From contig NZ_JABRPL010000001.1 of NCBI RefSeq assembly GCF_013249015.1, forward strand, positions 1 to 64,000: DNA of 64,000 nucleotides, given 5' to 3'. Positions within the stretch are counted from its first letter, which is position 1. Each line of letters starts with the position of its first letter. A model generated the notes under the pieces. It saw only the letters and a program-made list of their open reading frames with translations. It did no database searches and was not told the origin of the DNA. The translations under genes and the position numbers were made by a program. Of the stretch, positions 1 to 64,000 are shown piece after piece. The DNA comes from Rathayibacter agropyri (GTDB taxonomy: Bacteria; Actinomycetota; Actinomycetes; Actinomycetales; Microbacteriaceae).

Positions 1-174
1 CCGTTGTAAAGGCTGGTAGGAGTGGTCAAGGATTGCTTGCGTCCACTTTGTGGTTCCCAGAAGACGGGCACCCCGCGTCGATCGTGAAGATCGTCCGGAA
101 CAATTGAAAACACGCACGGCGTGTAACCCAAGATTTGACCATCGACCCGTTTCGCGGGTGGGTGTGTCGCCAGG
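1..174 (+). other. 23S-5S rRNA internal spacer
   Basis: This stretch precedes the 5S gene and contains no credible ORF. The TTGCTTGCGTCCACTTTGTG segment resembles the 23S-5S spacer of actinobacterial rRNA operons, so the 3' end of 23S rRNA probably lies just outside the window. I infer this from position and general resemblance; the exact 23S boundary cannot be seen. Confidence 0.5.
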
Positions 175-291
175 GTTACGGCGGCCATAGCGAGAGGGAA
201 ACGCCCGGTCACATTCCGAACCCGGAAGCTAAGACTCTCAGCGCCGATGGTACTGCAGGGGGGACCCTGTGGGAGAGTAGGACACCGCCGG
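175..291 (+). rRNA. rrf: 5S ribosomal RNA
   Basis: The 117-nt segment starts GTTACGGCGGCCATAGCG and ends with GTAGGACACCGCCGGAC, which pairs back to the 5' end as helix I of 5S rRNA. The internal segments CCCGGTCACATTCCGAACCC and GAAGCTAAG are the hallmark loops of bacterial 5S. It is the last gene of an rRNA operon read on the plus strand and is followed by a strong terminator hairpin. Ends are approximate by a base or two. Confidence 0.95.
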
Positions 292-301
292 ACACCATTC
301 A

Positions 302-332
302 CGATGGCCACCCACACACTGGGTGGCCATCG
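302..332 (+). terminator. rRNA operon terminator hairpin
   Basis: Positions 302-314 and 320-332 form a perfect 13-bp stem with a 5-nt loop, followed by CTGTTT. It lies 11 nt after the 5S gene, where an intrinsic terminator of the rRNA operon is expected. Confidence 0.85.
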
Positions 333-425
333 CTGTTTAACCGGTCGCCACGATTTCGTGGGCGAGACCGACGGCCGGAGCGACGTCGCTCCCGTCGTCG
401 CCCCACTCCCGATCAAGGAGAAACG

Positions 426-623
426 GTGAACCAGGACCGCACTCATCAGGACCAGACCGAGCAGCACGGCGCCGGCCAGGAGCGCGCTGACGCGGTTGCT
501 GACGATCTCGGAGCGACGCTCGAGGACATTGAAAACGCTCCGCTGGCGCAGAGGGCGGCTGCGTACTCGCAGGTGCAGGACGAGCTTCGGCTACGGCTAG
601 AGCACGCCAATCGCGCCCGATGA
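426..623 (+). CDS. small hypothetical protein upstream of tlyA
   Basis: This is a 65-residue acidic, charged, Gln-rich protein with no signal peptide or membrane segment and no domain I recognise. The frame is open from much further upstream but runs through the 5S gene and terminator. GTG at 426, preceded by the AAGGAGAAA ribosome-binding site at 414-422, is therefore the sensible start. Its stop codon overlaps the ATG of tlyA, so the two are probably translationally coupled. The second half, with the motif ALAxRAAAYSQVQDELRLRLE in outline, could form an alpha-helical hairpin. I cannot assign a function. Confidence 0.7.
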   Translation: MNQDRTHQDQTEQHGAGQERADAVADDLGATLEDIENAPLAQRAAAYSQVQDELRLRLEHANRAR

Positions 624-1423
624 TGGACAGTTCACGACTTGACTCGGCTCTCGCTGTTCGGGGGATCGCGCGCTCTCGGACTCATGCCGCTCGGATGATC
701 GCCGACGGTCTCGTCACGGTCGACGGGATTCCCGCGCTCAAGTCCTCGCTCCGTGTGCGCGACGATCAGGAGGTGGCGGTCGCCGGTCTCGACCATTACG
801 TCAGTCGTGCTGCCCACAAGCTTCTCGCAGCGCTGGACACGTTCGCGGTCCGGGTGGAGGGTGCGAACGCGCTCGATGTGGGCGCGTCGACCGGCGGTTT
901 TTCGCAGGTCCTCCTCGAGCGGGGTGCGGCCTCGGTCATCGCCCTCGACGTCGGGCATGCGCAAGTGGCGCCGCGTATCCGCTCCGATGACCGAGTGCAC
1001 GTAGTCGAGGGGTTCAACGCCCGGGACATGACTTCGGCACGATTGGCCGAGGCCTCCGGTACCGATGTTGTGCCCGACCTGGTCGTCTCGGACGTCTCGT
1101 TCATCTCCCTGACGATGGTGCTGCCTCCGGTTGCCGCATCCGTGTCTGCGTCGGCCGACTTCGTGCTGCTGGTGAAGCCGCAGTTCGAGGTCGGGCGAAC
1201 CGGTATCCGCGAGGGGATCGTGCGCGATCCGGCGCTGCGGCGTGAAGCGCTCTCGGACGTTCTGTGGTCGGCCTGGGATGTCGGGCTCGGTGTTGTTGGT
1301 CTCGTTGAATCGCCTCTCCCCGGGAGCGCTGGGAATCACGAGTATCTGGTGCACCTCCACCGCGGCCATGGAACGATTCCGACAGAATGGAGGGACGCGG
1401 TCACCGCGCTCACCACCGGATGA
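620..1423 (+). CDS. tlyA: TlyA family rRNA 2'-O-methyltransferase
   Basis: This 267-aa protein is of the usual TlyA length. An N-terminal S4 RNA-binding domain (about residues 3-65, SRTHAARMIADGLVTVDG) is followed by a Rossmann SAM-dependent methyltransferase domain with the motif ALDVGASTGGF near residue 85. Later it has DLVVSDVSFISL and LLVKPQFEVG, the FtsJ-like catalytic core. TlyA methylates ribose hydroxyls of 16S and 23S rRNA; in mycobacteria this gives capreomycin sensitivity. ATG 620 overlaps the upstream stop. The neighbouring nadK and recN are the conserved actinobacterial context. Confidence 0.93.
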   Translation: MMDSSRLDSALAVRGIARSRTHAARMIADGLVTVDGIPALKSSLRVRDDQEVAVAGLDHYVSRAAHKLLAALDTFAVRVEGANALDVGASTGGFSQVLLERGAASVIALDVGHAQVAPRIRSDDRVHVVEGFNARDMTSARLAEASGTDVVPDLVVSDVSFISLTMVLPPVAASVSASADFVLLVKPQFEVGRTGIREGIVRDPALRREALSDVLWSAWDVGLGVVGLVESPLPGSAGNHEYLVHLHRGHGTIPTEWRDAVTALTTG

Positions 1424-1470
1424 CGCGATCGTGTCCGCCGCCGTCGATCGATCCGAAGGACACCTCCTCG

Positions 1471-2394
1471 ATGCAGTCCCCTCCTGACGAGCGCAATATC
1501 CTCGTCGTCGCCCACACCGGACGAACGGACTCCCTCGACGCGGCGATCCTCGTCGTCGAACGCCTGCGCAATTCCGGTGCGCGGCCCATTCTCTGCGCGG
1601 ATGACAAGGGCGACATGGTCGCCGCAGCCGCCGACCTGGCCGACGTCGACGTGCTCGGCGTTGATGTCCCCCTTGAGTCAATCGAGTTGGTCTTCGTGCT
1701 GGGCGGCGACGGCACCATTCTCCGGGCCGCGGAGATCGTCCGCTCGGGGACCGCGCCGCTGCTCGGAGTCAACCTCGGCCATGTCGGGTTCCTCGCCGAG
1801 AGCGAGCGCGACGACCTCGACGACGCCGTCGCGCGAGCGCTGAGCGGCGACTACCGCGTCGAGGAACGAATGACGCTGCAGGTGCGGGTCAAGATCAATG
1901 ACGTGGTCGTCTATGAGACCTGGGCTCTGAACGAAGCGACGGTCGAGAAGGGTAGCCGCGAGCGGATGCTCGAGGTGATGGTCGGCATCGACGGGCGTCC
2001 GTTGTCGAGCTTCGGCTGTGACGGGATTGTGGTATCGACTCCGACCGGATCGACCGCCTACGCGTTCTCGGGCGGCGGTCCCGTGGTCTGGCCGACCCTG
2101 GAAGCGATGCTGCTGGTGCCGCTGAGCGCGCACGCCCTCTTCGCCCGGCCTCTGGTGGTGGGGCCGGATTCGAGCCTCGCGGTCGAGGTAAAGGAACGGA
2201 CCGACGGCGTGGGCGTGCTCTGGGCCGATGGGCGGCGCACGTACGAGCTGCCGACGGGTGCGCGTGTCGTCTACCGCCGCTCTCCGGTGCCCGTGCGCTT
2301 CGCGCGCCTGCACGACGCCTCCTTCACCGATCGCCTCGTGCACAAGTTCGGTCTCCCCATCCGTGGATGGCGGGGGTCGGCGGAGACGGAGTAG
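1471..2394 (+). CDS. nadK: NAD kinase
   Basis: This cytosolic enzyme phosphorylates NAD to NADP. The 307-aa protein shows the family signature GGDGTILRAAEI in its first third, the NEATVEKG segment and the PTGSTAYAFSGGGPV loop that binds NAD. The frame is open from 1387, but that extension overlaps tlyA. ATG 1471 has an AAGGA ribosome-binding site at 1456-1460 and gives the normal family length. It lies between tlyA and recN in an apparent operon. Confidence 0.95.
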   Translation: MQSPPDERNILVVAHTGRTDSLDAAILVVERLRNSGARPILCADDKGDMVAAAADLADVDVLGVDVPLESIELVFVLGGDGTILRAAEIVRSGTAPLLGVNLGHVGFLAESERDDLDDAVARALSGDYRVEERMTLQVRVKINDVVVYETWALNEATVEKGSRERMLEVMVGIDGRPLSSFGCDGIVVSTPTGSTAYAFSGGGPVVWPTLEAMLLVPLSAHALFARPLVVGPDSSLAVEVKERTDGVGVLWADGRRTYELPTGARVVYRRSPVPVRFARLHDASFTDRLVHKFGLPIRGWRGSAETE

Positions 2395-2400
2395 GGACCC

Positions 2401-4089
2401 ATGCTCGAAGAGCTACAGATCCGCGATCTCGGAGTGATCGCCGAGGCGACGCTTCCGCTCGGACCAGGCTTCACGGCGGTGACCGGGGAGACCGGTGCCG
2501 GCAAGACCATGGTCGTCACCGCGCTCGGTCTGGTGTTGGGCGCGCGGTCGGACGCGTCCGCAGTTCGCTCGGGTGCACGGCAGGCCTGGGTGTCGGGGCG
2601 CTGGCTGGTCCCGGAGGTAGGGCCCGTCGCCGACCGCGTGCACGACGCCGGAGGCGACCTGGACGGGCCGGAGTTGCTGCTGGCGAGGTCAGTCTCGGCG
2701 GAGGGGCGCGGGCGCGCCGTCGTTGGGGGCCGCAGCGCTCCGGTGAGCGTTCTCAGCGAGCTCGCCGACCAGCTGGTCGTGGTGCACGGGCAGTCTGATC
2801 AGATCCGCCTCCGCTCAGCCGCCGCGCAGCGCGAGGCGCTGGATCGCTTCGGCGGACCGGACCTTGCCGAGGCGATTCGCGAGTACACGAGCGCGTTCGA
2901 GCGTTGGCGCGCCAACCGCGAGGAGCTCGACGGTCTGAGCGACGCGCGCGAGGCACGCGCTCGCGAGGCGGAGCGGCTCCGCGCCGCCCTCGCGGAGATC
3001 GAGGTGATCGCTCCGCAGCGGGGCGAGGACGTCGAACTCGCAGCGCAGTCGGCCCGCCTCGGGAGTATCGAGCAGCTTCGGCTGGCCGCGGGTGATGCGC
3101 GCGAGGCCGTGTCCTCGGAGGAGCTGGACGGGCGTGACGCGCTCGGGCTCGTCGAGACGGCGCGGCGCGTGCTGGAACGGGCCGCCGAGCACGACGCGGC
3201 GCTGCAGCCGACGGTGCAGATTCTCGGCGAGGCCTCCGTGCTGCTCGTTGATGCGGCGGGCGCTCTCTCCTCCTACTTGGCCGAGCTGGACCTCGACGGG
3301 GCGCACGACCTCGAGCTCATCGAGAACCGGCGCGCCGAGCTGACGATGCTCGCCCGGACCTACGGACCGACGTTGGACGACGTGCTCGACCTGGTCGACT
3401 CCTCCGGCCTGCGCCTGCTCGAACTGGATGGTGACGACGAGCGGATCGCGGCTCTCGCGGCCGACACCGCGGCCGACGCCGATCTCGTTGACCGGCTCGC
3501 GACCCGGCTGACGCAGCTACGCACGGCTGCGGCGGCGGAGCTGGGGGAGCGAGTGAGCGACGAGCTGACGGCACTCGCGATGACCGACGCGCGCCTGCAG
3601 GTGCAGGTGACGGCGGCGGGCGAGCCATCGATGTACGGTCGCGACGTGGTGGAGATGCTGCTGCAGCCGCACTCCGGTGCGACGCCTCGACCACTTGGTC
3701 GCGGCGCCTCGGGCGGCGAGCTCTCGCGGGTGATGCTGGCGATCGAGGTCGTGGTCGCCGCCAACGACCCCGTGCCGACGTTCGTGTTCGACGAGGTCGA
3801 TGCCGGAGTGGGTGGTGCCGCGGCGATCGAGATCGGCCGACGGCTCGCGCGCCTCGCTGAGACCTCGCAGGTCATCGCTGTCACGCACCTGGCGCAGGTC
3901 GCGGCCTTCGCGACCAATCACCTCCGCATCGAGAAGGGATCAGACGGCGCAGTGACGTCGAGCGCGGTGACGCAGCTCGACTCCGAGGAACGGGTCTCGG
4001 AGATGGCGCGGCTACTCTCCGGCCTCACTGACTCGGCGAACGCCCTCGCCCACGCGCGGGAGCTGCTGGAGACGAGCCGGCGCGGCTGA
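2401..4089 (+). CDS. recN: DNA repair protein RecN
   Basis: This 562-aa SMC-like ATPase acts in double-strand break repair. It has an N-terminal Walker A GETGAGKTMVV (about residue 31), a central helical coiled-coil region rich in Glu, Arg and Ala, and a C-terminal ABC signature GRGASGGELSRVML followed by Walker B TFVFDEVDAGVGG. The length matches RecN. It starts only 6 nt after nadK, so the two are likely co-transcribed. Confidence 0.95.
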   Translation: MLEELQIRDLGVIAEATLPLGPGFTAVTGETGAGKTMVVTALGLVLGARSDASAVRSGARQAWVSGRWLVPEVGPVADRVHDAGGDLDGPELLLARSVSAEGRGRAVVGGRSAPVSVLSELADQLVVVHGQSDQIRLRSAAAQREALDRFGGPDLAEAIREYTSAFERWRANREELDGLSDAREARAREAERLRAALAEIEVIAPQRGEDVELAAQSARLGSIEQLRLAAGDAREAVSSEELDGRDALGLVETARRVLERAAEHDAALQPTVQILGEASVLLVDAAGALSSYLAELDLDGAHDLELIENRRAELTMLARTYGPTLDDVLDLVDSSGLRLLELDGDDERIAALAADTAADADLVDRLATRLTQLRTAAAAELGERVSDELTALAMTDARLQVQVTAAGEPSMYGRDVVEMLLQPHSGATPRPLGRGASGGELSRVMLAIEVVVAANDPVPTFVFDEVDAGVGGAAAIEIGRRLARLAETSQVIAVTHLAQVAAFATNHLRIEKGSDGAVTSSAVTQLDSEERVSEMARLLSGLTDSANALAHARELLETSRRG

Positions 4090-4152
4090 GCCGGGCTCCG
4101 ATCCGGGCGAAGGACGACGGTCGCTCCGAATGTGCTGTTAGGGTGGAAGCCC

Positions 4153-5928
4153 GTGGTGGACTTTACGAACACGGGCCTTTCCCCTTCTTCTCCCGCGGAT
4201 TCCGGGAGATTCTCCGACCCGACGCGTGTCACGTCGTCGGCCGGGCAGGACACTCCTCTGAAAGTCACGAAGCACATCTTCGTCACGGGCGGAGTCGTCT
4301 CCTCGCTCGGCAAGGGCCTGACGGCCGCCAGCCTGGGCAACCTCCTCACGGCGCGCGGACTCCGCGTGGTCATGCAGAAGCTCGACCCGTACCTCAACGT
4401 GGACCCGGGCACGATGAACCCGTTCCAGCACGGCGAGGTCTTCGTCACCGACGACGGGGCCGAGACCGACCTCGACATCGGGCACTACGAGCGCTTCCTC
4501 GACATCAACCTCGACCAGGCGGCGAACGTCACCACCGGGCAGATCTACTCGCGGGTGATCGCCCGCGAGCGCGCCGGGGAGTACCTCGGTGACACAGTGC
4601 AGGTCATCCCGCACATCACCGATGAGATCAAACGGCGGATGCGGCTTCAGGCCGAGGACGACCCGCAGCCGGACGTGATCATCACCGAGATCGGCGGCAC
4701 GGTCGGCGATATCGAGAGCCAGCCGTTCATCGAGTCGGCGCGTCAGGTCCGCCACGAGCTGGGCCGCGCGAACGTCTTCTTCGTGCACGTCTCACTCGTC
4801 CCGTTCATGGGCGCGTCCGGTGAGCAGAAGACGAAGCCGACCCAGCACTCCGTTGCCGCCCTGCGCTCGATCGGGATTCAGCCGGACGCTCTCGTCCTGC
4901 GCAGCGATCGACCGGTGTCGGAGTCGAATAAGCGCAAGATCGCGCTCATGTGCGACGTGGACGAGCAGGCCGTCGTGAACGCCAGGGATGTCGCATCTAT
5001 CTACGAGATCCCGCAGATGCTCAACGAGCAGGGCCTTGACTCCTACATCATCGACCAGCTTCGTTTGCCCGCCGGTGAGGTCGTCTGGGACGGCTGGGCG
5101 CGCCTGCTTGAGGCTGTGCACGAGCCCAAGCACGAGGTGACCATCGGCCTGGTCGGCAAGTACATCGACCTGCCGGACGCCTACCTGTCGGTGACCGAGG
5201 CGCTGCGGGCCGGCGGATTCGCGCAGCAGACGAAGGTGGTCATCCGCTGGATTGCGTCTGACGGGCTCGAGGACCCGGAGGTTGCGGCACGGACGCTCTC
5301 AGAGCTCGACGGCATCTGCGTGCCCGGCGGTTTCGGCATCCGCGGCATCGAGGGCAAGCTCGGCGCATTGCGCTTCGCCCGCGAGAACGGAATTCCGACG
5401 CTGGGTCTGTGCCTGGGGCTACAATGCATGGTGATTGAATACGCGCGCACCAAGGCGGGACTCGAGGGCGCCTCCTCGACGGAGTTCGACCCGGACACCG
5501 AGTTCCCCGTGATCGCGACAATGGCCGAGCAGGTCGAGATCCTCGCGTCCGGCGATATGGGCGGCACCATGAGACTCGGGCTCTACACGGCGACCCTTGC
5601 CGAGGGCTCGATCGTGGCCGAGGTCTACGGAGCGTCCGAGGCGGCCGAGCGCCACCGTCACCGCTACGAGGTCAACAACGCTTACCGCGATCGGATCGCC
5701 AAGGCCGGCCTCTGGTTCTCGGGCACATCGCCAGACGGACACCTCGTCGAGTACGTCGAGCTGCCGCGCGACAAGCACCCCTACTACGTCGGCACCCAGG
5801 CGCACCCGGAGCTGCGCTCGCGCCCGAACAATGCGCACCCGCTGTTCCGCGGTCTGGTAACCGCGGCGCTGGAGCGCCAGGAGTCCTCGCGGCTGTTCCC
5901 TGTCTCGGAGGCGGGCGACGATGAGTGA
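4153..5928 (+). CDS. pyrG: CTP synthase
   Basis: The enzyme converts UTP, glutamine and ATP to CTP. The amidoligase domain begins with [20 protein letters not shown], and the C-terminal class I glutamine amidotransferase domain carries the nucleophile Cys in [10 protein letters not shown] with the His/Glu pair near AHPELRSRP. The protein has about 40 extra residues before the conserved KHIF start. The frame opens at 4132, but GTG 4153 has GGGTGGA upstream and gives 591 residues. The true start among 4132, 4153, 4156 and later codons is uncertain. It overlaps the next gene by 8 nt. Confidence 0.94.
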
Positions 5929-6556
5929 GCCGCTGTCCGATGAGCTGATCGAGCCCGAGATCCTCACCAGCGAGCGGATCTTCGACGGGGTGGTGTGGGA
6001 TGTCCGCGCCGAGACCTTCCGCTACGGGGGCGGCGAGTTGCGACGGGAATTCGTCGACCACACCGGCGCCGTCGCGGTGCTCGCGCTCGACGACGACGGC
6101 CGGGTTGCGCTCATCAAGCAGTACCGTCACCCGATTCGCAGCCGTGAGTGGGAGATCCCCGCGGGGCTTCTCGACATCGAGGGTGAGAATCCGCTCGTCG
6201 CCGCGCAGCGCGAGCTGGGGGAGGAGACCGACCTGCAGGCCGAACGCTGGGATCTGCTCTCGGAGTTCGTAACCTCGCCCGGCGGCAGCGACGAGGTCAT
6301 CAGGATCTACCTCGCCCGCGGGCTCTCAGCCACCGCTGCCGCTTTTGAGCGCGAGGCCGAGGAAGCGGACATGGAGCTGCGCTGGGTGCCACTCGACGAG
6401 GCTGTCGAGGCGGTGCTGGCCCGGCGGGTGCAGAACCCGTCGCTGACGATCGCTGTACTGGCGGCGCACGCATTTCGGGCCCGCGACTGGCGCGGGCTGG
6501 GCGACGCCGCCTCGCCGTGGACGCGGCACCCCCGGGTGCGCCACCCTCGGGTGTGA
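5921..6556 (+). CDS. NUDIX hydrolase, ADP-ribose pyrophosphatase type
   Basis: This 211-aa NUDIX enzyme probably hydrolyses ADP-ribose or related nucleoside diphosphate sugars. The NUDIX box [20 protein letters not shown], continuing ETDL, matches GX5EX7REUXEEXGU. The preceding [20 protein letters not shown] segment is typical of ADP-ribose pyrophosphatases. ATG 5921 overlaps the 3' end of pyrG. The C-terminal tail repeats a PRVRHPRV motif and overlaps the beginning of xerD's open frame. Confidence 0.88.
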
Positions 6557-7461
6557 CGCCGCGCGCCTGCGCCGACGCTTACCTCCGCCAGGCGAGCGTC
6601 GAGCGCGGGCTCTCGGCACACACGCTCGTGGCGTATCGGCGCGACCTCGCGCTCTACCTCGGCTGGCTGGAGGAGCGCGGGGTCAGTGAGTTGGCCTCGC
6701 TGCGACGAGCGGATGTCGGCGAGTTCTCCTCGTGGCTCGCGGCGCGTCCCGACAGGCCGCTCGCGCCGAGTTCGAGGGCGCGCGTTCTCTCGAGCGTGCG
6801 CGGGCTGCACCGGTTCGCGCTGGAGGAGGGCCTCGTCGCCGACGACGTTGCGCACGACGTCGTGCCGCCCAAGCTGCCGATGACTCTGCCCAAGGCGATC
6901 ACGATCGAGCAGATGACGGCGCTGCTCCAGGCCGCGCGCGGCGAGGAGCTGGCCGACCTACGAGACCGCGCGCTGCTCGAGCTGCTCTATGCGACCGGCG
7001 CGCGCATCTCGGAGGCGGTCGACCTGAATGTAGACGATGTGCTGGACGCCGAGGTGGTGCGTCTGACGGGCAAGGGCTCGAAGCAGCGCATGGTGCCGCT
7101 CGGGCGCTACGCCCGAGAGGCGGTGGACGAGTACCTGGTGCGGGCGCGGCCGGAGTTGTCGCGGCGTGGGCGGGCGACTCCTGCGCTCTTTCTCGGGATG
7201 CGGGGGAGCCGGCTGTCGCGGCAGAGTGCGTGGCTCGTGATCCGGGCGGTGGCCGAGAAGGCGGGGCTGGATGCCACGATCTCGCCGCACACATTCCGGC
7301 ACTCCTTCGCGACGCATCTGCTGGCGGGCGGAGCGGATGTGCGGGTGGTGCAGGAGCTACTCGGGCACGCATCGGTGGCGACGACGCAGATCTACACGCT
7401 GGTGACAGCAGACACCCTGCGCGACGTGTACACGTCGGCGCATCCGCGCGCGCGGCGCTGA
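6553..7461 (+). CDS. xerD: tyrosine recombinase XerD
   Basis: This site-specific recombinase resolves chromosome dimers at dif with XerC. The 302-aa protein has an N-terminal SAM-like core-binding domain ([20 protein letters not shown]) and the catalytic domain. The catalytic residues are visible: Arg in [12 protein letters not shown], Lys in [37 protein letters not shown] with the nucleophilic Tyr. GTG 6553 overlaps the stop of the NUDIX gene as GTGTGA; the frame is open from 6517. The position next to parA and scpAB fits a chromosome maintenance role. Confidence 0.93.
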
Positions 7462-7574
7462 GGGGCCGCCCCTCCGGGGCTCGGCGGGGCGCGGCGGCGG
7501 GGGACCGGGGCGCCGGTACACTCGACGCAGGCCGCGCGGGAGCGCTCGCCGACACGGAGACGAGGTAGACGCAG

Positions 7575-8462
7575 GTGACACGCAAGACGGACGACAAGGC
7601 CGAACTCACCGGTCTCGAAGCCCCGACGCTCGGCCCGACCGGCCGTCCTCTGCGCGACTTCCCCTTGCCTGTGGAGTTGACCGGCCACGGACCCGCGCGG
7701 ATCATCTCCCTCTGTAATCAGAAGGGCGGAGTCGGCAAGACGACGACGACCATCAACCTGGGCGCGACGCTCGCCGAGTACGGCCGCCGCGTGCTGGCGA
7801 TCGACTTCGACCCTCAGGGCGCTCTGTCCGCGGGCCTTGGGGTGGCGACCTACGACGCGATCACGATCTACGATCTCCTCCTCGGCACGGTGAAGGACCC
7901 GGCCGAGGCGATTCGCAGCACCCGCGTCCCCAACCTCGACATCATCCCGGCCAACATCGATTTGTCGGCGGCGGAGGTCCACCTCGTGAACGAGGTCGCC
8001 CGTGAGCAGATCCTCGCGCGCGTGCTGCGCAAGGTGAGCGCCGACTACGACGTCATTTTGATTGACTGCCAGCCCTCACTGGGTCTGCTGACCGTCAACG
8101 CACTCACCGCGAGCCACGGGGTCCTCATCCCGCTCGAGTGCGAGTTCTTCGCCCTGCGCGGTGTCGCGCTGCTGATCGAGACGATTGATAAGGTGCGCGA
8201 TCGGTTGAACCCGGTGATCGAGCTCGACGGCATCCTGCCCACGATGTACGACTCCCGCACGCTGCATTCGAGGGAGGTGCTCGACCGCGTGGTCGACACG
8301 TTCGGTGACAGCGTTCTCGAGACGGTGATCGGCCGGACGGTGAAGTTCCCGGACGCGAGTGTGTCCGGTGTGCCGATCACGCAGTTCGCTCCCGAGCACA
8401 ACGCCGCGAAGGCGTATCGCAAGCTCGCCAGGGAGCTGATCTCGCGTGGCGCGGTCGCCTGA
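7575..8462 (+). CDS. ParA family ATPase next to scpAB
   Basis: This 295-aa ParA/Soj-type ATPase has the deviant Walker A CNQKGGVGKTTTTINLG near residue 50, followed by IDFDPQGALSAGLG and the Walker B region VILIDCQPSLG. It starts at GTG 7575, and its 3' end overlaps the start of scpA. This xerD-parA-scpA-scpB arrangement is common in actinobacteria, where the ParA homologue is separate from the parAB locus near oriC. A role in chromosome organisation is inferred. Confidence 0.9.
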   Translation: MTRKTDDKAELTGLEAPTLGPTGRPLRDFPLPVELTGHGPARIISLCNQKGGVGKTTTTINLGATLAEYGRRVLAIDFDPQGALSAGLGVATYDAITIYDLLLGTVKDPAEAIRSTRVPNLDIIPANIDLSAAEVHLVNEVAREQILARVLRKVSADYDVILIDCQPSLGLLTVNALTASHGVLIPLECEFFALRGVALLIETIDKVRDRLNPVIELDGILPTMYDSRTLHSREVLDRVVDTFGDSVLETVIGRTVKFPDASVSGVPITQFAPEHNAAKAYRKLARELISRGAVA

Positions 8463-9270
8463 GGTCGTCCTCGAGGGGCGTCCCGCGCCGACCGGATTCC
8501 GCGTCGCCCTGAGCAACTTCGAGGGACCATTCGACCTCCTCCTGAGCCTCATCGCGAAGCAGCAGGTCGACATCACCGAGATCGCGCTGAGCGCGGTGAC
8601 GGACGAGTTCCTCTCTTACCTGCACGGAATCGACACGCTCGAGGGACTGGACCGCGCGTCCGAGTTCCTGGTCGTCGCTGCGACGCTCCTCGACCTCAAG
8701 ATCGCCGGGTTACTGCCGCAGGGCGAACTCGTGGACGCGGAGGACGCCGCACTGCTGGAGGCCCGTGACCTGCTGTTCGCGCGACTTCTCCAGTACCGGG
8801 CGTTCAAGCACGTCTCGTCGTGGTTCGCCGAGCGGATGGCGGTTGAGACCGGCCGCCACGTGCGAAACGTCCCGCTGCAGGAGGAGTACCGGGCAACGAA
8901 GCCGGAACTCGTCTGGACCCTCTCGGCCGAGGACTTCGCCGCGCTGGCTACTCTCGCGCTTGCGCCCCGGGAACTGCCGACGGTCGGGTTCGATCACCTG
9001 CACGCGCCGCGGATCAGCATCCGGGAGCAGGCCGCCCACGTCGTCGTCGTGCTGCGCTCACGGGAGTGGGCGACGTTTCGCGAGCTGATCGCGGGCGCGG
9101 ACGAGAAGGGTGTGGTCGTGGCCCGCTTCCTCGCCGTGCTCGAGCTGTACCGGCACGGTGCCGTGTCGTTCGAGCAGCCCGAGCCGCTCGGCGAGTTGAC
9201 ACTGCGCTGGATCGCCGAGTCGTGGAGCGACGAGAACCTTGCCGCGCTGGGGGCGGACTATGACTCCTGA
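8446..9270 (+). CDS. scpA: segregation and condensation protein A
   Basis: This is the kleisin subunit that bridges SMC heads. The 274-aa protein begins near the conserved FEGPFDLLLSLI segment followed by KQQVDITEIAL. It contains the EFLVVAATLLDLKIAGLLP helix and a C-terminal winged-helix region around LELYRHGAVSFEQPEP. GTG 8446 lies within the 3' end of the parA gene. It overlaps scpB by 11 nt. Confidence 0.93.
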   Translation: MARSPEVVLEGRPAPTGFRVALSNFEGPFDLLLSLIAKQQVDITEIALSAVTDEFLSYLHGIDTLEGLDRASEFLVVAATLLDLKIAGLLPQGELVDAEDAALLEARDLLFARLLQYRAFKHVSSWFAERMAVETGRHVRNVPLQEEYRATKPELVWTLSAEDFAALATLALAPRELPTVGFDHLHAPRISIREQAAHVVVVLRSREWATFRELIAGADEKGVVVARFLAVLELYRHGAVSFEQPEPLGELTLRWIAESWSDENLAALGADYDS

Positions 9271-9859
9271 TTCCTCCGGTCGGACGGACGCCGATCCCGG
9301 TGCGGTCGCCGTCGAGATCGACCGGGCGATCGAGGCGATCCTGATGGTTGCCGACGAGCCGCAGTCGCTCGCCGCTCTCGCTACTGCCCTCTCGCGACCG
9401 ATCGCGGTGGTCCGCCAGTCGATCGAGCGGCTCGTCGCCGACTACGACGGCATCGACGGCTCGATCCGCCGCGGATTCGAGTTGCGCGAGGTCGGCGGCG
9501 GCTGGCGTATCTATGTGCGTCGCGAGTATGACGCGGTGGTCTCGGACTTCGTGCTGACCCAGAATCCGACGCGGCTCTCGCAGGCCGCGCTCGAGACGTT
9601 GGCGGTCATCGCGTACAAGCAGCCTGTCTCGCGCGGCCAGGTTGCGCAGATTCGCGCGGTCAACGTCGACTCCGTCGCGCGCACCCTCCTCGGCCGCGGC
9701 CTGATCGTGGAGGTCGGCCACGATCCCGAGACGGGCGCGGTCCTCTACGGCACCACCGAGCAGTTGCTCGTGCACCTCGGCCTCACCTCGCTCGATGAGC
9801 TGCCGAAGATTTCACCCCTACTGAGCGACGGAAGAGACGGATTCGATGAGCGCCCCTGA
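9260..9859 (+). CDS. scpB: segregation and condensation protein B
   Basis: This winged-helix protein dimerises on ScpA in the SMC-ScpAB condensin. It has 199 aa from ATG 9260. Conserved segments include AIEAILMVADEPQSLAALA, GFELREVGGGWRIYVRREY and the signature AALETLAVIAYKQPVSRGQV. The frame is open slightly upstream (9239), but ATG 9260 overlaps the scpA stop as expected for coupled translation. Confidence 0.93.
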   Translation: MTPDSSGRTDADPGAVAVEIDRAIEAILMVADEPQSLAALATALSRPIAVVRQSIERLVADYDGIDGSIRRGFELREVGGGWRIYVRREYDAVVSDFVLTQNPTRLSQAALETLAVIAYKQPVSRGQVAQIRAVNVDSVARTLLGRGLIVEVGHDPETGAVLYGTTEQLLVHLGLTSLDELPKISPLLSDGRDGFDERP

Positions 9860-10823
9860 CAGCGGCCCCGATGGCGAACGACTGCAGAAGGTCCTCGCGG
9901 CCGCGGGGGTCGCCTCCCGCCGGGTCGTTGAAGAGATGATCGTCGCGCGACGGATCCGCGTGAACGGCACCGTGGCCGACGAACTCGGTCGGCGCATCGA
10001 CCCGGCGACCGACCGAATCGAGGTCGACGGCGTCGCGGTGCAGTTGGATACCTCGCGCCGCTACGTGATGCTGAACAAGCCGGTCGGAGTGGTCAGCTCG
10101 CTGGCCGACGAGAATGGCCGGGCCGACCTCAGCACCTACACGAAGAATTTCGAGGAGCGGCTGTTCAACGTCGGCCGTCTCGACGCCGAGACTTCCGGGC
10201 TCCTGGTGCTGACCAACGACGGCGAGCTGGCACACGTGCTCGCGCATCCGTCGTTCGGAGTGACGAAGACCTACATCGCGAAAGTGCACGGGCAGGTTCT
10301 CCCGCAGACGATCGCGGCGCTGACCGCCGGGATTGAGCTCGATGACGGACCGGTGGCGGCCGACAAGGCGCGGCTGCTGGGGCGGCCGGAGGGGCGCTCG
10401 AACGCGTCGCTCGTTGAGATCACGCTGCACTCGGGGCGCAACCGCGTCGTTCGGCGGATGATGGCCGCAGTCGGGCACCCCGTGATCGAGCTCGTGCGGC
10501 GGCAGTTCGGGCCGCTGCACCTGGAAACGCTGCGCTCGGGCGATCTGCGCGATCTGACCCGCGACGAGCTGGGTGCACTGCTCACCATCGCGAGGCAGGG
10601 CGGGGAAAAGGTGGCAGCCGCGACGCCGGCGCCGACTCGGAAGGCGAGTGCGGGGGCTCGGCGGCCACGGCCGGACAGGGGTGAGCGCGGCACGGGCGGG
10701 GGGCGTGGCTCCGGCGCTCGCGAGGAGGCTCCCGGTCGCGGAGGCTCCTCCACAGGCGGTCAGCGGCGGGATGCTCCACCGCGTCGCTCGGGAGCGGACA
10801 AGCACCGTCGCCCCGATCGCTAG
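9846..10823 (+). CDS. 23S rRNA pseudouridine synthase, RluB/RsuA family
   Basis: The 325-aa protein has an N-terminal S4 domain (ERLQKVLAAAGVASRRVVEE) and an RsuA/RluB catalytic domain with the motif GRLDAETSGLLVLTNDGE containing the catalytic Asp. Beyond about residue 245 it carries a long basic, Gly/Arg-rich low-complexity tail typical of actinobacterial homologues, probably RNA-binding. It overlaps scpB slightly and continues the scpAB operon. Confidence 0.92.
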   Translation: MSAPDSGPDGERLQKVLAAAGVASRRVVEEMIVARRIRVNGTVADELGRRIDPATDRIEVDGVAVQLDTSRRYVMLNKPVGVVSSLADENGRADLSTYTKNFEERLFNVGRLDAETSGLLVLTNDGELAHVLAHPSFGVTKTYIAKVHGQVLPQTIAALTAGIELDDGPVAADKARLLGRPEGRSNASLVEITLHSGRNRVVRRMMAAVGHPVIELVRRQFGPLHLETLRSGDLRDLTRDELGALLTIARQGGEKVAAATPAPTRKASAGARRPRPDRGERGTGGGRGSGAREEAPGRGGSSTGGQRRDAPPRRSGADKHRRPDR

Positions 10824-10832
10824 GCTGTCCGG

Positions 10833-11939
10833 GTGAATGAGCTCCTGCACCCCGCCGCGCCCGCGATGCGGACGACCGGCACGGTGCGGGTGGTCGGCTC
10901 CGGCCTACTGGGCGCCTCCATCGGCCTTGGCCTCGCCTCGCGTGGGATCGATGTCGTGCTCGACGACGCCTCGCCGGCCAGCCTCTCGCTTGCCATTGAC
11001 TACGGTGCCGGCCGTGCTGCCTCCGCCGATGACCGGCCTTCGGTGGTGGTGGTCTGCGTGCCGCCCGACGTCACAGCGAGCGTCGTCGAGCGCGAACTCG
11101 CTGCGCATCCGGAGGCGGTAGTCACCGATGTCGCGAGCGTCAAGACCCAGCCGCTGCGCGAGTTGCGCGCCCGCGGTGTCGATCTCTCCCGCTACATCGG
11201 CTCGCACCCGATGGCCGGCCGCGAGCGCGGCGGACCCGTCTCGGCGCGCGGCGATCTCTTCGTGGGCCGACCCTGGGTGATCTGCCGTGATGGTGAGACG
11301 AGCGCCGAGGTGCTCGCGCGGGTCGAGGGCCTCGCGCTTGATCTCGGTGGGACGATCGTCGAGATGGACCCGGAGGAGCACGACCTCTCGGTCGGCCTCG
11401 TTTCGCACGCGCCGCAGGTCATCTCGTCGCTGCTCGGGCAGCGCCTGCTTGACGCGCCAAACGCGGCACTGCGCCTGGCCGGGCAGGGCGTGCGGGACGT
11501 CTCGCGCCTCGCTGCCTCTGCCCCCGAACTGTGGATGCAGATCCTCGCCGCGAACCGCCACCACGTCGTCGCGGTGCTCGACGCCTTCCGCAACGACATC
11601 GCCGAGGTCGCTGACGCGCTCCGCGACCTGGATGCGCCGGGCTCGCGCCGCGTCCTCGCCGAGCACCTCGCAGCAGGGAACGCCGGAGTCGCGCGGCTGC
11701 CAGGCAAGCACGGCCAGGACCAGCGCTTCTCGACACTGATCGTGCTCATCGACGACTCCCCGGGCGCGCTCGCGCGCCTGCTCGCCGAGATCGGCGAGGC
11801 CGGCGTCAACCTCGAAGACGTGCGCCTCGAGCACGCCGAGGGGCGCCGCGTGGGCCTCGCCGAGATCTCGGTACTGCCCGAGGCGGTCGCTCCGTTGACG
11901 GATGAACTGACCGCACGCGGCTGGAGGATCGCCGGATGA
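10833..11939 (+). CDS. tyrA: prephenate dehydrogenase with ACT domain
   Basis: This enzyme of tyrosine synthesis oxidises prephenate with NAD. It is 368 aa. The Rossmann motif [17 protein letters not shown] lies near residue 20. The conserved [12 protein letters not shown] segment and the helical dimer domain follow, and the C-terminal segment from about residue 295 ([18 protein letters not shown]) is an ACT domain, suggesting feedback control by an aromatic amino acid. It starts with GTG at 10833, and its stop overlaps the ATG of cmk. Confidence 0.92.
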
Positions 11940-12775
11940 GCACCGAGCAGAACAGGCAGGAGGGTGGCCTGAACAGAATGACACCCGCCCGTCGAGCGCA
12001 GCAAAGCATCCCGGAGGACGGCGGTGCCGCTCCCGTGCGTGCTTCCCGCACGGAGGCGGCCGAGCAGGGCGATTTCGGTGAGGCCGTTGTCGTGGCAATC
12101 GACGGCCCGGCGGGCAGCGGTAAGTCGAGCGTGTCGCGCGAGGCTGCACGCCGGCTCGATTTCGAGTTTCTCGACACGGGGGCCGCCTACCGGGCGCTCG
12201 CCTGGCACGGACTCGACCGCGGGCTCGACTTCGCCGACGAGGACGCGATTGTCGACGCGCTCGATGGCTTCGACTACTCCATCGGCACGGACCCCGAGTC
12301 GTACTCGGTCTGGGTTGGCCCGACCGAGGTGACCGCGGCAATCCGTGAACCCCGCGTCACCGCGCAGGTGTCGGCCGTCGCGAAGGTGCCGGAGGTGCGG
12401 CGGAGGATCACCCTGCTGTTTCGGCGGATCATCGGCGAGACGCGACGCGAGGGCATCATCGTCGAGGGGCGCGACATCACGACCGTGGTCGCACCGACGG
12501 CACCCGTGCGGATCCTGCTGACGGCAAGCGAAGAGGCTAGGATGGCCAGGCGTTCGCGCGAGGTCACCACGCAATCCGCCGAGGCGACGGGTCAGGCGCT
12601 GCGGTCCAGGGACCGCGCCGACTCGCAGGTGGTCGACTTCATGAACGCCGCAGAAGGAGTCACTCTTCTCGACTCCACTCATCTCGACTTCGAGCAGACC
12701 GTCGATGCGGTCGTCGCCGAGGTCCGAACTTCGAGAGCAAGGGCCGATCATGGCACAGGACACGCACGTCGGTGA
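11936..12775 (+). CDS. cmk: cytidylate kinase
   Basis: The enzyme phosphorylates CMP and dCMP. The P-loop [20 protein letters not shown] begins around residue 53, followed by [12 protein letters not shown] and [16 protein letters not shown], both diagnostic for CMP kinase. The protein (279 aa) has about 50 residues before the P-loop, more than usual. ATG 11936 couples to tyrA, but the internal ATG at 11978 would also give a functional enzyme. It overlaps der at its 3' end. Confidence 0.9.
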
Positions 12776-14270
12776 CGACGAGCTGAACTTCCCCGACGAC
12801 GATCTCGTCGAGCGTCTCGGCGACCTCGACGAGCAGCTCGCCTCCTCACGCGCTCAGGCGCTGCGTAGTGGACTCGAGGACTACGACCTCGACGAGGAGG
12901 ACCGCGACCTCCTCGAGTTCGCCGCTGAGGACTCGAACGAGGTCCGCTACCTCCCGGCCCTTCCGGTCGTGGCAATCGTGGGCCGTCCGAACGTGGGCAA
13001 GTCTGCGCTGGTGAACCGCATTCTTGGCCGCCGCGAAGCCGTCGTTGAGGACACCCCCGGCGTGACCCGCGACCGCGTGTCGTACAGGGCCGAGTGGATC
13101 GACCGCTCCTTCACCATCGTCGACACTGGCGGCTGGGAGCCGGACGCCCGCGGCATCGACGCCTCCGTCGCCATGCAGGCCGAGATCGCAATCGACCTCG
13201 CGGACGCCGTCATCTTCGTGGTCGACGCGAACGTCGGCGCCACGGCAACCGACGAGCACGTGGTGAAGCTGCTCCGCAAGACGAAAAAGCCGGTCTTCCT
13301 CGCGGCGAACAAGGTCGATGACGCGCGGCAGGAGCCGAACGCTGCTTCCCTGTGGTCGCTCGGCCTCGGCGAACCCCGCCCGGTCTCGGCCGTACACGGC
13401 CGCGGTGTGGCCGACCTCCTTGACGCGGTGCTCGAGACGCTGCCGCTCGAGTCGGCCGTCGCCAAGCGTGAGGTCGGTGGTCCGCGCCGCGTCGCGATTC
13501 TCGGGCGCCCCAATGTCGGCAAGTCGAGTCTGCTGAACAAGGCCGCGGGGGAGGAGCGGGTCGTCGTCAACGAGCTGGCCGGCACCACGCGAGACCCGGT
13601 CGACGAGCAGGTCGAGATTGCCGGCAAGGTGTGGCGCTTCGTTGACACCGCGGGCATCCGCCGCCGCGTTCACCTGCAACAGGGCGCCGACTTCTACGCG
13701 TCGCTGCGCACCTCGACCGCGCTCGAGAAGGCTGAGGTCGCCGTCGTCGTCCTCGACGTCTCGCAACCCATCTCGGAGCAGGACGTCCGGATCATCGACC
13801 TGGTCCTCGAGTCGGGCCGCGCGCTGGTCCTCGCCTTCAACAAGTGGGACCTTCTCGATGACGAGCGCCGCCGCTACCTTGAGCGCGAAATCGAGACCGA
13901 CCTGGCGCACGTCGCCTGGGCGCCCCGGGTCAACATCTCGGCGCGCACCGGTCGGCACCTCGAGAAGCTCGTGCCCGCCCTCGAACTTGCCCTCGAGTCG
14001 TGGGACACGCGCATCCCGACCGGCAAGTTCAATGCATTCCTGGCCGAGCTCACCGCGGCGCATCCGCACCCCCTCCGCGGAGGCAAGCAGCCGCGTGTGC
14101 TCTTCGGCACCCAGGCGTCCTCGCGGCCACCGACCTTCGTGCTGTTCACGACCGGGTTCCTCGACCCGGGCTACCGCCGCTATATTGCGCGGCGCCTCCG
14201 CGAGATCTATGGCTTCCAGGGGTCGCCGGTGAATGTCAACATGCGGGTGCGGGAGAAGCGCGCGCGCTGA
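12750..14270 (+). CDS. der: ribosome biogenesis GTPase Der (EngA)
   Basis: This double-GTPase acts in 50S assembly. It is 506 aa from ATG 12750. After an acidic N-terminal extension, the first G domain has [16 protein letters not shown] and the second has [16 protein letters not shown], each followed by switch and NKxD motifs (NKVD, NKWD). The C-terminal KH-like domain ends with [13 protein letters not shown]. The frame is open from 12705, which would overlap cmk; ATG 12750 restores the usual start. Confidence 0.94.
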
Positions 14271-14387
14271 CGCCGCTCCGGCTCCTCATTCTGTGTGCGG
14301 CTCGCAGGAATCGTCGGATCCTGCGAGCCAGACGTGCGTGTGGCGCCCGAGCGTGATTCTGCCTGCCCGGGGGCGACAGTCGAGGCG

Positions 14388-14981
14388 TCAGGCGGCTGTC
14401 GCGAAAGGCCACCACGGCGGCAGGAGCCGGCGGTAGGCGGCGAGGTAGCTCTCGGTCGAGCGGGGCGCGGGCAGGCGTAGCCACGCCTCCATCAGCCCGG
14501 TCGAGCCGGCCGCGAGGAAGGACGCCGTCCCCTCGAGAAGGAAGCCGCGGGGACCCTCTCCCTCGGGGACGTCGAGCACCCCGGCTTCGAGGGTCGCGGT
14601 GACCGCCGAGCGGAAATGCAGCGCGAGCATCGCCCGCAACCCCGAGTCACCGGCGGGTGCATCGAACGCGCGGAGGTAGAGCTCGCGGTGGGTCTCGAGG
14701 TGGCCGAGCACCTGCGCGGTGGCCTCGCGGATGCTGATGTCGGTCGCCGCGCCCTGGTGCAGACGCTGCAGGAAGCCATCGCGGATCGCGTCGAGCTCCC
14801 CGCGCAGCGCCGCGCAGAGCAGCTCGGCGGTGGAGGTCGCATGGGCGTAGAAGGTCGAGCGATTCACACCGGCGAGGTCAGTGATCTCGGTGACGGTGAG
14901 GCTTGCGATGTCGCGGTTGGTCGCGAGTTCGATGATGGCTCGGTGCAGGGCCACCTGCGATCGCTTCTGCCGCGCATCCAC
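14388..14981 (-). CDS. TetR family transcriptional regulator
   Basis: This 197-aa protein has an N-terminal helix-turn-helix: SQVALHRAIIELATNRDIAS then LTVTEITDLAGVNRSTFYAH. The rest is an all-helical ligand domain. The frame is open to 15083, but the GTG at 14981 is preceded by a perfect AGGAGG site 8 nt away on the minus strand and gives normal TetR length, so I prefer it. It converges on der and has no obvious partner gene; the target is unknown. Confidence 0.85.
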   Translation of the reverse strand: MDARQKRSQVALHRAIIELATNRDIASLTVTEITDLAGVNRSTFYAHATSTAELLCAALRGELDAIRDGFLQRLHQGAATDISIREATAQVLGHLETHRELYLRAFDAPAGDSGLRAMLALHFRSAVTATLEAGVLDVPEGEGPRGFLLEGTASFLAAGSTGLMEAWLRLPAPRSTESYLAAYRRLLPPWWPFATAA

Positions 14982-15127
14982 TACTGCTGCCTCCTGTGCT
15001 GTTCCTGGCGCGTCGACCTGTGCCGCCGCGTTCCGCCCGGTGATTCTACGGTGCCCGCCCGTTTTCGCTTCCGGCCGCGGCATCCGCTAAGGTAGTCGAG
15101 TTGCCCGGGCTTCGGCCTGGACTGCCA

Positions 15128-15201
<74 letters not shown>

Positions 15202-15211
15202 CTGATAAGGC

Positions 15212-15235
15212 CTGGTGAGACGGCAATCTCACCAG
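15212..15235 (+). terminator. hairpin downstream of tRNA-Pro
   Basis: CTGGTGAGA (15212-15220) pairs perfectly with TCTCACCAG (15227-15235) across a 6-nt loop. It starts 11 nt past the tRNA, where transcription would end. There is no T-run, so termination is probable but not certain. Confidence 0.55.
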
Positions 15236-15546
15236 AGCGTTGCCATGTTCTGGGGTCGTTTCTGTGGTCCCCCTGCGGTGCTCCCGGACGGTCGCCTGCG
15301 GACGACTGGGACGTCTTGACCCCTTTTTCTCATGAGGACTCCGGCTAATGAGTGATCCCCGATCGGCCTCCGCGCAGGAAACCGCTACCGGGCTAGTCAG
15401 CAGTCAGATGCTCGGTCGCCCGATCCGCCGGAGCCCGTGCCAACCAGTGCGACCACACGTCTTTTTCAGACGAGGGCTGATCTAGCATGGGGCCGCAGAC
15501 CGACGGGCGTCCGGTCCGCGTGGACGACCTGAATGGCGGTACAAGA
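15236..15546. other. gene-free spacer at start of accessory region
   Basis: No supported coding sequence lies here. The SIR2 frame is open from 15487, so that gene could begin within this stretch. I saw no duplicated tRNA end or integrase. Confidence 0.4.
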
Positions 15547-16707
15547 ATGATGACTGAGCGAGGCATCGCGACCCTCGTCGGGAATGGATTGTCAATCGCC
15601 TTCAACCCGGAACTGAACTTGCAGAGCATCACTGAAGAGGTTCTTCGTCGCATTGAGAAGGCGGACGGCGGAGACGTTGTTGTTGCGATGAAGGAGATTG
15701 CCGAGCGCGCCCTTCCCGATGGCGCGACGAGCGCCGAGGACTTCGAAGTTCTTGTTGGCGTGTTCGGGGCGGAGTCCCGCACGCTGGATGTCTTGGGCAC
15801 TCTCGCGGTTTTGACCAAACCGTCGGACAAGGACCTCAGGGACGCGATCAGGCGAGTCTCGACGTTCGCGAAACAGATACGAGACACGGGCGTATCGCAC
15901 GTCCTCGAAGTGATTGCAGAGCGTTCACACGCATACGTTACGGAAGCGCAGAGTCTCTACGACTTGATAACGGCGATCACCGAGTCGTTCGACGGCAGGG
16001 TTGTCATTGGGAATCTCAACTACGACACGCTCTTGCTTGCTGCGCTTTTGGCGGTCTGCCAATCGGACGTCGCTGACATGGGGCACGGGAACCGTCCCGT
16101 GAACATACTCGTTCACGACGGCGTTGAACGCGAAGTGCAGCGGCTCAGATCAAGTAGCGAAGACTTCCCGGGAAACAAGCGAGTGCAGTTGCTGCATATC
16201 CATGGTTCGCTCACCTACTGGGCAACACAAGACAAAAATATTTATGCCAAGTTGCCCAAGGAGATACTCAATGGTCGCGACCAGTGGCGTGCAATCCGCG
16301 AAGAGACAACGAATGTCCGACCAGTCGTCGTTCTTGCGAATCGGAAGGACAAAGCGGAACACGTAGCTCGGTATCCTTTCAGTCTGGCGTACGAAATGTT
16401 CTCAGGCGGATTGGCCGAAGTGGATCACTGGCTTATCATCGGCTACTCTTTTAGAGACGATCCTGTAAATTCCGCACTACGAGCGAAGTTTATCAATCGT
16501 GATCGGAAGCCTTACGTTCTCGTCGTGACTTACGGCCGCGAGTTGCAGCAGCGAGACGTAGAAAGGGCATTCGGTTGGCGTGCTGAAGACGGCTCGTCCA
16601 CTTCATGGCTCACCATCAACCGGGGCGGTGCCCGCGGCGTGGAGAATACTGACGACTGGCAGGACTTCGTCAAGCGGCGGCAACCCCGCCGAGATTCTAC
16701 TCGGTAA
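15547..16707 (+). CDS. SIR2-like domain protein, candidate defence NADase
   Basis: The protein carries the SIR2_2-type landmarks in order: nucleotide-binding LVGNGLSIAF at the N terminus, VIGNLNYDTLLL with the N-x-D pair, LLHIHGSLTYW with the likely catalytic His, and LIIGYSFRDDPVNSALR near the C terminus. In established systems (Thoeris ThsA, DSR, SIR2-HerA, SIR2-pAgo) such domains cleave NAD during phage or plasmid attack. A central helical region could be the sensor or oligomerisation part. ATG 15547 is my choice; 15487 in the same frame (406 aa) is possible. The gene is visibly less GC-rich than its neighbours and sits downstream of tRNA-Pro, suggesting acquisition. A defence role is inferred. 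Confidence 0.8.
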   Translation: MMTERGIATLVGNGLSIAFNPELNLQSITEEVLRRIEKADGGDVVVAMKEIAERALPDGATSAEDFEVLVGVFGAESRTLDVLGTLAVLTKPSDKDLRDAIRRVSTFAKQIRDTGVSHVLEVIAERSHAYVTEAQSLYDLITAITESFDGRVVIGNLNYDTLLLAALLAVCQSDVADMGHGNRPVNILVHDGVEREVQRLRSSSEDFPGNKRVQLLHIHGSLTYWATQDKNIYAKLPKEILNGRDQWRAIREETTNVRPVVVLANRKDKAEHVARYPFSLAYEMFSGGLAEVDHWLIIGYSFRDDPVNSALRAKFINRDRKPYVLVVTYGRELQQRDVERAFGWRAEDGSSTSWLTINRGGARGVENTDDWQDFVKRRQPRRDSTR

Positions 16708-16789
16708 CTACCCACCTACTGAGTGTTGCATTTTCGATGCGCATGTTGGCTACAAGTCTCTTCAAATCTGATATCCGCACTCGATCGCG

Positions 16790-17562
16790 TTGTTCTACGA
16801 ACTCCTCCTGCAACGGTGGTCGCAGCTACCTAGCGCCGCCAAGCGCAGTGGAACCGGAGCTTCGTCCGCCGTGCGAAGACCTGCTCTCACTGGAGTTCTG
16901 ACCGAACTGGTTGCGACGCTCATCACGCAGGTGCAAGAGGGCGGGCAAGTCGATGCTGTCAAAGTCCTTACGAACGAGATTTCACACGAAATCGGCAAGG
17001 AGCTTGAGATGCATCTCACCGGCGGCGGTCCGGATCATCGGAGCAACCGGCACCTCTGGTGCGTCGCACTCTCCACGATCTGCCGCGTCTACGACGAAAT
17101 CGGCGGTTTCACCCAGCAGTCCATCCAGGATCTCACGAACCGCATCATGCAGAAGATCCGAGACGAAATCTCGTTGGAGCGGGGTGAGAAGATCAGTTGG
17201 TGGGCACATCGCAGGCGATTACTCTATGGTGTGCGCATGAAGGTCTCCCTCGCGGCTCCAACTGACCCACGTACGACTTTGATCGCGGAACGCAATTTCG
17301 TGTAAGGCATGCGGTTCTATCCGCAACAAATTGGTTTATTGATGACTACGACATCGTTGAAGTTGAAGATGTGCTGGAAGTGATCGCCTGGGCGAAGAGC
17401 GAGTTGCGGGACGGGCAGTTTGCTGTGTACGTCGTCACACAGAGCAGCGCGGAGGGGCCTAACGGATTCTTCGACGATACGCATTTCACGCGAATATTTG
17501 GTGATCTTTTTGATGAAGACGAAGGCGCTGGCGCAACGTCGGTGGAGATTCGCGAGGACTGA
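16790..17562 (+). pseudogene. unknown gene downstream of SIR2, split by a frameshift
   Basis: The first frame (16790-17305, TTG start or GTG 16871) encodes about 171 helical residues, including HRSNRHLWCVALSTICRVYD and KIRDEISLERGEKISWW. Near 17270 the coding character passes to the frame one base back, which reads DRGTQFRVRHAV, then WFIDDYDIVEVEDVLEVIAW, and ends in an acidic tail at 17562. Together they would make one protein of about 255 aa with a 1-nt deletion or a programmed -1 shift between 17266 and 17280. I recognise no domain. It follows the SIR2 gene by 82 nt in the same orientation and may be its partner. Confidence 0.5.
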
Positions 17563-17784
17563 GGCGACGGGTAAGTCCATCCCGCCGCCTCAGCCGCTCT
17601 TAATTGGCGGTAATCGAGATTGTTTGTGTACCCGGCCCTCCAGCGCTCATGGTGGTGTCCTGAGGGGCTACGCGGGACGAAAAGCCGCATGCTATGGAGG
17701 TCCATGCCGAGTACGTGGTTCCTGTCGAGTAGGAGGGGTCGTAGTCTGCCGGAGCGTAGAGCACCCATGGAGGCTTATTCGCGC

Positions 17785-17920
17785 GGCTTGTTTGAGAAAG
17801 TGAAGTGCCACGACCGCCGAGATTGTTTGGGTGAAGGTAGGAAAGGGTCGCCGGTAGTCGGTGTGGAGGATTCGCCAGTTTTTTGCGCGTGTAAATCGAT
17901 CAAGCTGATCGTGAACGGGC
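17785..17920 (-). mobile_element. possible transposase C-terminal remnant
   Basis: On the minus strand the segment NWRILHTDYRRP followed by FTQTISAVVALHFLKQ resembles the C terminus of DDE transposases of IS5-like elements. The rest of the frame (to 18060) looks non-coding, and no terminal inverted repeats are visible. The resemblance is from memory only. Positions 17563-17784 and 17921-18142 hold nothing I can support. Confidence 0.35.
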
Positions 17921-18142
17921 CAGTCACTGTAGTACTGCTGCTCCGTGCCTGCATACGAGTGGCGGTCGCCCGGCGCCGAGGGCGACGGGCCGATTACGAC
18001 CGACCCCACGAGTGCGCCGAAGTCCATCCCTGACCGCTCATCGGAACCGTCGTCTCCCAATGGAGGTGTCGACGGTCGCTCGTGCTGAGAGCAGTCACTA
18101 CCTTCGCGTCGTGTGAAGGTGCTGACGAGCTGCTCAGCGGCT

Positions 18143-18706
18143 TCACTCGTGATCCCCGATTGCCTGGCGTATAAAAGCGACCGTGCCGGGCGCGTCGATT
18201 GCTAGACGGTCGAGCACGTCACCGGGTTCGGCACCGTCGTCCCATGCCGCGGCGATTGCGGCGACGATCCCGCCGAGCGCATCCGGGCGGTCTTGGTGCA
18301 GCTTGGTGAGGAAGTCGTCGGGATGCTGCGCTTCCACGCCCCACGTCTTCAACCGTTCCGAGGGGAAGTCGCGGAGATTTCGGATGACGATCACCTGGGC
18401 TTCGGCGTGGATCGCGGCGGCCACGACGTGCCGGTCGTCGGCGTCGGGGAGGTCGAGCTGGTCGATCAGGTGTTCGTAGCCGGTCACCGTCACGTCACGG
18501 ATCGCGTCGTTCATCAGACGGCGGGTGCGACCCAGGCGTGCGGGGTCGAGGTCGGGGCGGTTGGCGCGCAGGTTGTGGAACACCTCATCGAGAATCCGAT
18601 CCGTCCACTTCGGCTGCACCAGTCGCGCGAGGCCGACGCGGATCAGCAGATCCCGCAGAGTGGACGGGTAGAGCACGTTGGCGTCGTAGACAACGACCAC
18701 CGGCAT
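18143..18706 (-). CDS. PIN domain toxin (VapC-like RNase)
   Basis: The 187-aa protein begins VVVVYDANVLYPSTLRDLL with the first acidic PIN residue. It has the central Glu in LDEVFHNL and the motif LPDADDRHVVAAAIHAEAQ followed by VIVIRNLRDFP, the metal-binding core of PIN ribonucleases. PIN toxins cleave tRNA or rRNA when their antitoxin is degraded. Its ATG overlaps the stop of the upstream antitoxin gene (ATGA arrangement). It is longer than classical VapC, with a helical C-terminal part from about residue 125, as in the PIN group paired with excisionase-like antitoxins. Confidence 0.85.
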   Translation of the reverse strand: MPVVVVYDANVLYPSTLRDLLIRVGLARLVQPKWTDRILDEVFHNLRANRPDLDPARLGRTRRLMNDAIRDVTVTGYEHLIDQLDLPDADDRHVVAAAIHAEAQVIVIRNLRDFPSERLKTWGVEAQHPDDFLTKLHQDRPDALGGIVAAIAAAWDDGAEPGDVLDRLAIDAPGTVAFIRQAIGDHE

Positions 18707-19146
18707 CAGGCGAATCCGAACTCGCGAGTCTCCGCTGTCAGCGCGTCGGCTGCCGACCGGCGACGTGCGTCGTCGTCGCGTAGGTAGTGGATCAGCGACG
18801 CGGCCTTGACGCGGCGGTGGGTGCCGACCGTGCGGTACTCGATCTGCCCCGCGTCGAGCAGCCCGATCAGGAACGGGCGTGACACGTGGAGCGCATCGGC
18901 GGCCTGCTGAGTGGTCAGCTCCGCCTGCGCAGGAAGAACCGTCACGCCCTCGCCGTGCGCGAAGCTGTCGAGCACCTGCGCCAGCGCGGCCAACGCGGAC
19001 CGGGGCACCTCCACCTCGCCGGCCTGATCGCCGAGTCGCAGCCGGACCGGCCCCTCCGTGCCGAGCGCGGCGTCGAGCCCGCGCAGGGCGGACGCCGACA
19101 GCTCGGTGTCTGCCGGATCGGGCACCAGCGTTGCGATGTCGCTCAT
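18706..19146 (-). CDS. excisionase-type helix-turn-helix antitoxin
   Basis: The 146-aa protein has a C-terminal MerR/excisionase-type DNA-binding motif, ELTTQQAADALHVSRPFLIG followed by TVGTHRRVKAASLIHYL. The N-terminal part resembles the antitoxin fold found with this PIN class. ATG 19146 is preceded by a strong GAGGAGGA ribosome-binding site on the minus strand. It precedes and overlaps the PIN toxin, and probably binds toxin and represses the operon. Three 9-bp repeats lie immediately upstream (19163-19189). Confidence 0.82.
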   Translation of the reverse strand: MSDIATLVPDPADTELSASALRGLDAALGTEGPVRLRLGDQAGEVEVPRSALAALAQVLDSFAHGEGVTVLPAQAELTTQQAADALHVSRPFLIGLLDAGQIEYRTVGTHRRVKAASLIHYLRDDDARRRSAADALTAETREFGFA

Positions 19147-19162
19147 CGGACCGTCCTCCTCA

Positions 19163-19189
19163 TCGAAACAATCGAAGCAGTCGAAACAA
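19163..19189. repeat. three tandem 9-bp repeats upstream of the TA operon
   Basis: TCGAAACAA, TCGAAGCAG and TCGAAACAA follow one another without gaps, about 17 nt upstream of the antitoxin ATG. Their position suggests an operator or leader element for autoregulation. They could also be a chance low-complexity expansion. Confidence 0.6.
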
Positions 19190-19210
19190 GTGTATCTGGG
19201 ACGAGTTGGT

Positions 19211-19748
19211 CTGGGGTGGGGCGCAGTCGGGCGCATCGTGGGCATGGTGTCTATCGATGACCGGCCCGAGGAGGCGATGGATCGGCGGTTTCCCGGGGCG
19301 GGGGAGGGCGACCTGATCATTGGAGCGCACGGCAGGACGGCCGCGATCACTGTGCTGGAACGGCATTCGCGTTACGGGATCATCCTGGGCCTGCTCCGAC
19401 GGCGTCGCCGACGCCCTCATCGACCGGAACAGCGACCTGCCCGCGCACCTCCGCGGCTCGCTGACGTGGGATTAGGGCACCGAGATGGCCCGCCATGCGC
19501 AGCTCACTCTCGCGACCGAGCTGCCCGTCTACTTCGCGCACCCGCGGTCCCCGTGGGAGCGGCCCTCGAACGAGAACACCAACGGGCTGATCCGCGAATA
19601 CCTGCCCCAAGGCGTCGAGATCACCAACCATCAGTCCTACCTCGACGCCATCGCCGACGAACTCAACGACCGACCCCGCCACACCCTCGGCTTCCGAACA
19701 CCACGCGAGACATTCGAGAAAATCCTCACCGACCACACCGTTACTTAG
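19211..19748 (+). pseudogene. IS30 family transposase remnant
   Basis: The C-terminal catalytic half of an IS30 transposase is visible: GRIVGMVSIDDRP, then GDLIIG with the first Asp, and later GTEMARHAQLTLATELPVYF and PWERPSNENTNGLIREYLP with the last Glu. It is dead. The N-terminal HTH part is missing, a frameshift occurs near 19397 (the sense frame resumes with DGVADALIDRNSDL), and the expected WDQGTEM reads WD-stop-GTEM because CAG has become TAG. No terminal inverted repeats were found by eye. Confidence 0.85.
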
Positions 19749-20066
19749 ACGACTTGACACCGCCGGGTCCAGTGGAGAGTTCATCGAGCGCATCTGTAGC
19801 GAGGTCACCCTCCGGGTCGGACCTCGTCGGTCGCAGTAGATCGCTGTGCTTCAGAGGTGCTTCTCGTAATGAGGATGCCAGTCGGGACAAAGACGTACTA
19901 CGGCTGGCCGGTAGTTGCGGGTAACGCCCGGAGTACCATTTTCGCCGTATTCGGGAGAGCGGTGAACTATCGGCATCTGGCGAGGGAGATGGTGTTGCGG
20001 GTCAGATCTCGTTCGCGGCGGTAGGCGCAGTGGCCTCACCAAGCTCATCGGGGGCGGCGACCCGAC
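19749..20066. other. gene-free stretch after the IS30 remnant
   Basis: Short frames occur on both strands (for example 19851-20048 minus), but none has a credible start or recognised motif. It may contain further decayed mobile DNA. Confidence 0.4.
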
Positions 20067-20504
20067 TCACGGGGTTCCGACTTTCCAGAGTGCGCGCAAT
20101 CTATCACGGGAGTTCAGTGCATTGGCTGGGTCTTCGGCCCAGAATTTAACGAAGTCATCGTTCACGCCCTCGTACGTGGGAAGTGTCTTCATAACGAGAT
20201 CATTGGTCCGTCGTTCCTGCCACCGAGACCGATCGGGAAGAGCGCGTTTAAGATCTCTCCGATTGCGGTTGAGTCGTCTGGGTGCCCCTTCGTAGATATA
20301 CATTGCCGCAATCGCGCATGCCTTGGCGATCAGCATTGACCCTCCCGACGCGGCCGTGGGACCGAAGAAGAGCACAAAATCTGCGACGTTGCACACGCGA
20401 ACGAATTCTTCGTCTGTGCAGGATTCGATCCAGGGTGCAGCTTCATCTTCGCCGTAATGCCGCAGATCCATCGCGACTACATTAACGTCAGTATGCAGCG
20501 ACAT
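20067..20504 (-). CDS. hypothetical protein, nucleoside deoxyribosyltransferase-like fold suspected
   Basis: The 145-aa frame starts at ATG 20504 without a clear ribosome-binding site. The central segment VRVCNVADFVLFFGPTAASG followed by GSMLIAKACAIAA resembles, in layout, the ADI(V/L)...SGG...E-G-A core of nucleoside 2-deoxyribosyltransferase-like proteins. The usual catalytic Glu is not obvious, and the C-terminal half (YEGVNDDFVKFWAEDPANAL) is unfamiliar. Base composition is lower in GC than the core genome. It may be a truncated island gene. Function unknown. Confidence 0.5.
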   Translation of the reverse strand: MSLHTDVNVVAMDLRHYGEDEAAPWIESCTDEEFVRVCNVADFVLFFGPTAASGGSMLIAKACAIAAMYIYEGAPRRLNRNRRDLKRALPDRSRWQERRTNDLVMKTLPTYEGVNDDFVKFWAEDPANALNSRDRLRALWKVGTP

Positions 20505-20840
20505 AACGGGACTTGCTGGTTAATCGACGCGAGGTCTGGGTGCGAGGATGCGGTGAATCTGACGTCGGTTCAGACACGGTGGGGAGCGCCGGATGAAAGA
20601 TGACACTCATTCATACACGGCGCCACGACTTGCCGCAGCGCGCTGGCAGGGTGCGTTCGCGGCGCGTGCGCTCCATTAGCGGCGCAAACGGTCCCGATAG
20701 TGCGGCCGCCTGCCGCAGCGGTCTTGACGCTCGCTCGCAGAGCCCCAGGTCGACGAAGGCCCAGGTCTCCGAGGGCAGAGGCGCGACGCTGGCGTGCGCC
20801 CGTCCGCGCACCCCCGCCCCTCCGCCTATCCTGGAGGGCG
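20505..20840. other. intergenic region upstream of the jet operon
   Basis: This 336-nt region returns to high GC and contains no gene I can support. It should hold the promoter for jetABC. The open frame from 20700 is just the upstream extension of jetA. Confidence 0.4.
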
Positions 20841-22307
20841 ATGTCGAACTCCCGCGCCGAGGCCGCCTACTTGCGCTCGCTCGGCGCCTTCCGAACGCCG
20901 ACTCTCGACCTCCTCCACGGGCGCTATGCCCCCTTCGTTGTCGCCGCCCTCTCGCTCGTGTTTACCGTGGACCGGCAGGTCGTCGCGGTCTCGGACGTGC
21001 ACGCCGAGGTCGGTGAGATCCTCGATGAGCTGCGCGCCTCCGGCTATGACGAGGGGGAGCGGGCGTTGCCGAACGGCACGGCGCGCGAGGTGTGCCGGTA
21101 CTGGGTCCGCGTCGGCTGGTTGGTGCCGCAGATCGAGGGTGAAGCCGAGGTGTACCGTCTCAGCGCCCACGCCGTGAGCGCCCTCGAGATCACCGGGCGC
21201 ACGGGCGGCGGTCGCACCCGCGTCTCGAACTCGCGCGTTCGCACGCTGCTGGAGGCGGTCGAGCGACTGGCTGCCGACGTCGATTCCGATCCGGTCACTC
21301 GCCTGGTGCGACTCCGCGAGGAACGGGCGCGCCTGGACGCCGAGATCGTCGCGCTCGAGGAGGGCGGCGGCATCGAACCCGCCGACGACGAGCAACTGCT
21401 CGAGGAGGCCGAGAACGTCGTGCATCTGGCGCGCGAGCTACCGGCCGACTTCGCCCGCGTGGCGGAGTCCATCAAGGCGATGCAGCGCGACGTGGTTGCC
21501 GATCTCCGCCGCGACGTTCGGCCCACCGGCGAGGTGCTGCGCGAGTACCTCGAGCGCGGTCAGCACGTGATGCAGTCCACGAGCGAGGGGCGCGCCTTTG
21601 CGGGAGCGTTGCGGCTCCTCGGCGACCCCGAGCGGATCGACGCGCTCGCTGAGCAGCTGCACACGGTCCTCGTCCAGCCGTTCTCGCGCCTGATGGATCC
21701 TGCCCAGCGGGCGGAGCTTAGCGCGATCGGTCGGCGAGTGGAGCTGGGCGTGCAGGAGGTTCTCACCGCCCAGCGGCGCGCCTCCCATGTGATTACCGGA
21801 CAGGTGAGGACTCACGATCCTGCCCGCGATCGGCAGGTGGACGAGTTGCTGCGCGAGGTAATGGCGGGCCTGCAGGAGTGGACGGCCTCGGATGCACCGG
21901 TCGTGCCGCTGCGGCACCTACCCGTCGCCGCGATCGGTCACCTTCGCCAGACTCTGGGCGATGTGCGCCCGGCCGACGGACCGGCTCCGCTCACCGACGA
22001 CGACGGTGCGGCGGAGTTCGTTGACGAGGACAGCCGTGCGTGGGGCGGTCCGCGCTACGCCGAGCTGGAGGCGTATATCGCGGGGCTCGGCGACGAGTTC
22101 GACCTCGGCGACGCGTTCAGCGCTGCACCGGAGGAGACACGCCGTCCCGTCGACCTGCTCGGTCTGCTCGAGATCGTGCACCGCACGGGCCTCCGTGAGG
22201 CCGACGGCTACTCGGTCGTGCGCGCCCGCCGACCCGACGGGACGACCCGCCGCTTCGCCTTCGGCTCCATCACTGCCCATATCGACAAGGAGACCGAGGA
22301 TGACTGA
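20841..22307 (+). CDS. jetA: JetA-like DUF3375 protein (Wadjet/MksF kleisin-type subunit)
   Basis: This 488-aa protein begins [20 protein letters not shown], the usual opening of DUF3375. It continues with a winged-helix-like segment ([14 protein letters not shown]) and a long helical region around [20 protein letters not shown]. In Wadjet type I, JetA is the MukF-like kleisin linking the SMC heads. The frame is open to 20700, but ATG 20841 has CTGGAGGG just upstream. It overlaps jetB by 8 nt. Confidence 0.88.
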
Positions 22308-23094
22308 GAGTGCCGCGACCGAGGCTTCGGCGGCGACCGAGGAATCCGCCGTCGATCCGTTCATCGCGCCCGTGGCGATGGAGGAGGACCCCGACCAGCT
22401 TTTCCCGGGCGACCGCGGTGTCCTCGACGCCGAGGTGCGCCGCGTCCTGGTGCACGTGTTGCAGCGACGGTTCCTCCTCGCCGACCGCCACCGGGAGCAG
22501 TGGGCCGTGCTGCTGGAGCATCGGCAGCTGGTCGAGTCGCGGCTCAACGACGTGTTCGTCCGGCTGATTGTCGACCATGAGCGCGGAGTCGCGTACAAGC
22601 AGCAGGTGCGCTCCGACGAGATCGAGATGCCGGTGTTGCTGCGTGATCTGCCCTACACGCGAGCCGAGACGCTGGTGCTCGTGCACCTGCGCACGGTGCA
22701 CCAACGGGAGTCGGCGGCGGGGGAGCCGTCGGCGCGAGTGGATGTCGAGGAGGTCGAGCAGACCGTGCTCAGCTACTTTGCCGACGCCGAGCGGGACACG
22801 GCGCGCCGGCAGCGGATGGTGAGGAAGGCGCTGGAGCGCCTGGGCCGGGATGGGATCGTCGAGGAGGAGTCGGCCGGGCGATACCGGATCAGCCCGGTCG
22901 TGGAGATTGTGTTGAGCGCGCCGAAGCTGCGGGAGCTGAGCGACTGGCTGCGCGGGCGCGAGGAGGCGCAGGGCGGCTCGGGTGCGGTGGATCGCGGCGA
23001 TTCCGACGAGGGCGCTGATCCCTTCGACCCCGCGGACTCGCTTGAACACTCCGACGACTCCGCCGCCCCGGACCAGGAGGACGACCCCCGATGA
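22300..23094 (+). CDS. jetB: JetB-like DUF4194 protein (Wadjet/MksE subunit)
   Basis: This 264-aa protein has an acidic N terminus, then the DUF4194 core with [20 protein letters not shown] and [21 protein letters not shown] in outline. A winged-helix region ([20 protein letters not shown]) and an acidic low-complexity tail follow. By family knowledge it is the MukE-like KITE subunit binding JetA. ATG 22300 overlaps the jetA stop, and its stop overlaps the jetC ATG, so the three are translationally coupled. Confidence 0.86.
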
Positions 23095-26000
23095 CGATGC
23101 TCGAGACCCTCTTTGGACTCATCCCCGCCGCCTCGCGCGGGCAGCAGTGGCTCGCCGAGGACCTGCAACTGGTCAACTGGGGCGGCTACGACGGCGCCCA
23201 CCGGGTGCGCTTCTCGCCCGGCGCGACGCTGTTCTGCGGCGGCTCCGGCTCCGGCAAATCGACACTGATGGACGCCTACATCGCCCTGATGATGCCGCAC
23301 ACCGCGCCGTTCAATGGCGCCTCCAACGGTGGAGTGACGGGGCGGCCGCGCGGCGAGGACCAGCGGAACATACTGTCCTACGCCCGCGGCAAGCTCGACG
23401 AGTCGCGCACGGAGGAGGGGACGGCCATGCGCGTTCTCCGCGGCGACGGTTCCGACACCTGGACCGCCGTCGCGATGACCTGGGTCGACCACGACGGCAC
23501 GCGCTTCAGCGCCCTCCGCGGTTGGTATGTGCCCGCCGGAGCGCGCGTGCTCGAGGAGACCGTGCGCGTCCGCGCGACGGCCGAGGGCGCGATCGACCTC
23601 GGCACGCTGCAGGCGGCGGCCGCGCACCGGCTTTCGGACGCGTCGTTGCGCGCGGCTGGCCTGGATCCGCTGGCCACCGACCGCGAATTTTCGGCGCGCC
23701 TGCACGCGGTGCTCGGCATTGGCGCGGCGGGCGCGGGATCGAAGGCGATGAGCCTACTCGCGCGCATCCAGGCCGGCCAGCAGATCACCACGGTCGATGA
23801 CCTCTACAAGCGGCTCGTGCTGGAGGAACCCGAGACCCTTGCCGCCGCCGACGCGGTCGTCGCGCACTTCGATGAGCTGGAGAGCACACGGCTCCGGATG
23901 CTCACCGCCAGGCACCAGGTCGCGGCGCTCGAACCGCTGCGCGGACTCCGCCTGCGCATGGCCGCCTCGGCTGAGCGCGTGCGTCTGATCGACGCGCTCG
24001 GCGACCTCGACGCCTCCGTCTCCCCGGCCGCGGTCTGGCGGGCGGAGCAGCGGCTCGGCCTTTTGCGCGACGTCGAGGCCGAGCTGCGCGACCGTACCCG
24101 AGCGGTCGATGCCCTGCTGCGGGAGAAGCGTGCACTCGCTGAGGCTGCGGAGACGGAGCGTGACGGGCTCGCTGAGGTACTTCGCGTCTCCGGAGGGGAT
24201 CGGCTCGAGACGGCGCAGCGTGAGCTCCGCGACGTCGAGCGACGCCTCGGGACGGTGCGGGAGAACCGAGCGCGGCTGGACGAGGATCTGCGGGCGCTCG
24301 GTGTGACGGAGACCACGCGGGAGCAGTTCGAGGCGGTTGTGGCGAGTGCCATCGACAGCACGGGTACTGCGGAGGCGAAGCGGGACGCCCGCGCGACCTG
24401 GTCCGATGCGGTGGCCGAGCGCAAGGCCGCGGCTCGCGACCTCGCCGAGCTCGAAGCGGAGGAGCGCGCCGCCGCACAGCGCCGCGACAGCATTCCGAGG
24501 CCATTGCACGAGGCGCGCGAGCGGATCGCGGCGGCGGCGGGGCTCAGCATCGACGACCTGCCCTTCGTCGGCGAGCTAATCGAGGTTCGCGCCGAGTTCG
24601 AGCCGTGGCGCGAGGCGTTCACGCTCGCCCTCGGCGGATTCGCCACGACGCTGATGATCGACGTCACCCACCTCGAGCGCTTCCGCGCGGCCATCGACGC
24701 GGTTCGGCTCCCCCTCCGACTCCGCTACGAGGGCGTGCAGAGCGGGCTCGAGGAGGTGCGCGGTCTCGATCCGAAGACCCTGCCCGGCCGCCTGGACTAT
24801 CGGGTCACCCCCTTCACTGGCTGGCTGCAGGACCGCCTCGAAGACCGGTTCGGCTTCGTGTGCGTGGACCGGGCGGACGAGCTGGGCCGGCACAGGCTCG
24901 CGCTGACCCTCGCCGGTCAGCTCTCGCAGGGAAAGCGCGGCGCGCACGGCGGGCATGGCGCAGCCAACGTCCTCGGCTTCTCGAATGCGCGGCGTGTGAG
25001 CGAACTCGGCGCTCTGGTCGCGACGGCACGCGCCCGCAGCGCTGCCGCAATCGCGAGGGCGCAGGCGGCGGAGGAGGCGCTCGACGCGCTCGATGACCGC
25101 CTGACCCGGCTCGCCCGCGTTGCGCGCATCACCTGGGATCAGGTGGATGTCGAGTCGCTGCTTGCCGAGCAGGAGCGATGGAGCGTCGTGGGCGTCGAGG
25201 TGGCGGCGGCCACTCCGGAACTCGCCGGGCTGCAGGAGCAGATCGCCGACCTGCGCACGCGCATCGAGCGCCTGCGACAGGAGATCGCGCGCGCCGGCGT
25301 CGAGCGCGAGCGCATCGAGGCGGAGTGGGCGATGGTCGTCGATGACGTGGACGCGAGCCAGGCGACGCTCGACGCGGCACAGCGCGCCGAGCGCGAGCTC
25401 GACGATGACCAGCGCGCGTTCCTTGACGCGCGCTTCACGCTCACCGACGCCGCGGCATCCGGGAGCGCGAAGGACGTGCTGGTGCGCTTCGATGCGGCCC
25501 TCGCGACGGCGGCTCAGCGGCTTGAGGAGGACCGTCGATCGGCCGCGGACGCGCACGAGCAGCAGCGCGAGAGCGCCGGTCGGATCATGGCAGGGTTCCT
25601 CGACCGCTGGCCGAACCCCAACCTGCTCGCCGACCCCGACACCTCCGCGGGCGACTTCGAGCGCCTGCTCGACGCGCTCGAGACAAGCGGCCTGCACCGG
25701 CTCGAGAGTGAGTGGCGTGACAGCCTGCTCACTCTCTCCGGCAACGACCTGACCAGCTTCGACTCCACTCTTGGCCGCTCGCTCCGCGAAATCCGGGAGC
25801 GGATAGAGCCGATCAACGTGATCATGCAGGATCTGCCGTTCTCCGACGACGCTCACCGTCTCCAGATCACAACCCGCGAGAACCAGTCGGAGGTGCGTCG
25901 GCGCTTCCGCCGCGAACTCCGCGACGTGCGCGCGCAGATCCAGGCGGTGTCGACGGAGGAGGAGCGCGAGCAGGTCTACCGGCGCATGTCGCGACTCATC

Positions 26001-26441
26001 CAGCGGCTGCGGCGCACCGCGCCCGACTTCGGCGATCTCGTCGACGTGCGCAACCACGTCCGCGTCAGCGCCGAGCGCGTTGATGCCGTCACCCGCGAGC
26101 ACGTCGCGCTCTACGACCACATCGGCGAGAAGTCGGGTGGGGAGTCACAGGAGTTGATCGCGTTCATCGTCGGGGCCGCGCTGCGCTATCAGCTCGGGGA
26201 CGCCGGGGCCGACCGCCCTCGCTACGCCCCGGTCTTCATGGACGAGGCTCTGATCAAGGCGGACGCGCACTTCACCAAGCGCGCGATTGGGGCCTGGCGC
26301 GGGCTGGGTTTCCAGCTGGTCATTGGCGCTCCGAACGACAAGTACAGCGCCATTGAGCCGCACGTCGAGGTGGAGTACGACATTCTCAAGGACACCCGCG
26401 GCCGCTCGTGGGCGCGGCCGAAGGTGGGCCTGGCGGGGTGA
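23091..26441 (+). CDS. jetC: JetC-like SMC ATPase (Wadjet/MksB subunit)
   Basis: This 1116-aa SMC-family protein has Walker [16 protein letters not shown] at about residues 49-63. Two long Glu/Arg/Ala-rich coiled-coil arms flank a hinge region around residues 500-640. C-terminal signature [13 protein letters not shown] (about 1013-1025) and Walker [15 protein letters not shown] (about 1045) complete the ATPase. It should load on and extrude DNA with JetA and JetB. In Wadjet type I the next gene is jetD, a toprim nuclease. Here the next gene, 3 nt away, is an unrelated permease on the opposite strand. Confidence 0.9.
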
Positions 26442-26444
26442 GCC

Positions 26445-27899
26445 CTACTTCCCGATCTTCGCGTGGCGGCGCGAGTAGGTGAAGTAGATCGCGAAGCCGA
26501 CCAGCAGCCAGATCAGGAAGCGCAGCCAGGTCTCGACGGAGAGGTTGAGCATCAGGTAGATGCAGATCAGGGCCGAGAGCAGGGGCAACCACGGATTCAA
26601 CGGGACTCGGAAGCCGCGCGGGAGGTCCGGGCGTTTGCGGCGGAGGACGATGACGCCGATCGAGACCAGCACAAACGCTGACAGCGTGCCGATGTTCACC
26701 ATCTCCTCCAGCACCCCGATCGGGGTGAGCCCCGCGAGCAGGGCGACGACGATCGTCACGATGACCGAGGTGAACCACGGCGTGCGCAGGCGCGGGTGCA
26801 CCGCGGCTAAGCGCTGGGGGAGCAGCCCGTCGCGGGCCATCGCGAAGATGATGCGCGTCGCTCCGATCATCAGTGTGAGAACGACAGTGGTGAGACCGGC
26901 GACTGCGCCGGCCGAGATCACGGTCGCCATCCAGGTCTCCCCGTGGTACGAGAAGGCGTTGGCCAGGGCGGCGGAGGGGTCGAGTTCGTTGTAGGGGACC
27001 ATGCCGGTTACCACGAGGGCGACGGCGCAGTACAGGACGGTGCAGATGATCAGAGAGGCGATGATGCCGATCGGCAGGTCGCGCTGAGGGCGGCGGGTTT
27101 CCTCCGCTGTGGTCGCGACGACGTCGAAGCCGATGTAGGCGAAGAAGACGAGCGACGCGCCGGCGATGATGCCGCCGACTCCGAAGGTCGCAGGCTCGAT
27201 GCCCGAGAGGAACTGGAGGAGCGGCTGGGTGAGGCCGGAGGCCGACTGCGACGGTGCAGCCTCGGGGATGAAGGGTGAGTAGTTCGCCGTGTCGATGAAC
27301 TGCAGACCGGCGATGATCACGAAGAGAACGATGAAGAGCTTGATCGCGACGAGCACGAGGTTGACGCGCAGCGACTCCTTGATGCCGACCGTCATGAGTG
27401 CGCCGAGGGCGAGGACCAGGAGGATCGCCGGCACATCGATCGCTCCGCCGTAGGAGAGCGCGGGTGGCAGGACGATGCCCAGCTGCTCCAGCAGCGAGCC
27501 GAGGTAGGCGCTCCAGCCCTGAGCAACCACGCTTGCGCCGAGAAAGAGTTCGAGGATCAAGTCCCAGCCGATGATCCAGGCCACCAGTTCGCCAAGGGAG
27601 GCGTAGGAGAAGGTGTAGGCGGATCCGGAGACGGGCACCGTGGAGGCGAACTCGGCATAGCACATCGCGGCGAGGGCGCAGGCGAAGGCGGCCACCACGA
27701 AGCTGAGCACGATCGCGGGACCGGCGATGTCGTGCGCGGCGCGACCGGTCAGCGTGAAGATCCCGGCGCCGATCACGACTCCGACGCCGAAGACGGTGAG
27801 GTCAAGAGCCGTCAGCGATTTCTTGAGCCGGTACTCCGGCTCATCGGTATCGGCGATGGACTGCTCGACGGACTTGGTGCGCAGAACGCTCACGGGCAC
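26445..27899 (-). CDS. APC superfamily amino acid permease
   Basis: This 484-aa integral membrane protein shows the APC opening VFGVGVVIGAGIFTLTGRAA in TM1 and about 12 to 13 hydrophobic segments. The ASLGELVAWIIGWDLILEL and SYASLGE features resemble cationic amino acid transporter-like permeases (YfnA/CAT). It starts at GTG 27899, or GTG 27893. It probably imports amino acids by proton symport; substrate not determinable. It converges with jetC with only 3 nt between stop codons. Confidence 0.88.
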   Translation of the reverse strand: MPVSVLRTKSVEQSIADTDEPEYRLKKSLTALDLTVFGVGVVIGAGIFTLTGRAAHDIAGPAIVLSFVVAAFACALAAMCYAEFASTVPVSGSAYTFSYASLGELVAWIIGWDLILELFLGASVVAQGWSAYLGSLLEQLGIVLPPALSYGGAIDVPAILLVLALGALMTVGIKESLRVNLVLVAIKLFIVLFVIIAGLQFIDTANYSPFIPEAAPSQSASGLTQPLLQFLSGIEPATFGVGGIIAGASLVFFAYIGFDVVATTAEETRRPQRDLPIGIIASLIICTVLYCAVALVVTGMVPYNELDPSAALANAFSYHGETWMATVISAGAVAGLTTVVLTLMIGATRIIFAMARDGLLPQRLAAVHPRLRTPWFTSVIVTIVVALLAGLTPIGVLEEMVNIGTLSAFVLVSIGVIVLRRKRPDLPRGFRVPLNPWLPLLSALICIYLMLNLSVETWLRFLIWLLVGFAIYFTYSRRHAKIGK

Positions 27900-28012
27900 T
27901 CTTTCTGTCGAAGGCGGGGCAGAGGCGCGGAGGCCACTCCGAAGAATAGTGCGGCGGCAGCACCCGCCGTGCCGATCGCGCGCGGCGGTGCCCGCGAGTA
28001 CTCTCCCTGGCC

Positions 28013-28227
28013 ATGAGCAAGTTTTTCACCACGGCCTTTGGACGTGTATCCGCACGACGTGGCACAGGCGGAGCGGAAGGGCCGCAGGCGGGCCGACGTG
28101 GACGAGGCGGTGTGGCTGGCTTACCGGGTTCGATGAGCTCGCGAAGGGACGGCCGCTGGCGAAGGTAGTGCGGCCTGCTCCTGCGGCGGTGTCACGGCGC
28201 TGCGCGGGTGCGGGCTCGGGGGTCTGA
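28013..28227 (+). pseudogene. decayed DUF2200 family gene
   Basis: ATG 28013 opens MSKFFTTAFGRV. One frame later comes VYPHDVAQAERKGRRRADVD followed by EAV, and another frame later WLTGFDELAKGRPLAKVVR. These match, in order, the start, the xVYPxYVxKAExKGRTxxEVDxVI core, the WLTGYD motif and the DELAKGKxMxKILR end of DUF2200 proteins (about 110 aa). There are thus two frameshifts, and the region between WLTGFD and ELAKG seems deleted. The family is recalled from memory. The product would be non-functional. Confidence 0.7.
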
Positions 28228-28317
28228 GGCTCCTCCACAGGTGCGGATCCGCTCGAGCTCTCCACGGATCGCGCTCCGTTCTCTCGCGCACCAAGCCGGC
28301 GGAGGAGGGTGTCGGAC

Positions 28318-29517
28318 ATGACATCGACTCACCGCATCCCCGCCCATTCGTTCCCCGCCCACTCGTCCACCGTCCGCCGTCGGCGCGACCCCGAGGTCGT
28401 CCGCGCAGGCGAACTCCAGGACCTCCTCGCCGCGGTCCCCTCCATGATTGGCATCCGACCGGTGGAGTCCTTGATCGTGGTGCCGTTCCTCGGCACACGT
28501 GCTGGCGGTGGCTTCCGCATCCCGATTCCCGAGCGCCTGCACCGAGCGGAGGTCGAGGCACTCGCGCGGGGCTGCACGGCCATGATGGAGACGATGCCGC
28601 GTGCGACCGCGGCGCTGGTCGTGCTCTACACCAGCGCGACCTACGCCGAGTCGCGGGGCATCCCTCTGCTCGACCTCGGACGTGCGGTGCTGCGTCGGCT
28701 CGAGCGCACGCAGCTCGGCATTGTCGCTGTGGCGTGCGTGGCGGGCGACGGCTGGGGCCGCTACACCGAGCCGTCGGAGTGCCGACAGCCGCGCCCGCTC
28801 CTCGAGATTGAGCGGAGCGAGACCGGGGTGCTCGCGAGGGCGGTCGCCGATGACCCGCTCGATCTCGCCGCGTTGGCCGCTCTCCCCGCGGTCGACGAGG
28901 CTGACCGGGCGATCGTGGCCCAGGTCCTCGACCGGCCTCCCCTGATTCCGGACACCGTGCCGCTTGTCGAGAGCTGGCTCACCGGGCCGCACAACCCTCG
29001 CCGCGAGGGCTTGATCATCCGGATCCTGCAGTCAGCACCGCTGCGTGATCAGGTCACTCTGCAGATCGCCCGCGGGGCCGAGCTAGGTGCGGAGGAGAAG
29101 CTGCGCCAGTCACGGCTCGACGCTCTGAGCGCAATACTGGGTGAGACCGTGTCGGACATCGCTGGTCGGGAGTATCTGGCCCGGTCGAGCGACGAGCACG
29201 ATCTTGAGGCATCGATGGTGATGCTGGGGACCGGGCCGGCCCCGGACCGCGACCGCCTGGTGGTGGCGACCGGCTTGCTCGCCCGCGCCGCGGCACTCGC
29301 GCCCGATCAGGCGCGGTCGCCGGTGCTCACCGTGCTCGCGTGGTGCTGGTGGGCGCGGGGCGTGTCGAGCCTCGCGGGGCTCCACCTCGACGAGGCACGG
29401 AGGCTTGATCCCGCGAACTCGATGGCTCAGCTCTACGCATCTGTGTTCGAGACTCGGCAGCTACCGGAGTGGGTGCTCGACGCCGCTGCCGAGGCGCTTG
29501 CCGCGGTGACCGTCTGA
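28318..29517 (+). CDS. DUF4192 domain protein
   Basis: This 399-aa protein has the DUF4192 opening AGELQDLLAAVPSMIGIRP followed by VESLIVVPF. It is found throughout actinobacteria and its function is unknown. ATG 28318 has the AGGAGGG site at 28303-28309; GTG 28309 is the alternative. The C-terminal region (LAWCWWARGVSSLAGLHLDE followed by ARRLDPANSMA) resembles a TPR-like pair of helices typical of the family. No signal peptide or membrane segment. Confidence 0.85.
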   Translation: MTSTHRIPAHSFPAHSSTVRRRRDPEVVRAGELQDLLAAVPSMIGIRPVESLIVVPFLGTRAGGGFRIPIPERLHRAEVEALARGCTAMMETMPRATAALVVLYTSATYAESRGIPLLDLGRAVLRRLERTQLGIVAVACVAGDGWGRYTEPSECRQPRPLLEIERSETGVLARAVADDPLDLAALAALPAVDEADRAIVAQVLDRPPLIPDTVPLVESWLTGPHNPRREGLIIRILQSAPLRDQVTLQIARGAELGAEEKLRQSRLDALSAILGETVSDIAGREYLARSSDEHDLEASMVMLGTGPAPDRDRLVVATGLLARAAALAPDQARSPVLTVLAWCWWARGVSSLAGLHLDEARRLDPANSMAQLYASVFETRQLPEWVLDAAAEALAAVTV

Positions 29518-29583
29518 GACGACGAGCGTCTTGGGCAAGAACAGACGCACCTCTTGCAAAGACTGGGGGCGCGCCCTATTTTC

Positions 29584-29597
29584 CAACCACATGGTTG
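29584..29597. promoter_or_regulatory. inverted repeat, probable ArsR operator
   Basis: CAACCA (29584-29589) and TGGTTG (29592-29597) form a 6-bp inverted repeat with 2-nt spacer just upstream of the ArsR remnant. Its position and symmetry suggest the operator of the former arsR-SRPBCC operon. Inferred, not proven. Confidence 0.45.
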
Positions 29598-29600
29598 TAG

Positions 29601-29753
29601 GTCGTGGTGCGCCGCGCATCCCGCCTGCTCGAGGACTACGAGAAGCTCTGCACGGGGAGGATCCGCCGGATGGCCGAGCTCCTCGACAACGAGGAACGAG
29701 CGTCCGGGAGCCGGCCGGCTTTCGGGGACCGAGGAGAGGGAGACGCACGATGA
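29601..29753 (+). pseudogene. 3' remnant of an ArsR-type regulator gene
   Basis: The frame from 29601 to the TGA at 29751-29753 encodes SRLLEDYEKLCTGRIRRMAE followed by LLDNEERA and a polar tail. This is the kind of C terminus found in ArsR regulators paired with AHSA1/SRPBCC genes. A stop lies immediately upstream and there is no HTH or start codon, so only about 50 residues remain. Its stop overlaps the ATG of the SRPBCC gene (ATGA), the usual coupling of such pairs. A deletion between operator and regulator is the simplest explanation. Confidence 0.5.
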
Positions 29754-30241
29754 CCGTGCTGGAGTCCGTCAAGGACGTCGAAGAACTGACTCTGACCATC
29801 ACTGCGGAGTTCGAGGCGGGCGTCGACCGCGTCTGGCTTCTCTGGACCGATCCGCGCAAGCTCGAGCGCTGGTGGGGTCCGCCGACCTGGCCCGCCACCT
29901 TCGAGCGCCACGAGCCCGTCGAAGGTGGTCAGAGCAGTTATGCGATGACTGGGCCCGACGGCGAAATGGCTCGAGGCTGGTGGCGCGTGACCCGAGTGGA
30001 GGAGCCGACGCTGTTCGAGTTCGAGGACGGTTTCGCCGACGAGCACGGTGTTCCGATCGATGCGATGGGGATCACGCGCGCCGCCGTCACGTTCGACGAC
30101 ATCGCTCCGGGCCACACGCGGATGACGATCCGCAGCAGCTTCGAGTCGCGCGAGCAACTCGAGCAGATGGTGTCTATGGGGATGGAGGAGGGTATGCGCC
30201 AGGCGATAGGCCAGATCGACGCGGTGCTGCTCGAGGGCTGA
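29750..30241 (+). CDS. SRPBCC (AHSA1) domain protein
   Basis: This 163-aa protein has the Bet v1-like AHSA1 pattern: ITAEFEAGVDRVWLLWTDPR followed by KLERWWGPPTWPATF, then GEMARGWWRVTRVEEPTLFEF and TRMTIRSSFESREQLEQM at the C terminus. Such proteins bind hydrophobic ligands; the physiological role is usually unknown. ATG 29750 has GAGGAGAGGG about 11 nt upstream. It probably lost its ArsR partner (29601-29753). Confidence 0.87.
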   Translation: MTVLESVKDVEELTLTITAEFEAGVDRVWLLWTDPRKLERWWGPPTWPATFERHEPVEGGQSSYAMTGPDGEMARGWWRVTRVEEPTLFEFEDGFADEHGVPIDAMGITRAAVTFDDIAPGHTRMTIRSSFESREQLEQMVSMGMEEGMRQAIGQIDAVLLEG

Positions 30242-30270
30242 GCCGACGGGCGGGGAGGGCGACCGGCGCG

Positions 30271-30810
30271 CTACTCCTCGTCCGCACCGTCCGTCAGGGC
30301 GGCGGCGTACGCGCGAACGGACCGCTGATACCGGGGGAGGGCCGGCGCCAGGGCCTCCAGCGCGGTGCGCAGCGCCTCGTCCGCGCGCCCGGCGCTGTGC
30401 AGGGCGAGTGCGAGGAACACCTCGCGTGCGGCGCCGACCGCGGGGTGCGGCGCGGCTCCGGCCAGCAGGGCGATCGCCTCGTCGGTGCGGCCGAGGTTGC
30501 GCAGGGTGGAGGCGTACTGGATCGTCAGGCGCGCGCGTCGCTCCTCATCGAGGCCCGCGGCGAGGGCGCGCTCATACTCGACCGCCGCCTCCGCCTCGTG
30601 TCCGGCGCTGTCCAGGGCGCCACCGAGCTCGAACGCGGCGACCCCGTCGGTGCCCGGGTAGCGGGCGGCGAGGACGCGCATCCGCTCCACCACGCCATCG
30701 GGATCGTCCTGCGCGTCACGGCGATCGACGGCGGCCTGCCACAGCGCGAGCGCGTCCGCGTCGCCCGACTCGGAGGCGGCGAGTTCGGAGGCGCTGATCT
30801 GATCGGTCAC
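30271..30810 (-). CDS. tetratricopeptide repeat protein
   Basis: The 179-aa cytosolic protein consists of helical pairs. Segments such as PGTDGVAAFELGGALDSAGH followed by EAEAAVEYERAL, and ARLTIQYASTLRNLGRTDEA followed by IALL, are TPR-like, as is the later VFLALALHSAGRADEALRTA. The TPR family mediates protein contacts. It starts with GTG 30810 and the C terminus is acidic. It resembles the short TPR proteins common in Microbacteriaceae. No partner is apparent from the context. Confidence 0.8.
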   Translation of the reverse strand: MTDQISASELAASESGDADALALWQAAVDRRDAQDDPDGVVERMRVLAARYPGTDGVAAFELGGALDSAGHEAEAAVEYERALAAGLDEERRARLTIQYASTLRNLGRTDEAIALLAGAAPHPAVGAAREVFLALALHSAGRADEALRTALEALAPALPRYQRSVRAYAAALTDGADEE

Positions 30811-31022
30811 GGCTTCGACGCTACCGCGGCGCGGCGTCAGCTACGAACCGCTGGTTCGATCACTCCCACCGCGACACCTGCGGTCGGTGCGTTGAATGCT
30901 GACGCCGCGCGAACAGGACGGACAGCCATGCGCACCGCTGTCGCGCACCGCTGTCGCTCACCGCCGAGCAACGACACCAAGGCCGCTCACCTCCTCGCTG
31001 CGGCCGAGTGACGAGGACGCGA

Positions 31023-31571
31023 CTAGTCTGCCGCGCCGTCGCCGTCCGGCTCGGGGTCGTCCGCCGCGATGACGCCCTCGACCGGGGCAGCGCGACGGCC
31101 TGCCTCGATCAGCGCCGTCGAGGCCGCGGCGCCGCCGACGAGGGCGAACAGCGCCCAGCCGGCTCCCCATTTCCGCTTGCCGATCAGTGCGTCGAACGAG
31201 AGCGTTCCGGGTCCGTCGGCGACGATCGCGGCCACTGCGGCGACCAGCACGCCGTTGTACTCCCAGCCGCCTCCCGTGTTCCAGAGGCCGTTACTCCAGT
31301 GCACCTTGCGCACCGCGGTCACCATCGTCGCGATCAGGCCGGCGGCGGCCAGCGGAGTCGCGGCCCCGAGCGCGAGGGCGGCTCCTCCGGCCGTCTCGGT
31401 AACAGCCGCGGCGACCGCGTTGCGACGGGCCGGATGCAGCTCGAGGCTTGTCATCATCTGCTCGGTGCCGTCGAGACCGGGGCCGCCGAATGAGCCCCGC
31501 AGCTTCTGCAGCCCGTGACCGACGAAGAGCCCGCCGACGGCGAGACGGAGAATGAGCGAGCCGACCTTCAT
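31023..31571 (-). CDS. DoxX family membrane protein
   Basis: The 182-aa protein begins GSLILRLAVGGLFVGHGLQK, the DoxX signature, and has four hydrophobic segments plus a fifth near the C terminus. DoxX proteins are small membrane proteins associated with redox or thiol metabolism. The frame is open to 31625, but ATG 31571 has GGAGGT a few bases upstream on the minus strand. The C-terminal tail is acidic and cytoplasmic. Confidence 0.87.
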   Translation of the reverse strand: MKVGSLILRLAVGGLFVGHGLQKLRGSFGGPGLDGTEQMMTSLELHPARRNAVAAAVTETAGGAALALGAATPLAAAGLIATMVTAVRKVHWSNGLWNTGGGWEYNGVLVAAVAAIVADGPGTLSFDALIGKRKWGAGWALFALVGGAAASTALIEAGRRAAPVEGVIAADDPEPDGDGAAD

Positions 31572-31653
31572 AGTGACCTCCGGATGGGTTCGGAACGTGT
31601 CATGCGAGGTTGGCGGGTCGACCAAGCCCCGGTCAAGGGGTCGCGCGGCGGCC

Positions 31654-32298
31654 TCAGAGGAGAGTGTAGGCGGAGGCGTCCATCATCACGGTGCCGTCGG
31701 TACAGACCTCCAGCTCGGCGGGCGCGCGGACCGCGCCGTCCGCGGCATCCACAACTTCAGCGACCAGGTACGCGGAGGTGCCGACCGTGCAGCCGTACGC
31801 GCCGGGCGAGTGCCAGGCGATCCGGACATTCGCTCGCGCACCGGGGAGGAGATCGACCGGGCCATCGGGGTTCGGCCCGGAGGCGTCGGCGACCGCGCTG
31901 ATCCGAGTGCCGCCGGCATCGGTGGCGTAGACGCCGGGGATGCCGACCAGTGCGCACGCGACCGACGCGGTGTTGGTCAGCACCAGGTCGAAGGCGCTGC
32001 TGCCGGCGCCGGACGCTTCGGGGTCGGGCCGGTACTCCATCGCTAGGTCGGATCCCTGGCAGCGCCTCGTCGACGCGGCGGGGGAGGACGCTGGGGCGCG
32101 CGATGCGGTTGCCTCGGGAGTGGCCGCGACGGTCACCGTGACCGTCGGCGTCGGCGTCGGTGCGCCCGTCGCGGTACTCGGCGTCGGGAGGGGGCTCCTC
32201 AGCGTGGTACCACCAGTGCCCGCGCAGCCGCCGAGAAGGAGAGCCAGTGCTGCTGCCGCCAGCGCTGGGGCGACCATCCGAGACGAGAACATGCTCAT
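31654..32298 (-). CDS. DUF4232 lipoprotein
   Basis: This 214-aa protein has a lipoprotein signal peptide with lipobox LLGGCAG at about residues 21-27. A Thr/Pro/Ala-rich linker (TPTPTVTVTVA) and a DUF4232 domain of about 130 residues follow. Conserved features of the domain are CQGSDLAMEY, FDLVLTNTASVACALVGIPG and the C-terminal CTDG. It should be membrane-anchored on the outer face. The open frame continues to 32700, but ATG 32298 is the only start giving a signal peptide. Confidence 0.85.
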   Translation of the reverse strand: MSMFSSRMVAPALAAAALALLLGGCAGTGGTTLRSPLPTPSTATGAPTPTPTVTVTVAATPEATASRAPASSPAASTRRCQGSDLAMEYRPDPEASGAGSSAFDLVLTNTASVACALVGIPGVYATDAGGTRISAVADASGPNPDGPVDLLPGARANVRIAWHSPGAYGCTVGTSAYLVAEVVDAADGAVRAPAELEVCTDGTVMMDASAYTLL

Positions 32299-32426
32299 CT
32301 GCGCAGTCTGCCACCGCGGTCGGCGGTCGGGGCGTTGGATCAGCGACAGCTGTCCCACCCGCGGGGACATGCTGTCCTGACGGCTACGCCTCGGTGGGCG
32401 CAGCCTCCTCGCACCGACCATACGAG

Positions 32427-33437
32427 CTAGAGACGGACGACCATCTTGCCGGTGTTGCCTCCACGCATCATCGAGAGGAACGCGTCGACCGCGTGGTCGA
32501 TGCCGTCCACGACCGTCTCGTCGTAGGCGATCTGCCCCTCGGCGAACCAGCCGGCCATCAGCCGGTTGAACTCCGGAGCGTGGTCGAGGTAGCCCGAGAG
32601 CGTAAAGCCGCGCAGGGTCAGCCCGCGGGTGATGATGGTCGCCATGTTGTCGGGGCCCGGCGTCTTCTCGGTGCTGTTGTAGCCAGCGATCGCCCCGCAC
32701 AGCGCCGCGCGCCCGCCGTCGCGGAAGGCATCAAGAGCCGCCTCGAGGTGGTCGCCGCCGACGTTGTCGAAGTAGACGTCGATCCCATCGGGCGCGGCCT
32801 CGGTCAGCTGCTCGCGCACAGGGGCGGAGTGGTAGTCGAAGGCGGCGTCGTAGCCGTACTTGTCCCTCAGTAGCGCGACCTTCTCGGCCGAGCCCGCGGA
32901 TCCGATGACGCGCTTCGCGCCGAGTAGGCGCGCGATCTGACCCGCTGCCGAGCCGACCGCCCCCGCGGCGCCCGAGACGAAGACGGTGTCACCCTCCTTC
33001 ATCCCGGCAATCGCGGTCAGACCGACGTAGGCCGTGAGGCCAGTCATGCCGAGAATCCCGAGGCGGAGGGAGAGCGGGACGCCGGGGATTTCGGGGACGA
33101 CGCGGAACTGCGACGACTCCGCCTGTGCGATGTCGCGCCAACCGAGCTGGTGCAGGACCGCGCTGCCGACGGGGAACGCCGGGTCGTCTGAGACGGTGAC
33201 CCGGCCAACCGCCCCGCCGGTCATGGTCTCGCCGAGCGCGAAGGGCAGGGTGTAGCTCTTCACGTCGTTCATCCGGCCGCGCATGTAGGGGTCGACCGAG
33301 AGGAAGGCGTTCTCGACGCGGATCTCGCCGGCGGCGGGGTCGCCGTACTCGACGGTGGCCGTGCGGAAGTCTTCCGCAACGGGCCAGCCGTCGGGGCGGC
33401 GGGCGAGCTGGATCTGGGTGCTGGTGACGGAGGTCAT
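32427..33437 (-). CDS. NADP-dependent MDR family oxidoreductase
   Basis: This 336-aa zinc-free medium-chain reductase resembles 2-alkenal or prostaglandin reductases (CurA group). It opens with QIQLARRPDGWPVAEDF, then VDPYMRGRMND and the nucleotide-binding motif VFVSGAAGAVGSAAGQIARL. Later come YFDNVGGDHLEAALDAF and GFTLSGYLDHAPEF. It reduces activated double bonds with NADPH. ATG 33437 follows AAAGG. It lies downstream of DUF1304 in the same direction and both are divergent from a TetR gene, suggesting local repression. Confidence 0.9.
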   Translation of the reverse strand: MTSVTSTQIQLARRPDGWPVAEDFRTATVEYGDPAAGEIRVENAFLSVDPYMRGRMNDVKSYTLPFALGETMTGGAVGRVTVSDDPAFPVGSAVLHQLGWRDIAQAESSQFRVVPEIPGVPLSLRLGILGMTGLTAYVGLTAIAGMKEGDTVFVSGAAGAVGSAAGQIARLLGAKRVIGSAGSAEKVALLRDKYGYDAAFDYHSAPVREQLTEAAPDGIDVYFDNVGGDHLEAALDAFRDGGRAALCGAIAGYNSTEKTPGPDNMATIITRGLTLRGFTLSGYLDHAPEFNRLMAGWFAEGQIAYDETVVDGIDHAVDAFLSMMRGGNTGKMVVRL

Positions 33438-33472
33438 GGAGCCTTTCGGAATGGAAATGGAGCGGAGAGGTG

Positions 33473-33859
33473 TTAGAGCGCGAGGCCGACCGCGAGCGCG
33501 ATCACCGCGAGAAGCCCCGGGGTCATTTGGGTCAGCGCGGCGCGCCGCTTGGTGGGTGCGGAGAGGAGGAGGACGAGCGCGGCGGCGACCATTGATCCGG
33601 CGCCGGCGAACACCAGTGCGGCGCCGACCGCCGTGGCTCCGCTCGCTACGGCGATGATGCCGACCGCGATGAGGATCGCGAGGAAGAGATTGTAGAAGCC
33701 TTGATTGAAGGCCATGTCCTTCGTCGCCTCGGCCTCGCCCGCGGTGGTACCGAAGGTCGATCGCGCGCGGGGGGTGGTCCAGAGGACCGACTCGAGCACG
33801 AAAATGTAGACGTGCAGAGCCGCGGCGAGAGCGGCGAGCACCAGTCCGAGAGCGATCAC
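33473..33859 (-). CDS. DUF1304 membrane protein
   Basis: This 128-aa protein has four transmembrane segments and the DUF1304 motifs HVYIFVLESVLWTTPRARST and KDMAFNQGFYNLFLA. Function is unknown; the family often neighbours reductases. GTG 33859 has GGAGG a few bases upstream on the minus strand. It lies 35 nt upstream of the MDR reductase and is divergent from the TetR gene, so it is probably the first gene of the regulated operon. Confidence 0.87.
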   Translation of the reverse strand: MIALGLVLAALAAALHVYIFVLESVLWTTPRARSTFGTTAGEAEATKDMAFNQGFYNLFLAILIAVGIIAVASGATAVGAALVFAGAGSMVAAALVLLLSAPTKRRAALTQMTPGLLAVIALAVGLAL

Positions 33860-33905
33860 GACGAGGCCTCCAGGCGATGTCTGCGGCTCGGAGGGCTCCG
33901 GGCCG

Positions 33906-33929
33906 ATTGTGTAACGACCAGTGCACAAT
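33906..33929. promoter_or_regulatory. inverted repeat overlapping the tetR promoter
   Basis: ATTGTG (33906-33911) and CACAAT (33924-33929) are mirror halves separated by 12 nt. They overlap a promoter-like pair for the rightward tetR gene: TTGTGT at 33907-33912 and TATACT at 33929-33934, spacing 16. A TetR dimer bound here could repress both its own gene and the divergent DUF1304-reductase operon. Inference from sequence symmetry. Confidence 0.5.
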
Positions 33930-33988
33930 ATACTGAGGCGAGTGGATCGCGCCAGCGCGGCGTGAGACACCGGCAAGGAGGAGGCACC

Positions 33989-34576
33989 GTGGGTCGCACG
34001 CAGGGCTTCGAGACCGAGCAGGTCGTCCGTGCCGCGCGCGCCGTGTTTTGGGAAAACGGCTTCGAGGAGGCGTCCCTCCCGGCACTCGAAGCGGCAACCG
34101 GGCTCGGCCGCTCTAGCCTCTACCACGCCTTCGCCAGCAAGCGTGGGCTCTTCGACGCCGCCGTGCAGAGCTACCTTGACGAGGTGGTGCGGCCGCGGCT
34201 GGTACCCCTCGTCGCTGCCTCCGGAGCATCGCCGTCGGCCCTTGAGGACTACTTCATCGGACTGCGCGCGGCGCTCGCCGACGCGCGGAACCTCTCGGCC
34301 CGCAGCGGCTGTCTCCTCCTGAACGCCGCGGGCGCGCCGATCGCGCGAGACGAGGCGGTGCGCGACGTGATCGCCGACTACCGTGCGGAGTTGCTCCGTG
34401 CACTGCGGGCCGGTGCGCTGGCACGCTGGCCGCAAGCGCCTGACTGGGCGTCCGGGCAGGCGGATGTCTTGGTCTCGCTGGTGGTGGCCGCGCTCGTGCT
34501 GGCGCGCGTCGATCCGGCGCAGTCTCTCGCGACGGTGGACGCGGCGCTCGCGCTGGTGCGTGCCGCCGCCCCCTGA
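33989..34576 (+). CDS. TetR family regulator of the divergent reductase operon
   Basis: The 195-aa protein has an N-terminal HTH, TEQVVRAARAVFWENGFEEA followed by SLPALEAATGLGRSSLYHAF. It belongs to the AcrR/YxaF-like group with the C-terminal pattern SGCLLLNAA. GTG 33989 has AAGGAGGAGG upstream; the much longer open frame from 33701 overlaps the divergent gene. It likely responds to a reactive small molecule that the MDR reductase detoxifies. Confidence 0.88.
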   Translation: MGRTQGFETEQVVRAARAVFWENGFEEASLPALEAATGLGRSSLYHAFASKRGLFDAAVQSYLDEVVRPRLVPLVAASGASPSALEDYFIGLRAALADARNLSARSGCLLLNAAGAPIARDEAVRDVIADYRAELLRALRAGALARWPQAPDWASGQADVLVSLVVAALVLARVDPAQSLATVDAALALVRAAAP

Positions 34577-34748
34577 GTGCTCCTCCGCGAGGCGGAGCCC
34601 TCCGCGGATGCCGCGGTACTCGGCGGATGCCCGGATGCACGGTGGCGTCCCGCGGCGTGCGTGCGCAGGGGCGTCGAGCGTGCGCCGCGACCGAGCGCCG
34701 GAGACGACGGACGCCGCGTCCAGCGAAACACCGGCCCAGGGGTCCGCG

Positions 34749-36535
<1,787 letters not shown>

Positions 36536-38236
36536 GTGCCACAGCCACCCACTCGCCGCCTGGCGGCGATCACCCTCGCCTGCCTCCTCGCCTCCGGAGG
36601 AGCGGCCGCTCTCGCGCCAGTCGCCTCTGCCCTGCCCGCCGCTGTCTCCGACTCGCCGGCGTCCGTGTTCGTTCCGGGCACCTCCTCCACCGCCCCGACC
36701 GCTCAGGCGCGCGGCACGCGAACCTACTCCAACGCACTTGTCGCCGGCGAATATCTCGACCCCGGAGAACAGATTGTCTCGGCGAACGGCTCCTACAGCC
36801 TGAAGATGCAGGGCGACGGTAACACCGTGATCGACGACTCGAGCGGGCACACCGCCTGGAACACCGGGACCCAGGGCGTCGGCTCTTACCTCCGAATGCA
36901 GGATGACGGCAACCTCGTCGTCTACTCGGCAGACGGCGCTTCACTCTGGAGTTCCGGGACGGAAGGCACTGTCGGCGCGGTGGCTATGATCCGCGACGAC
37001 GGGCGGCTCGTGATCGTTCGCTCGGACTCCTCGACTGCGTGGAGTTCTGACAGCGAGCAGTCGGCGACTCAGGATGTTCTGGCGAGCGGCCGGTCGCTCT
37101 CGGCAGGTCAGCAGCTCACCTCCCCGGACGGCCGCTCACGCTCGATGATGCAGGGTGACGGCAACTTCGTCGTGTACAGCGATGGCGTTGCGCGCTGGAG
37201 TTCCCTCACCTTCGGAGAGGGCAACCGCCTCGAGATGCAGTCTGACGGCAACGCTGTCGTCCACGGGCCAGGCGGAGGTATTCGCTGGGCTTCGAACACC
37301 TCGGGCAACCCCGGGGCGCGGCTGGTCATGCAGAACGACGGCAACCTGGTCGTCTCTGCGGACTCGGGCCGGCTTCTGTGGGCGAGCAGCGACCAGGCCG
37401 GGCCAGTGATCGGCGATGTCCTCGCGGGCGGTAGCGAGCTGCACCGCGGCCAGCAGCTCATCTCGTCCGACGGCGGCTCCCGCGCCATGCAGCAGAGCGA
37501 CGGCAACTTCGTGGTCTACGCGCGCGGGGGCGTCCGCTGGGCCGCAGGCACGCTGGGCGAGGGTGACCACCTCGTGATGCAGAGCGACGGCAACGCGGTG
37601 ATTTACGCCACGGACGGCCGTGTGCTGTGGCAGTCGGGCACGGGCGGAAACAGTGACGCTCGGATGGTCATGCAGAACGACGGCAACCTCGTGATCTCCT
37701 CCGCCTCGGGCCGGGCACTCTGGGCGAGTGACACCCTGCCGTCTCCGGTCGTCAGCGACACGCTCCCGGGGGGCGACCGCCTGACCGTCAACCAGCGGCT
37801 GCGTTCAAGCGACGGGGGCAGCGAAGCGATCATGCAGGGCGATGGCAACTTCGTCGTGTACTCGGGAGGCGGCGTCCGCTGGAGTACCGGCACGTCCGGG
37901 GGCGGCAACCGCCTCGAGATGCAGTCCGACGGCAACGCTGTGATTTACGGGCCCTCCGGGGTGCGCTGGCAGTCGGCGACCGGTGGCAACCCGGGCGCTC
38001 GGATGGTCATGCAGAACGACGGCAACCTCGTGATCTCTTCCGCTTCGGGTAGTGCGCTGTGGCAGAGCAACCAGCCTGCACCTGCACTGCCCCGTCCCGC
38101 GGATCAGGACTGCAAGGACTTCCCGAGTCGAGCCGCGGCTCAGAACTTCTTCGAGTTCTGGGCGCAGTGGTACGGCGACTTCGCCGGCCTCGATGCACAC
38201 AACACCGGCGACGCATGCGAGGACTACCGCTACTAG
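36536..38236 (+). CDS. secreted bulb-type lectin repeat protein with Excalibur-like C terminus
   Basis: This 566-aa protein starts at GTG 36536 after an AAAGGA site. It has a Sec signal peptide (about residues 1-33, cleavage near ASA-LPAA). Most of the protein is beta-prism (B-lectin) repeats with eleven Q-x-D-G-N-x-V motifs, such as MQGDGNFVVYS and MQNDGNLVISS. These motifs bind mannose-type sugars in plant and bacterial homologues. The final 45 residues (DQDCKDFPSRAAAQNFF and GDACEDYRY) resemble an Excalibur calcium-binding domain. It is likely extracellular and may bind glycans on plant or microbial surfaces. A hairpin terminator follows. Confidence 0.88.
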   Translation: MPQPPTRRLAAITLACLLASGGAAALAPVASALPAAVSDSPASVFVPGTSSTAPTAQARGTRTYSNALVAGEYLDPGEQIVSANGSYSLKMQGDGNTVIDDSSGHTAWNTGTQGVGSYLRMQDDGNLVVYSADGASLWSSGTEGTVGAVAMIRDDGRLVIVRSDSSTAWSSDSEQSATQDVLASGRSLSAGQQLTSPDGRSRSMMQGDGNFVVYSDGVARWSSLTFGEGNRLEMQSDGNAVVHGPGGGIRWASNTSGNPGARLVMQNDGNLVVSADSGRLLWASSDQAGPVIGDVLAGGSELHRGQQLISSDGGSRAMQQSDGNFVVYARGGVRWAAGTLGEGDHLVMQSDGNAVIYATDGRVLWQSGTGGNSDARMVMQNDGNLVISSASGRALWASDTLPSPVVSDTLPGGDRLTVNQRLRSSDGGSEAIMQGDGNFVVYSGGGVRWSTGTSGGGNRLEMQSDGNAVIYGPSGVRWQSATGGNPGARMVMQNDGNLVISSASGSALWQSNQPAPALPRPADQDCKDFPSRAAAQNFFEFWAQWYGDFAGLDAHNTGDACEDYRY

Positions 38237-38256
38237 GTTCGTCTGCACGGTGACTG

Positions 38257-38290
38257 AAGGCCCGTCTCCCCGTCCCGGGGGGCGGGCCTT
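38257..38290 (+). terminator. terminator after the lectin gene
   Basis: AAGGCCCG (38257-38264) pairs with CGGGCCTT (38283-38290), with an internal GC-rich loop able to extend the stem, followed by CGTCGTC. It lies 21 nt past the stop codon. Confidence 0.65.
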
Positions 38291-38341
38291 CGTCGTCCCC
38301 GCCCGCGCACGGCATCGCCGTTGCCCGCCAGGTGCCCGGGC

Positions 38342-38971
38342 TCAGACAGACGCGCGCACTCCGGCCGCCGGCAGCAGCACCGCGTCGACCAGCGAGATCA
38401 GGTAGTCGCGGTTCACCGGCTCCCGCAGCAGCAGCACGCGGTAGGCGGTCATCGAGGGCGCGATCAGCGCCAGCTGCTCGACGTCGATGTCGGCCGAGAT
38501 TTCGCCGCGGGCAATCGCCCGATTCAGGAGAAAGCGGATCGCCCGCGCGCGCGGCTCGACGATGACAGTGCGGACCGTGTCCGCCAGCTCGGGCGCCTGA
38601 GAGATCATGGCGACCACTCCGGACATGATGCGCAGTTTCCGCTCGGTGTCCTCGATGGCGTGCGGCTTGATCAGCGCGACCAGATCGCCCCGGAGGGAGC
38701 CGGTGTCGGGAAGGGATTCTTCGGACAGGTCCGCGCCCTTGAGGCAGGCGAGCGCGTCGAGGACGAGCTCGGCCTTCGACTCCCAGCGCCGGTAGACCGT
38801 GGCTTTGCCTGCCTTGGCGCGGGCGGCGACCATGTCGATGGTCATTCCCTCGTAGCCGGTTTCGGCGAGCACATCGAGGGCGGCTGTCAGAATCTCGAGG
38901 TCGCGGTTGGGGTCGCGGCGGCGGCCCGGGCGGGCAGTTTCGCAGGCGGTGGGGGGAGTGGGCGGCGTCAT
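38342..38971 (-). CDS. TetR family repressor of the adjacent MFS pump
   Basis: The 209-aa protein has the HTH sequence LEILTAALDVLAETGYEGMT followed by IDMVAARAKAGKATVYRRWE and a TetR_C domain of the Rv0078/AcrR type. ATG 38971 has AGGAGC upstream on the minus strand; the frame is open to 39028. It is divergently arranged with an MFS exporter with a clear palindrome between them, the classical layout of drug-responsive efflux control. Confidence 0.9.
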   Translation of the reverse strand: MTPPTPPTACETARPGRRRDPNRDLEILTAALDVLAETGYEGMTIDMVAARAKAGKATVYRRWESKAELVLDALACLKGADLSEESLPDTGSLRGDLVALIKPHAIEDTERKLRIMSGVVAMISQAPELADTVRTVIVEPRARAIRFLLNRAIARGEISADIDVEQLALIAPSMTAYRVLLLREPVNRDYLISLVDAVLLPAAGVRASV

Positions 38972-39044
38972 TGCGGCTGCTCCTGTCTGTTTCGGCGGTG
39001 GGTCGGACCGGCCCCGTGTGAACACCATGCTAATTGAAGAACTA

Positions 39045-39062
39045 CGCAGTTCCGAAACTGCG
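39045..39062. promoter_or_regulatory. palindromic operator between tetR and MFS exporter
   Basis: CGCAGTT (39045-39051) and AACTGCG (39056-39062) form a perfect 7-bp inverted repeat with a 4-nt spacer, 24 nt upstream of the MFS start codon. It is the obvious candidate binding site for the divergent TetR repressor. Confidence 0.7.
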
Positions 39063-39085
39063 GCGTCTCGTATATGGTCGCTGGC

Positions 39086-40582
39086 ATGACACAGACCTCT
39101 CTGCAGCCGGCGACCGCCGCTCCGGCTTCCTCGAACCGCCGCTGGTGGACCCTCATGGCTGTCGGCCTGGCCCAGCTGATGGTCGTGCTCGACTCGACCG
39201 TCGTGAACATCGCGCTCCCCGCCGCGCAGGCCGACCTCGGCTTCTCCGACGGCGACCGCCAGTGGGTCGTGACCGCCTACTCCCTCGCCTTCGCCAGCCT
39301 CCTCCTGCTCGGCGGACGCCTCTCCGACCTGATCGGCCGCAAGCGCACCTTCGTGATCGGCCTGATCGGCTTCGCCATCGCCTCCGCCCTGGGCGGAGCG
39401 GCTCCGAACTTCGAACTGCTCATCGCCGCTCGCGCTCTCCAGGGCGTGTTCGGCGCGCTCCTCGCCCCAACGGCGCTCGCCGTGCTGACCACGACTTTCA
39501 CTGTCCCCAAGGAGCGCGCCCGCGCGTTCGGCGTGTTCGGTGCCATCGCCGGTGCGGGAGGAGCCGTCGGCCTGCTCCTCGGCGGCGTGCTCACCGAGAG
39601 CTTCGACTGGCGCTGGAACCTGTACATCAACGTAATCATCGCGATCGTCGCCGTGATCGGTGCCATCGTCTTCGTGCCGCCGATCGAACGCTCCGGCCCG
39701 CGCCCCCAGCTCGACGTGCCGGGCACCCTACTGGTCTCGGCTGCGCTCTTCGGCCTCGTCTTCGGCTTCGCGAACGCCGAGACCGACGGCTGGGATTCGC
39801 CTCTCACCTGGGGACCGCTCGTGGCCGCCGGCGTCTTGCTGGCAGGCTTCGTCCTCCGCCAGCGCACCGCAGACCATCCCCTCCTGCCCCTGCAGATCGT
39901 GCTCGACCGTGACCGCGGTGCCGCTTACCTCTCGGTACTCATCGCCGGAGCGAGCATGTTCGGCATCTTCCTGTTCGTCACCTATTACTTGCAGGTGTCG
40001 CTCGGCTACTCGCCGATCCAGACGGGGCTGTCTTTCCTCCCGATGATCGGGATGCTCGTGCTCGCCGCGCAGCTCGGAACCAACCTGTTGCTGCCGCGCC
40101 TCGGCCCAAAGATCATGGTCCCTGTCGGCATGGTGCTCGGTGTCATCGGCATGCTGCTGCTCACGCGCCTTGACCTCGGTAGCGGCTACGCGGCCGACGT
40201 ACTGCCGGCGCTGATGCTGCTCGGTCTCGCGATGGGCACGATCATGCCCGGATCGATGCAGACCGCCACCCGTGGAGTGGATGTGCAGTTCGCCGGAGTC
40301 GCCTCCGCGATGGTCAACACCAGCCAGCAGGTCGGCGGTTCGATCGGGACTGCGCTGCTGAACACCCTCGCCGCGACGGCTGTGACGGACTACCTCGCGT
40401 CGCACGCTCCCGTCACGGCGACGATCGCCGCAGAGGCCGCGGTGCAGAGCTACGCCGTCGCCTACGGCTGGGGTGCGGGCTTCTACGCGGTTGGCGCGGT
40501 GCTCACGGTGCTGCTGTTCCGCCGCCGCCGCCCGGTCGCAGTCGCGGCGCTGGCGTCTCCGGCACCTGTGCTCGCCCACTGA
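39086..40582 (+). CDS. MFS transporter, DHA2 drug/proton antiporter family
   Basis: This 498-aa protein has about 14 transmembrane segments. The DHA2 signatures are VVLDSTVVNIALPAAQADLG (TM1), GGRLSDLIGRKRTFVIGL (motif A) and ARALQGVFGALLAPTALAVL (motif B region). It exports drugs or other small toxic compounds with proton antiport. ATG 39086 is preferred over the upstream 39074. The stop codon lies inside an 18-bp tandem duplication, and large palindromes follow. Confidence 0.9.
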   Translation: MTQTSLQPATAAPASSNRRWWTLMAVGLAQLMVVLDSTVVNIALPAAQADLGFSDGDRQWVVTAYSLAFASLLLLGGRLSDLIGRKRTFVIGLIGFAIASALGGAAPNFELLIAARALQGVFGALLAPTALAVLTTTFTVPKERARAFGVFGAIAGAGGAVGLLLGGVLTESFDWRWNLYINVIIAIVAVIGAIVFVPPIERSGPRPQLDVPGTLLVSAALFGLVFGFANAETDGWDSPLTWGPLVAAGVLLAGFVLRQRTADHPLLPLQIVLDRDRGAAYLSVLIAGASMFGIFLFVTYYLQVSLGYSPIQTGLSFLPMIGMLVLAAQLGTNLLLPRLGPKIMVPVGMVLGVIGMLLLTRLDLGSGYAADVLPALMLLGLAMGTIMPGSMQTATRGVDVQFAGVASAMVNTSQQVGGSIGTALLNTLAATAVTDYLASHAPVTATIAAEAAVQSYAVAYGWGAGFYAVGAVLTVLLFRRRRPVAVAALASPAPVLAH

Positions 40583-40608
40583 CCTGCCGCCGCCCACTGA
40601 CCTGCCGC
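40573..40608. repeat. 18-bp perfect tandem duplication over the MFS stop codon
   Basis: The 18-nt unit CGCCCACTGACCTGCCGC occurs at 40573-40590 and again at 40591-40608. The first copy contains the MFS stop codon, so this looks like a recent slippage duplication. Confidence 0.9.
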
Positions 40609-40617
40609 CACTGTCCA

Positions 40618-40654
40618 AAAGTTGTCGCACTCGACCCCCGAGTGCGACAACTTT
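40618..40654. repeat. long palindrome 1 with GTTGTCGCACTCG core
   Basis: Arms 40618-40633 and 40639-40654 are perfectly complementary over 16 bp with a 5-nt loop. The arm core GTTGTCGCACTCG recurs in the second palindrome at 40693-40746. Both sit between the convergent MFS and flavin reductase genes and could act as bidirectional terminators or as REP-like elements. Confidence 0.85.
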
Positions 40655-40692
40655 CGGCTTCTCGGCGGCGCCGGGTATCCCCGCGCGTCAGC

Positions 40693-40746
40693 GACTGTCC
40701 ACAAGTTGTCGCAGTGGGTGCCGAGTGCGACAACTTGTGGACAGTC
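40693..40746. repeat. long palindrome 2 with the same core
   Basis: Arms 40693-40713 and 40726-40746 pair perfectly over 21 bp around a 12-nt loop. The stem contains ACAAGTTGTCGCA, the same core as palindrome 1. It lies 19 nt from the end of the flavin reductase gene. Confidence 0.88.
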
Positions 40747-40765
40747 GTGGCGGCAGTGGCGGCAC

Positions 40766-41341
40766 TCAGCGCAGGCGGGAGTGCTCGCCGAGGTGGTGCC
40801 AGGTGCGGTTGTGATAGACGAGCGGAGCCGTGGCCTCGGAGTCATCCGGCACGTGCGCCTCGAGGGCGTGCACGGCGACGATCGTCGACGCCCCCGCCTC
40901 CATGCGGTTGATCACCGTGCCGCGGATCCACGCGGACGTCCCGGGGAAATACGGCTCGCCCGTGGGCAGCCGCGACCAGAGGGACGTGTCGGCGAAGCGA
41001 TCAATCCCGCTGGTCGAGCCAAGTCGCGCGAGATCGAGTTGACTCGCATCGAGGAGGTGCACGACAAGCGTCTCGGACGCCTGGATCGCCGGAGAGCTTG
41101 ACGACGCGGACGACAGAGAGAAGACGAAGAGCGGAGGCTCGGCGCTCACCGAGAAGACGGAGGTCGCAGTCAGTGCGACCGGCCCCGTGCCCGGATCGGC
41201 GGTGATCAGTGCGACCCCGGCCGCGTGGTTGCGGAACGCGAGCTTGAACTCTTCCGGGGAGAGCCCGGCGAAGGCATGGTGCTTCGGCTCGGTACCCCCC
41301 GGCTCGGCGTTCGGGGTGGTGGCGAGGTTCTCACGGCTCAT
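40766..41341 (-). CDS. flavin reductase family protein
   Basis: This 191-aa FMN-binding split-barrel protein has the usual opening FKLAFRNHAAGVALITADPG, then VALTATSVFSVSAEPPLFVF and SLSSASSSSPAI. The central HLLDASQLDLARLGS and C-terminal VYHNRTWHHLG motifs fit NADH:FMN oxidoreductases that supply reduced flavin to monooxygenases. ATG 41341 has AGGAGC upstream on the minus strand. The partner monooxygenase is not adjacent. It is convergent with the MFS gene across the palindromes. Confidence 0.87.
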   Translation of the reverse strand: MSRENLATTPNAEPGGTEPKHHAFAGLSPEEFKLAFRNHAAGVALITADPGTGPVALTATSVFSVSAEPPLFVFSLSSASSSSPAIQASETLVVHLLDASQLDLARLGSTSGIDRFADTSLWSRLPTGEPYFPGTSAWIRGTVINRMEAGASTIVAVHALEAHVPDDSEATAPLVYHNRTWHHLGEHSRLR

Positions 41342-41734
41342 CGGAGCTCCTGATCGTTCGAGGGAGCGACGAGCGTGATCCTGCATCGCACCGCTGGGTG
41401 ACCCCTCCAGCCTGACGCACCAGGAGGCGGAGGGTGACTCTATTTCGCGGAATGACGGCCCTCTGCGTCCCGCGCCGCTGCCAACCTCACTCCGGGGCGC
41501 GCCTCTCGACGACTGAGGCGGAGGACGTTCGATGTGCAGTTGTGATGTGCAGGTACGACGGCTGTGAGAACGATCTCCCGCCCGCCGAACTAACGCGTCG
41601 GTCGAGATCCCCTGCGAATCGTGCGCACCCCTGCACATCGTGCATACCCCTGCACATCGTGCACATCGCAACGATGCACCGCCCGCAGCGCAACCCGTCG
41701 CGCCCCGTAGCCCGCCGCGTGCACACTCGGGGGT
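41342..41734. other. intergenic region with short degenerate repeats
   Basis: No supported gene lies in this 393-nt region. It contains degenerate direct repeats at 41620-41666 built on CGTGCxxACCCCTGCACAT (copies at 41620 and 41639, partial copy at 41658). Their position upstream of the DUF2256/DUF3253 gene could be regulatory or slippage-derived. Confidence 0.5.
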
Positions 41735-42163
41735 ATGGCTCACCGTCCCCGCGCCTCCTCCGCGCACCCCGAGAGCAAGACCTGCGCCTCCTGCGGCCGC
41801 GAGATCGAGTGGCGCGCGAAGTGGGCGCGCGACTGGGATGACGTGCGCTACTGCTCCGAGACGTGTCGGCGCCGCGGGGTCGGTCCGGAGGAGGAGCGCC
41901 TGGAGGACGGCATCCGCGCCGTCCTGCTCGCCCGGGCTGCGTCCTCGACGGCGTGCCCGTCCGAGGTTGCGCGCAGGGTCGGCGGTGAGGAGTGGCGCCC
42001 GCTGATGGAACCGGTCCGCCGTGCCGCCCGCCGGCTCGTCGACCGCGGTGAGATCGACATCGTCCAGGGCGGTCAGGTCGTCGATCCCTCCCGGGCCAAG
42101 GGCCCGATCAGGCTGCGGAGGCGCCCCGGAGGCCCCCTGTCGCCCGGCCGCACCGCGGGCTAG
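41735..42163 (+). CDS. DUF2256 and DUF3253 domain protein
   Basis: This 142-aa two-domain protein has an N-terminal zinc-ribbon-like DUF2256, with CASCGREIEWRAKWARDWDD followed by VRYCSETCRRR showing four Cys ligands. From about residue 55 there is a DUF3253 winged-helix-like domain (EDGIRAVLLARAASSTACPS). Function is unknown. The composition suggests a small nucleic-acid-binding protein. The C terminus is basic. It lies 9 nt upstream of the LigD-type polymerase gene, so a link with DNA repair is possible. Confidence 0.85.
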   Translation: MAHRPRASSAHPESKTCASCGREIEWRAKWARDWDDVRYCSETCRRRGVGPEEERLEDGIRAVLLARAASSTACPSEVARRVGGEEWRPLMEPVRRAARRLVDRGEIDIVQGGQVVDPSRAKGPIRLRRRPGGPLSPGRTAG

Positions 42164-42172
42164 CCTCAGCAG

Positions 42173-43195
42173 ATGCCCAGCAGCGACGCCGTCGTCCTCA
42201 CCGTCCCCGGACCGAACGGCGATCGGGAGGTGCGAATCTCGAGCCCGGGACGCGTGCTCTTCCCGGAGCCGGGAATCACGAAGCTCGAGGTCGCCGAATA
42301 CCTCGTCGCCGTCGGCGAAGCGTTCGTCGCGGCGAACGGCGGCCGCCCCGTGTCTCTCCAGCGCTTCTCCTCCGGAATCGACGGTGACCAGTTCTTCTCG
42401 AAGAACCCGCCGAAGGGCGCGCCAGAGTACGTGCGCTCACTCGCCGTCACCTACCCGAGCGGACGGGTGCATCCGCAGCTCGTGATCGACGAGCCGGCCG
42501 TCGCCGTCTTGGCCGCGCAGATGAACACCGTCGTCTTCCACCCGTGGGCGTCTCGCGCCGAGGCGTCCGACCTGCCCGATCAACTCCGGATCGACCTCGA
42601 CCCGCAGCCGGGAACTGACGTCGCCGACGCGGTTGTCGCCGCGCACGCCCTTCGCGAGGTCCTCCGGGAGGCGGGCCTCGATCCCTTCGTGAAGACCTCG
42701 GGGAATCGTGGGCTGCACGTCTTCGCCCCGATCGTCCCCGAGCACGAGTTCCTCGACGTGCGGCACGCCGTCATCGCCGCGGCCCGAGAACTGGAGCGGC
42801 GGATGCCCGAGCAGGTCACGACCGCGTGGTGGAAGGAGGAGCGCGGCGAGCGGATCTTCGTCGACTTCAACCAGGCGAATCGCGATCGCACGATGGCCGG
42901 CGCATACAGTCCTCGGCCGCTCCCGCACGCGCCCGTCTCGACTCCGCTGGAGTGGGACGAACTCGACGGAGTCGACCCGCGGCAGTTCACCATCCGCTCG
43001 GTGCCGGCACGACTCGCCGAGCGGGGCGACCCGTGGGCGCGGATGCACGACGTGCCGGGTCGCCTCGAGGCGCTGCTCGGCTGGTGGGAGCGTGATCTCG
43101 CCGGGGGACTGGGCGAGCTGCCCTTTCCCCCCGACTTCCCCAAGATGCCCGGGGAGCCGCCCCGCGTGCATCCGAGCCGCGCCAGGAAAAGCTGA
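42173..43195 (+). CDS. LigD-type NHEJ polymerase/primase domain protein
   Basis: This 340-aa stand-alone archaeo-eukaryotic primase-type polymerase shows LRIDLDPQPGTDVADAV with the catalytic DxD, TSGNRGLHVFAPI with the metal/nucleotide motif, and IFVDFNQANRDRTMAGAYSP. These are the defining motifs of the LigD polymerase domain. It fills in ends during non-homologous end joining. Pol and ligase activities are separate genes here. It converges with the ligase gene (stop codons 9 nt apart). No ku gene is in this window. Confidence 0.9.
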   Translation: MPSSDAVVLTVPGPNGDREVRISSPGRVLFPEPGITKLEVAEYLVAVGEAFVAANGGRPVSLQRFSSGIDGDQFFSKNPPKGAPEYVRSLAVTYPSGRVHPQLVIDEPAVAVLAAQMNTVVFHPWASRAEASDLPDQLRIDLDPQPGTDVADAVVAAHALREVLREAGLDPFVKTSGNRGLHVFAPIVPEHEFLDVRHAVIAAARELERRMPEQVTTAWWKEERGERIFVDFNQANRDRTMAGAYSPRPLPHAPVSTPLEWDELDGVDPRQFTIRSVPARLAERGDPWARMHDVPGRLEALLGWWERDLAGGLGELPFPPDFPKMPGEPPRVHPSRARKS

Positions 43196-43203
43196 CGGCT
43201 CGA

Positions 43204-44250
43204 TCAGCCCAGTACATCCCCGAGGTCGTACGCCGTGGGTTGTTCTAGCTGCTCCATCGTGCACGATGCGGCCTCGCGGTCTGGCCGCCACCGCTCAAAC
43301 TGCACGGTGTGCCGGAACCGGTCGCCCTCGCGCTGGTCGTAGCGCACCTCCAGCACGAGCTCGGGACGCAGACGCACGAAGGAGGTGTCTCGGCCGCCCG
43401 AGAACCGGCTCCGCTCGCCGTCACCGCGCACCGGCTCGCCCGCCTCGTTCCGCTCGACCGCGGGCGCGAGCTCGTCGAGCAGCTGCACCCGCCGCTCGTC
43501 GCTGAAGGCGGAGGCGCCGCCGACCTGGCGCACCTCGCCGTCGTCGCCGTACAGCCCGAGCAGGATCGAGCCCACGCCGACCTTAGAGATGTGTGCGCGG
43601 TAGCCGATCGCGATCACGTCGGCCGTGCGGTGGTGCTTCACCTTGAGCATCGTGCGCTTGCCGGGCGAGTAGTGGGCGGCGAGCGGCTTCGCTATCACTC
43701 CGTCGAGCCCCGCGCCCTCGAATCGCTCGAGCCAGTCGCGGGCCAGCGCCTCGTCGGCTGTGGTGCGCCCCAGGTGGAGCGGATGCGGCATGCCCGCAAC
43801 TAGCGCGGCGAGCGCCTCCCGCCGCGCCGAGTAGGGCTCCTCGAGAAGGCTCCTGCCGTCAACGGCGAGCAGGTCGAACGCGACGAGCATCGCCGGAGTC
43901 GACTTCGCCAGCATCGCGACGCGGCTCGCTGCCGGGTGGATGCGCTGCGAGAGAAGGTCCCAGTCGAGTCGTTGTGCGCCGGTCTCGCCGGTCGCCAGGA
44001 CGATCTCGCCGTCGAGCACGCAGCCGTCCGGGAGGAGCCGCAGGAACGCCTCGACCAGCTCGGGGAAGTACCGCGTCAGCGGCTTGGAGCCCCGGCTCCC
44101 GATCTCGCATACTCCCTCCGTGACCGACACGATGGCGCGAAATCCGTCCCACTTCGGCTCGTAGGAGTAGCCGCCAGCGACCGCGTCCTGCTCGGGCACC
44201 GCCGGCACGGCCCGAGCGAGCATGGGAGCGAGGGGGAGCGCGAGGTCCAT
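43204..44250 (-). CDS. ATP-dependent DNA ligase (LigC/LigD ligase type)
   Basis: This 348-aa ligase has motif I YEPKWDGFRAIV (adenylated Lys in K-x-D-G near residue 34). It also has motif III VLDGEIVL and FDLLAVDGRSLLEEPYSARR, motif IV GLDGVIAKPL and motif V MLKVKHHRTADVIAIGY. The OB-fold follows to the C terminus. It seals nicks or breaks in NHEJ and base repair. ATG 44250 has GGGGA upstream. The first half of the 44296-44341 tandem repeat is 46 nt upstream of its start. Confidence 0.9.
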   Translation of the reverse strand: MDLALPLAPMLARAVPAVPEQDAVAGGYSYEPKWDGFRAIVSVTEGVCEIGSRGSKPLTRYFPELVEAFLRLLPDGCVLDGEIVLATGETGAQRLDWDLLSQRIHPAASRVAMLAKSTPAMLVAFDLLAVDGRSLLEEPYSARREALAALVAGMPHPLHLGRTTADEALARDWLERFEGAGLDGVIAKPLAAHYSPGKRTMLKVKHHRTADVIAIGYRAHISKVGVGSILLGLYGDDGEVRQVGGASAFSDERRVQLLDELAPAVERNEAGEPVRGDGERSRFSGGRDTSFVRLRPELVLEVRYDQREGDRFRHTVQFERWRPDREAASCTMEQLEQPTAYDLGDVLG

Positions 44251-44295
44251 TCCCCGATCATCCCGGGCGGGCGGGCGGGCCGCATCCCTTCGATT

Positions 44296-44341
44296 CTGTT
44301 GTAATGCCCTGCATGACCCTGTTGTAATGCCCTGCATCACC
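44296..44341. repeat. 23-bp tandem repeat with internal palindrome, ligase/LolA-like intergenic
   Basis: Two copies (44296-44318 and 44319-44341) of a 23-bp unit beginning CTGTTGTAATGCCCTGCAT differ at one position. Each contains the small palindrome ATGC-CCT-GCAT. They lie between divergent genes (ligase and the LolA-like protein), as expected for a tandem operator. Confidence 0.8.
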
Positions 44342-44387
44342 GTCCTTCGCAGCCGTCTCCGCGTTTCGGGGCGTAGCGTTGCCCCTT

Positions 44388-45473
44388 ATGAGTCACTCTT
44401 GGAAGCGCTGGACGCCCGTCGTCATCGTGCCCGCGGTCGTCGTCGCGGCCGCCGTCGCCCTCCCCCTCTCCGCGAGTGCCGCGGGAGACCTCCCCGAGAA
44501 GTCCGCCGCGGACCTCCTCTCCTTCGTCGCCGAGAGCGTGCCGACCGCTTTCTCCGGCGAAATCCAGCAGACGTCAGCGCTCGGCCTGCCCGACCTCTCA
44601 GCGCTGGGCGGATCCACCGGCGCGGCCAGTGGCGACGCCTCCGGCACCGACGCTCTCCTCGAACTGGCCACCGGCTCGCATCAGGCGCGGGTGTACGTCG
44701 ATCCTGCGCAGGGAGCCCGCCTCCAGATCCTCGACCGGCTCGCCGAGCGCGATGTGATCGCCTCCAAGGCCGACGGGGTCTGGATCTACGATTCGAGCGC
44801 GAATGCGGCGACCCACGTCGTCCCGTCCGAGGCCGGTGCGGAGCCGGACCAGCCAGGCGATCGGGTGGTCACCCCGACCTCCGCCGCCGAGAAGCTGCTG
44901 GCGGCTGTCGACCCGACCACCACCGTCGCGGTGGGCTCCAACGTCCGCGTCGCCGGGCGCGACGCCTACGAGCTCGTCCTTACCCCGCGTGATAGCGGCA
45001 CCCTCGTCGGTTCCGTGACCGTCTCGGTCGACGGTCAGACCGGCCTTCCCCTCGGCGTCGCCGTGACCGCTCGCGGAGGAACCGCTCCCGCATTCAGCGT
45101 GGCCTACACGAGCATCGACTTCTCCACTCCCGATTCCGCACTCTTTTCCTTCACGCCCCCTGCGGGCGCCGAGGTGAGTGACGAGGCGGCCTCCGAGCAC
45201 GAGCCGTCTGGCGCTCCGTCCGCGGAGGCCGACGACTCACAGGCGCCGAGCGCCGAGGACGTCAGCGTGACCGGCACCGGCTGGAACACCGTTGTCGAAC
45301 TGCCCGCCGGCGACATGGAGGCGGGCGGCTCCCTCAATGCGATCACCACGCCCACCGACGGGGGCCGCGTCCTCTCCTCCGCACTCCTGACCGTGCTCCT
45401 CACCGACGACGGCCGCGTCCTCGCCGGTGCAGTGCCGGTCGAGGCCCTGCGCGCCGCAGCCGACGCTCGGTGA
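44388..45473 (+). CDS. LolA/RseB-like secreted protein (DUF2092 type)
   Basis: This 361-aa protein has an N-terminal signal sequence (VVIVPAVVVAAAVALPLSAS, cleavage near ASA-AGDL). A lipoprotein-carrier-like beta-barrel fold follows: LLSFVAESVPTAFSGEIQQT near the start and a middle part TLVGSVTVSVDGQTGLPLGV. The tail is acidic, Ser/Ala-rich. In Gram-positive bacteria such proteins are exported and often sit beside ABC exporters. Its stop overlaps the GTG of the ABC ATPase by 4 nt, so they form one operon. A cell-envelope stress or lipid-carrier role is inferred. Confidence 0.8.
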   Translation: MSHSWKRWTPVVIVPAVVVAAAVALPLSASAAGDLPEKSAADLLSFVAESVPTAFSGEIQQTSALGLPDLSALGGSTGAASGDASGTDALLELATGSHQARVYVDPAQGARLQILDRLAERDVIASKADGVWIYDSSANAATHVVPSEAGAEPDQPGDRVVTPTSAAEKLLAAVDPTTTVAVGSNVRVAGRDAYELVLTPRDSGTLVGSVTVSVDGQTGLPLGVAVTARGGTAPAFSVAYTSIDFSTPDSALFSFTPPAGAEVSDEAASEHEPSGAPSAEADDSQAPSAEDVSVTGTGWNTVVELPAGDMEAGGSLNAITTPTDGGRVLSSALLTVLLTDDGRVLAGAVPVEALRAAADAR

Positions 45474-46426
45474 CCACGAGCGAGCTAGCGGTCGAGACCC
45501 GCGGCCTGACCAAGCGCTTCGGGCGCCAGGAGGCCGTCTCGGGTCTCGACCTCGCTGTCCCGCGTGGAGCAGTATTCGGCTTCCTGGGACCCAACGGCTC
45601 AGGTAAGACCACGACCATCCGGATGCTGCTCGCGCTGGCCGCGCCCACCGAGGGCAGCATCACGGTCCTCGGCTCGGAGATGCCGCGACGCTCCGCCGAC
45701 GTTCTCCCGCGGGTGGGCGCTCTCGTCGAGGGCCCCGGCTTCTACCCGTTCCTCTCTGGTGCCGCCAACCTCCGCCGGTTCGACGCCGCGGAGCCGGGCA
45801 CCTCCTCCCGCACCCGCACGGCCCGGGCGGAGGAGGCACTGGCGCGCGTCGGCCTCTCTGTCGCCGCCCGCAAGAAGGTCGGCTCCTACTCCCTCGGGAT
45901 GAAGCAGCGGCTCGGCATCGCCGTGGCGCTCCTCTCCCCCCGCGATCTGATCGTGCTGGACGAGCCGACGAACGGTCTCGATCCGCAGGGCACGCGCGAG
46001 GTGCGCTCTCTCGTGCGCGGACTCAACGAGGACGGCACAACCGTTCTGGTCTCCAGCCACCTCCTCGCCGAGATCGAGCAGCTCTGCACTCACGCCGCGG
46101 TCATGCGGACGGGCCGCCTGGTCGCGCAGGGCGGGCTTGACGAATTGCGCGGCGACGCCGCCTCCGTCGAACTGCTGACCCCCGACCGCGAGCGCGCCGT
46201 TGTCGCCCTCCGCACGCGGGGACTCGAGCCGCAGACCGCTCCGGGAGCGCATCCCGCCGATCCGCCGCTCGTCACCGCTGTACTGCCGCCCGGACTCGCC
46301 CCCGAGGCACTGGTCGCGGCACTCGTCGAGGCCGACGTGCGTGTGCGCGGCTTCTCCGTGCGCCGTCCTTCTCTCGAGGAGCGTTTCGTTGAGTTGACCG
46401 GGGAGGGCTTTGATGTCGAGCGCTGA
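45470..46426 (+). CDS. ABC transporter ATP-binding protein
   Basis: This 318-aa ATPase has Walker A GFLGPNGSGKTTTIRMLL, signature SYSLGMKQRLGIAVAL and Walker B RDLIVLDEPTNGLDPQG, followed by the H-loop TTVLVSSHLLAEI. The C-terminal 80 residues match the DUF4162-like extension of ABC-2 exporters. It drives the permease encoded immediately downstream; substrate unknown (bacitracin-resistance BcrA-like by layout). Confidence 0.92.
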   Translation: MTTSELAVETRGLTKRFGRQEAVSGLDLAVPRGAVFGFLGPNGSGKTTTIRMLLALAAPTEGSITVLGSEMPRRSADVLPRVGALVEGPGFYPFLSGAANLRRFDAAEPGTSSRTRTARAEEALARVGLSVAARKKVGSYSLGMKQRLGIAVALLSPRDLIVLDEPTNGLDPQGTREVRSLVRGLNEDGTTVLVSSHLLAEIEQLCTHAAVMRTGRLVAQGGLDELRGDAASVELLTPDRERAVVALRTRGLEPQTAPGAHPADPPLVTAVLPPGLAPEALVAALVEADVRVRGFSVRRPSLEERFVELTGEGFDVER

Positions 46427-47252
46427 GGTCACCGAGCGACGGGGGACCGGAGTCGGCTCACTGCTCGTGTCGGAGCTTGCCCTGCTCTTCCGCCGCCGCC
46501 GAACCTGGGCTCTGCTCGCGGCGCTCGCCGCGATCCCGGTCCTGCTGGCGGTCGCCGTGCGGCTCTCTGGCGAGGGCGGCGGCCCCTCCTTTGTGGGAGC
46601 GATCGCCAGCAACGGGCTCTTCACGGGTCTCGCTGCGATCACCGTCGCCGTGCCGCTCTTCCTGCCTCTCACGGTCGGAGTCGTCGCGGGCGACGCGATC
46701 GCGGGGGAGGCCTCGCTCGGCACCCTGCGCTACCTCCTGGTAACCCCCGTCGGCCGGGTGCGGCTTCTCGCCGTCAAATTCGCCGCCACCCTCGCCTTCT
46801 GCCTTGCTGCGGCGCTGACGGTGATGGTCACCGGGATCCTGATCGGCCTGGCGCTGTTCCCGGCGGGGCCGGTGACACTGCTCTCCGGAACCACGGTGCC
46901 GCTGCTGGACGCGATCGGGCGGGCGCTGACGATCGCTGTCTACGCGGCTCTCTCACTGGTGGGGCTGGCCGCGATCGGTCTCTTTATCTCGACGCTCACC
47001 GACGTACCCGTCGGTGCGATGGCCGCGACCGTCGTGGTGTCGATTGCCGCGCAGATCGTGGGATCGCTGTCGCAGCTCAGCGTTCTGCACCCGTTCCTGC
47101 TGACTCATCGCTGGTTCGACTTTGCCGATCTGCTGCGCGACCCGATTGCCTGGGGTTCCTTCGGCGAGAACGCTGTACTGCAGCTCGCCTACGTCGCGGT
47201 GTTCGGTTCCCTCGCTATCGCCCGTTTCACCACGCGCGACATCCTGTCCTGA
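46413..47252 (+). CDS. ABC-2 type transporter permease
   Basis: This 279-aa integral membrane protein has six predicted transmembrane segments, beginning ALLFRRRRTWALLAALAAIP followed by VLLAVAV and including VAVPLFLPLTVGVVAGDAIAG followed by EASLGTLRYLLV. The GEASLGTLRYLL segment is typical of ABC-2 permeases such as BcrB. It overlaps the ATPase gene by 14 nt. A strong hairpin terminator follows at 47287. Confidence 0.9.
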   Translation: MSSAEVTERRGTGVGSLLVSELALLFRRRRTWALLAALAAIPVLLAVAVRLSGEGGGPSFVGAIASNGLFTGLAAITVAVPLFLPLTVGVVAGDAIAGEASLGTLRYLLVTPVGRVRLLAVKFAATLAFCLAAALTVMVTGILIGLALFPAGPVTLLSGTTVPLLDAIGRALTIAVYAALSLVGLAAIGLFISTLTDVPVGAMAATVVVSIAAQIVGSLSQLSVLHPFLLTHRWFDFADLLRDPIAWGSFGENAVLQLAYVAVFGSLAIARFTTRDILS

Positions 47253-47286
47253 CCGGCCGGAACCGCAGGGTCTGAAAACATTGAGG

Positions 47287-47315
47287 GCCGCCCTTCCGAC
47301 GAGCGGAAGGGCGGC
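47287..47315. terminator. bidirectional terminator between ABC permease and HesB-like gene
   Basis: Arms 47287-47298 and 47304-47315 form a perfect 12-bp GC-rich stem. It is preceded by an A-rich tract and followed by TCTTG. The flanking genes are convergent, so the hairpin likely serves both. Confidence 0.85.
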
Positions 47316-47329
47316 TCTTGCTGCGCCAC

Positions 47330-47614
47330 TCAGTCCTGCGGAGTGAGGTCGAAGCTGACGGCGCCGCCCTCGTCGACCTGGGCGTCGAGCACCTTGTCGC
47401 CGAGTGCGTCCGAGGCCGCGACGTCGAGGAAGACCCGCGCCCCATCCTGCTCGACGACGGCGTCCGTCGTCTCGGGCGCCGCAGCGACGGCGACCGCGAA
47501 GTTGCTGGCGTCGAGGTCGTTCCCGCTGATGCGCAGGCCGCCCTCCACGGGGGTCTGGGTCTGTCCGGTGATGGTCTTGACGACGGTGCTGGCGTTATCG
47601 GTGAGGGTGAGCAT
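47330..47614 (-). CDS. HesB/IscA-like small protein
   Basis: The 94-aa protein begins MLTLTDNASTVVKTITGQTQ and continues GGLRISGNDLDASNFAVAVA, the fold pattern of Fe-S biogenesis (HesB/IscA) domains. It lacks the three conserved Cys residues expected for cluster binding, so it is probably a divergent member not carrying a cluster in the usual way. ATG 47614 has GAAGGAA upstream. The same Cys-free type occurs widely in actinobacteria. Confidence 0.75.
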   Translation of the reverse strand: MLTLTDNASTVVKTITGQTQTPVEGGLRISGNDLDASNFAVAVAAAPETTDAVVEQDGARVFLDVAASDALGDKVLDAQVDEGGAVSFDLTPQD

Positions 47615-47762
47615 CGGGTCATTCCTTCCGTCGGTGATCGATGAGGGGGCCACGTTGCCGAGAACGGCGGCGGACCTCAAGAGGGGGGCGCCGATGTCGA
47701 GGGGATACGGAGGCGACGCACACCTGGGAGCGCGTGGACGCGCGCGGTGCCACACTGACCGG

Positions 47763-48161
47763 ATGCATCCCGCCGACTCCTGCCCGTGCGGAAGCCGCCG
47801 CCACTATGCCGACTGCTGCCGTCCCGCCCATCTCGGAGAGGAACCGTCGCCGAGGGCGGAGCGCCTGATGCGCAGCCGCTACACCGCCAACGTTCTCGGC
47901 AGCGCCGGATACCTGCTGGCCAGTTGGCATCCCTCCACGAGGCCCGCCCGAATCCACCTGGACGAGAACGTGCGCTGGCGTCGCCTCCAGATCGTCGACA
48001 CGGTTCGCGGAGGCGAGGGCGACGACGAAGGACTGGTCGAGTTCCGCGCGTCCTACCGCTCGCCCGCTGGCCTCGGACTCGTGCACGAGCGCAGCCGGTT
48101 CGTGCGGGAGGACGGTCAGTGGCTCTACCTCGACGGCGAAATCCTCGACGACCACGCCTGA
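47763..48161 (+). CDS. YchJ family protein with SEC-C zinc motif
   Basis: The 132-aa protein opens with a SEC-C motif CPCGSRRHYADCC. It continues with the YchJ core LMRSRYTANVLGSAGYLLAS followed by WHPSTRP, and FVREDGQWLYLDGEI at the C terminus (UPF0225, NTF2-like). Function unknown; SEC-C motifs bind zinc and contact other proteins. It is divergent from the HesB-like gene, with 148 nt between. Confidence 0.87.
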   Translation: MHPADSCPCGSRRHYADCCRPAHLGEEPSPRAERLMRSRYTANVLGSAGYLLASWHPSTRPARIHLDENVRWRRLQIVDTVRGGEGDDEGLVEFRASYRSPAGLGLVHERSRFVREDGQWLYLDGEILDDHA

Positions 48162-48189
48162 GGCGCCTCGATCGTTCTACGCTGGACAG

Positions 48190-48477
48190 ATGGCCAAGGA
48201 CTTCCGCCGGGCGGACGACGCGTCGCGCTACGAGCTGCACCTGGACGGCACTCTGGCGGGCGTCCTCGACTACCGCGAGAGCGGCGGGACAGTATCGCTC
48301 GTGCGCTCCTTCACGACTCCGCCCTTCCGCGGCCGCGGCCTCGCCGGCGAACTCGTCGCGTTCGCCGTGGCCGACATCGAGGCGAGGGGTGGGCGGACGG
48401 TCGTGCCCCTGTGCTGGTACGTCGGTGAGTGGTTCGAGCAGCACCCCGAGAAGGCGCACTTGCTCGCTGCAGCCTGA
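48190..48477 (+). CDS. small GNAT-like N-acetyltransferase (YidJ/GTD type)
   Basis: This 95-aa protein has the acetyl-CoA-binding motif TPPFRGRGLAGELVAFAVAD and VPLCWYVGEWFEQHPE, the pattern of the minimal GNAT family (Pfam Acetyltransf_CG). Substrate unknown. It starts 28 nt after ychJ and may be co-transcribed. Confidence 0.85.
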   Translation: MAKDFRRADDASRYELHLDGTLAGVLDYRESGGTVSLVRSFTTPPFRGRGLAGELVAFAVADIEARGGRTVVPLCWYVGEWFEQHPEKAHLLAAA

Positions 48478-48498
48478 CGATCAGGCCGGTCCGGGCGC

Positions 48499-49188
48499 TC
48501 ACCTCCGGACAGCGGGCTCCACATCGGCGAGGTCGGGTCCGAGGCCGAGGTCAACGAGGCGCAGCCGGCCGGCGTAGGAGTCGCCAGGCGGCACGAGCAG
48601 GCCCGCCTTGATCGCGCCGAAGGTCACCGTCACGTCGGCGCGCAGGACGGTCGGATCGGGCACCGAGCCGTCGTCGGGATGGATGCCACTCGGCAAGTCG
48701 ACCGCGACGACGACGGGTCGCTCCGTGCGCTGCTCGAGCGCCGCAAGGACCGCCGTGACCACCTCGCGCGGACGTCCGCGCAGGGCCGCCTCGGTGGTGC
48801 CGATGCCGAGAATCCCATCAACGAGCACGTCGGCCCGCGCGACGGCGGCCGAGAGGGCGCTCGCGTCGTCCGGAGCGACGCGGTCGCAGCCCTCGTCGAG
48901 GGCGATGGCGAGGCCCCGTCCGTGCGCGTGCTCAGCGGCGAGGACGAGAGCGACGTCGGTACCGGAGGCCGAGAGCTCCGCGGCCGCGTACAGGGCGTCC
49001 CCTCCGTTGTTACCGGGACCGACCAGGACGAGCACGAGGGCGGGGCGCGAGCGGTCGTGTCGGTTGGCGAGGACGAGTCGGAGTTCGCGGGCGAGCCCAT
49101 TCGCTGCACGCTGCATCAGCGGTTCGCGTCGGGCCAGGTGCGGGGCTTCGGCGGCCCGGACCTGCGCTGAGGTGTATCCCTCGACCAT
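48499..49188 (-). CDS. nnrE: NAD(P)H-hydrate epimerase
   Basis: This enzyme epimerises damaged NAD(P)HX for repair. The 229-aa protein is the YjeF N-terminal domain alone: YTSAQVRAAEAPHLARREPL, LVLVGPGNNGGDALYAAAEL, then ADVLVDGILGIGTTEAALRG and VAVDLPSGIHPDDG. The dehydratase domain, often fused, is absent and not adjacent. ATG 49188 gives the normal start. Confidence 0.88.
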   Translation of the reverse strand: MVEGYTSAQVRAAEAPHLARREPLMQRAANGLARELRLVLANRHDRSRPALVLVLVGPGNNGGDALYAAAELSASGTDVALVLAAEHAHGRGLAIALDEGCDRVAPDDASALSAAVARADVLVDGILGIGTTEAALRGRPREVVTAVLAALEQRTERPVVVAVDLPSGIHPDDGSVPDPTVLRADVTVTFGAIKAGLLVPPGDSYAGRLRLVDLGLGPDLADVEPAVRR

Positions 49189-49270
49189 GCGTCCACTGTG
49201 CGCGCGTGATCGCGCACCTGCAACCCCGGCTGCGTAGCCGTTTCCGCGAGCCGAACCCCCTGCGGCGGTG

Positions 49271-49538
49271 TCATCGTCTCCCTCATGTCCCCTGGACCGC
49301 CCGGTCCGCCTCCACGAGGCTGGCGCGCATCGCCGTCTCGGCGGCGAGATTGGCGGCCTGATCGGCGGTGCACGAGTGCTTCGAGAGCGTGTCACCCGCC
49401 TCGGACCGGCTGGTGAAGGAGCACCTCGGGCTCAGCATCGGCCAGACTCTGAAGACCTGGACAGTCAGGGAGGGCCTGGTCTCGGTGACCGGGCTCGCCG
49501 ACGTCCTCGTGATCGGTCTCGTCGTAGGAGGTATCTGA
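49271..49538 (+). pseudogene. 3' remnant of a gluconate permease (GntP family)
   Basis: The frame ending at TGA 49536-49538 encodes LVKEHLGLSIGQTLKTWTVR followed by EGLVSVTGLADVLVIGLVV, the last transmembrane segment of GntP-type gluconate:H+ symporters. A stop at 49363-49365 and the absence of the other membrane segments show that most of the gene is gone. It overlaps the gluconokinase ATG as TGATG, preserving the original operon junction. The part before 49371 (SASTRLARIAVSAARLAA) may be a scrambled earlier piece. Confidence 0.65.
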
Positions 49539-50082
49539 TGCCCGCTCTGCCCACTGTGTCCGTCCGCGCCCCTGTGCCCGTCCGCGCCGTCGTCGTGATG
49601 GGTGTCTCCGGCAGCGGCAAGTCGACGGTTGCGGCGCTGCTCGCCGAGCGGCTGGGCTGGGAGTTCCTCGAGGGGGACGGTCTGCATCCGGCCGCGAATG
49701 TCGAGAAGATGCGCGCCGGCATCCCGCTCTCAGATGAGGACCGTGCGCCGTGGCTCGCCGAGATTGCGCGCGTCGTCGACGAGCGGATCCGCGCGGGCCG
49801 GCCGGTGGTCGTGACCTGTTCGGCCCTGCGGCGGCGCTATCGCGACGTGCTACGCCGGGACGACCTCGTCTTCGCGCACCTCGCCGGCTCGCGCGACCGC
49901 ATCTCGGGACGCCTCGCTGCCCGCGTCGGCCACTTCATGCCGACGACGCTCCTCGACTCGCAGTTCGGCGCTCTCGAGCCCCTCGGGGAGGACGAGGCGC
50001 ACGTCACGGTCGACGTCGGTCGATCGCCGGAGGAGGAGGTCGCCGAGATCCTCGACCGGCTCGGCCTCTCGCCGGCCGCAGG

Positions 50083-50086
<4 letters not shown>
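49538..50086 (+). CDS. gntK: gluconokinase
   Basis: This 182-aa kinase phosphorylates gluconate to 6-phosphogluconate. It shows P-loop VVMGVSGSGKSTVAALLAER, then FLEGDGLHPAANVEKMRAGI followed by PLSDEDRAPWL, and CSALRRRYRDVLR, all diagnostic for GntK. ATG 49538 overlaps the stop of the decayed permease. Without its permease the kinase may depend on another gluconate importer or salvage internal gluconate. Confidence 0.9.
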
Positions 50087-51198
<1,112 letters not shown>

Positions 51199-51363
51199 GA
51201 GGGCTCCTTCGCTGTGGCCCTGAGGCGGGCGGGGACGCCGATCCTGCGCCGACGCTGCCCCTATCGTGCGAAGATCGTGCCCAGAGCGGGACACATTCCG
51301 CAGGATCATTCAGCGAACTGTGGTTCTCCCGCAGGACGAGCGGCGAGGAAGAGGAGCCGGCGT

Positions 51364-51849
51364 ATGCGGCCGAAGGATCTGCACGACCTCGATGACCTCG
51401 ATCCCGTCGACCGGACGCTGGTGCGCCTGCTCAGGGCGGACGCGCGCACTCCCAACAGCCGCCTCGCCGAGCGCGCGGGCATCGCTCCGTCGACCTGCGT
51501 CGCCCGTGTGCGCGGGCTGCGTGAGCGGGGGATCATCACCGGCTTCACAGCAGAACTCGACCCGGCCGCACTCGGACTCACGCTGCAGGCGCTGATCAGT
51601 GTCAACATCCGCGTGGGGCAGCGCCAGGCGATCACGCGGTTCGCGGAGGAGATCCGGGCGCTTCCCGAGGTGGTGCAGTTGTTCTTTCTGGGCGGCTCCG
51701 AGGACTTCATCATCCACGTTGCCGTCCGCGACTCGAACGATGTGCGCGACTTCGTGGTCTCGAACCTGTCGGCGCACCCCGCTGTGGCCTCGACGCGCAC
51801 GAGCCTGGTGTTCGACCACCACCGGATGGGCCCGTCGGTTCCAGAGTAG
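51364..51849 (+). CDS. Lrp/AsnC family regulator, probable AldR
   Basis: The 161-aa protein has an N-terminal HTH (DRTLVRLLRADARTPNSRLA followed by ERAGIAPSTCVARVRGL) and a C-terminal RAM ligand domain (ALISVNIRVGQRQAITRFAE). It is divergent from ald with 165 nt between. By analogy with AldR of mycobacteria it probably senses alanine or other amino acids and controls ald. ATG 51364 is taken; the frame is open far upstream but overlaps ald. Confidence 0.9.
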   Translation: MRPKDLHDLDDLDPVDRTLVRLLRADARTPNSRLAERAGIAPSTCVARVRGLRERGIITGFTAELDPAALGLTLQALISVNIRVGQRQAITRFAEEIRALPEVVQLFFLGGSEDFIIHVAVRDSNDVRDFVVSNLSAHPAVASTRTSLVFDHHRMGPSVPE

Positions 51850-52107
51850 TCAGTGTGCCCCGGGGGTGAGATCGCCGCCGCCGCGCTGCATCAGGCCGGG
51901 GATCCGCTTCGCGAGGCCGGGGATGCTCTCCTCCGAGATCGCGATCTGGGTGTCGCGGAGCCGCTGGCGCAGCAGCGCCTCGACGTCTTCGTCCGGCCTC
52001 AGCTCGGCGTCGCCAGCGACCTGGAGCAGGACGCCGCGCAGTTTCTCGTCCAGAGGCGCGTCGTTGCTGCCGTGCTGGATGGGGTGGTCCTGGGATGCGT
52101 TCGTCAT
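51850..52107 (-). CDS. small hypothetical protein
   Basis: This 85-aa polar protein contains DEKLRGVLLQVAGDAELRPD followed by EDVEALLRQRLRDTQI and ends GLMQRGGGDLTPGAH. It has no signal peptide or membrane span. ATG 52107 is the plausible start; the open frame to 52686 overlaps the DNA glycosylase gene. Its stop abuts the end of the Lrp-type gene. Function unknown. Confidence 0.65.
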   Translation of the reverse strand: MTNASQDHPIQHGSNDAPLDEKLRGVLLQVAGDAELRPDEDVEALLRQRLRDTQIAISEESIPGLAKRIPGLMQRGGGDLTPGAH

Positions 52108-52185
52108 GCGCCCATGCTGGCACCGGCGGCCGGTGGGGGAGAGGACTTGCGCGGGATACGGGGACCTGCACGCCAGGATGAGGGC

Positions 52186-52767
52186 ATGCCGTTCACCCGC
52201 GCCGAGCTCGCCTCGTTCCAAGGCCGCACCGTCGAGGATCTGCTCGGCGACGAGGTTCGCCTCCTCTTCGTCGGAATCAACCCCGGCCTGTGGACCGCTG
52301 CCACCGGCGCGCACTTCGCGCATCCCGGCAATCGCTTCTACCCGGCGCTCGTCGCCGCAGGCATCCTCGACCGGCCTCTCCGTGTGTCGGAGGGGATGAG
52401 CGACGCCGATCGAGAAGCTCTGCTCTCGAGAGGGATCGGCATCACGAACCTCGCCGCGCGGGCGACCGCGCGGGCCGACGAGCTGACCCGCGAGGAGCTG
52501 CGCGCGGGGGCCGAGCGCCTCGTCACCACCGTGGAGCGCGTGCGACCGGCCGCCGTCGCGCTCGTCGGGATCACCGCGTACCGCGCCGCCTTCGGCCGCC
52601 GCACAGCGAAGCAGGGCCGCCAAGCGGAGGATCTCGCGGGAGTGCCGCTCTGGGTGCTGCCGAACCCGAGCGGGCTGAACGCGCACGACACGGTTGCCTC
52701 GCTCGGCCGCGCCTACCGCGAGCCTGCGAGAGCCGCGGGAATCGTCGCTCCCGACCCCGAGGAATAG
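52186..52767 (+). CDS. mug: mismatch-specific uracil/thymine DNA glycosylase (MUG family)
   Basis: The 193-aa protein shows LLFVGINPGLWTAATGAHFA with the MUG catalytic Asn in GINPG. It also has HPGNRFYPALVAAGI, GIGITNLAARATARADELT, and VLPNPSGLNAHDTVASLG with the intercalation loop. It removes uracil or thymine from G:U/G:T mispairs. ATG 52186 follows GATGAGGGC. It is divergent from the small hypothetical gene. Confidence 0.9.
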   Translation: MPFTRAELASFQGRTVEDLLGDEVRLLFVGINPGLWTAATGAHFAHPGNRFYPALVAAGILDRPLRVSEGMSDADREALLSRGIGITNLAARATARADELTREELRAGAERLVTTVERVRPAAVALVGITAYRAAFGRRTAKQGRQAEDLAGVPLWVLPNPSGLNAHDTVASLGRAYREPARAAGIVAPDPEE

Positions 52768-52796
52768 CCGTCGTCACTCGGCGGTTGCAGAAGTCC

Positions 52797-53840
52797 ATGA
52801 GTATGCATGAAGTTACGTTCGGAGTCGACACCTTCGGCGACGTCACTGCCGGCCCGGATGGCGTGCCGCTGCCCCACGGCCAGGTGCTGCGCGATGTGGT
52901 CGAGGAGGGGGTCCTGGCGGACGCCGTCGGCATCGACTTCTTCGGCATCGGGGAGCACCACCGTGCCGACTTCGCGGTCAGCGCTCCCGACGTCGTGCTC
53001 GCAGCCATCGCCGCGCGCACCGAGCGCATCCACCTCGGCTCCGCCGTGACCGTTCTGTCCTCCGACGACCCGGTGCGCGTCTACCAGCGCTTCGCCACCC
53101 TCGACGGGATCTCCGGCGGGCGCGCCGAGGTCATCCTCGGCCGCGGCTCCTTCACCGAATCGTTCCCGCTGTTTGGCTACGACCTCTCGCAGTACGAACT
53201 CCTCTTCGAGGACAAGCTTGACCTCTTCCACGCTCTGGTGCAGGGCGGCCCGGTCACCTGGCAGGGCACCACCCGCCCCGCGCTGACCGAGCAGAGCGTC
53301 TACCCAGCGCTGGAAAACGGAAAGCTGCGCACGTGGATCGGCGTCGGCGGCAGCCCCGAGTCTGTCGTCCGTGCCGCGCGCTACGGCTTCCCGCTGGTGC
53401 TCGCGATCATCGGCGGCTCACCCGCTCGCTTCCGTCCCTACGTCGAGCTCTTCGGGCGAGCGCTCGACCAGCTCGAGCAGCCCCGGCTCCCCGTCGCCGT
53501 ACACTCGCCCGGCTTCGTCGCCGACACCGACGAGGAGGCGCGTGAGCTCTACTACCCGCACCACAGGGCGATGATGGACGCGATCGGCCGAGAGCGCGGC
53601 TGGTCACCGATGACCCGGGAGCGCTTCGATGAGGAGTCGGGCCCCGAGGGCGCCATCCACCTCGGCTCGCCCGAGACAGTCGCCCGCAAGATCGCAGGGA
53701 CGGTCTCGGCGCTCGGCATCGACCGGTTCGACCTGAAGTACAGCGCGGGCACCCTTCCCCACTCGGCAATCATGCGCACCATCGAGCTCTACGGCACGCA
53801 GGTCATCCCGCGCGTGCGGGAGATCCTCGCCGGGAGCTGA
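52797..53840 (+). CDS. LLM class flavin-dependent oxidoreductase
   Basis: This 347-aa luciferase-like TIM-barrel protein has FGVDTFGDVTAGPDGVPLPH, FFGIGEHHRADFAVSAPDVV, and the conserved SGGRAEVILGRGSFTESFPL. The C-terminal LGSPETVARKIAGTVSALGI also fits. It uses FMN or F420 on an unknown substrate. ATG 52797 and ATG 52803 are both possible. Confidence 0.88.
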   Translation: MSMHEVTFGVDTFGDVTAGPDGVPLPHGQVLRDVVEEGVLADAVGIDFFGIGEHHRADFAVSAPDVVLAAIAARTERIHLGSAVTVLSSDDPVRVYQRFATLDGISGGRAEVILGRGSFTESFPLFGYDLSQYELLFEDKLDLFHALVQGGPVTWQGTTRPALTEQSVYPALENGKLRTWIGVGGSPESVVRAARYGFPLVLAIIGGSPARFRPYVELFGRALDQLEQPRLPVAVHSPGFVADTDEEARELYYPHHRAMMDAIGRERGWSPMTRERFDEESGPEGAIHLGSPETVARKIAGTVSALGIDRFDLKYSAGTLPHSAIMRTIELYGTQVIPRVREILAGS

Positions 53841-53934
53841 TCGGGCGGCCCGGTGAGCGCTCCCGTCGGGTGCCCGGGCGGCGTCGATACACTCGAACAC
53901 CCGGTGATCCCGCCGCCCGACCCTTCGGAAGCAC

Positions 53935-54855
53935 ATGCCAGACAGCCACGCCGCCCGCACCCCCTACGAGGTGCTGGGCGTCGCCGCCACCGCGTCCGAC
54001 GACGAGCTCAAGCGGGCCTACCGCCGCCTGCTCCGCGAGACGCATCCCGACACGGGCGGTGACGCCGCCGCCTTCCACGCGGTGCAGGTCGCCTGGGAGC
54101 GCATCGGCAGCATGTCGGCGCGCGGCGACTACGACCGCGGCGCCCCGGCGCCCGGCGCCTCCTCTCCTCAGACGCCGTACACCGGCTCGCCGCGCCCGCA
54201 CAGCGCGTCGGCCGTGCGAGCCCGCTCGTACGGCCATCCCGGAGGCGCGGCACGCGAGTATTACCTGCGCCTCGTCCGCGAGTGGCTGGGCCGCGGCGCC
54301 GCTGTCGATGATCCATTCGACCCAGCCATCGTCCGCTCCGCCCCTCGCGAGGTCCGTTCCTGGCTCGCGAAGGCGCAGGCCGAGGAGGCGACCGCCGCCC
54401 TGGTCGGCGCCCTCGGCATCGCCTACACGATCTGGAACGACGTCGCGGTGGGCGATGGCGGCCTCAAGATCGACCACCTCGTGCTCGGCCCCTCCGGTCT
54501 GCTCGCGATCACCTCGGCTGACTGGGGCGACCCGGTCCGCCTCCGCAAGGGCGAGCTGGAGGGGCCGAGCATCGCCGACGACGAGAAGCCGATCTCGTCG
54601 CTGGCCAAGGCCGCGCGGCGGCTCGGGCGCGATCTCGGCGTGCGCTTCTCCGCGAGCGTCGTCGTGGTCCCTGATGATGCGCTGGAGCAGCCGTTCGAAC
54701 AGGTGGAGCGCGGCCGGCACCAGGGCGCCGTCGTCATCCGCCGCTCGCTGCTGCCGCAACTGCTGCGTTCCGGAACCGACGATCCCCGGCTGGGAGGCTA
54801 CGGCGAGGCGTTCGAGGTCCGCACCCGGGTCCAGAACCGCATCCGCTTCGTCTGA
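53935..54855 (+). CDS. J-domain protein with NERD-like C-terminal domain
   Basis: This 306-aa protein has an N-terminal J domain: TPYEVLGVAATASDDELKRA then YRRLLRETHPDTGGD with the HPD motif that stimulates DnaK. A Pro/Ser linker (about residues 70-100) leads to a C-terminal NERD-like region with GGLKIDHLVLGPSGLLAITS, the D-H-(x)n-G pattern of nuclease-related domains. It lacks the zinc and substrate domains of true DnaJ. It may deliver DNA- or RNA-linked clients to DnaK; unproven. Confidence 0.8.
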   Translation: MPDSHAARTPYEVLGVAATASDDELKRAYRRLLRETHPDTGGDAAAFHAVQVAWERIGSMSARGDYDRGAPAPGASSPQTPYTGSPRPHSASAVRARSYGHPGGAAREYYLRLVREWLGRGAAVDDPFDPAIVRSAPREVRSWLAKAQAEEATAALVGALGIAYTIWNDVAVGDGGLKIDHLVLGPSGLLAITSADWGDPVRLRKGELEGPSIADDEKPISSLAKAARRLGRDLGVRFSASVVVVPDDALEQPFEQVERGRHQGAVVIRRSLLPQLLRSGTDDPRLGGYGEAFEVRTRVQNRIRFV

Positions 54856-54970
54856 GCCGGAGCTAGCCGCCGGTTGCCGCCGGGGCAAGGGGTTAGCGCA
54901 CCTCCGCCCCGCCGCCCCAGCATGGAGTATGCCCGCGGGCATCCCACGACGAGCGGAACGAGGACGGACG

Positions 54971-55951
54971 ATGGTGCGATTCGGCTACACCCTGATGACC
55001 GAGCAGAGCGGACCCAAGCAGCTGGTTGGCTACGCGGTCGACGCTGAAAGGCTCGGCTTCGAGTTCGCGGTCTCGAGCGACCACTACTCGCCCTGGCTGA
55101 CCGAGCAGGGGCACGCCTCCTACGCGTGGACTCTCCTCGGCGCGGTCGCCCAGGCGACGTCGACCATCGACCTGACGACCTACGTCACTGCTCCCACCAT
55201 CCGCTACCACCCCGCGGTCGTCGCGCAGAAGGCGGCGACCCTGGCGATCCTCTCGGACGACCGCTTCACCCTGGGCCTGGGCTCAGGGGAGAACCTGAAC
55301 GAGCACGTCGTCGGCGAGGGGTGGCCCTCGGTCGCCGTCCGGCAGGACATGCTGGAGGAGGCGGTGCACCTCATCCGCGAGCTGCACACCGGCGAGTTGG
55401 TCACCTGGGAGGGCGACTACTTCCGTGTCGACTCAGCGCGGATCTGGGACCTCCCGGACAAGCCCGTCGAGATCGGTCTGGCCGTCTCCGGGACGAAGTC
55501 GATCGAGCGCTTTGCCCCGATCGCCGACCACTTCATCACCACCGAGCCCGACCCCGAGCTCATCTCGCAGTGGACTGCGGTTCGCGGAGCCGACGCCGCT
55601 CCGTCGCGCACCATCGGGCAGATCCCGGTCTGCTGGGCGCCCAGCAAGGAGCAGGGGGTGACGCTCGCCCACGAGCAGTTCCGCTGGTTCGCGGGCGGCT
55701 GGGCGGTCAACTCCGACCTGCCGACGCCCGCCGGTTTCGCGGGCGCGAGCCAGTTCGTGCGCCCGGAAGACGTCGCCGAGCAGATCGCCTGCGGACCGGA
55801 CCTCGACGAGCTTGCCGAGAGCGTCGTGCCCTACATCGAGGCGGGCTTCACCGACATCGCGCTGGTTCAGGTCGGCGACGAGCTGCAACAGCGCTTCCTC
55901 GACGAGGCGGCAGAGGGGCTGCTCGAGCGCCTGCGCTCCCTCGCCCCCTGA
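54971..55951 (+). CDS. LLM class F420-dependent oxidoreductase (TIGR03557-like)
   Basis: This 326-aa protein resembles F420-dependent glucose-6-phosphate dehydrogenase relatives: FGYTLMTEQSGPKQLVGYAV, SSDHYSPWLTEQGHASYAW, TYVTAPTIRYHPAVVAQKAA, and LGLGSGENLNEHVVGEGWPS. It probably uses coenzyme F420. ATG 54971 follows GAGGACG. No adjacent partner indicates the substrate. Confidence 0.9.
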   Translation: MVRFGYTLMTEQSGPKQLVGYAVDAERLGFEFAVSSDHYSPWLTEQGHASYAWTLLGAVAQATSTIDLTTYVTAPTIRYHPAVVAQKAATLAILSDDRFTLGLGSGENLNEHVVGEGWPSVAVRQDMLEEAVHLIRELHTGELVTWEGDYFRVDSARIWDLPDKPVEIGLAVSGTKSIERFAPIADHFITTEPDPELISQWTAVRGADAAPSRTIGQIPVCWAPSKEQGVTLAHEQFRWFAGGWAVNSDLPTPAGFAGASQFVRPEDVAEQIACGPDLDELAESVVPYIEAGFTDIALVQVGDELQQRFLDEAAEGLLERLRSLAP

Positions 55952-55971
55952 CTGAGGCGGGCGCTTCCCGA

Positions 55972-56349
55972 TCAGAAGCCGCGGAGGCGCTCGATGTCGC
56001 GGCGGTCGCGCTTCGTCGGCCGTCCGGCGCCGCGGTCGCGCACGATCACAGCGGGAGCCGACTCCCGCGGCGGAGGCGGAGGCGTGCGGTCCTCCACGCA
56101 CTCGGCGGCGACCGGGGCGCCGACCCGCTTGACCACCAGCCCGCGCACGACGAGTTCTCGGTCGAAGCCACCGATTCGGGCTCGCACCTCATCGCCGACA
56201 CGCACCGTCTGCGCCGCCTTCGCCCGCTCCCCGTTCACGCGGATATGGCCGGCCCGCGCGGCGGTCGTGGCGGCGGAGCGGGTCTTGTACACGCGGACCG
56301 CCCACAGCCAGGCGTCCACTCGCACCGAACCGGTCACCGGGATCTGCAT
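55972..56349 (-). CDS. S4 domain RNA-binding protein (Hsp15-like)
   Basis: The 125-aa protein begins with an S4 domain: RVDAWLWAVRVYKTRSAATT followed by AARAGHIRVNGERAKAAQTV. A basic tail with PTKRDRRDIERLRGF follows, as in HslR/Hsp15, which binds stalled 50S-nascent chain complexes. ATG 56349. It converges on the LLM gene. Confidence 0.88.
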   Translation of the reverse strand: MQIPVTGSVRVDAWLWAVRVYKTRSAATTAARAGHIRVNGERAKAAQTVRVGDEVRARIGGFDRELVVRGLVVKRVGAPVAAECVEDRTPPPPPRESAPAVIVRDRGAGRPTKRDRRDIERLRGF

Positions 56350-56438
56350 CCCGCCAGTCTACGAAACGGCCCGCTCCCTTCTCCACGGCCCACCATCCAC
56401 CCCGCGGCCCGCCAGAGGCCGCCGACAGAAGGATCGAC

Positions 56439-56981
56439 ATGAACCGAGACGACAGCATCTACTCCGGGTCCGACGACGCACGAGGCGACGACGCCCTTCG
56501 TAGTGACGACAGCCGCATGGTCGCCGCGAACGACAGCTCCGGTGCCGGTGGCACGCGCGGCGACGTCGGGATGAGCACCACGAGCGGCGCGGACACCGGC
56601 GTCCCCACGCGGGGCGCACCGCCGCACAGCGGCTCGCCCTCGGAGCTGCGGCCGACAGCCTTCCCGCATGCGGGCCTCGAGTTCTCGCTTGTCCCGTCGG
56701 GTCACGAGGAGTGGCGCATCGAGCACCCTGCTGGTCGCGCTGTCGGTGTGCTCGCCGTGATCTCCCACGCGGGCGAGGAGGCGGAGGCTGTGTTCGTCAC
56801 GCGCCGCGTCGGCTCCGAGGATGCCGTGGCCGAGGGCACGGACTGGCGCGGCATCGTGTCCGCCGTCATCAACGACGAGGCCGCCGATCAGCGCGACGCC
56901 GTGCAGCCCGACCCCACCGTCTCCCACGTGCGCGGCGGCCTCATCACCCGCGCCCCGTCCGCCCCCGACGCCCTCTCCTGA
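56439..56981 (+). CDS. hypothetical protein with disordered N terminus
   Basis: In this 180-aa protein the first 65 residues are Ser/Gly/Asp/Thr-rich and probably disordered. The second half has a compact region FPHAGLEFSLVPSGHEEWRI and VGVLAVISHAGEEAEAVFVT. No family recognised. ATG 56439 follows AGAAGGATC. It is the last core gene before the RiPP cassette, and an inverted-repeat element follows its stop. Confidence 0.7.
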   Translation: MNRDDSIYSGSDDARGDDALRSDDSRMVAANDSSGAGGTRGDVGMSTTSGADTGVPTRGAPPHSGSPSELRPTAFPHAGLEFSLVPSGHEEWRIEHPAGRAVGVLAVISHAGEEAEAVFVTRRVGSEDAVAEGTDWRGIVSAVINDEAADQRDAVQPDPTVSHVRGGLITRAPSAPDALS

Positions 56982-56990
56982 CCCCACTGC

Positions 56991-57060
56991 CCCTCCGCGA
57001 GATGCCACTCGAGGCCACCGTCACCCGGCGTGTCGCGTACCCAAGTGGCATCGCGGAGGG
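56991..57060. repeat. palindromic intergenic element, copy 1
   Basis: CCCTCCGCG (56991-56999) plus GATGCCACT (57001-57009) pairs with AGTGGCATCGCGGAGGG (57044-57060), with one extra two-base bulge, around a 34-nt loop. The right half (57022-57070) recurs at 60296-60352, on the other side of the inserted cassette, giving long direct repeats at both ends. Confidence 0.8.
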
Positions 57061-57070
57061 GGTCAGCGGG

Positions 57071-57223
57071 CGCCGCTGCGGTGCGGGTGCGCGTCAGCGT
57101 CGAGGGAGGGGCGATCGAGGAGAACCGTCAGCAGGGCGCCGAGCAGCGAGCCGCTGCCGTTGGACACGAGGTCCTGCACGTCGGCGACCCGGGTCGGCAG
57201 CCAGAGCAGCTGCGCCGTCTCAA
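57071..57223. pseudogene. duplicated, internally deleted fragment of pabC and vanZ
   Basis: Bases 57071-57120 match 61143-61192 (start region of pabC, one mismatch in 50). Bases 57117-57223 match 61256-61362 (end of vanZ, few mismatches). Relative to the intact locus a block of about 64 bp spanning the pabC/vanZ junction is missing. The match stops abruptly at 57223 where AT-richer DNA begins. This is a scar of a duplication or homologous import accompanying insertion of the RiPP cassette. Confidence 0.85.
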
Positions 57224-57397
57224 AGAAATTTAATTTTGCATAAGCCTTAGTGAGGAAGCGATGTTCTGGCCTAATAGCATAGGAAGCCTATTCAAGGCCC
57301 CGACGGGTCACTACTAAACCCCTGATCAGTGAACATTTCCAAGCTGGGAATCGCGTGGCCTGAATAAGCTCTACGGCAACCCTCGTGTAAAAAGCAG

Positions 57398-57425
57398 TTG
57401 CGGAAATATTGGCGTGGAGTAGGCT
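57398..57425 (+). promoter_or_regulatory. possible promoter of the RiPP precursor gene
   Basis: TTGCGG (57398-57403) and TAGGCT (57420-57425) are spaced by 16 nt and lie 31 nt upstream of the precursor ATG. Both boxes are imperfect. The sequence 57224-57397 holds no gene; a nested hairpin is possible at 57268-57299. Confidence 0.35.
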
Positions 57426-57455
57426 GCTCGCCCAAGCACACCAACATTTACAAGC

Positions 57456-57629
57456 ATGAAAGAAGATGAAATGAACAACGCGGGAATTTTTGCCATCGAG
57501 TTCGATCTGGATAATATCGAGGTCATAGACGTGGCAAAGGGCCTGGATGACCGTGCACTTGGAGTTTCAGCTTCCGACACTTGGGCTTACACGTCCTCGT
57601 CTTCGTCTACGTGCAGCTCCACCTGCTAG
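57456..57629 (+). CDS. RiPP precursor peptide (thiazolylpeptide/lanthipeptide-like)
   Basis: This short gene encodes 57 residues. The leader is acidic and has the box IEFDLDNIEVIDVAKGLDD, similar to FDLD/FNLD leader motifs recognised by LanB-type enzymes. The C-terminal 20 residues start SASDTWAYT and end TSSSSSTCSSTC, made almost entirely of Ser, Thr and Cys, the substrates for dehydration and azole or thioether formation. ATG 57456 has no good ribosome-binding site. The in-frame ATG 57471 has AAGAAGA upstream, so a 52-aa form is possible. The gene lies 160 nt upstream of a SpaB_C-domain gene, which supports the call. Exact class (thiazolylpeptide or class I lanthipeptide) is undecided. Confidence 0.75.
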   Translation: MKEDEMNNAGIFAIEFDLDNIEVIDVAKGLDDRALGVSASDTWAYTSSSSSTCSSTC

Positions 57630-57789
57630 AAGACGCATGGAGGCTTAGCAGAGCGCGGCAGGGTCAGTACGAAATCCTAGATCAACGCTTATTCCCAAGC
57701 CGTGGATCGTATGCTCGGCATAGATCTCATGATAGCGAAGTAAGGGTAATAAACCGGAGGCCGTCCGGCCCGGGCGAGGATCACGATCA

Positions 57790-58584
57790 GTGAGTGACAC
57801 CGATGAATCATACGTCGCGTTAAATCTTGAGTTGCGGATTCCCAACTTTGATCCGCGCATCGGTGACGAGGTCATCACCCGCGTTGCTCAAGATGTCGGT
57901 GGTAGACCGTGGTGGTTTCTCCGATACTGGCAATCGGGGCCGCACATCCGCTTCAGGGCCTTGCGCGGCGAAGACGTGGAAATCATCATGCAGTCGGTAA
58001 CGACCAGCTATATGGATTGTATGACCTCATCCTGGAAGGGTGTTACAGTACTGACAGATCGGGAATACCGGGACGCCACATTCAGCGCTGCACGACAGGG
58101 TGAAGGGCATGGTGAACTGGAGTCTCTGCCGCTCGCGCCCCTCGGAGTGCATGTGCGTCCGTTCGAAAGCGAAGAGACCCGGTATGGGGGAGTGCAGCGC
58201 TATCGCGCAGCCATTAGGGCATTTGCTGAGATAGTCAATCTAGATAAAACCACGGATGGCGACGAAAGAATACGACCGTCCGCTCCTCTGTCGAATAGCC
58301 CTGAGTTCGTTCCCGGATCGGTTGTGAAGATGATGGACCGGATAATTGGGAACTCTCGTCCAGACGGTTTCGAGCACGTGGACCCGCGTCTGGCTGGCCC
58401 GACGGTGACGGACGTGCTGAAAACCGGATTCGCGTCGATACACGGAACGTACCTCCGCTCGATAATTCACACCACATGCAACAGACTAGGGCTTGCAGTA
58501 GAGGCGGAGAGGTCGTTGCGCCGGACGGCCCTCGATCTAGTGGATAAACACCGTCGACCTTTACGCCGAGACGATATCAAATGA
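57790..58584 (+). CDS. stand-alone SpaB_C / thiopeptide-type bacteriocin biosynthesis protein
   Basis: This 264-aa protein corresponds to the C-terminal (elimination/cyclisation) domain of LanB enzymes. Diagnostic segments are WWFLRYWQSGPHIRFRALRG, PFESEETRYGGVQRYRAAIR and the C-terminal TYLRSIIHTTCNRLGLAVEA. In lanthipeptide systems this domain eliminates glutamate from glutamylated Ser/Thr. In thiopeptides stand-alone versions form the central pyridine by [4+2] cycloaddition. The large glutamylation domain is missing and not encoded nearby. GTG 57790 has a GAGGAT site. Composition is lower in GC than the flanks. It likely acts on the 57456 peptide. Confidence 0.85.
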   Translation: MSDTDESYVALNLELRIPNFDPRIGDEVITRVAQDVGGRPWWFLRYWQSGPHIRFRALRGEDVEIIMQSVTTSYMDCMTSSWKGVTVLTDREYRDATFSAARQGEGHGELESLPLAPLGVHVRPFESEETRYGGVQRYRAAIRAFAEIVNLDKTTDGDERIRPSAPLSNSPEFVPGSVVKMMDRIIGNSRPDGFEHVDPRLAGPTVTDVLKTGFASIHGTYLRSIIHTTCNRLGLAVEAERSLRRTALDLVDKHRRPLRRDDIK

Positions 58585-58638
58585 CCCGGCCTCGATTCGG
58601 TGGAAAAGTAAACCTATAGTAATAGGCAGGAGCAGTAC

Positions 58639-59301
58639 ATGTCTGATAGATCGCGCGTGAGTACACCTAAATCGAAAATTGTGATGGGTGCTCTCAACGT
58701 CGCGGTCCCGGTTGCGCTATATTATTTGTCCCGCGCTCTCGGCGCGAGTCAGGTTGTGGCGCTGATGACGGGAGTCGCCTGGTCTCTTGTCTCCACGACG
58801 TACGTCTTCGCGATCACCCGGCGGATCAGTGCAAGTTCCGGCGTTGTCGGTTTTCTCCTCTTGCTCAGTGTGATCACCGCATTAGTCACAGGGGATGCCT
58901 CGTCGGTCCTCGTCGCCTCCGGCATCGTGCCCGCGGGCATCGGTGTGCTCATGATTGTCTCTGCCGTCGCAGGACGACCCGTAATTCAGGGCCTGATCGC
59001 CCCGGCCATCGACGCCGCTGCGAAGAATGAGCGAGTTTCTGCTACGTGGATGTGGAACAACGAACCGACTTACCGACGCGCCATGATCGTGTCCACGGCT
59101 CTGTGGGGGTTCTTGGTCCTCGCCGAGGCAGTGGCCGGTGTAGTCCTGGCTGTGACTTTGCCGGTCGACGAAGTGGTGGTCATCCGTCCGGTGGTCGGCA
59201 TTCTAATCGTCGGGGTAGCTGGCGTCTGTCAGTACCTGCACATACGCCATCTGAAGAAGTCCGTACCCGAAGAACTACGTGAGGGTGGGAACGCCGAGTG
59301 A
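58639..59301 (+). CDS. six-TM membrane protein of the RiPP cassette (VC0807-like)
   Basis: This 220-aa protein has about six hydrophobic segments, starting LNVAVPVALYYLSRALGASQ and including VVGFLLLLSVITALVTGDAS and IVSTALWGFLVLAEAVAGVV. It resembles the poorly characterised VC0807-type membrane proteins. ATG 58639 has AGGAG upstream. It overlaps the start of the LLM gene, so it is in the same transcript as the RiPP enzymes. A role in immunity or export of the peptide is a guess from position. Confidence 0.75.
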   Translation: MSDRSRVSTPKSKIVMGALNVAVPVALYYLSRALGASQVVALMTGVAWSLVSTTYVFAITRRISASSGVVGFLLLLSVITALVTGDASSVLVASGIVPAGIGVLMIVSAVAGRPVIQGLIAPAIDAAAKNERVSATWMWNNEPTYRRAMIVSTALWGFLVLAEAVAGVVLAVTLPVDEVVVIRPVVGILIVGVAGVCQYLHIRHLKKSVPEELREGGNAE

Positions 59302-60104
59302 AGCAACCGCGGCTCGTGAATAATGTACGACGCAAGGCCATGAAATTCGGAGTCTCGTTCCTGCCGGACGTCGATCCTGGCCTACGGTCGCCGGTCCAGT
59401 ACTTCCGCGACCTCATTCGACTCAGCGTTCAGGCAGAAACGCTCGGATACGACTACGTCAAAATGACAGAGCACTATCTCGGGGACTATGGTGGCCATTG
59501 CCCGTCACCGATGATGTTCCTCTCAGCCGTAGCGGTCGAGACTCAGGACATCAGACTCATGACGGGAGGCATACTCCCGGTCTTCCATCACCCGATTCAG
59601 ATCGCATCGCACGCGGGCATGCTCGACGCCTTGAGCGACGGTCGCTTAGAGCTGGGATTCGCACGCGGCTTTCTTCCCTACGAATACGCAGCATTTCAGA
59701 TCCCGATGAGCGAGAGTCGTGACCGTTTCTGGGTAACCGTTGACGCAGTTCGTCGGTTGCTGAGCTCCGAGGACGTTTCCATAAGCAATAAGTACTGGGA
59801 ATTCGCGCACGTTACGACGCGCCCTAGACCGCGCGGTATCGAGGGAATTCGTTCTCTGGTGGCGGCGTCTACGTCGGAGGAGTCGTTTGTCCGCGCCGGA
59901 ATGCAGGGCGTGGGCTTGATGATCAGTCCCGGTCTCACCGCGCCATTGCCGCATCTCGTCAACACATACAGGAAAAGCTTTTTCCCGTCTGGCCACGATG
60001 CCGCCCCGCGGGTTGTGGTGCGGCGGTTTTTGCCGAGGAGGGCGAGGTGGGGGTCGTCAGGAGCTTCATCGGCGCCGGCTGGCACGGCTATGGGCATTGC
60101 GTGA
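59298..60104 (+). pseudogene. truncated LLM class flavin-dependent oxidoreductase of the RiPP cassette
   Basis: About 235 residues of a luciferase-like oxidoreductase are present: KFGVSFLPDVDPGLRSPVQY, YVKMTEHYLGDYGGHCPSPM, then LDALSDGRLELGFARGFLPY and YRKSFFPSGHDAAPR. LLM enzymes are normally around 330-350 aa. Homology seems to end near 60010 and the last 30 residues are Arg-rich junk. It starts at GTG 59298 (overlapping the membrane gene) or ATG 59340. In RiPP clusters such enzymes can reduce dehydroalanine or oxidise residues. A junction about 60010 probably removed the C terminus. Confidence 0.7.
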
Positions 60105-60290
60105 GCGCCACGCTGTCAGGTCGTGTCCTGCGACCCGTCGGGGAGTTCGATGACTTCGAGGTGGCCGAGCTGTTGAATTTGCCGCGCGCGACGCACGTCT
60201 TGCTCGCGGGATTTGGCGGCCTCGATCGTGAATTCGGTGCGGTTCACAGCTTGGTCTGACGGGATCACCTTGGTGGCGATCGGGTGCGCA
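60011..60290. other. junction DNA at right edge of the cassette
   Basis: Short frames exist on both strands (60047-60259 plus, 60116-60328 minus), but neither shows a family I recognise or a proper ribosome-binding site. The minus frame (AKSREQDVRRARQIQQLGHL) looks protein-like and may be a remnant of a lost gene. Confidence 0.4.
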
Positions 60291-60295
60291 TGCGG

Positions 60296-60352
60296 CTCAC
60301 CCGGCGTGTCGCGTACACAAAGTGCCATCTCGCGGAGGGGGTCAGCGGGCCG
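60296..60352. repeat. right-hand copy of the intergenic element flanking the cassette
   Basis: TCACCCGGCGTGTCGCGTAC and the following AAAGTGCCATCTCGCGGAGG repeat, with a few differences, the element at 57021-57060. GGGTCAGCGGGC follows in both places. The two copies are direct repeats bracketing about 3.3 kb. Confidence 0.8.
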
Positions 60353-60360
60353 GAGGGGGG

Positions 60361-61215
60361 TCAGCGGGCGAGGAGGGCGGTGTTGATGCGGGTCGAGAGG
60401 TCTCGGTCGACAGGGCGATCTACTCCGTTGACTGCGCGGATGGGTGCTGCGTTGCGGGCGCTTGAGACAAGCCAGGCCGCGTTCGCTGCGTCGAGGTCTG
60501 GTGCGCGGAGGGGTCGTACGGCGGTTCGTAGACCCAGGCTGGGCGCCAACTCGAACAGGTCGCTCTGCGTGGTGCCTGGCAGCAGCCCGAGGCTTGGTGG
60601 AGGTGTTACCAGTTCCTCGTCCGTCAGTAGCACGAGGGTGGAGGTCGGTCCTTCGAGTAGGTAGCCGTCGCTTGAGACGAAGACCGCGTCGTCCGCTCCT
60701 CGCCGCGCTGCCTCCCGTGTTGCCGCGCGGTTGACTGCGTAGGAGAGCGTCTTCGCTCCCGCGAGCAGCCAGGGTGACGTCTGCTGCACGTCCGATCGCA
60801 GTCCGCGGTCCAGGAGCACCACCCGAACGCCGTCGCGTCGTGCGGGACCGAAGTCGGGGCTGGTCTGCACGAAGACCACGCCGGTCGGTCGTCCGTCGCC
60901 CTCTACACCGCGGGTCAGGATCGTCTTCACCATCGCCTCGGCGACAGGCGGATGTTGGGCGACAGCGGTCGCGATCGCGCTCAGCCAGGCCGCGCGGTCC
61001 GGGCGGGGAAGCTCTAGCATTCGCGCCGATCGCTCGAAGCGGTCGAGGTGCGCGTTCACCGCCTGGAGACGGCCGTTGACGAGGTTGATCGTCTCGAAGA
61101 CGCCGTCGCCTCGGGTGAAGCCGAGATCGGTGACGTCGATGTCGCCGCTGCGGTGCGGGTGCGCGTCAGCGTCGAGGGAGGGGCGGTCGAGGAGGACGAG
61201 CGTGTCAGCGGGCAT
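60361..61215 (-). CDS. pabC: aminotransferase class IV, aminodeoxychorismate lyase-like
   Basis: This 284-aa PLP enzyme has TDLGFTRGDGVFETINLVNG at the N terminus and VNRAATREAARRGADDAVFV near the middle, where the KTLSYAVN segment carries the PLP lysine. DGYLLEGPTSTLVLL and PPPSLGLLPGTTQSDL follow. This matches PabC, which makes p-aminobenzoate for folate, although other fold-type IV aminotransferases look similar. ATG 61215 overlaps the 3' end of vanZ on the same strand. Confidence 0.85.
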   Translation of the reverse strand: MPADTLVLLDRPSLDADAHPHRSGDIDVTDLGFTRGDGVFETINLVNGRLQAVNAHLDRFERSARMLELPRPDRAAWLSAIATAVAQHPPVAEAMVKTILTRGVEGDGRPTGVVFVQTSPDFGPARRDGVRVVLLDRGLRSDVQQTSPWLLAGAKTLSYAVNRAATREAARRGADDAVFVSSDGYLLEGPTSTLVLLTDEELVTPPPSLGLLPGTTQSDLFELAPSLGLRTAVRPLRAPDLDAANAAWLVSSARNAAPIRAVNGVDRPVDRDLSTRINTALLAR

Positions 61216-61651
61216 GGGCGGTGCGGTCCTTCCGGGGGCGGCGGGGGTAGCGGATGAGGAGAACCGTCAGCAGGGCGCCGAGCAGCGAGCCGCTGCCGTT
61301 GGACACGAGGTCCTGCACGTCAGCGACCCGGGTCGGCAGCCAGAGCAACTGCGCCGTCTCAATGACGGCCGAGACGCCCAGGCCGATGAGCGCGGCGAGC
61401 AGGCGGCGGCGCGGAGGCAGTTGCGCGGCGACCAGCGCCCCGAGCGGCACGAACAGCAGCACGTTCGCGGTGAACTCCGCCACGGTGAAGTCAAACCAGC
61501 GGGTCAGCGGAGTCGAGCCGAGGAAGGCGATGATCCCGCGGATCAGGTCACTCGGCTCCCCGGAGGGGTATGGCGCGGGCGTCAGCGTGATCGAGGCAAT
61601 CACCGCGAGCCACGCCAACGTCGCGACGGGGAGCAGTCTCGAGCGGCGCAT
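61205..61651 (-). CDS. VanZ family membrane protein
   Basis: This 148-aa protein has four hydrophobic segments and the VanZ pattern: NVLLFVPLGALVAAQLPPRR, SAVIETAQLLWLPTRVADVQ followed by DLVSNGSGSLLGALL. VanZ proteins are linked to lipoglycopeptide tolerance and envelope functions; here the role is unknown. A truncated duplicate of its 3' end lies at 57117-57223. It overlaps pabC by 11 nt. Confidence 0.88.
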   Translation of the reverse strand: MRRSRLLPVATLAWLAVIASITLTPAPYPSGEPSDLIRGIIAFLGSTPLTRWFDFTVAEFTANVLLFVPLGALVAAQLPPRRRLLAALIGLGVSAVIETAQLLWLPTRVADVQDLVSNGSGSLLGALLTVLLIRYPRRPRKDRTAHAR

Positions 61652-61722
61652 CGTCCGATTGTGTCAGTCCGTCGCCGTCAGCACGTCCGACGCCGCGGGT
61701 CCCGTGTGGGAGGCTGGAGGGC

Positions 61723-62649
61723 ATGACGAGCGAGGACACCGGCGGCGCCTGCGTGCCCTCGCGCCCTCCGTTCGACTCCGCCCTCGGGGATGGGTGGGTC
61801 GAGATCGGCGACGGGCGCCGCTTCTGGGGTCGGTTCGGCGCCGCGGGCCTGCTGCTGCGTGATCCGGCCGACCGCGTCCTCCTCCAGCACCGCGTGAGCT
61901 GGAGCCACTTCGGCGACACCTGGGGCCTCCCCGGTGGAGCTCGGCATCCGGAAGAGTCAGCGTTCCAGGCCGCGCTCCGCGAGTCGGAGGAGGAGGCGGG
62001 CGTCCCCGCCGAGCTGATCGTCCCCGTCCTCTCCAGCGTGGTCACGATCGGACCCTGGAGCTACTCCACTGTCGTCGCCGACGCTCTCGAGCACTTCACC
62101 CCGCGCATTACCGACGCCGAGAGCACGGAACTGCGCTGGGTCGCTCCTGAGGACATCGACGCCCTCCCTTTGCATCCCGGATTCGCCGAAGCCTGGCCGG
62201 GCCTGCGCTCGCTGGCCGCGCCGTTGCCCGTGCTCGTGATCGACGCGGCGAATGTCGTCGGGTCGCGGCCCGACGGGTGGTGGCGCGATCGCGCTGGGGC
62301 CGCGCAGCGCCTCCTCCTTGCCCTCGCGCGGCTGGCGGCCACCGGGGTCCCGGGCGCGCTGCTCGGGATCGACGCCGAGACGGTCTGGCCGCGCGTCGTG
62401 GTCGTCCTCGAGGGCGCTGCCCGCGCCGCCGATTCGACCGCGGCCGTCGAGGCGGCACCCTCCGGACGCCTTCTCGTGGACTCCGCCGAGGGCTCCGGCG
62501 ACGATGCGATCGTCGACCTCGTCGCAGGCTTCGATGCCGTCGTCGTCGTGACCGCCGACCGCGGACTCGTCACCCGCATCGAGGCGCTCGGGGCGACCGC
62601 GACGGGACCACGATCCGTCCTCGATCTGCTCGACGCGGCCCGGGAATAG
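61723..62649 (+). CDS. NUDIX hydrolase fused to a NYN/YacP-like domain
   Basis: In this 308-aa protein residues 35-165 are a NUDIX domain with box GGARHPEESAFQAALRESEE followed by EAG. From about residue 172 a second domain begins VLVIDAANVVGSRPDGWWRD. It contains GDDAIVDLVAGFDAVVVVTA and DRGLVTRIEALGA, the acidic Asp pattern of NYN/PIN-like nucleases (YacP type). The fusion joins nucleotide hydrolysis with a possible RNase. ATG 61723. It is divergent from vanZ. Confidence 0.82.
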   Translation: MTSEDTGGACVPSRPPFDSALGDGWVEIGDGRRFWGRFGAAGLLLRDPADRVLLQHRVSWSHFGDTWGLPGGARHPEESAFQAALRESEEEAGVPAELIVPVLSSVVTIGPWSYSTVVADALEHFTPRITDAESTELRWVAPEDIDALPLHPGFAEAWPGLRSLAAPLPVLVIDAANVVGSRPDGWWRDRAGAAQRLLLALARLAATGVPGALLGIDAETVWPRVVVVLEGAARAADSTAAVEAAPSGRLLVDSAEGSGDDAIVDLVAGFDAVVVVTADRGLVTRIEALGATATGPRSVLDLLDAARE

Positions 62650-62677
62650 GCCGTCGGGCACCCCGGTTGCATCCCCC

Positions 62678-63067
62678 ATGACCACGACGCCGATGACCCT
62701 CGACTCCCATGACCAGACGATCGCCGACGGCATCGTTTTCATCGACTTCTGGGCCGACTGGTGCGGCCCGTGCAAGCAGTTCGCGCCCGTCTTCGAGGCG
62801 ACGAGCGAGAAGAACGCTGACATCACCTTCGCCAAGGTCGATACGGAGGACCAGCAGCAGCTCGCCGCGAGCTACGGCATCTCGTCCATTCCGACGCTCG
62901 TCGTCTACCGCGACGGCATCCCCCTGATGGCCCAGCCGGGCGCCTTGCCGGCCCCCGCCCTCGACAACCTGATCGAGCAGGTCCGCGGCCTCGACATGGT
63001 CGAGGTGCGTCGTCAGTACGAGGAGGCGAAGGCAGCCCAGGAGGCGAGCGCCGCCTCGCAGGTCTGA
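62678..63067 (+). CDS. thioredoxin
   Basis: The 129-aa protein has the active site WADWCGPCKQFAPVFEATSE with the CGPC redox pair, then FAKVDTEDQQQLAASYGISS followed by IPTLVVYRDG with the cis-Pro. About 25 extra C-terminal residues (EVRRQYEEAKAAQEASAASQ) form a charged helix. Cytosolic disulphide reductase. ATG 62678, 28 nt after the NUDIX-NYN gene. Confidence 0.92.
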   Translation: MTTTPMTLDSHDQTIADGIVFIDFWADWCGPCKQFAPVFEATSEKNADITFAKVDTEDQQQLAASYGISSIPTLVVYRDGIPLMAQPGALPAPALDNLIEQVRGLDMVEVRRQYEEAKAAQEASAASQV

Positions 63068-63090
63068 TCCCGCAACGGCGTCGTTCGAGA

Positions 63091-64000
63091 TCAGCCCGTG
63101 TTCTGCAGGCCCGCCGCCACGCCGTTGACGGCCAGCAGGAGCAGGCGCTGGTTCTGCTCGGTGCCCGAACCGCCCGGGTCGGTCCGCAGGGCACGCAGGG
63201 CACGCAGCTGAAGGAGCGAGAGGGCGTTCACGTAGGGCGTGCGCAGCCGCACCGCCCGGCCGAGCACCCGATGCCCGGTGAGCAGACTCTCCTCTCCCGT
63301 GATCGAGAGCACCCAGCGGCGGGTCAACTCCATTTCGCCGAGCACGAGGCCGGCGAGATCGTCGCGGGAGTCGAGCGCGAGGTAGCGGCGAGCGATCCCC
63401 TCGTCGGTTTTCGCGAGCGACATTTCGACGTTGTCGATCATCGTCGTGAAGAGCGGCCAGGAGGCGTAGGCCGCCTGGAGCAACTCCAGGTCCCCGACCG
63501 CCTCAAGGGCGCTGCCCAGGCCGAACCACCCGGTCAGGTTGACGCGTGCCTGCGTCCACGCGAAGACCCACGGAATCGCCCGGAGGTCCTCCAGCGACTC
63601 GACCGAGAGACCGCGGCGGGCCGGGCGCGAGCCGAGTGCGAGCAGCCCCACCTCCTCCTGCGGGGTCACCCGGGCAAACCACGGGGCGAAGCCGTCGGCC
63701 TTGACCAGCTCGAAGAACCGGCGACGGGATTCGCGGTCCATCGTCGCGGCGACCTCGGCGAAGCGGTCAGCGGCTGCGGCATTGCGCTCGCCGACCGCGG
63801 GGGAGGAGGCGAGAAGCGTCGCTCCCGCGACCTGCTCGATGTGTCGGGTCGCGATGTCGGGGTTGCCGTAGCGGGCGAAGATGACCTCGCCCTGCTCCGT
63901 GAGCTTGAACCGGCCGTCGACCGAACCCGGCGGCTGCGCGAGGACCGCGCGGTTCGCTGGACCGCCACCGCGACCAAGCGCACCGCCGCGGCCGTGGAAC
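63091..64000 (-). CDS. ppc: phosphoenolpyruvate carboxylase, C-terminal part (runs off the window)
   Basis: The minus-strand frame enters at 64000 as FHGRGGALGRGGGPANRAVL, the conserved bicarbonate/PEP site loop. It continues GSVDGRFKLTEQGEVIFARY, then LRAIPWVFAWTQARVNLTGW followed by FGLGSAL, and ends with the invariant QNTG C terminus. About 300 of roughly 900 residues are present; the 5' part lies outside. It replenishes oxaloacetate from PEP. Convergent with thioredoxin. Confidence 0.95.
   Translation of the reverse strand, partial: FHGRGGALGRGGGPANRAVLAQPPGSVDGRFKLTEQGEVIFARYGNPDIATRHIEQVAGATLLASSPAVGERNAAAADRFAEVAATMDRESRRRFFELVKADGFAPWFARVTPQEEVGLLALGSRPARRGLSVESLEDLRAIPWVFAWTQARVNLTGWFGLGSALEAVGDLELLQAAYASWPLFTTMIDNVEMSLAKTDEGIARRYLALDSRDDLAGLVLGEMELTRRWVLSITGEESLLTGHRVLGRAVRLRTPYVNALSLLQLRALRALRTDPGGSGTEQNQRLLLLAVNGVAAGLQNTG

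Follow-up and report, generated by a model that had tools for sequence, protein, structure and literature searches.

Four small genes lie side by side in the stretch of 64,000 nucleotides analysed here (the window), and they raise a simple question: do they form a minimal peptide pathway that borrows its missing enzymes from elsewhere, or are they what is left of a larger cluster? All four reading frames are present as the original prediction had described them:

57456 to 57629, plus strand, likely start 57471: P0001, thiazolylpeptide-type RiPP precursor with a Ser/Thr/Cys tail (TIGR03892)
57790 to 58584, plus strand: P0002, stand-alone SpaB_C protein of the LanB elimination type (PF14028)
58639 to 59301, plus strand: P0003, hydrophobic (membrane) protein of the VC0807 family under purifying selection, a candidate self-protection gene (NF041646)
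59298 to 60104, plus strand, inner ATG at 59340 as alternative start: P0004, truncated luciferase-like (LLM) flavoenzyme (PF00296)

The genes point in the same direction and the last two frames share four bases, an arrangement that suggests an operon. We consider it quite probable that the locus reached a Rathayibacter-like chromosome by horizontal transfer and that it is an incomplete, decaying piece of a thiopeptide-like RiPP cluster.

The first gene encodes a precursor of the thiopeptide type, as judged from its match to TIGR03892 (27.4 bits, E 3.2e-6, cut-off 25). Frame and family agree with what had been proposed; the start does not. Position 57471 (52 aa) is more likely than 57456 (57 aa), because a second copy of the locus, in another genome of the genus (G403), has an ATG there and none matching 57456. 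The 52-aa precursor had no tblastn match among plasmids. A class-level search gave hits in 8 of 389 genomes. Four of these hits are precursor-like small ORFs (L147-L150) whose leader is acidic and whose Ser-rich tail ends in Cys; L152 sits within a long open frame, and L151, L153 and L154 showed no precursor match. Among the loci of the precursor-like ORFs, ORFs of the SpaB_C or pyridine synthase type are matched in L156, L157 and L158, and YcaO also in the first two; L155 matches a nitroreductase-type ORF only.

The second gene product was said to be a SpaB_C protein, and the profile search bears this out: PF14028 scores 48.7 bits (cut-off 24.4) over profile positions 25-109 of 255 only, while TIGR03891 stays at 31.8, under its cut-off of 48.45. 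When aligned with eight SpaB_C proteins of RiPP loci, P0002 keeps R54, R56, E128, Y132, G133, H227, N231 and R232, which are invariant in all eight; R131, which is replaced by K in two of the eight, is also present. The NisB mutants R786A, R826A and H961A glutamylate without eliminating, as stated in the available part of PMC4979651 and, for H961, also in the accessible text of PMC4341554. R54/R56, R131 and H227 of P0002 would be the counterparts of these NisB residues.

The same Pfam family comprises the [4+2] pyridine synthases, and P0002, being a stand-alone protein, might be taken for a TbtD-like enzyme instead of an eliminase. This assignment is very improbable. P0002 reaches 11.9 with NF045556, compared to 259.3 for the TbtD-like protein of another genome of the genus (G264), which is itself below the cut-off of 325. 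Profile alignments further reveal the motifs RYGG and HxxCNR (R131-YGG and H227-xxCNR in P0002) in MibB, but not in TbtD. Because P0002 keeps both motifs, like MibB and unlike TbtD, it resembles an eliminase rather than a pyridine synthase.

Of P0002, a profile built from the eight relatives recognises the first half and the end only (profile 23-153 and 283-312); the middle goes unrecognised. Compared with the SpaB_C region of G403, P0002 is short of 37 codons. Since each of the eight relatives has residues where these codons fall in the alignment, the difference is read as a loss in the window copy. Scans with degenerate patterns hit 43 stretches in genome_contigs and 9 in viral_contigs, none of them a confirmed relative; tblastn against plasmids gave no match, and a single-sequence PDB search returned unrelated weak matches only. 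The single-sequence fold, with a mean pLDDT of 36.8, was too poor to use.

To look for other cluster enzymes, we used 148 ORFs as queries, each 150 aa or longer and taken in all frames from eight cluster loci; many of them are not genes. In the 64-kb window the SpaB_C gene was their sole match; glutamylating LanB, YcaO, azoline dehydrogenase and pyridine synthase had no tblastn match at E ≤ 0.01, which agrees with the local absence of LanB and YcaO noted before. The same queries found nothing in the 28 kb around the G403 copy, its worn SpaB_C included, and the search thus overlooks degraded copies. In a six-frame search, the LanB-N domain (PF04738) was matched at E ≤ 0.001 in 2 of the 15 genus genomes, G264 and G222, none over the cut-off; G403 had no match at this threshold. 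G264 holds a complete thiopeptide-type cluster, with scores of 41.4 bits for PF04738 (cut-off 28), 99.3 for TIGR03891, 30.4 for nitroreductase and 184.2 for YcaO. G222 has a separate locus of the LanB/SpaB_C type (TIGR03891 89.5), which tblastn did not connect with the island at E ≤ 0.05; there, a candidate Ser-rich peptide lies beside the LanB/SpaB_C-type genes (L107 5185-10250).

The LLM enzyme and the membrane protein had been regarded as typical of such pathways. The loci at hand do not support this view: next to the cluster loci examined, convincing homologues of either protein were missing, and the genomes and loci compared yielded no intact cluster that contains both this LLM and this membrane gene. 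Proteins of the VC0807 kind did not accompany RiPP genes in these loci.

The LLM gene is indeed truncated, as had been suspected. P0004 matches PF00296 with 148.1 bits over profile positions 1-227 of 314, i.e., over the first two thirds only; the C-terminus is missing. Its homology to the best plasmid matches ends near residue 234, at about base 60000, and four plasmid homologues are annotated as 355-365 aa. All NCBIfam matches are under their curated cut-offs. Altogether 1038 plasmid records were matched. The four plasmid homologues have NRPS-type genes around them; none of the neighbours is annotated as a RiPP gene. Between the cut gene and the right border repeat (see below) lie about 300 bp (60001-60296) with 67% G+C; two ORFs of 70 aa in this segment have no Pfam match, and the segment has no match in the comparison loci.

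How did the genes get there? The surrounding chromosome is of Rathayibacter type; an LLM protein encoded near 55-56 kb of the window shares 92% identity with its counterpart in Rathayibacter sp. VKM Ac-2630 and 87% with that in VKM Ac-2754. From about 57.2 to 60.0 kb, G+C drops from the chromosomal 71% to 48-59%. This island is absent at the corresponding site in two Rathayibacter relatives (L001 and L002), where the counterparts of window positions 56950-56983 and 60360 are separated by 50 and about 10 bases, respectively. Because the low-G+C stretch is missing from both relatives, the four-gene set sits on an insertion. Its borders show the following elements:

57021 to 57071, plus strand: left copy of an imperfect border repeat of about 50 bp
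57071 to 57226, plus strand: left edge of the island, where partial copies of 61143-61197 and 61243-61365 are fused (start of an aminotransferase gene and VanZ-like gene)
57281 to 57379, plus strand: MITE-like palindrome with imperfect terminal inverted repeats, about 95 bp
60297 to 60350, plus strand: right copy of the border repeat

The border repeat (57022-57040 and 60298-60316) occurs twice in the window against a mean expectation of 0.12, and one of 100 shuffles reached two. An extended pattern of the repeat was met at 10 places in 6 of the 15 genus genomes; the backward control gave 0. The fused copy is 97-98% identical to its chromosomal source in the best aligned parts and 93-96% over the repeats as initially detected. 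The palindrome adjoins the precursor gene on its upstream side and has relatives in two of five genus genomes searched (G264 and G222, not G403, G001 and G002). In G264, two palindrome copies in opposite orientation (L086 7193-7281 and 17317-17405), together with further inverted repeats, flank the complete thiopeptide-type cluster. These features hint at transposon-like movement. Rfam has no match in 50000-64000, and the sole tRNA of the window is located at 15128. Promoter-like sites are few and near chance (3 versus 1.3 expected); terminator-like sites number 7 versus 2.5 expected, from which we draw no conclusion.

G403 is the one genome out of 15 in the genus that contains the precursor, the SpaB_C gene, the membrane protein and the start of the LLM gene in the same order. 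P0002 finds its counterpart there at E 2.4e-17 (G264 shows a weak match). The window flanks do not match the surrounding 28 kb, and the G403 copy is therefore at another site. The genes lie on a low-G+C stretch and homologous DNA has the same order in a second genome; their association is thus more than chance.

The G403 set is more degraded than that of the window. A scrambled precursor beside a preserved SpaB_C gene had been named beforehand as an outcome that would refute the prediction. Half of this is seen in G403: the precursor frame is broken ahead of its tail, but the SpaB_C region is altered as well: residues 1-44 are unmatched, the match starts at residue 45 and runs partly in another frame, and the arginine of RYGG is replaced. 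Homology to the LLM protein ends after residue 47 and is followed by a transposase-like fragment (DDE_Tnp_4, 21.5 bits, below the 24.8 cut-off). The membrane gene, in contrast, is open to near its end.

Selection differs between the genes. The dN/dS values are derived from one pair, window versus G403, in which the lineage of each change is indeterminable. For the membrane gene, compared at 219 codons, dN/dS is 0.166 (Fisher p 6e-16), with 23/12/57 differences at the three codon positions. In the SpaB_C gene dN/dS is 0.612 over 227 codons (Fisher p 0.0045), and the differences are nearly even (61/61/73). Aligned by protein, the values are 0.158 for the membrane gene and 0.85 for SpaB_C. The precursor leader yields 0.108 (38 codons, p 9.3e-6), the start of the LLM gene 0.342 (27 codons, p 0.03), and the precursor tail 0.69 (13 codons, p 0.64), the latter value being uninformative. 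The membrane gene and the precursor leader are strongly constrained, SpaB_C weakly.

Could the locus then work as a minimal cassette, in which a functional precursor and eliminase borrow LanB, azole enzymes or a cyclase in trans? The open frames of precursor and SpaB_C in the window, the purifying selection on the leader, the elimination-type motifs of P0002 and the LanB-N matches in 2 of the 15 genus genomes are in its favour. The lost 37 codons and the unrecognised middle of P0002, the weak constraint on SpaB_C and the truncated LLM gene count against it, as does the degraded state of the homologue in G403, a genome without LanB-N match. Functioning in trans would, if true, make the pathway unusual in its layout. 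The evidence leans away from it, and we deem it rather improbable. Decay also meets with objections: the window frames of precursor and SpaB_C are open, the leader is constrained, the dN/dS of SpaB_C is below 1, and a frame of 322 aa is still open across the SpaB_C region of G403, so that no stop proves decay there. The empty site, the cut LLM gene, the failure of the 148 ORFs to match any other thiopeptide enzyme in the window and the more degraded set of G403 nonetheless argue for a partial cluster rather than a minimal pathway, which was also the choice of the original prediction.

If the locus is such a decaying fragment, the chemistry of its ancestor can be sketched. A glutamylating LanB would have loaded glutamate on Ser and Thr of the precursor tail, and the SpaB_C protein would have eliminated it to leave dehydroalanine and dehydrobutyrine. 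A cyclodehydratase and a dehydrogenase would have formed azoles. The LLM enzyme may have served redox tailoring, perhaps the reduction of dehydro residues as proposed for LanJC. The present locus would retain the precursor, the eliminase, the membrane protein and the cut LLM gene and, since only these remain, no mature product is expected from the locus alone.

Protection of the cell may be the reason why the membrane gene persists. P0003 scores 119.9 with NF041646 (VC0807_fam, cut-off 65), and its hydrophobic sequence predicts that it crosses the membrane. Its only homologue among the 15 genus genomes is that of G403 (86% identity); 10 plasmid records matched, every one below 60% identity. 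P0003 may be a retained self-protection gene. That the locus is kept because this protein guards against the cognate peptide of competitors is possible, albeit doubtful, and is compatible with a decaying fragment. The membrane gene alone combines a frame that is almost entirely open in both copies with strong purifying selection, which speaks for such a role. Ten VC0807 loci of the order, however, surveyed with flanks of at most about 8 kb (one locus measures just 4.4 kb in all), showed no match to cluster ORFs or to the SpaB_C profile nearby, and the cluster loci lack a convincing VC0807 homologue. A more specific version is unlikely: the fragment would be kept by selection, VC0807 providing self-immunity to a thiopeptide-like product and being retained with the leader-conserved precursor after loss or decay of the synthetase.

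The locus illustrates the scattering and break-up of such peptide clusters within one genus, and the membrane protein P0003 is a possible immunity factor that can be put to the test. The chemistry belongs to a known type; what stands out is the constrained membrane gene. In the available text of the literature on Rathayibacter thiopeptide and RiPP clusters, no description of the four-gene set was found, and a literature search for cluster remnants revealed none. A dehydrazole pathway was set aside, as such pathways use LanM-type enzymes according to the accessible part of PMC10676384.

With the thiopeptide or thiazolylpeptide clusters that have a split LanB (thiomuracin type, as in G264) the window shares a TIGR03892-type precursor and a stand-alone SpaB_C protein of the elimination type. 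Unlike them, it has no match for LanB-N, YcaO, nitroreductase or pyridine synthase, and it adds the LLM and VC0807 proteins, unseen in the cluster loci examined. Split LanB proteins together with a luciferase-like LanJC, proposed to reduce dehydro residues, are described for birimositide in the available portion of PMC7268733. The window resembles these lanthipeptide clusters in having an LLM flavoenzyme beside a Ser/Thr/Cys-rich precursor; birimositide, however, is a two-component, lacticin 3147-like system by that account, whereas the LLM protein of the window is cut, below the curated NCBIfam cut-offs and not the full-length enzyme expected of a LanJC. Finally, the excerpted text of PMC7143919 reports a thiopeptide cluster unique to population RT-V of Rathayibacter toxicus, of which one gene was suggested to be horizontally acquired. 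By description, not by sequence, the two are alike in being of the thiopeptide type, in the same genus, population-specific and of suggested horizontal origin; the nearest relatives of the window, in contrast, belong to other species.
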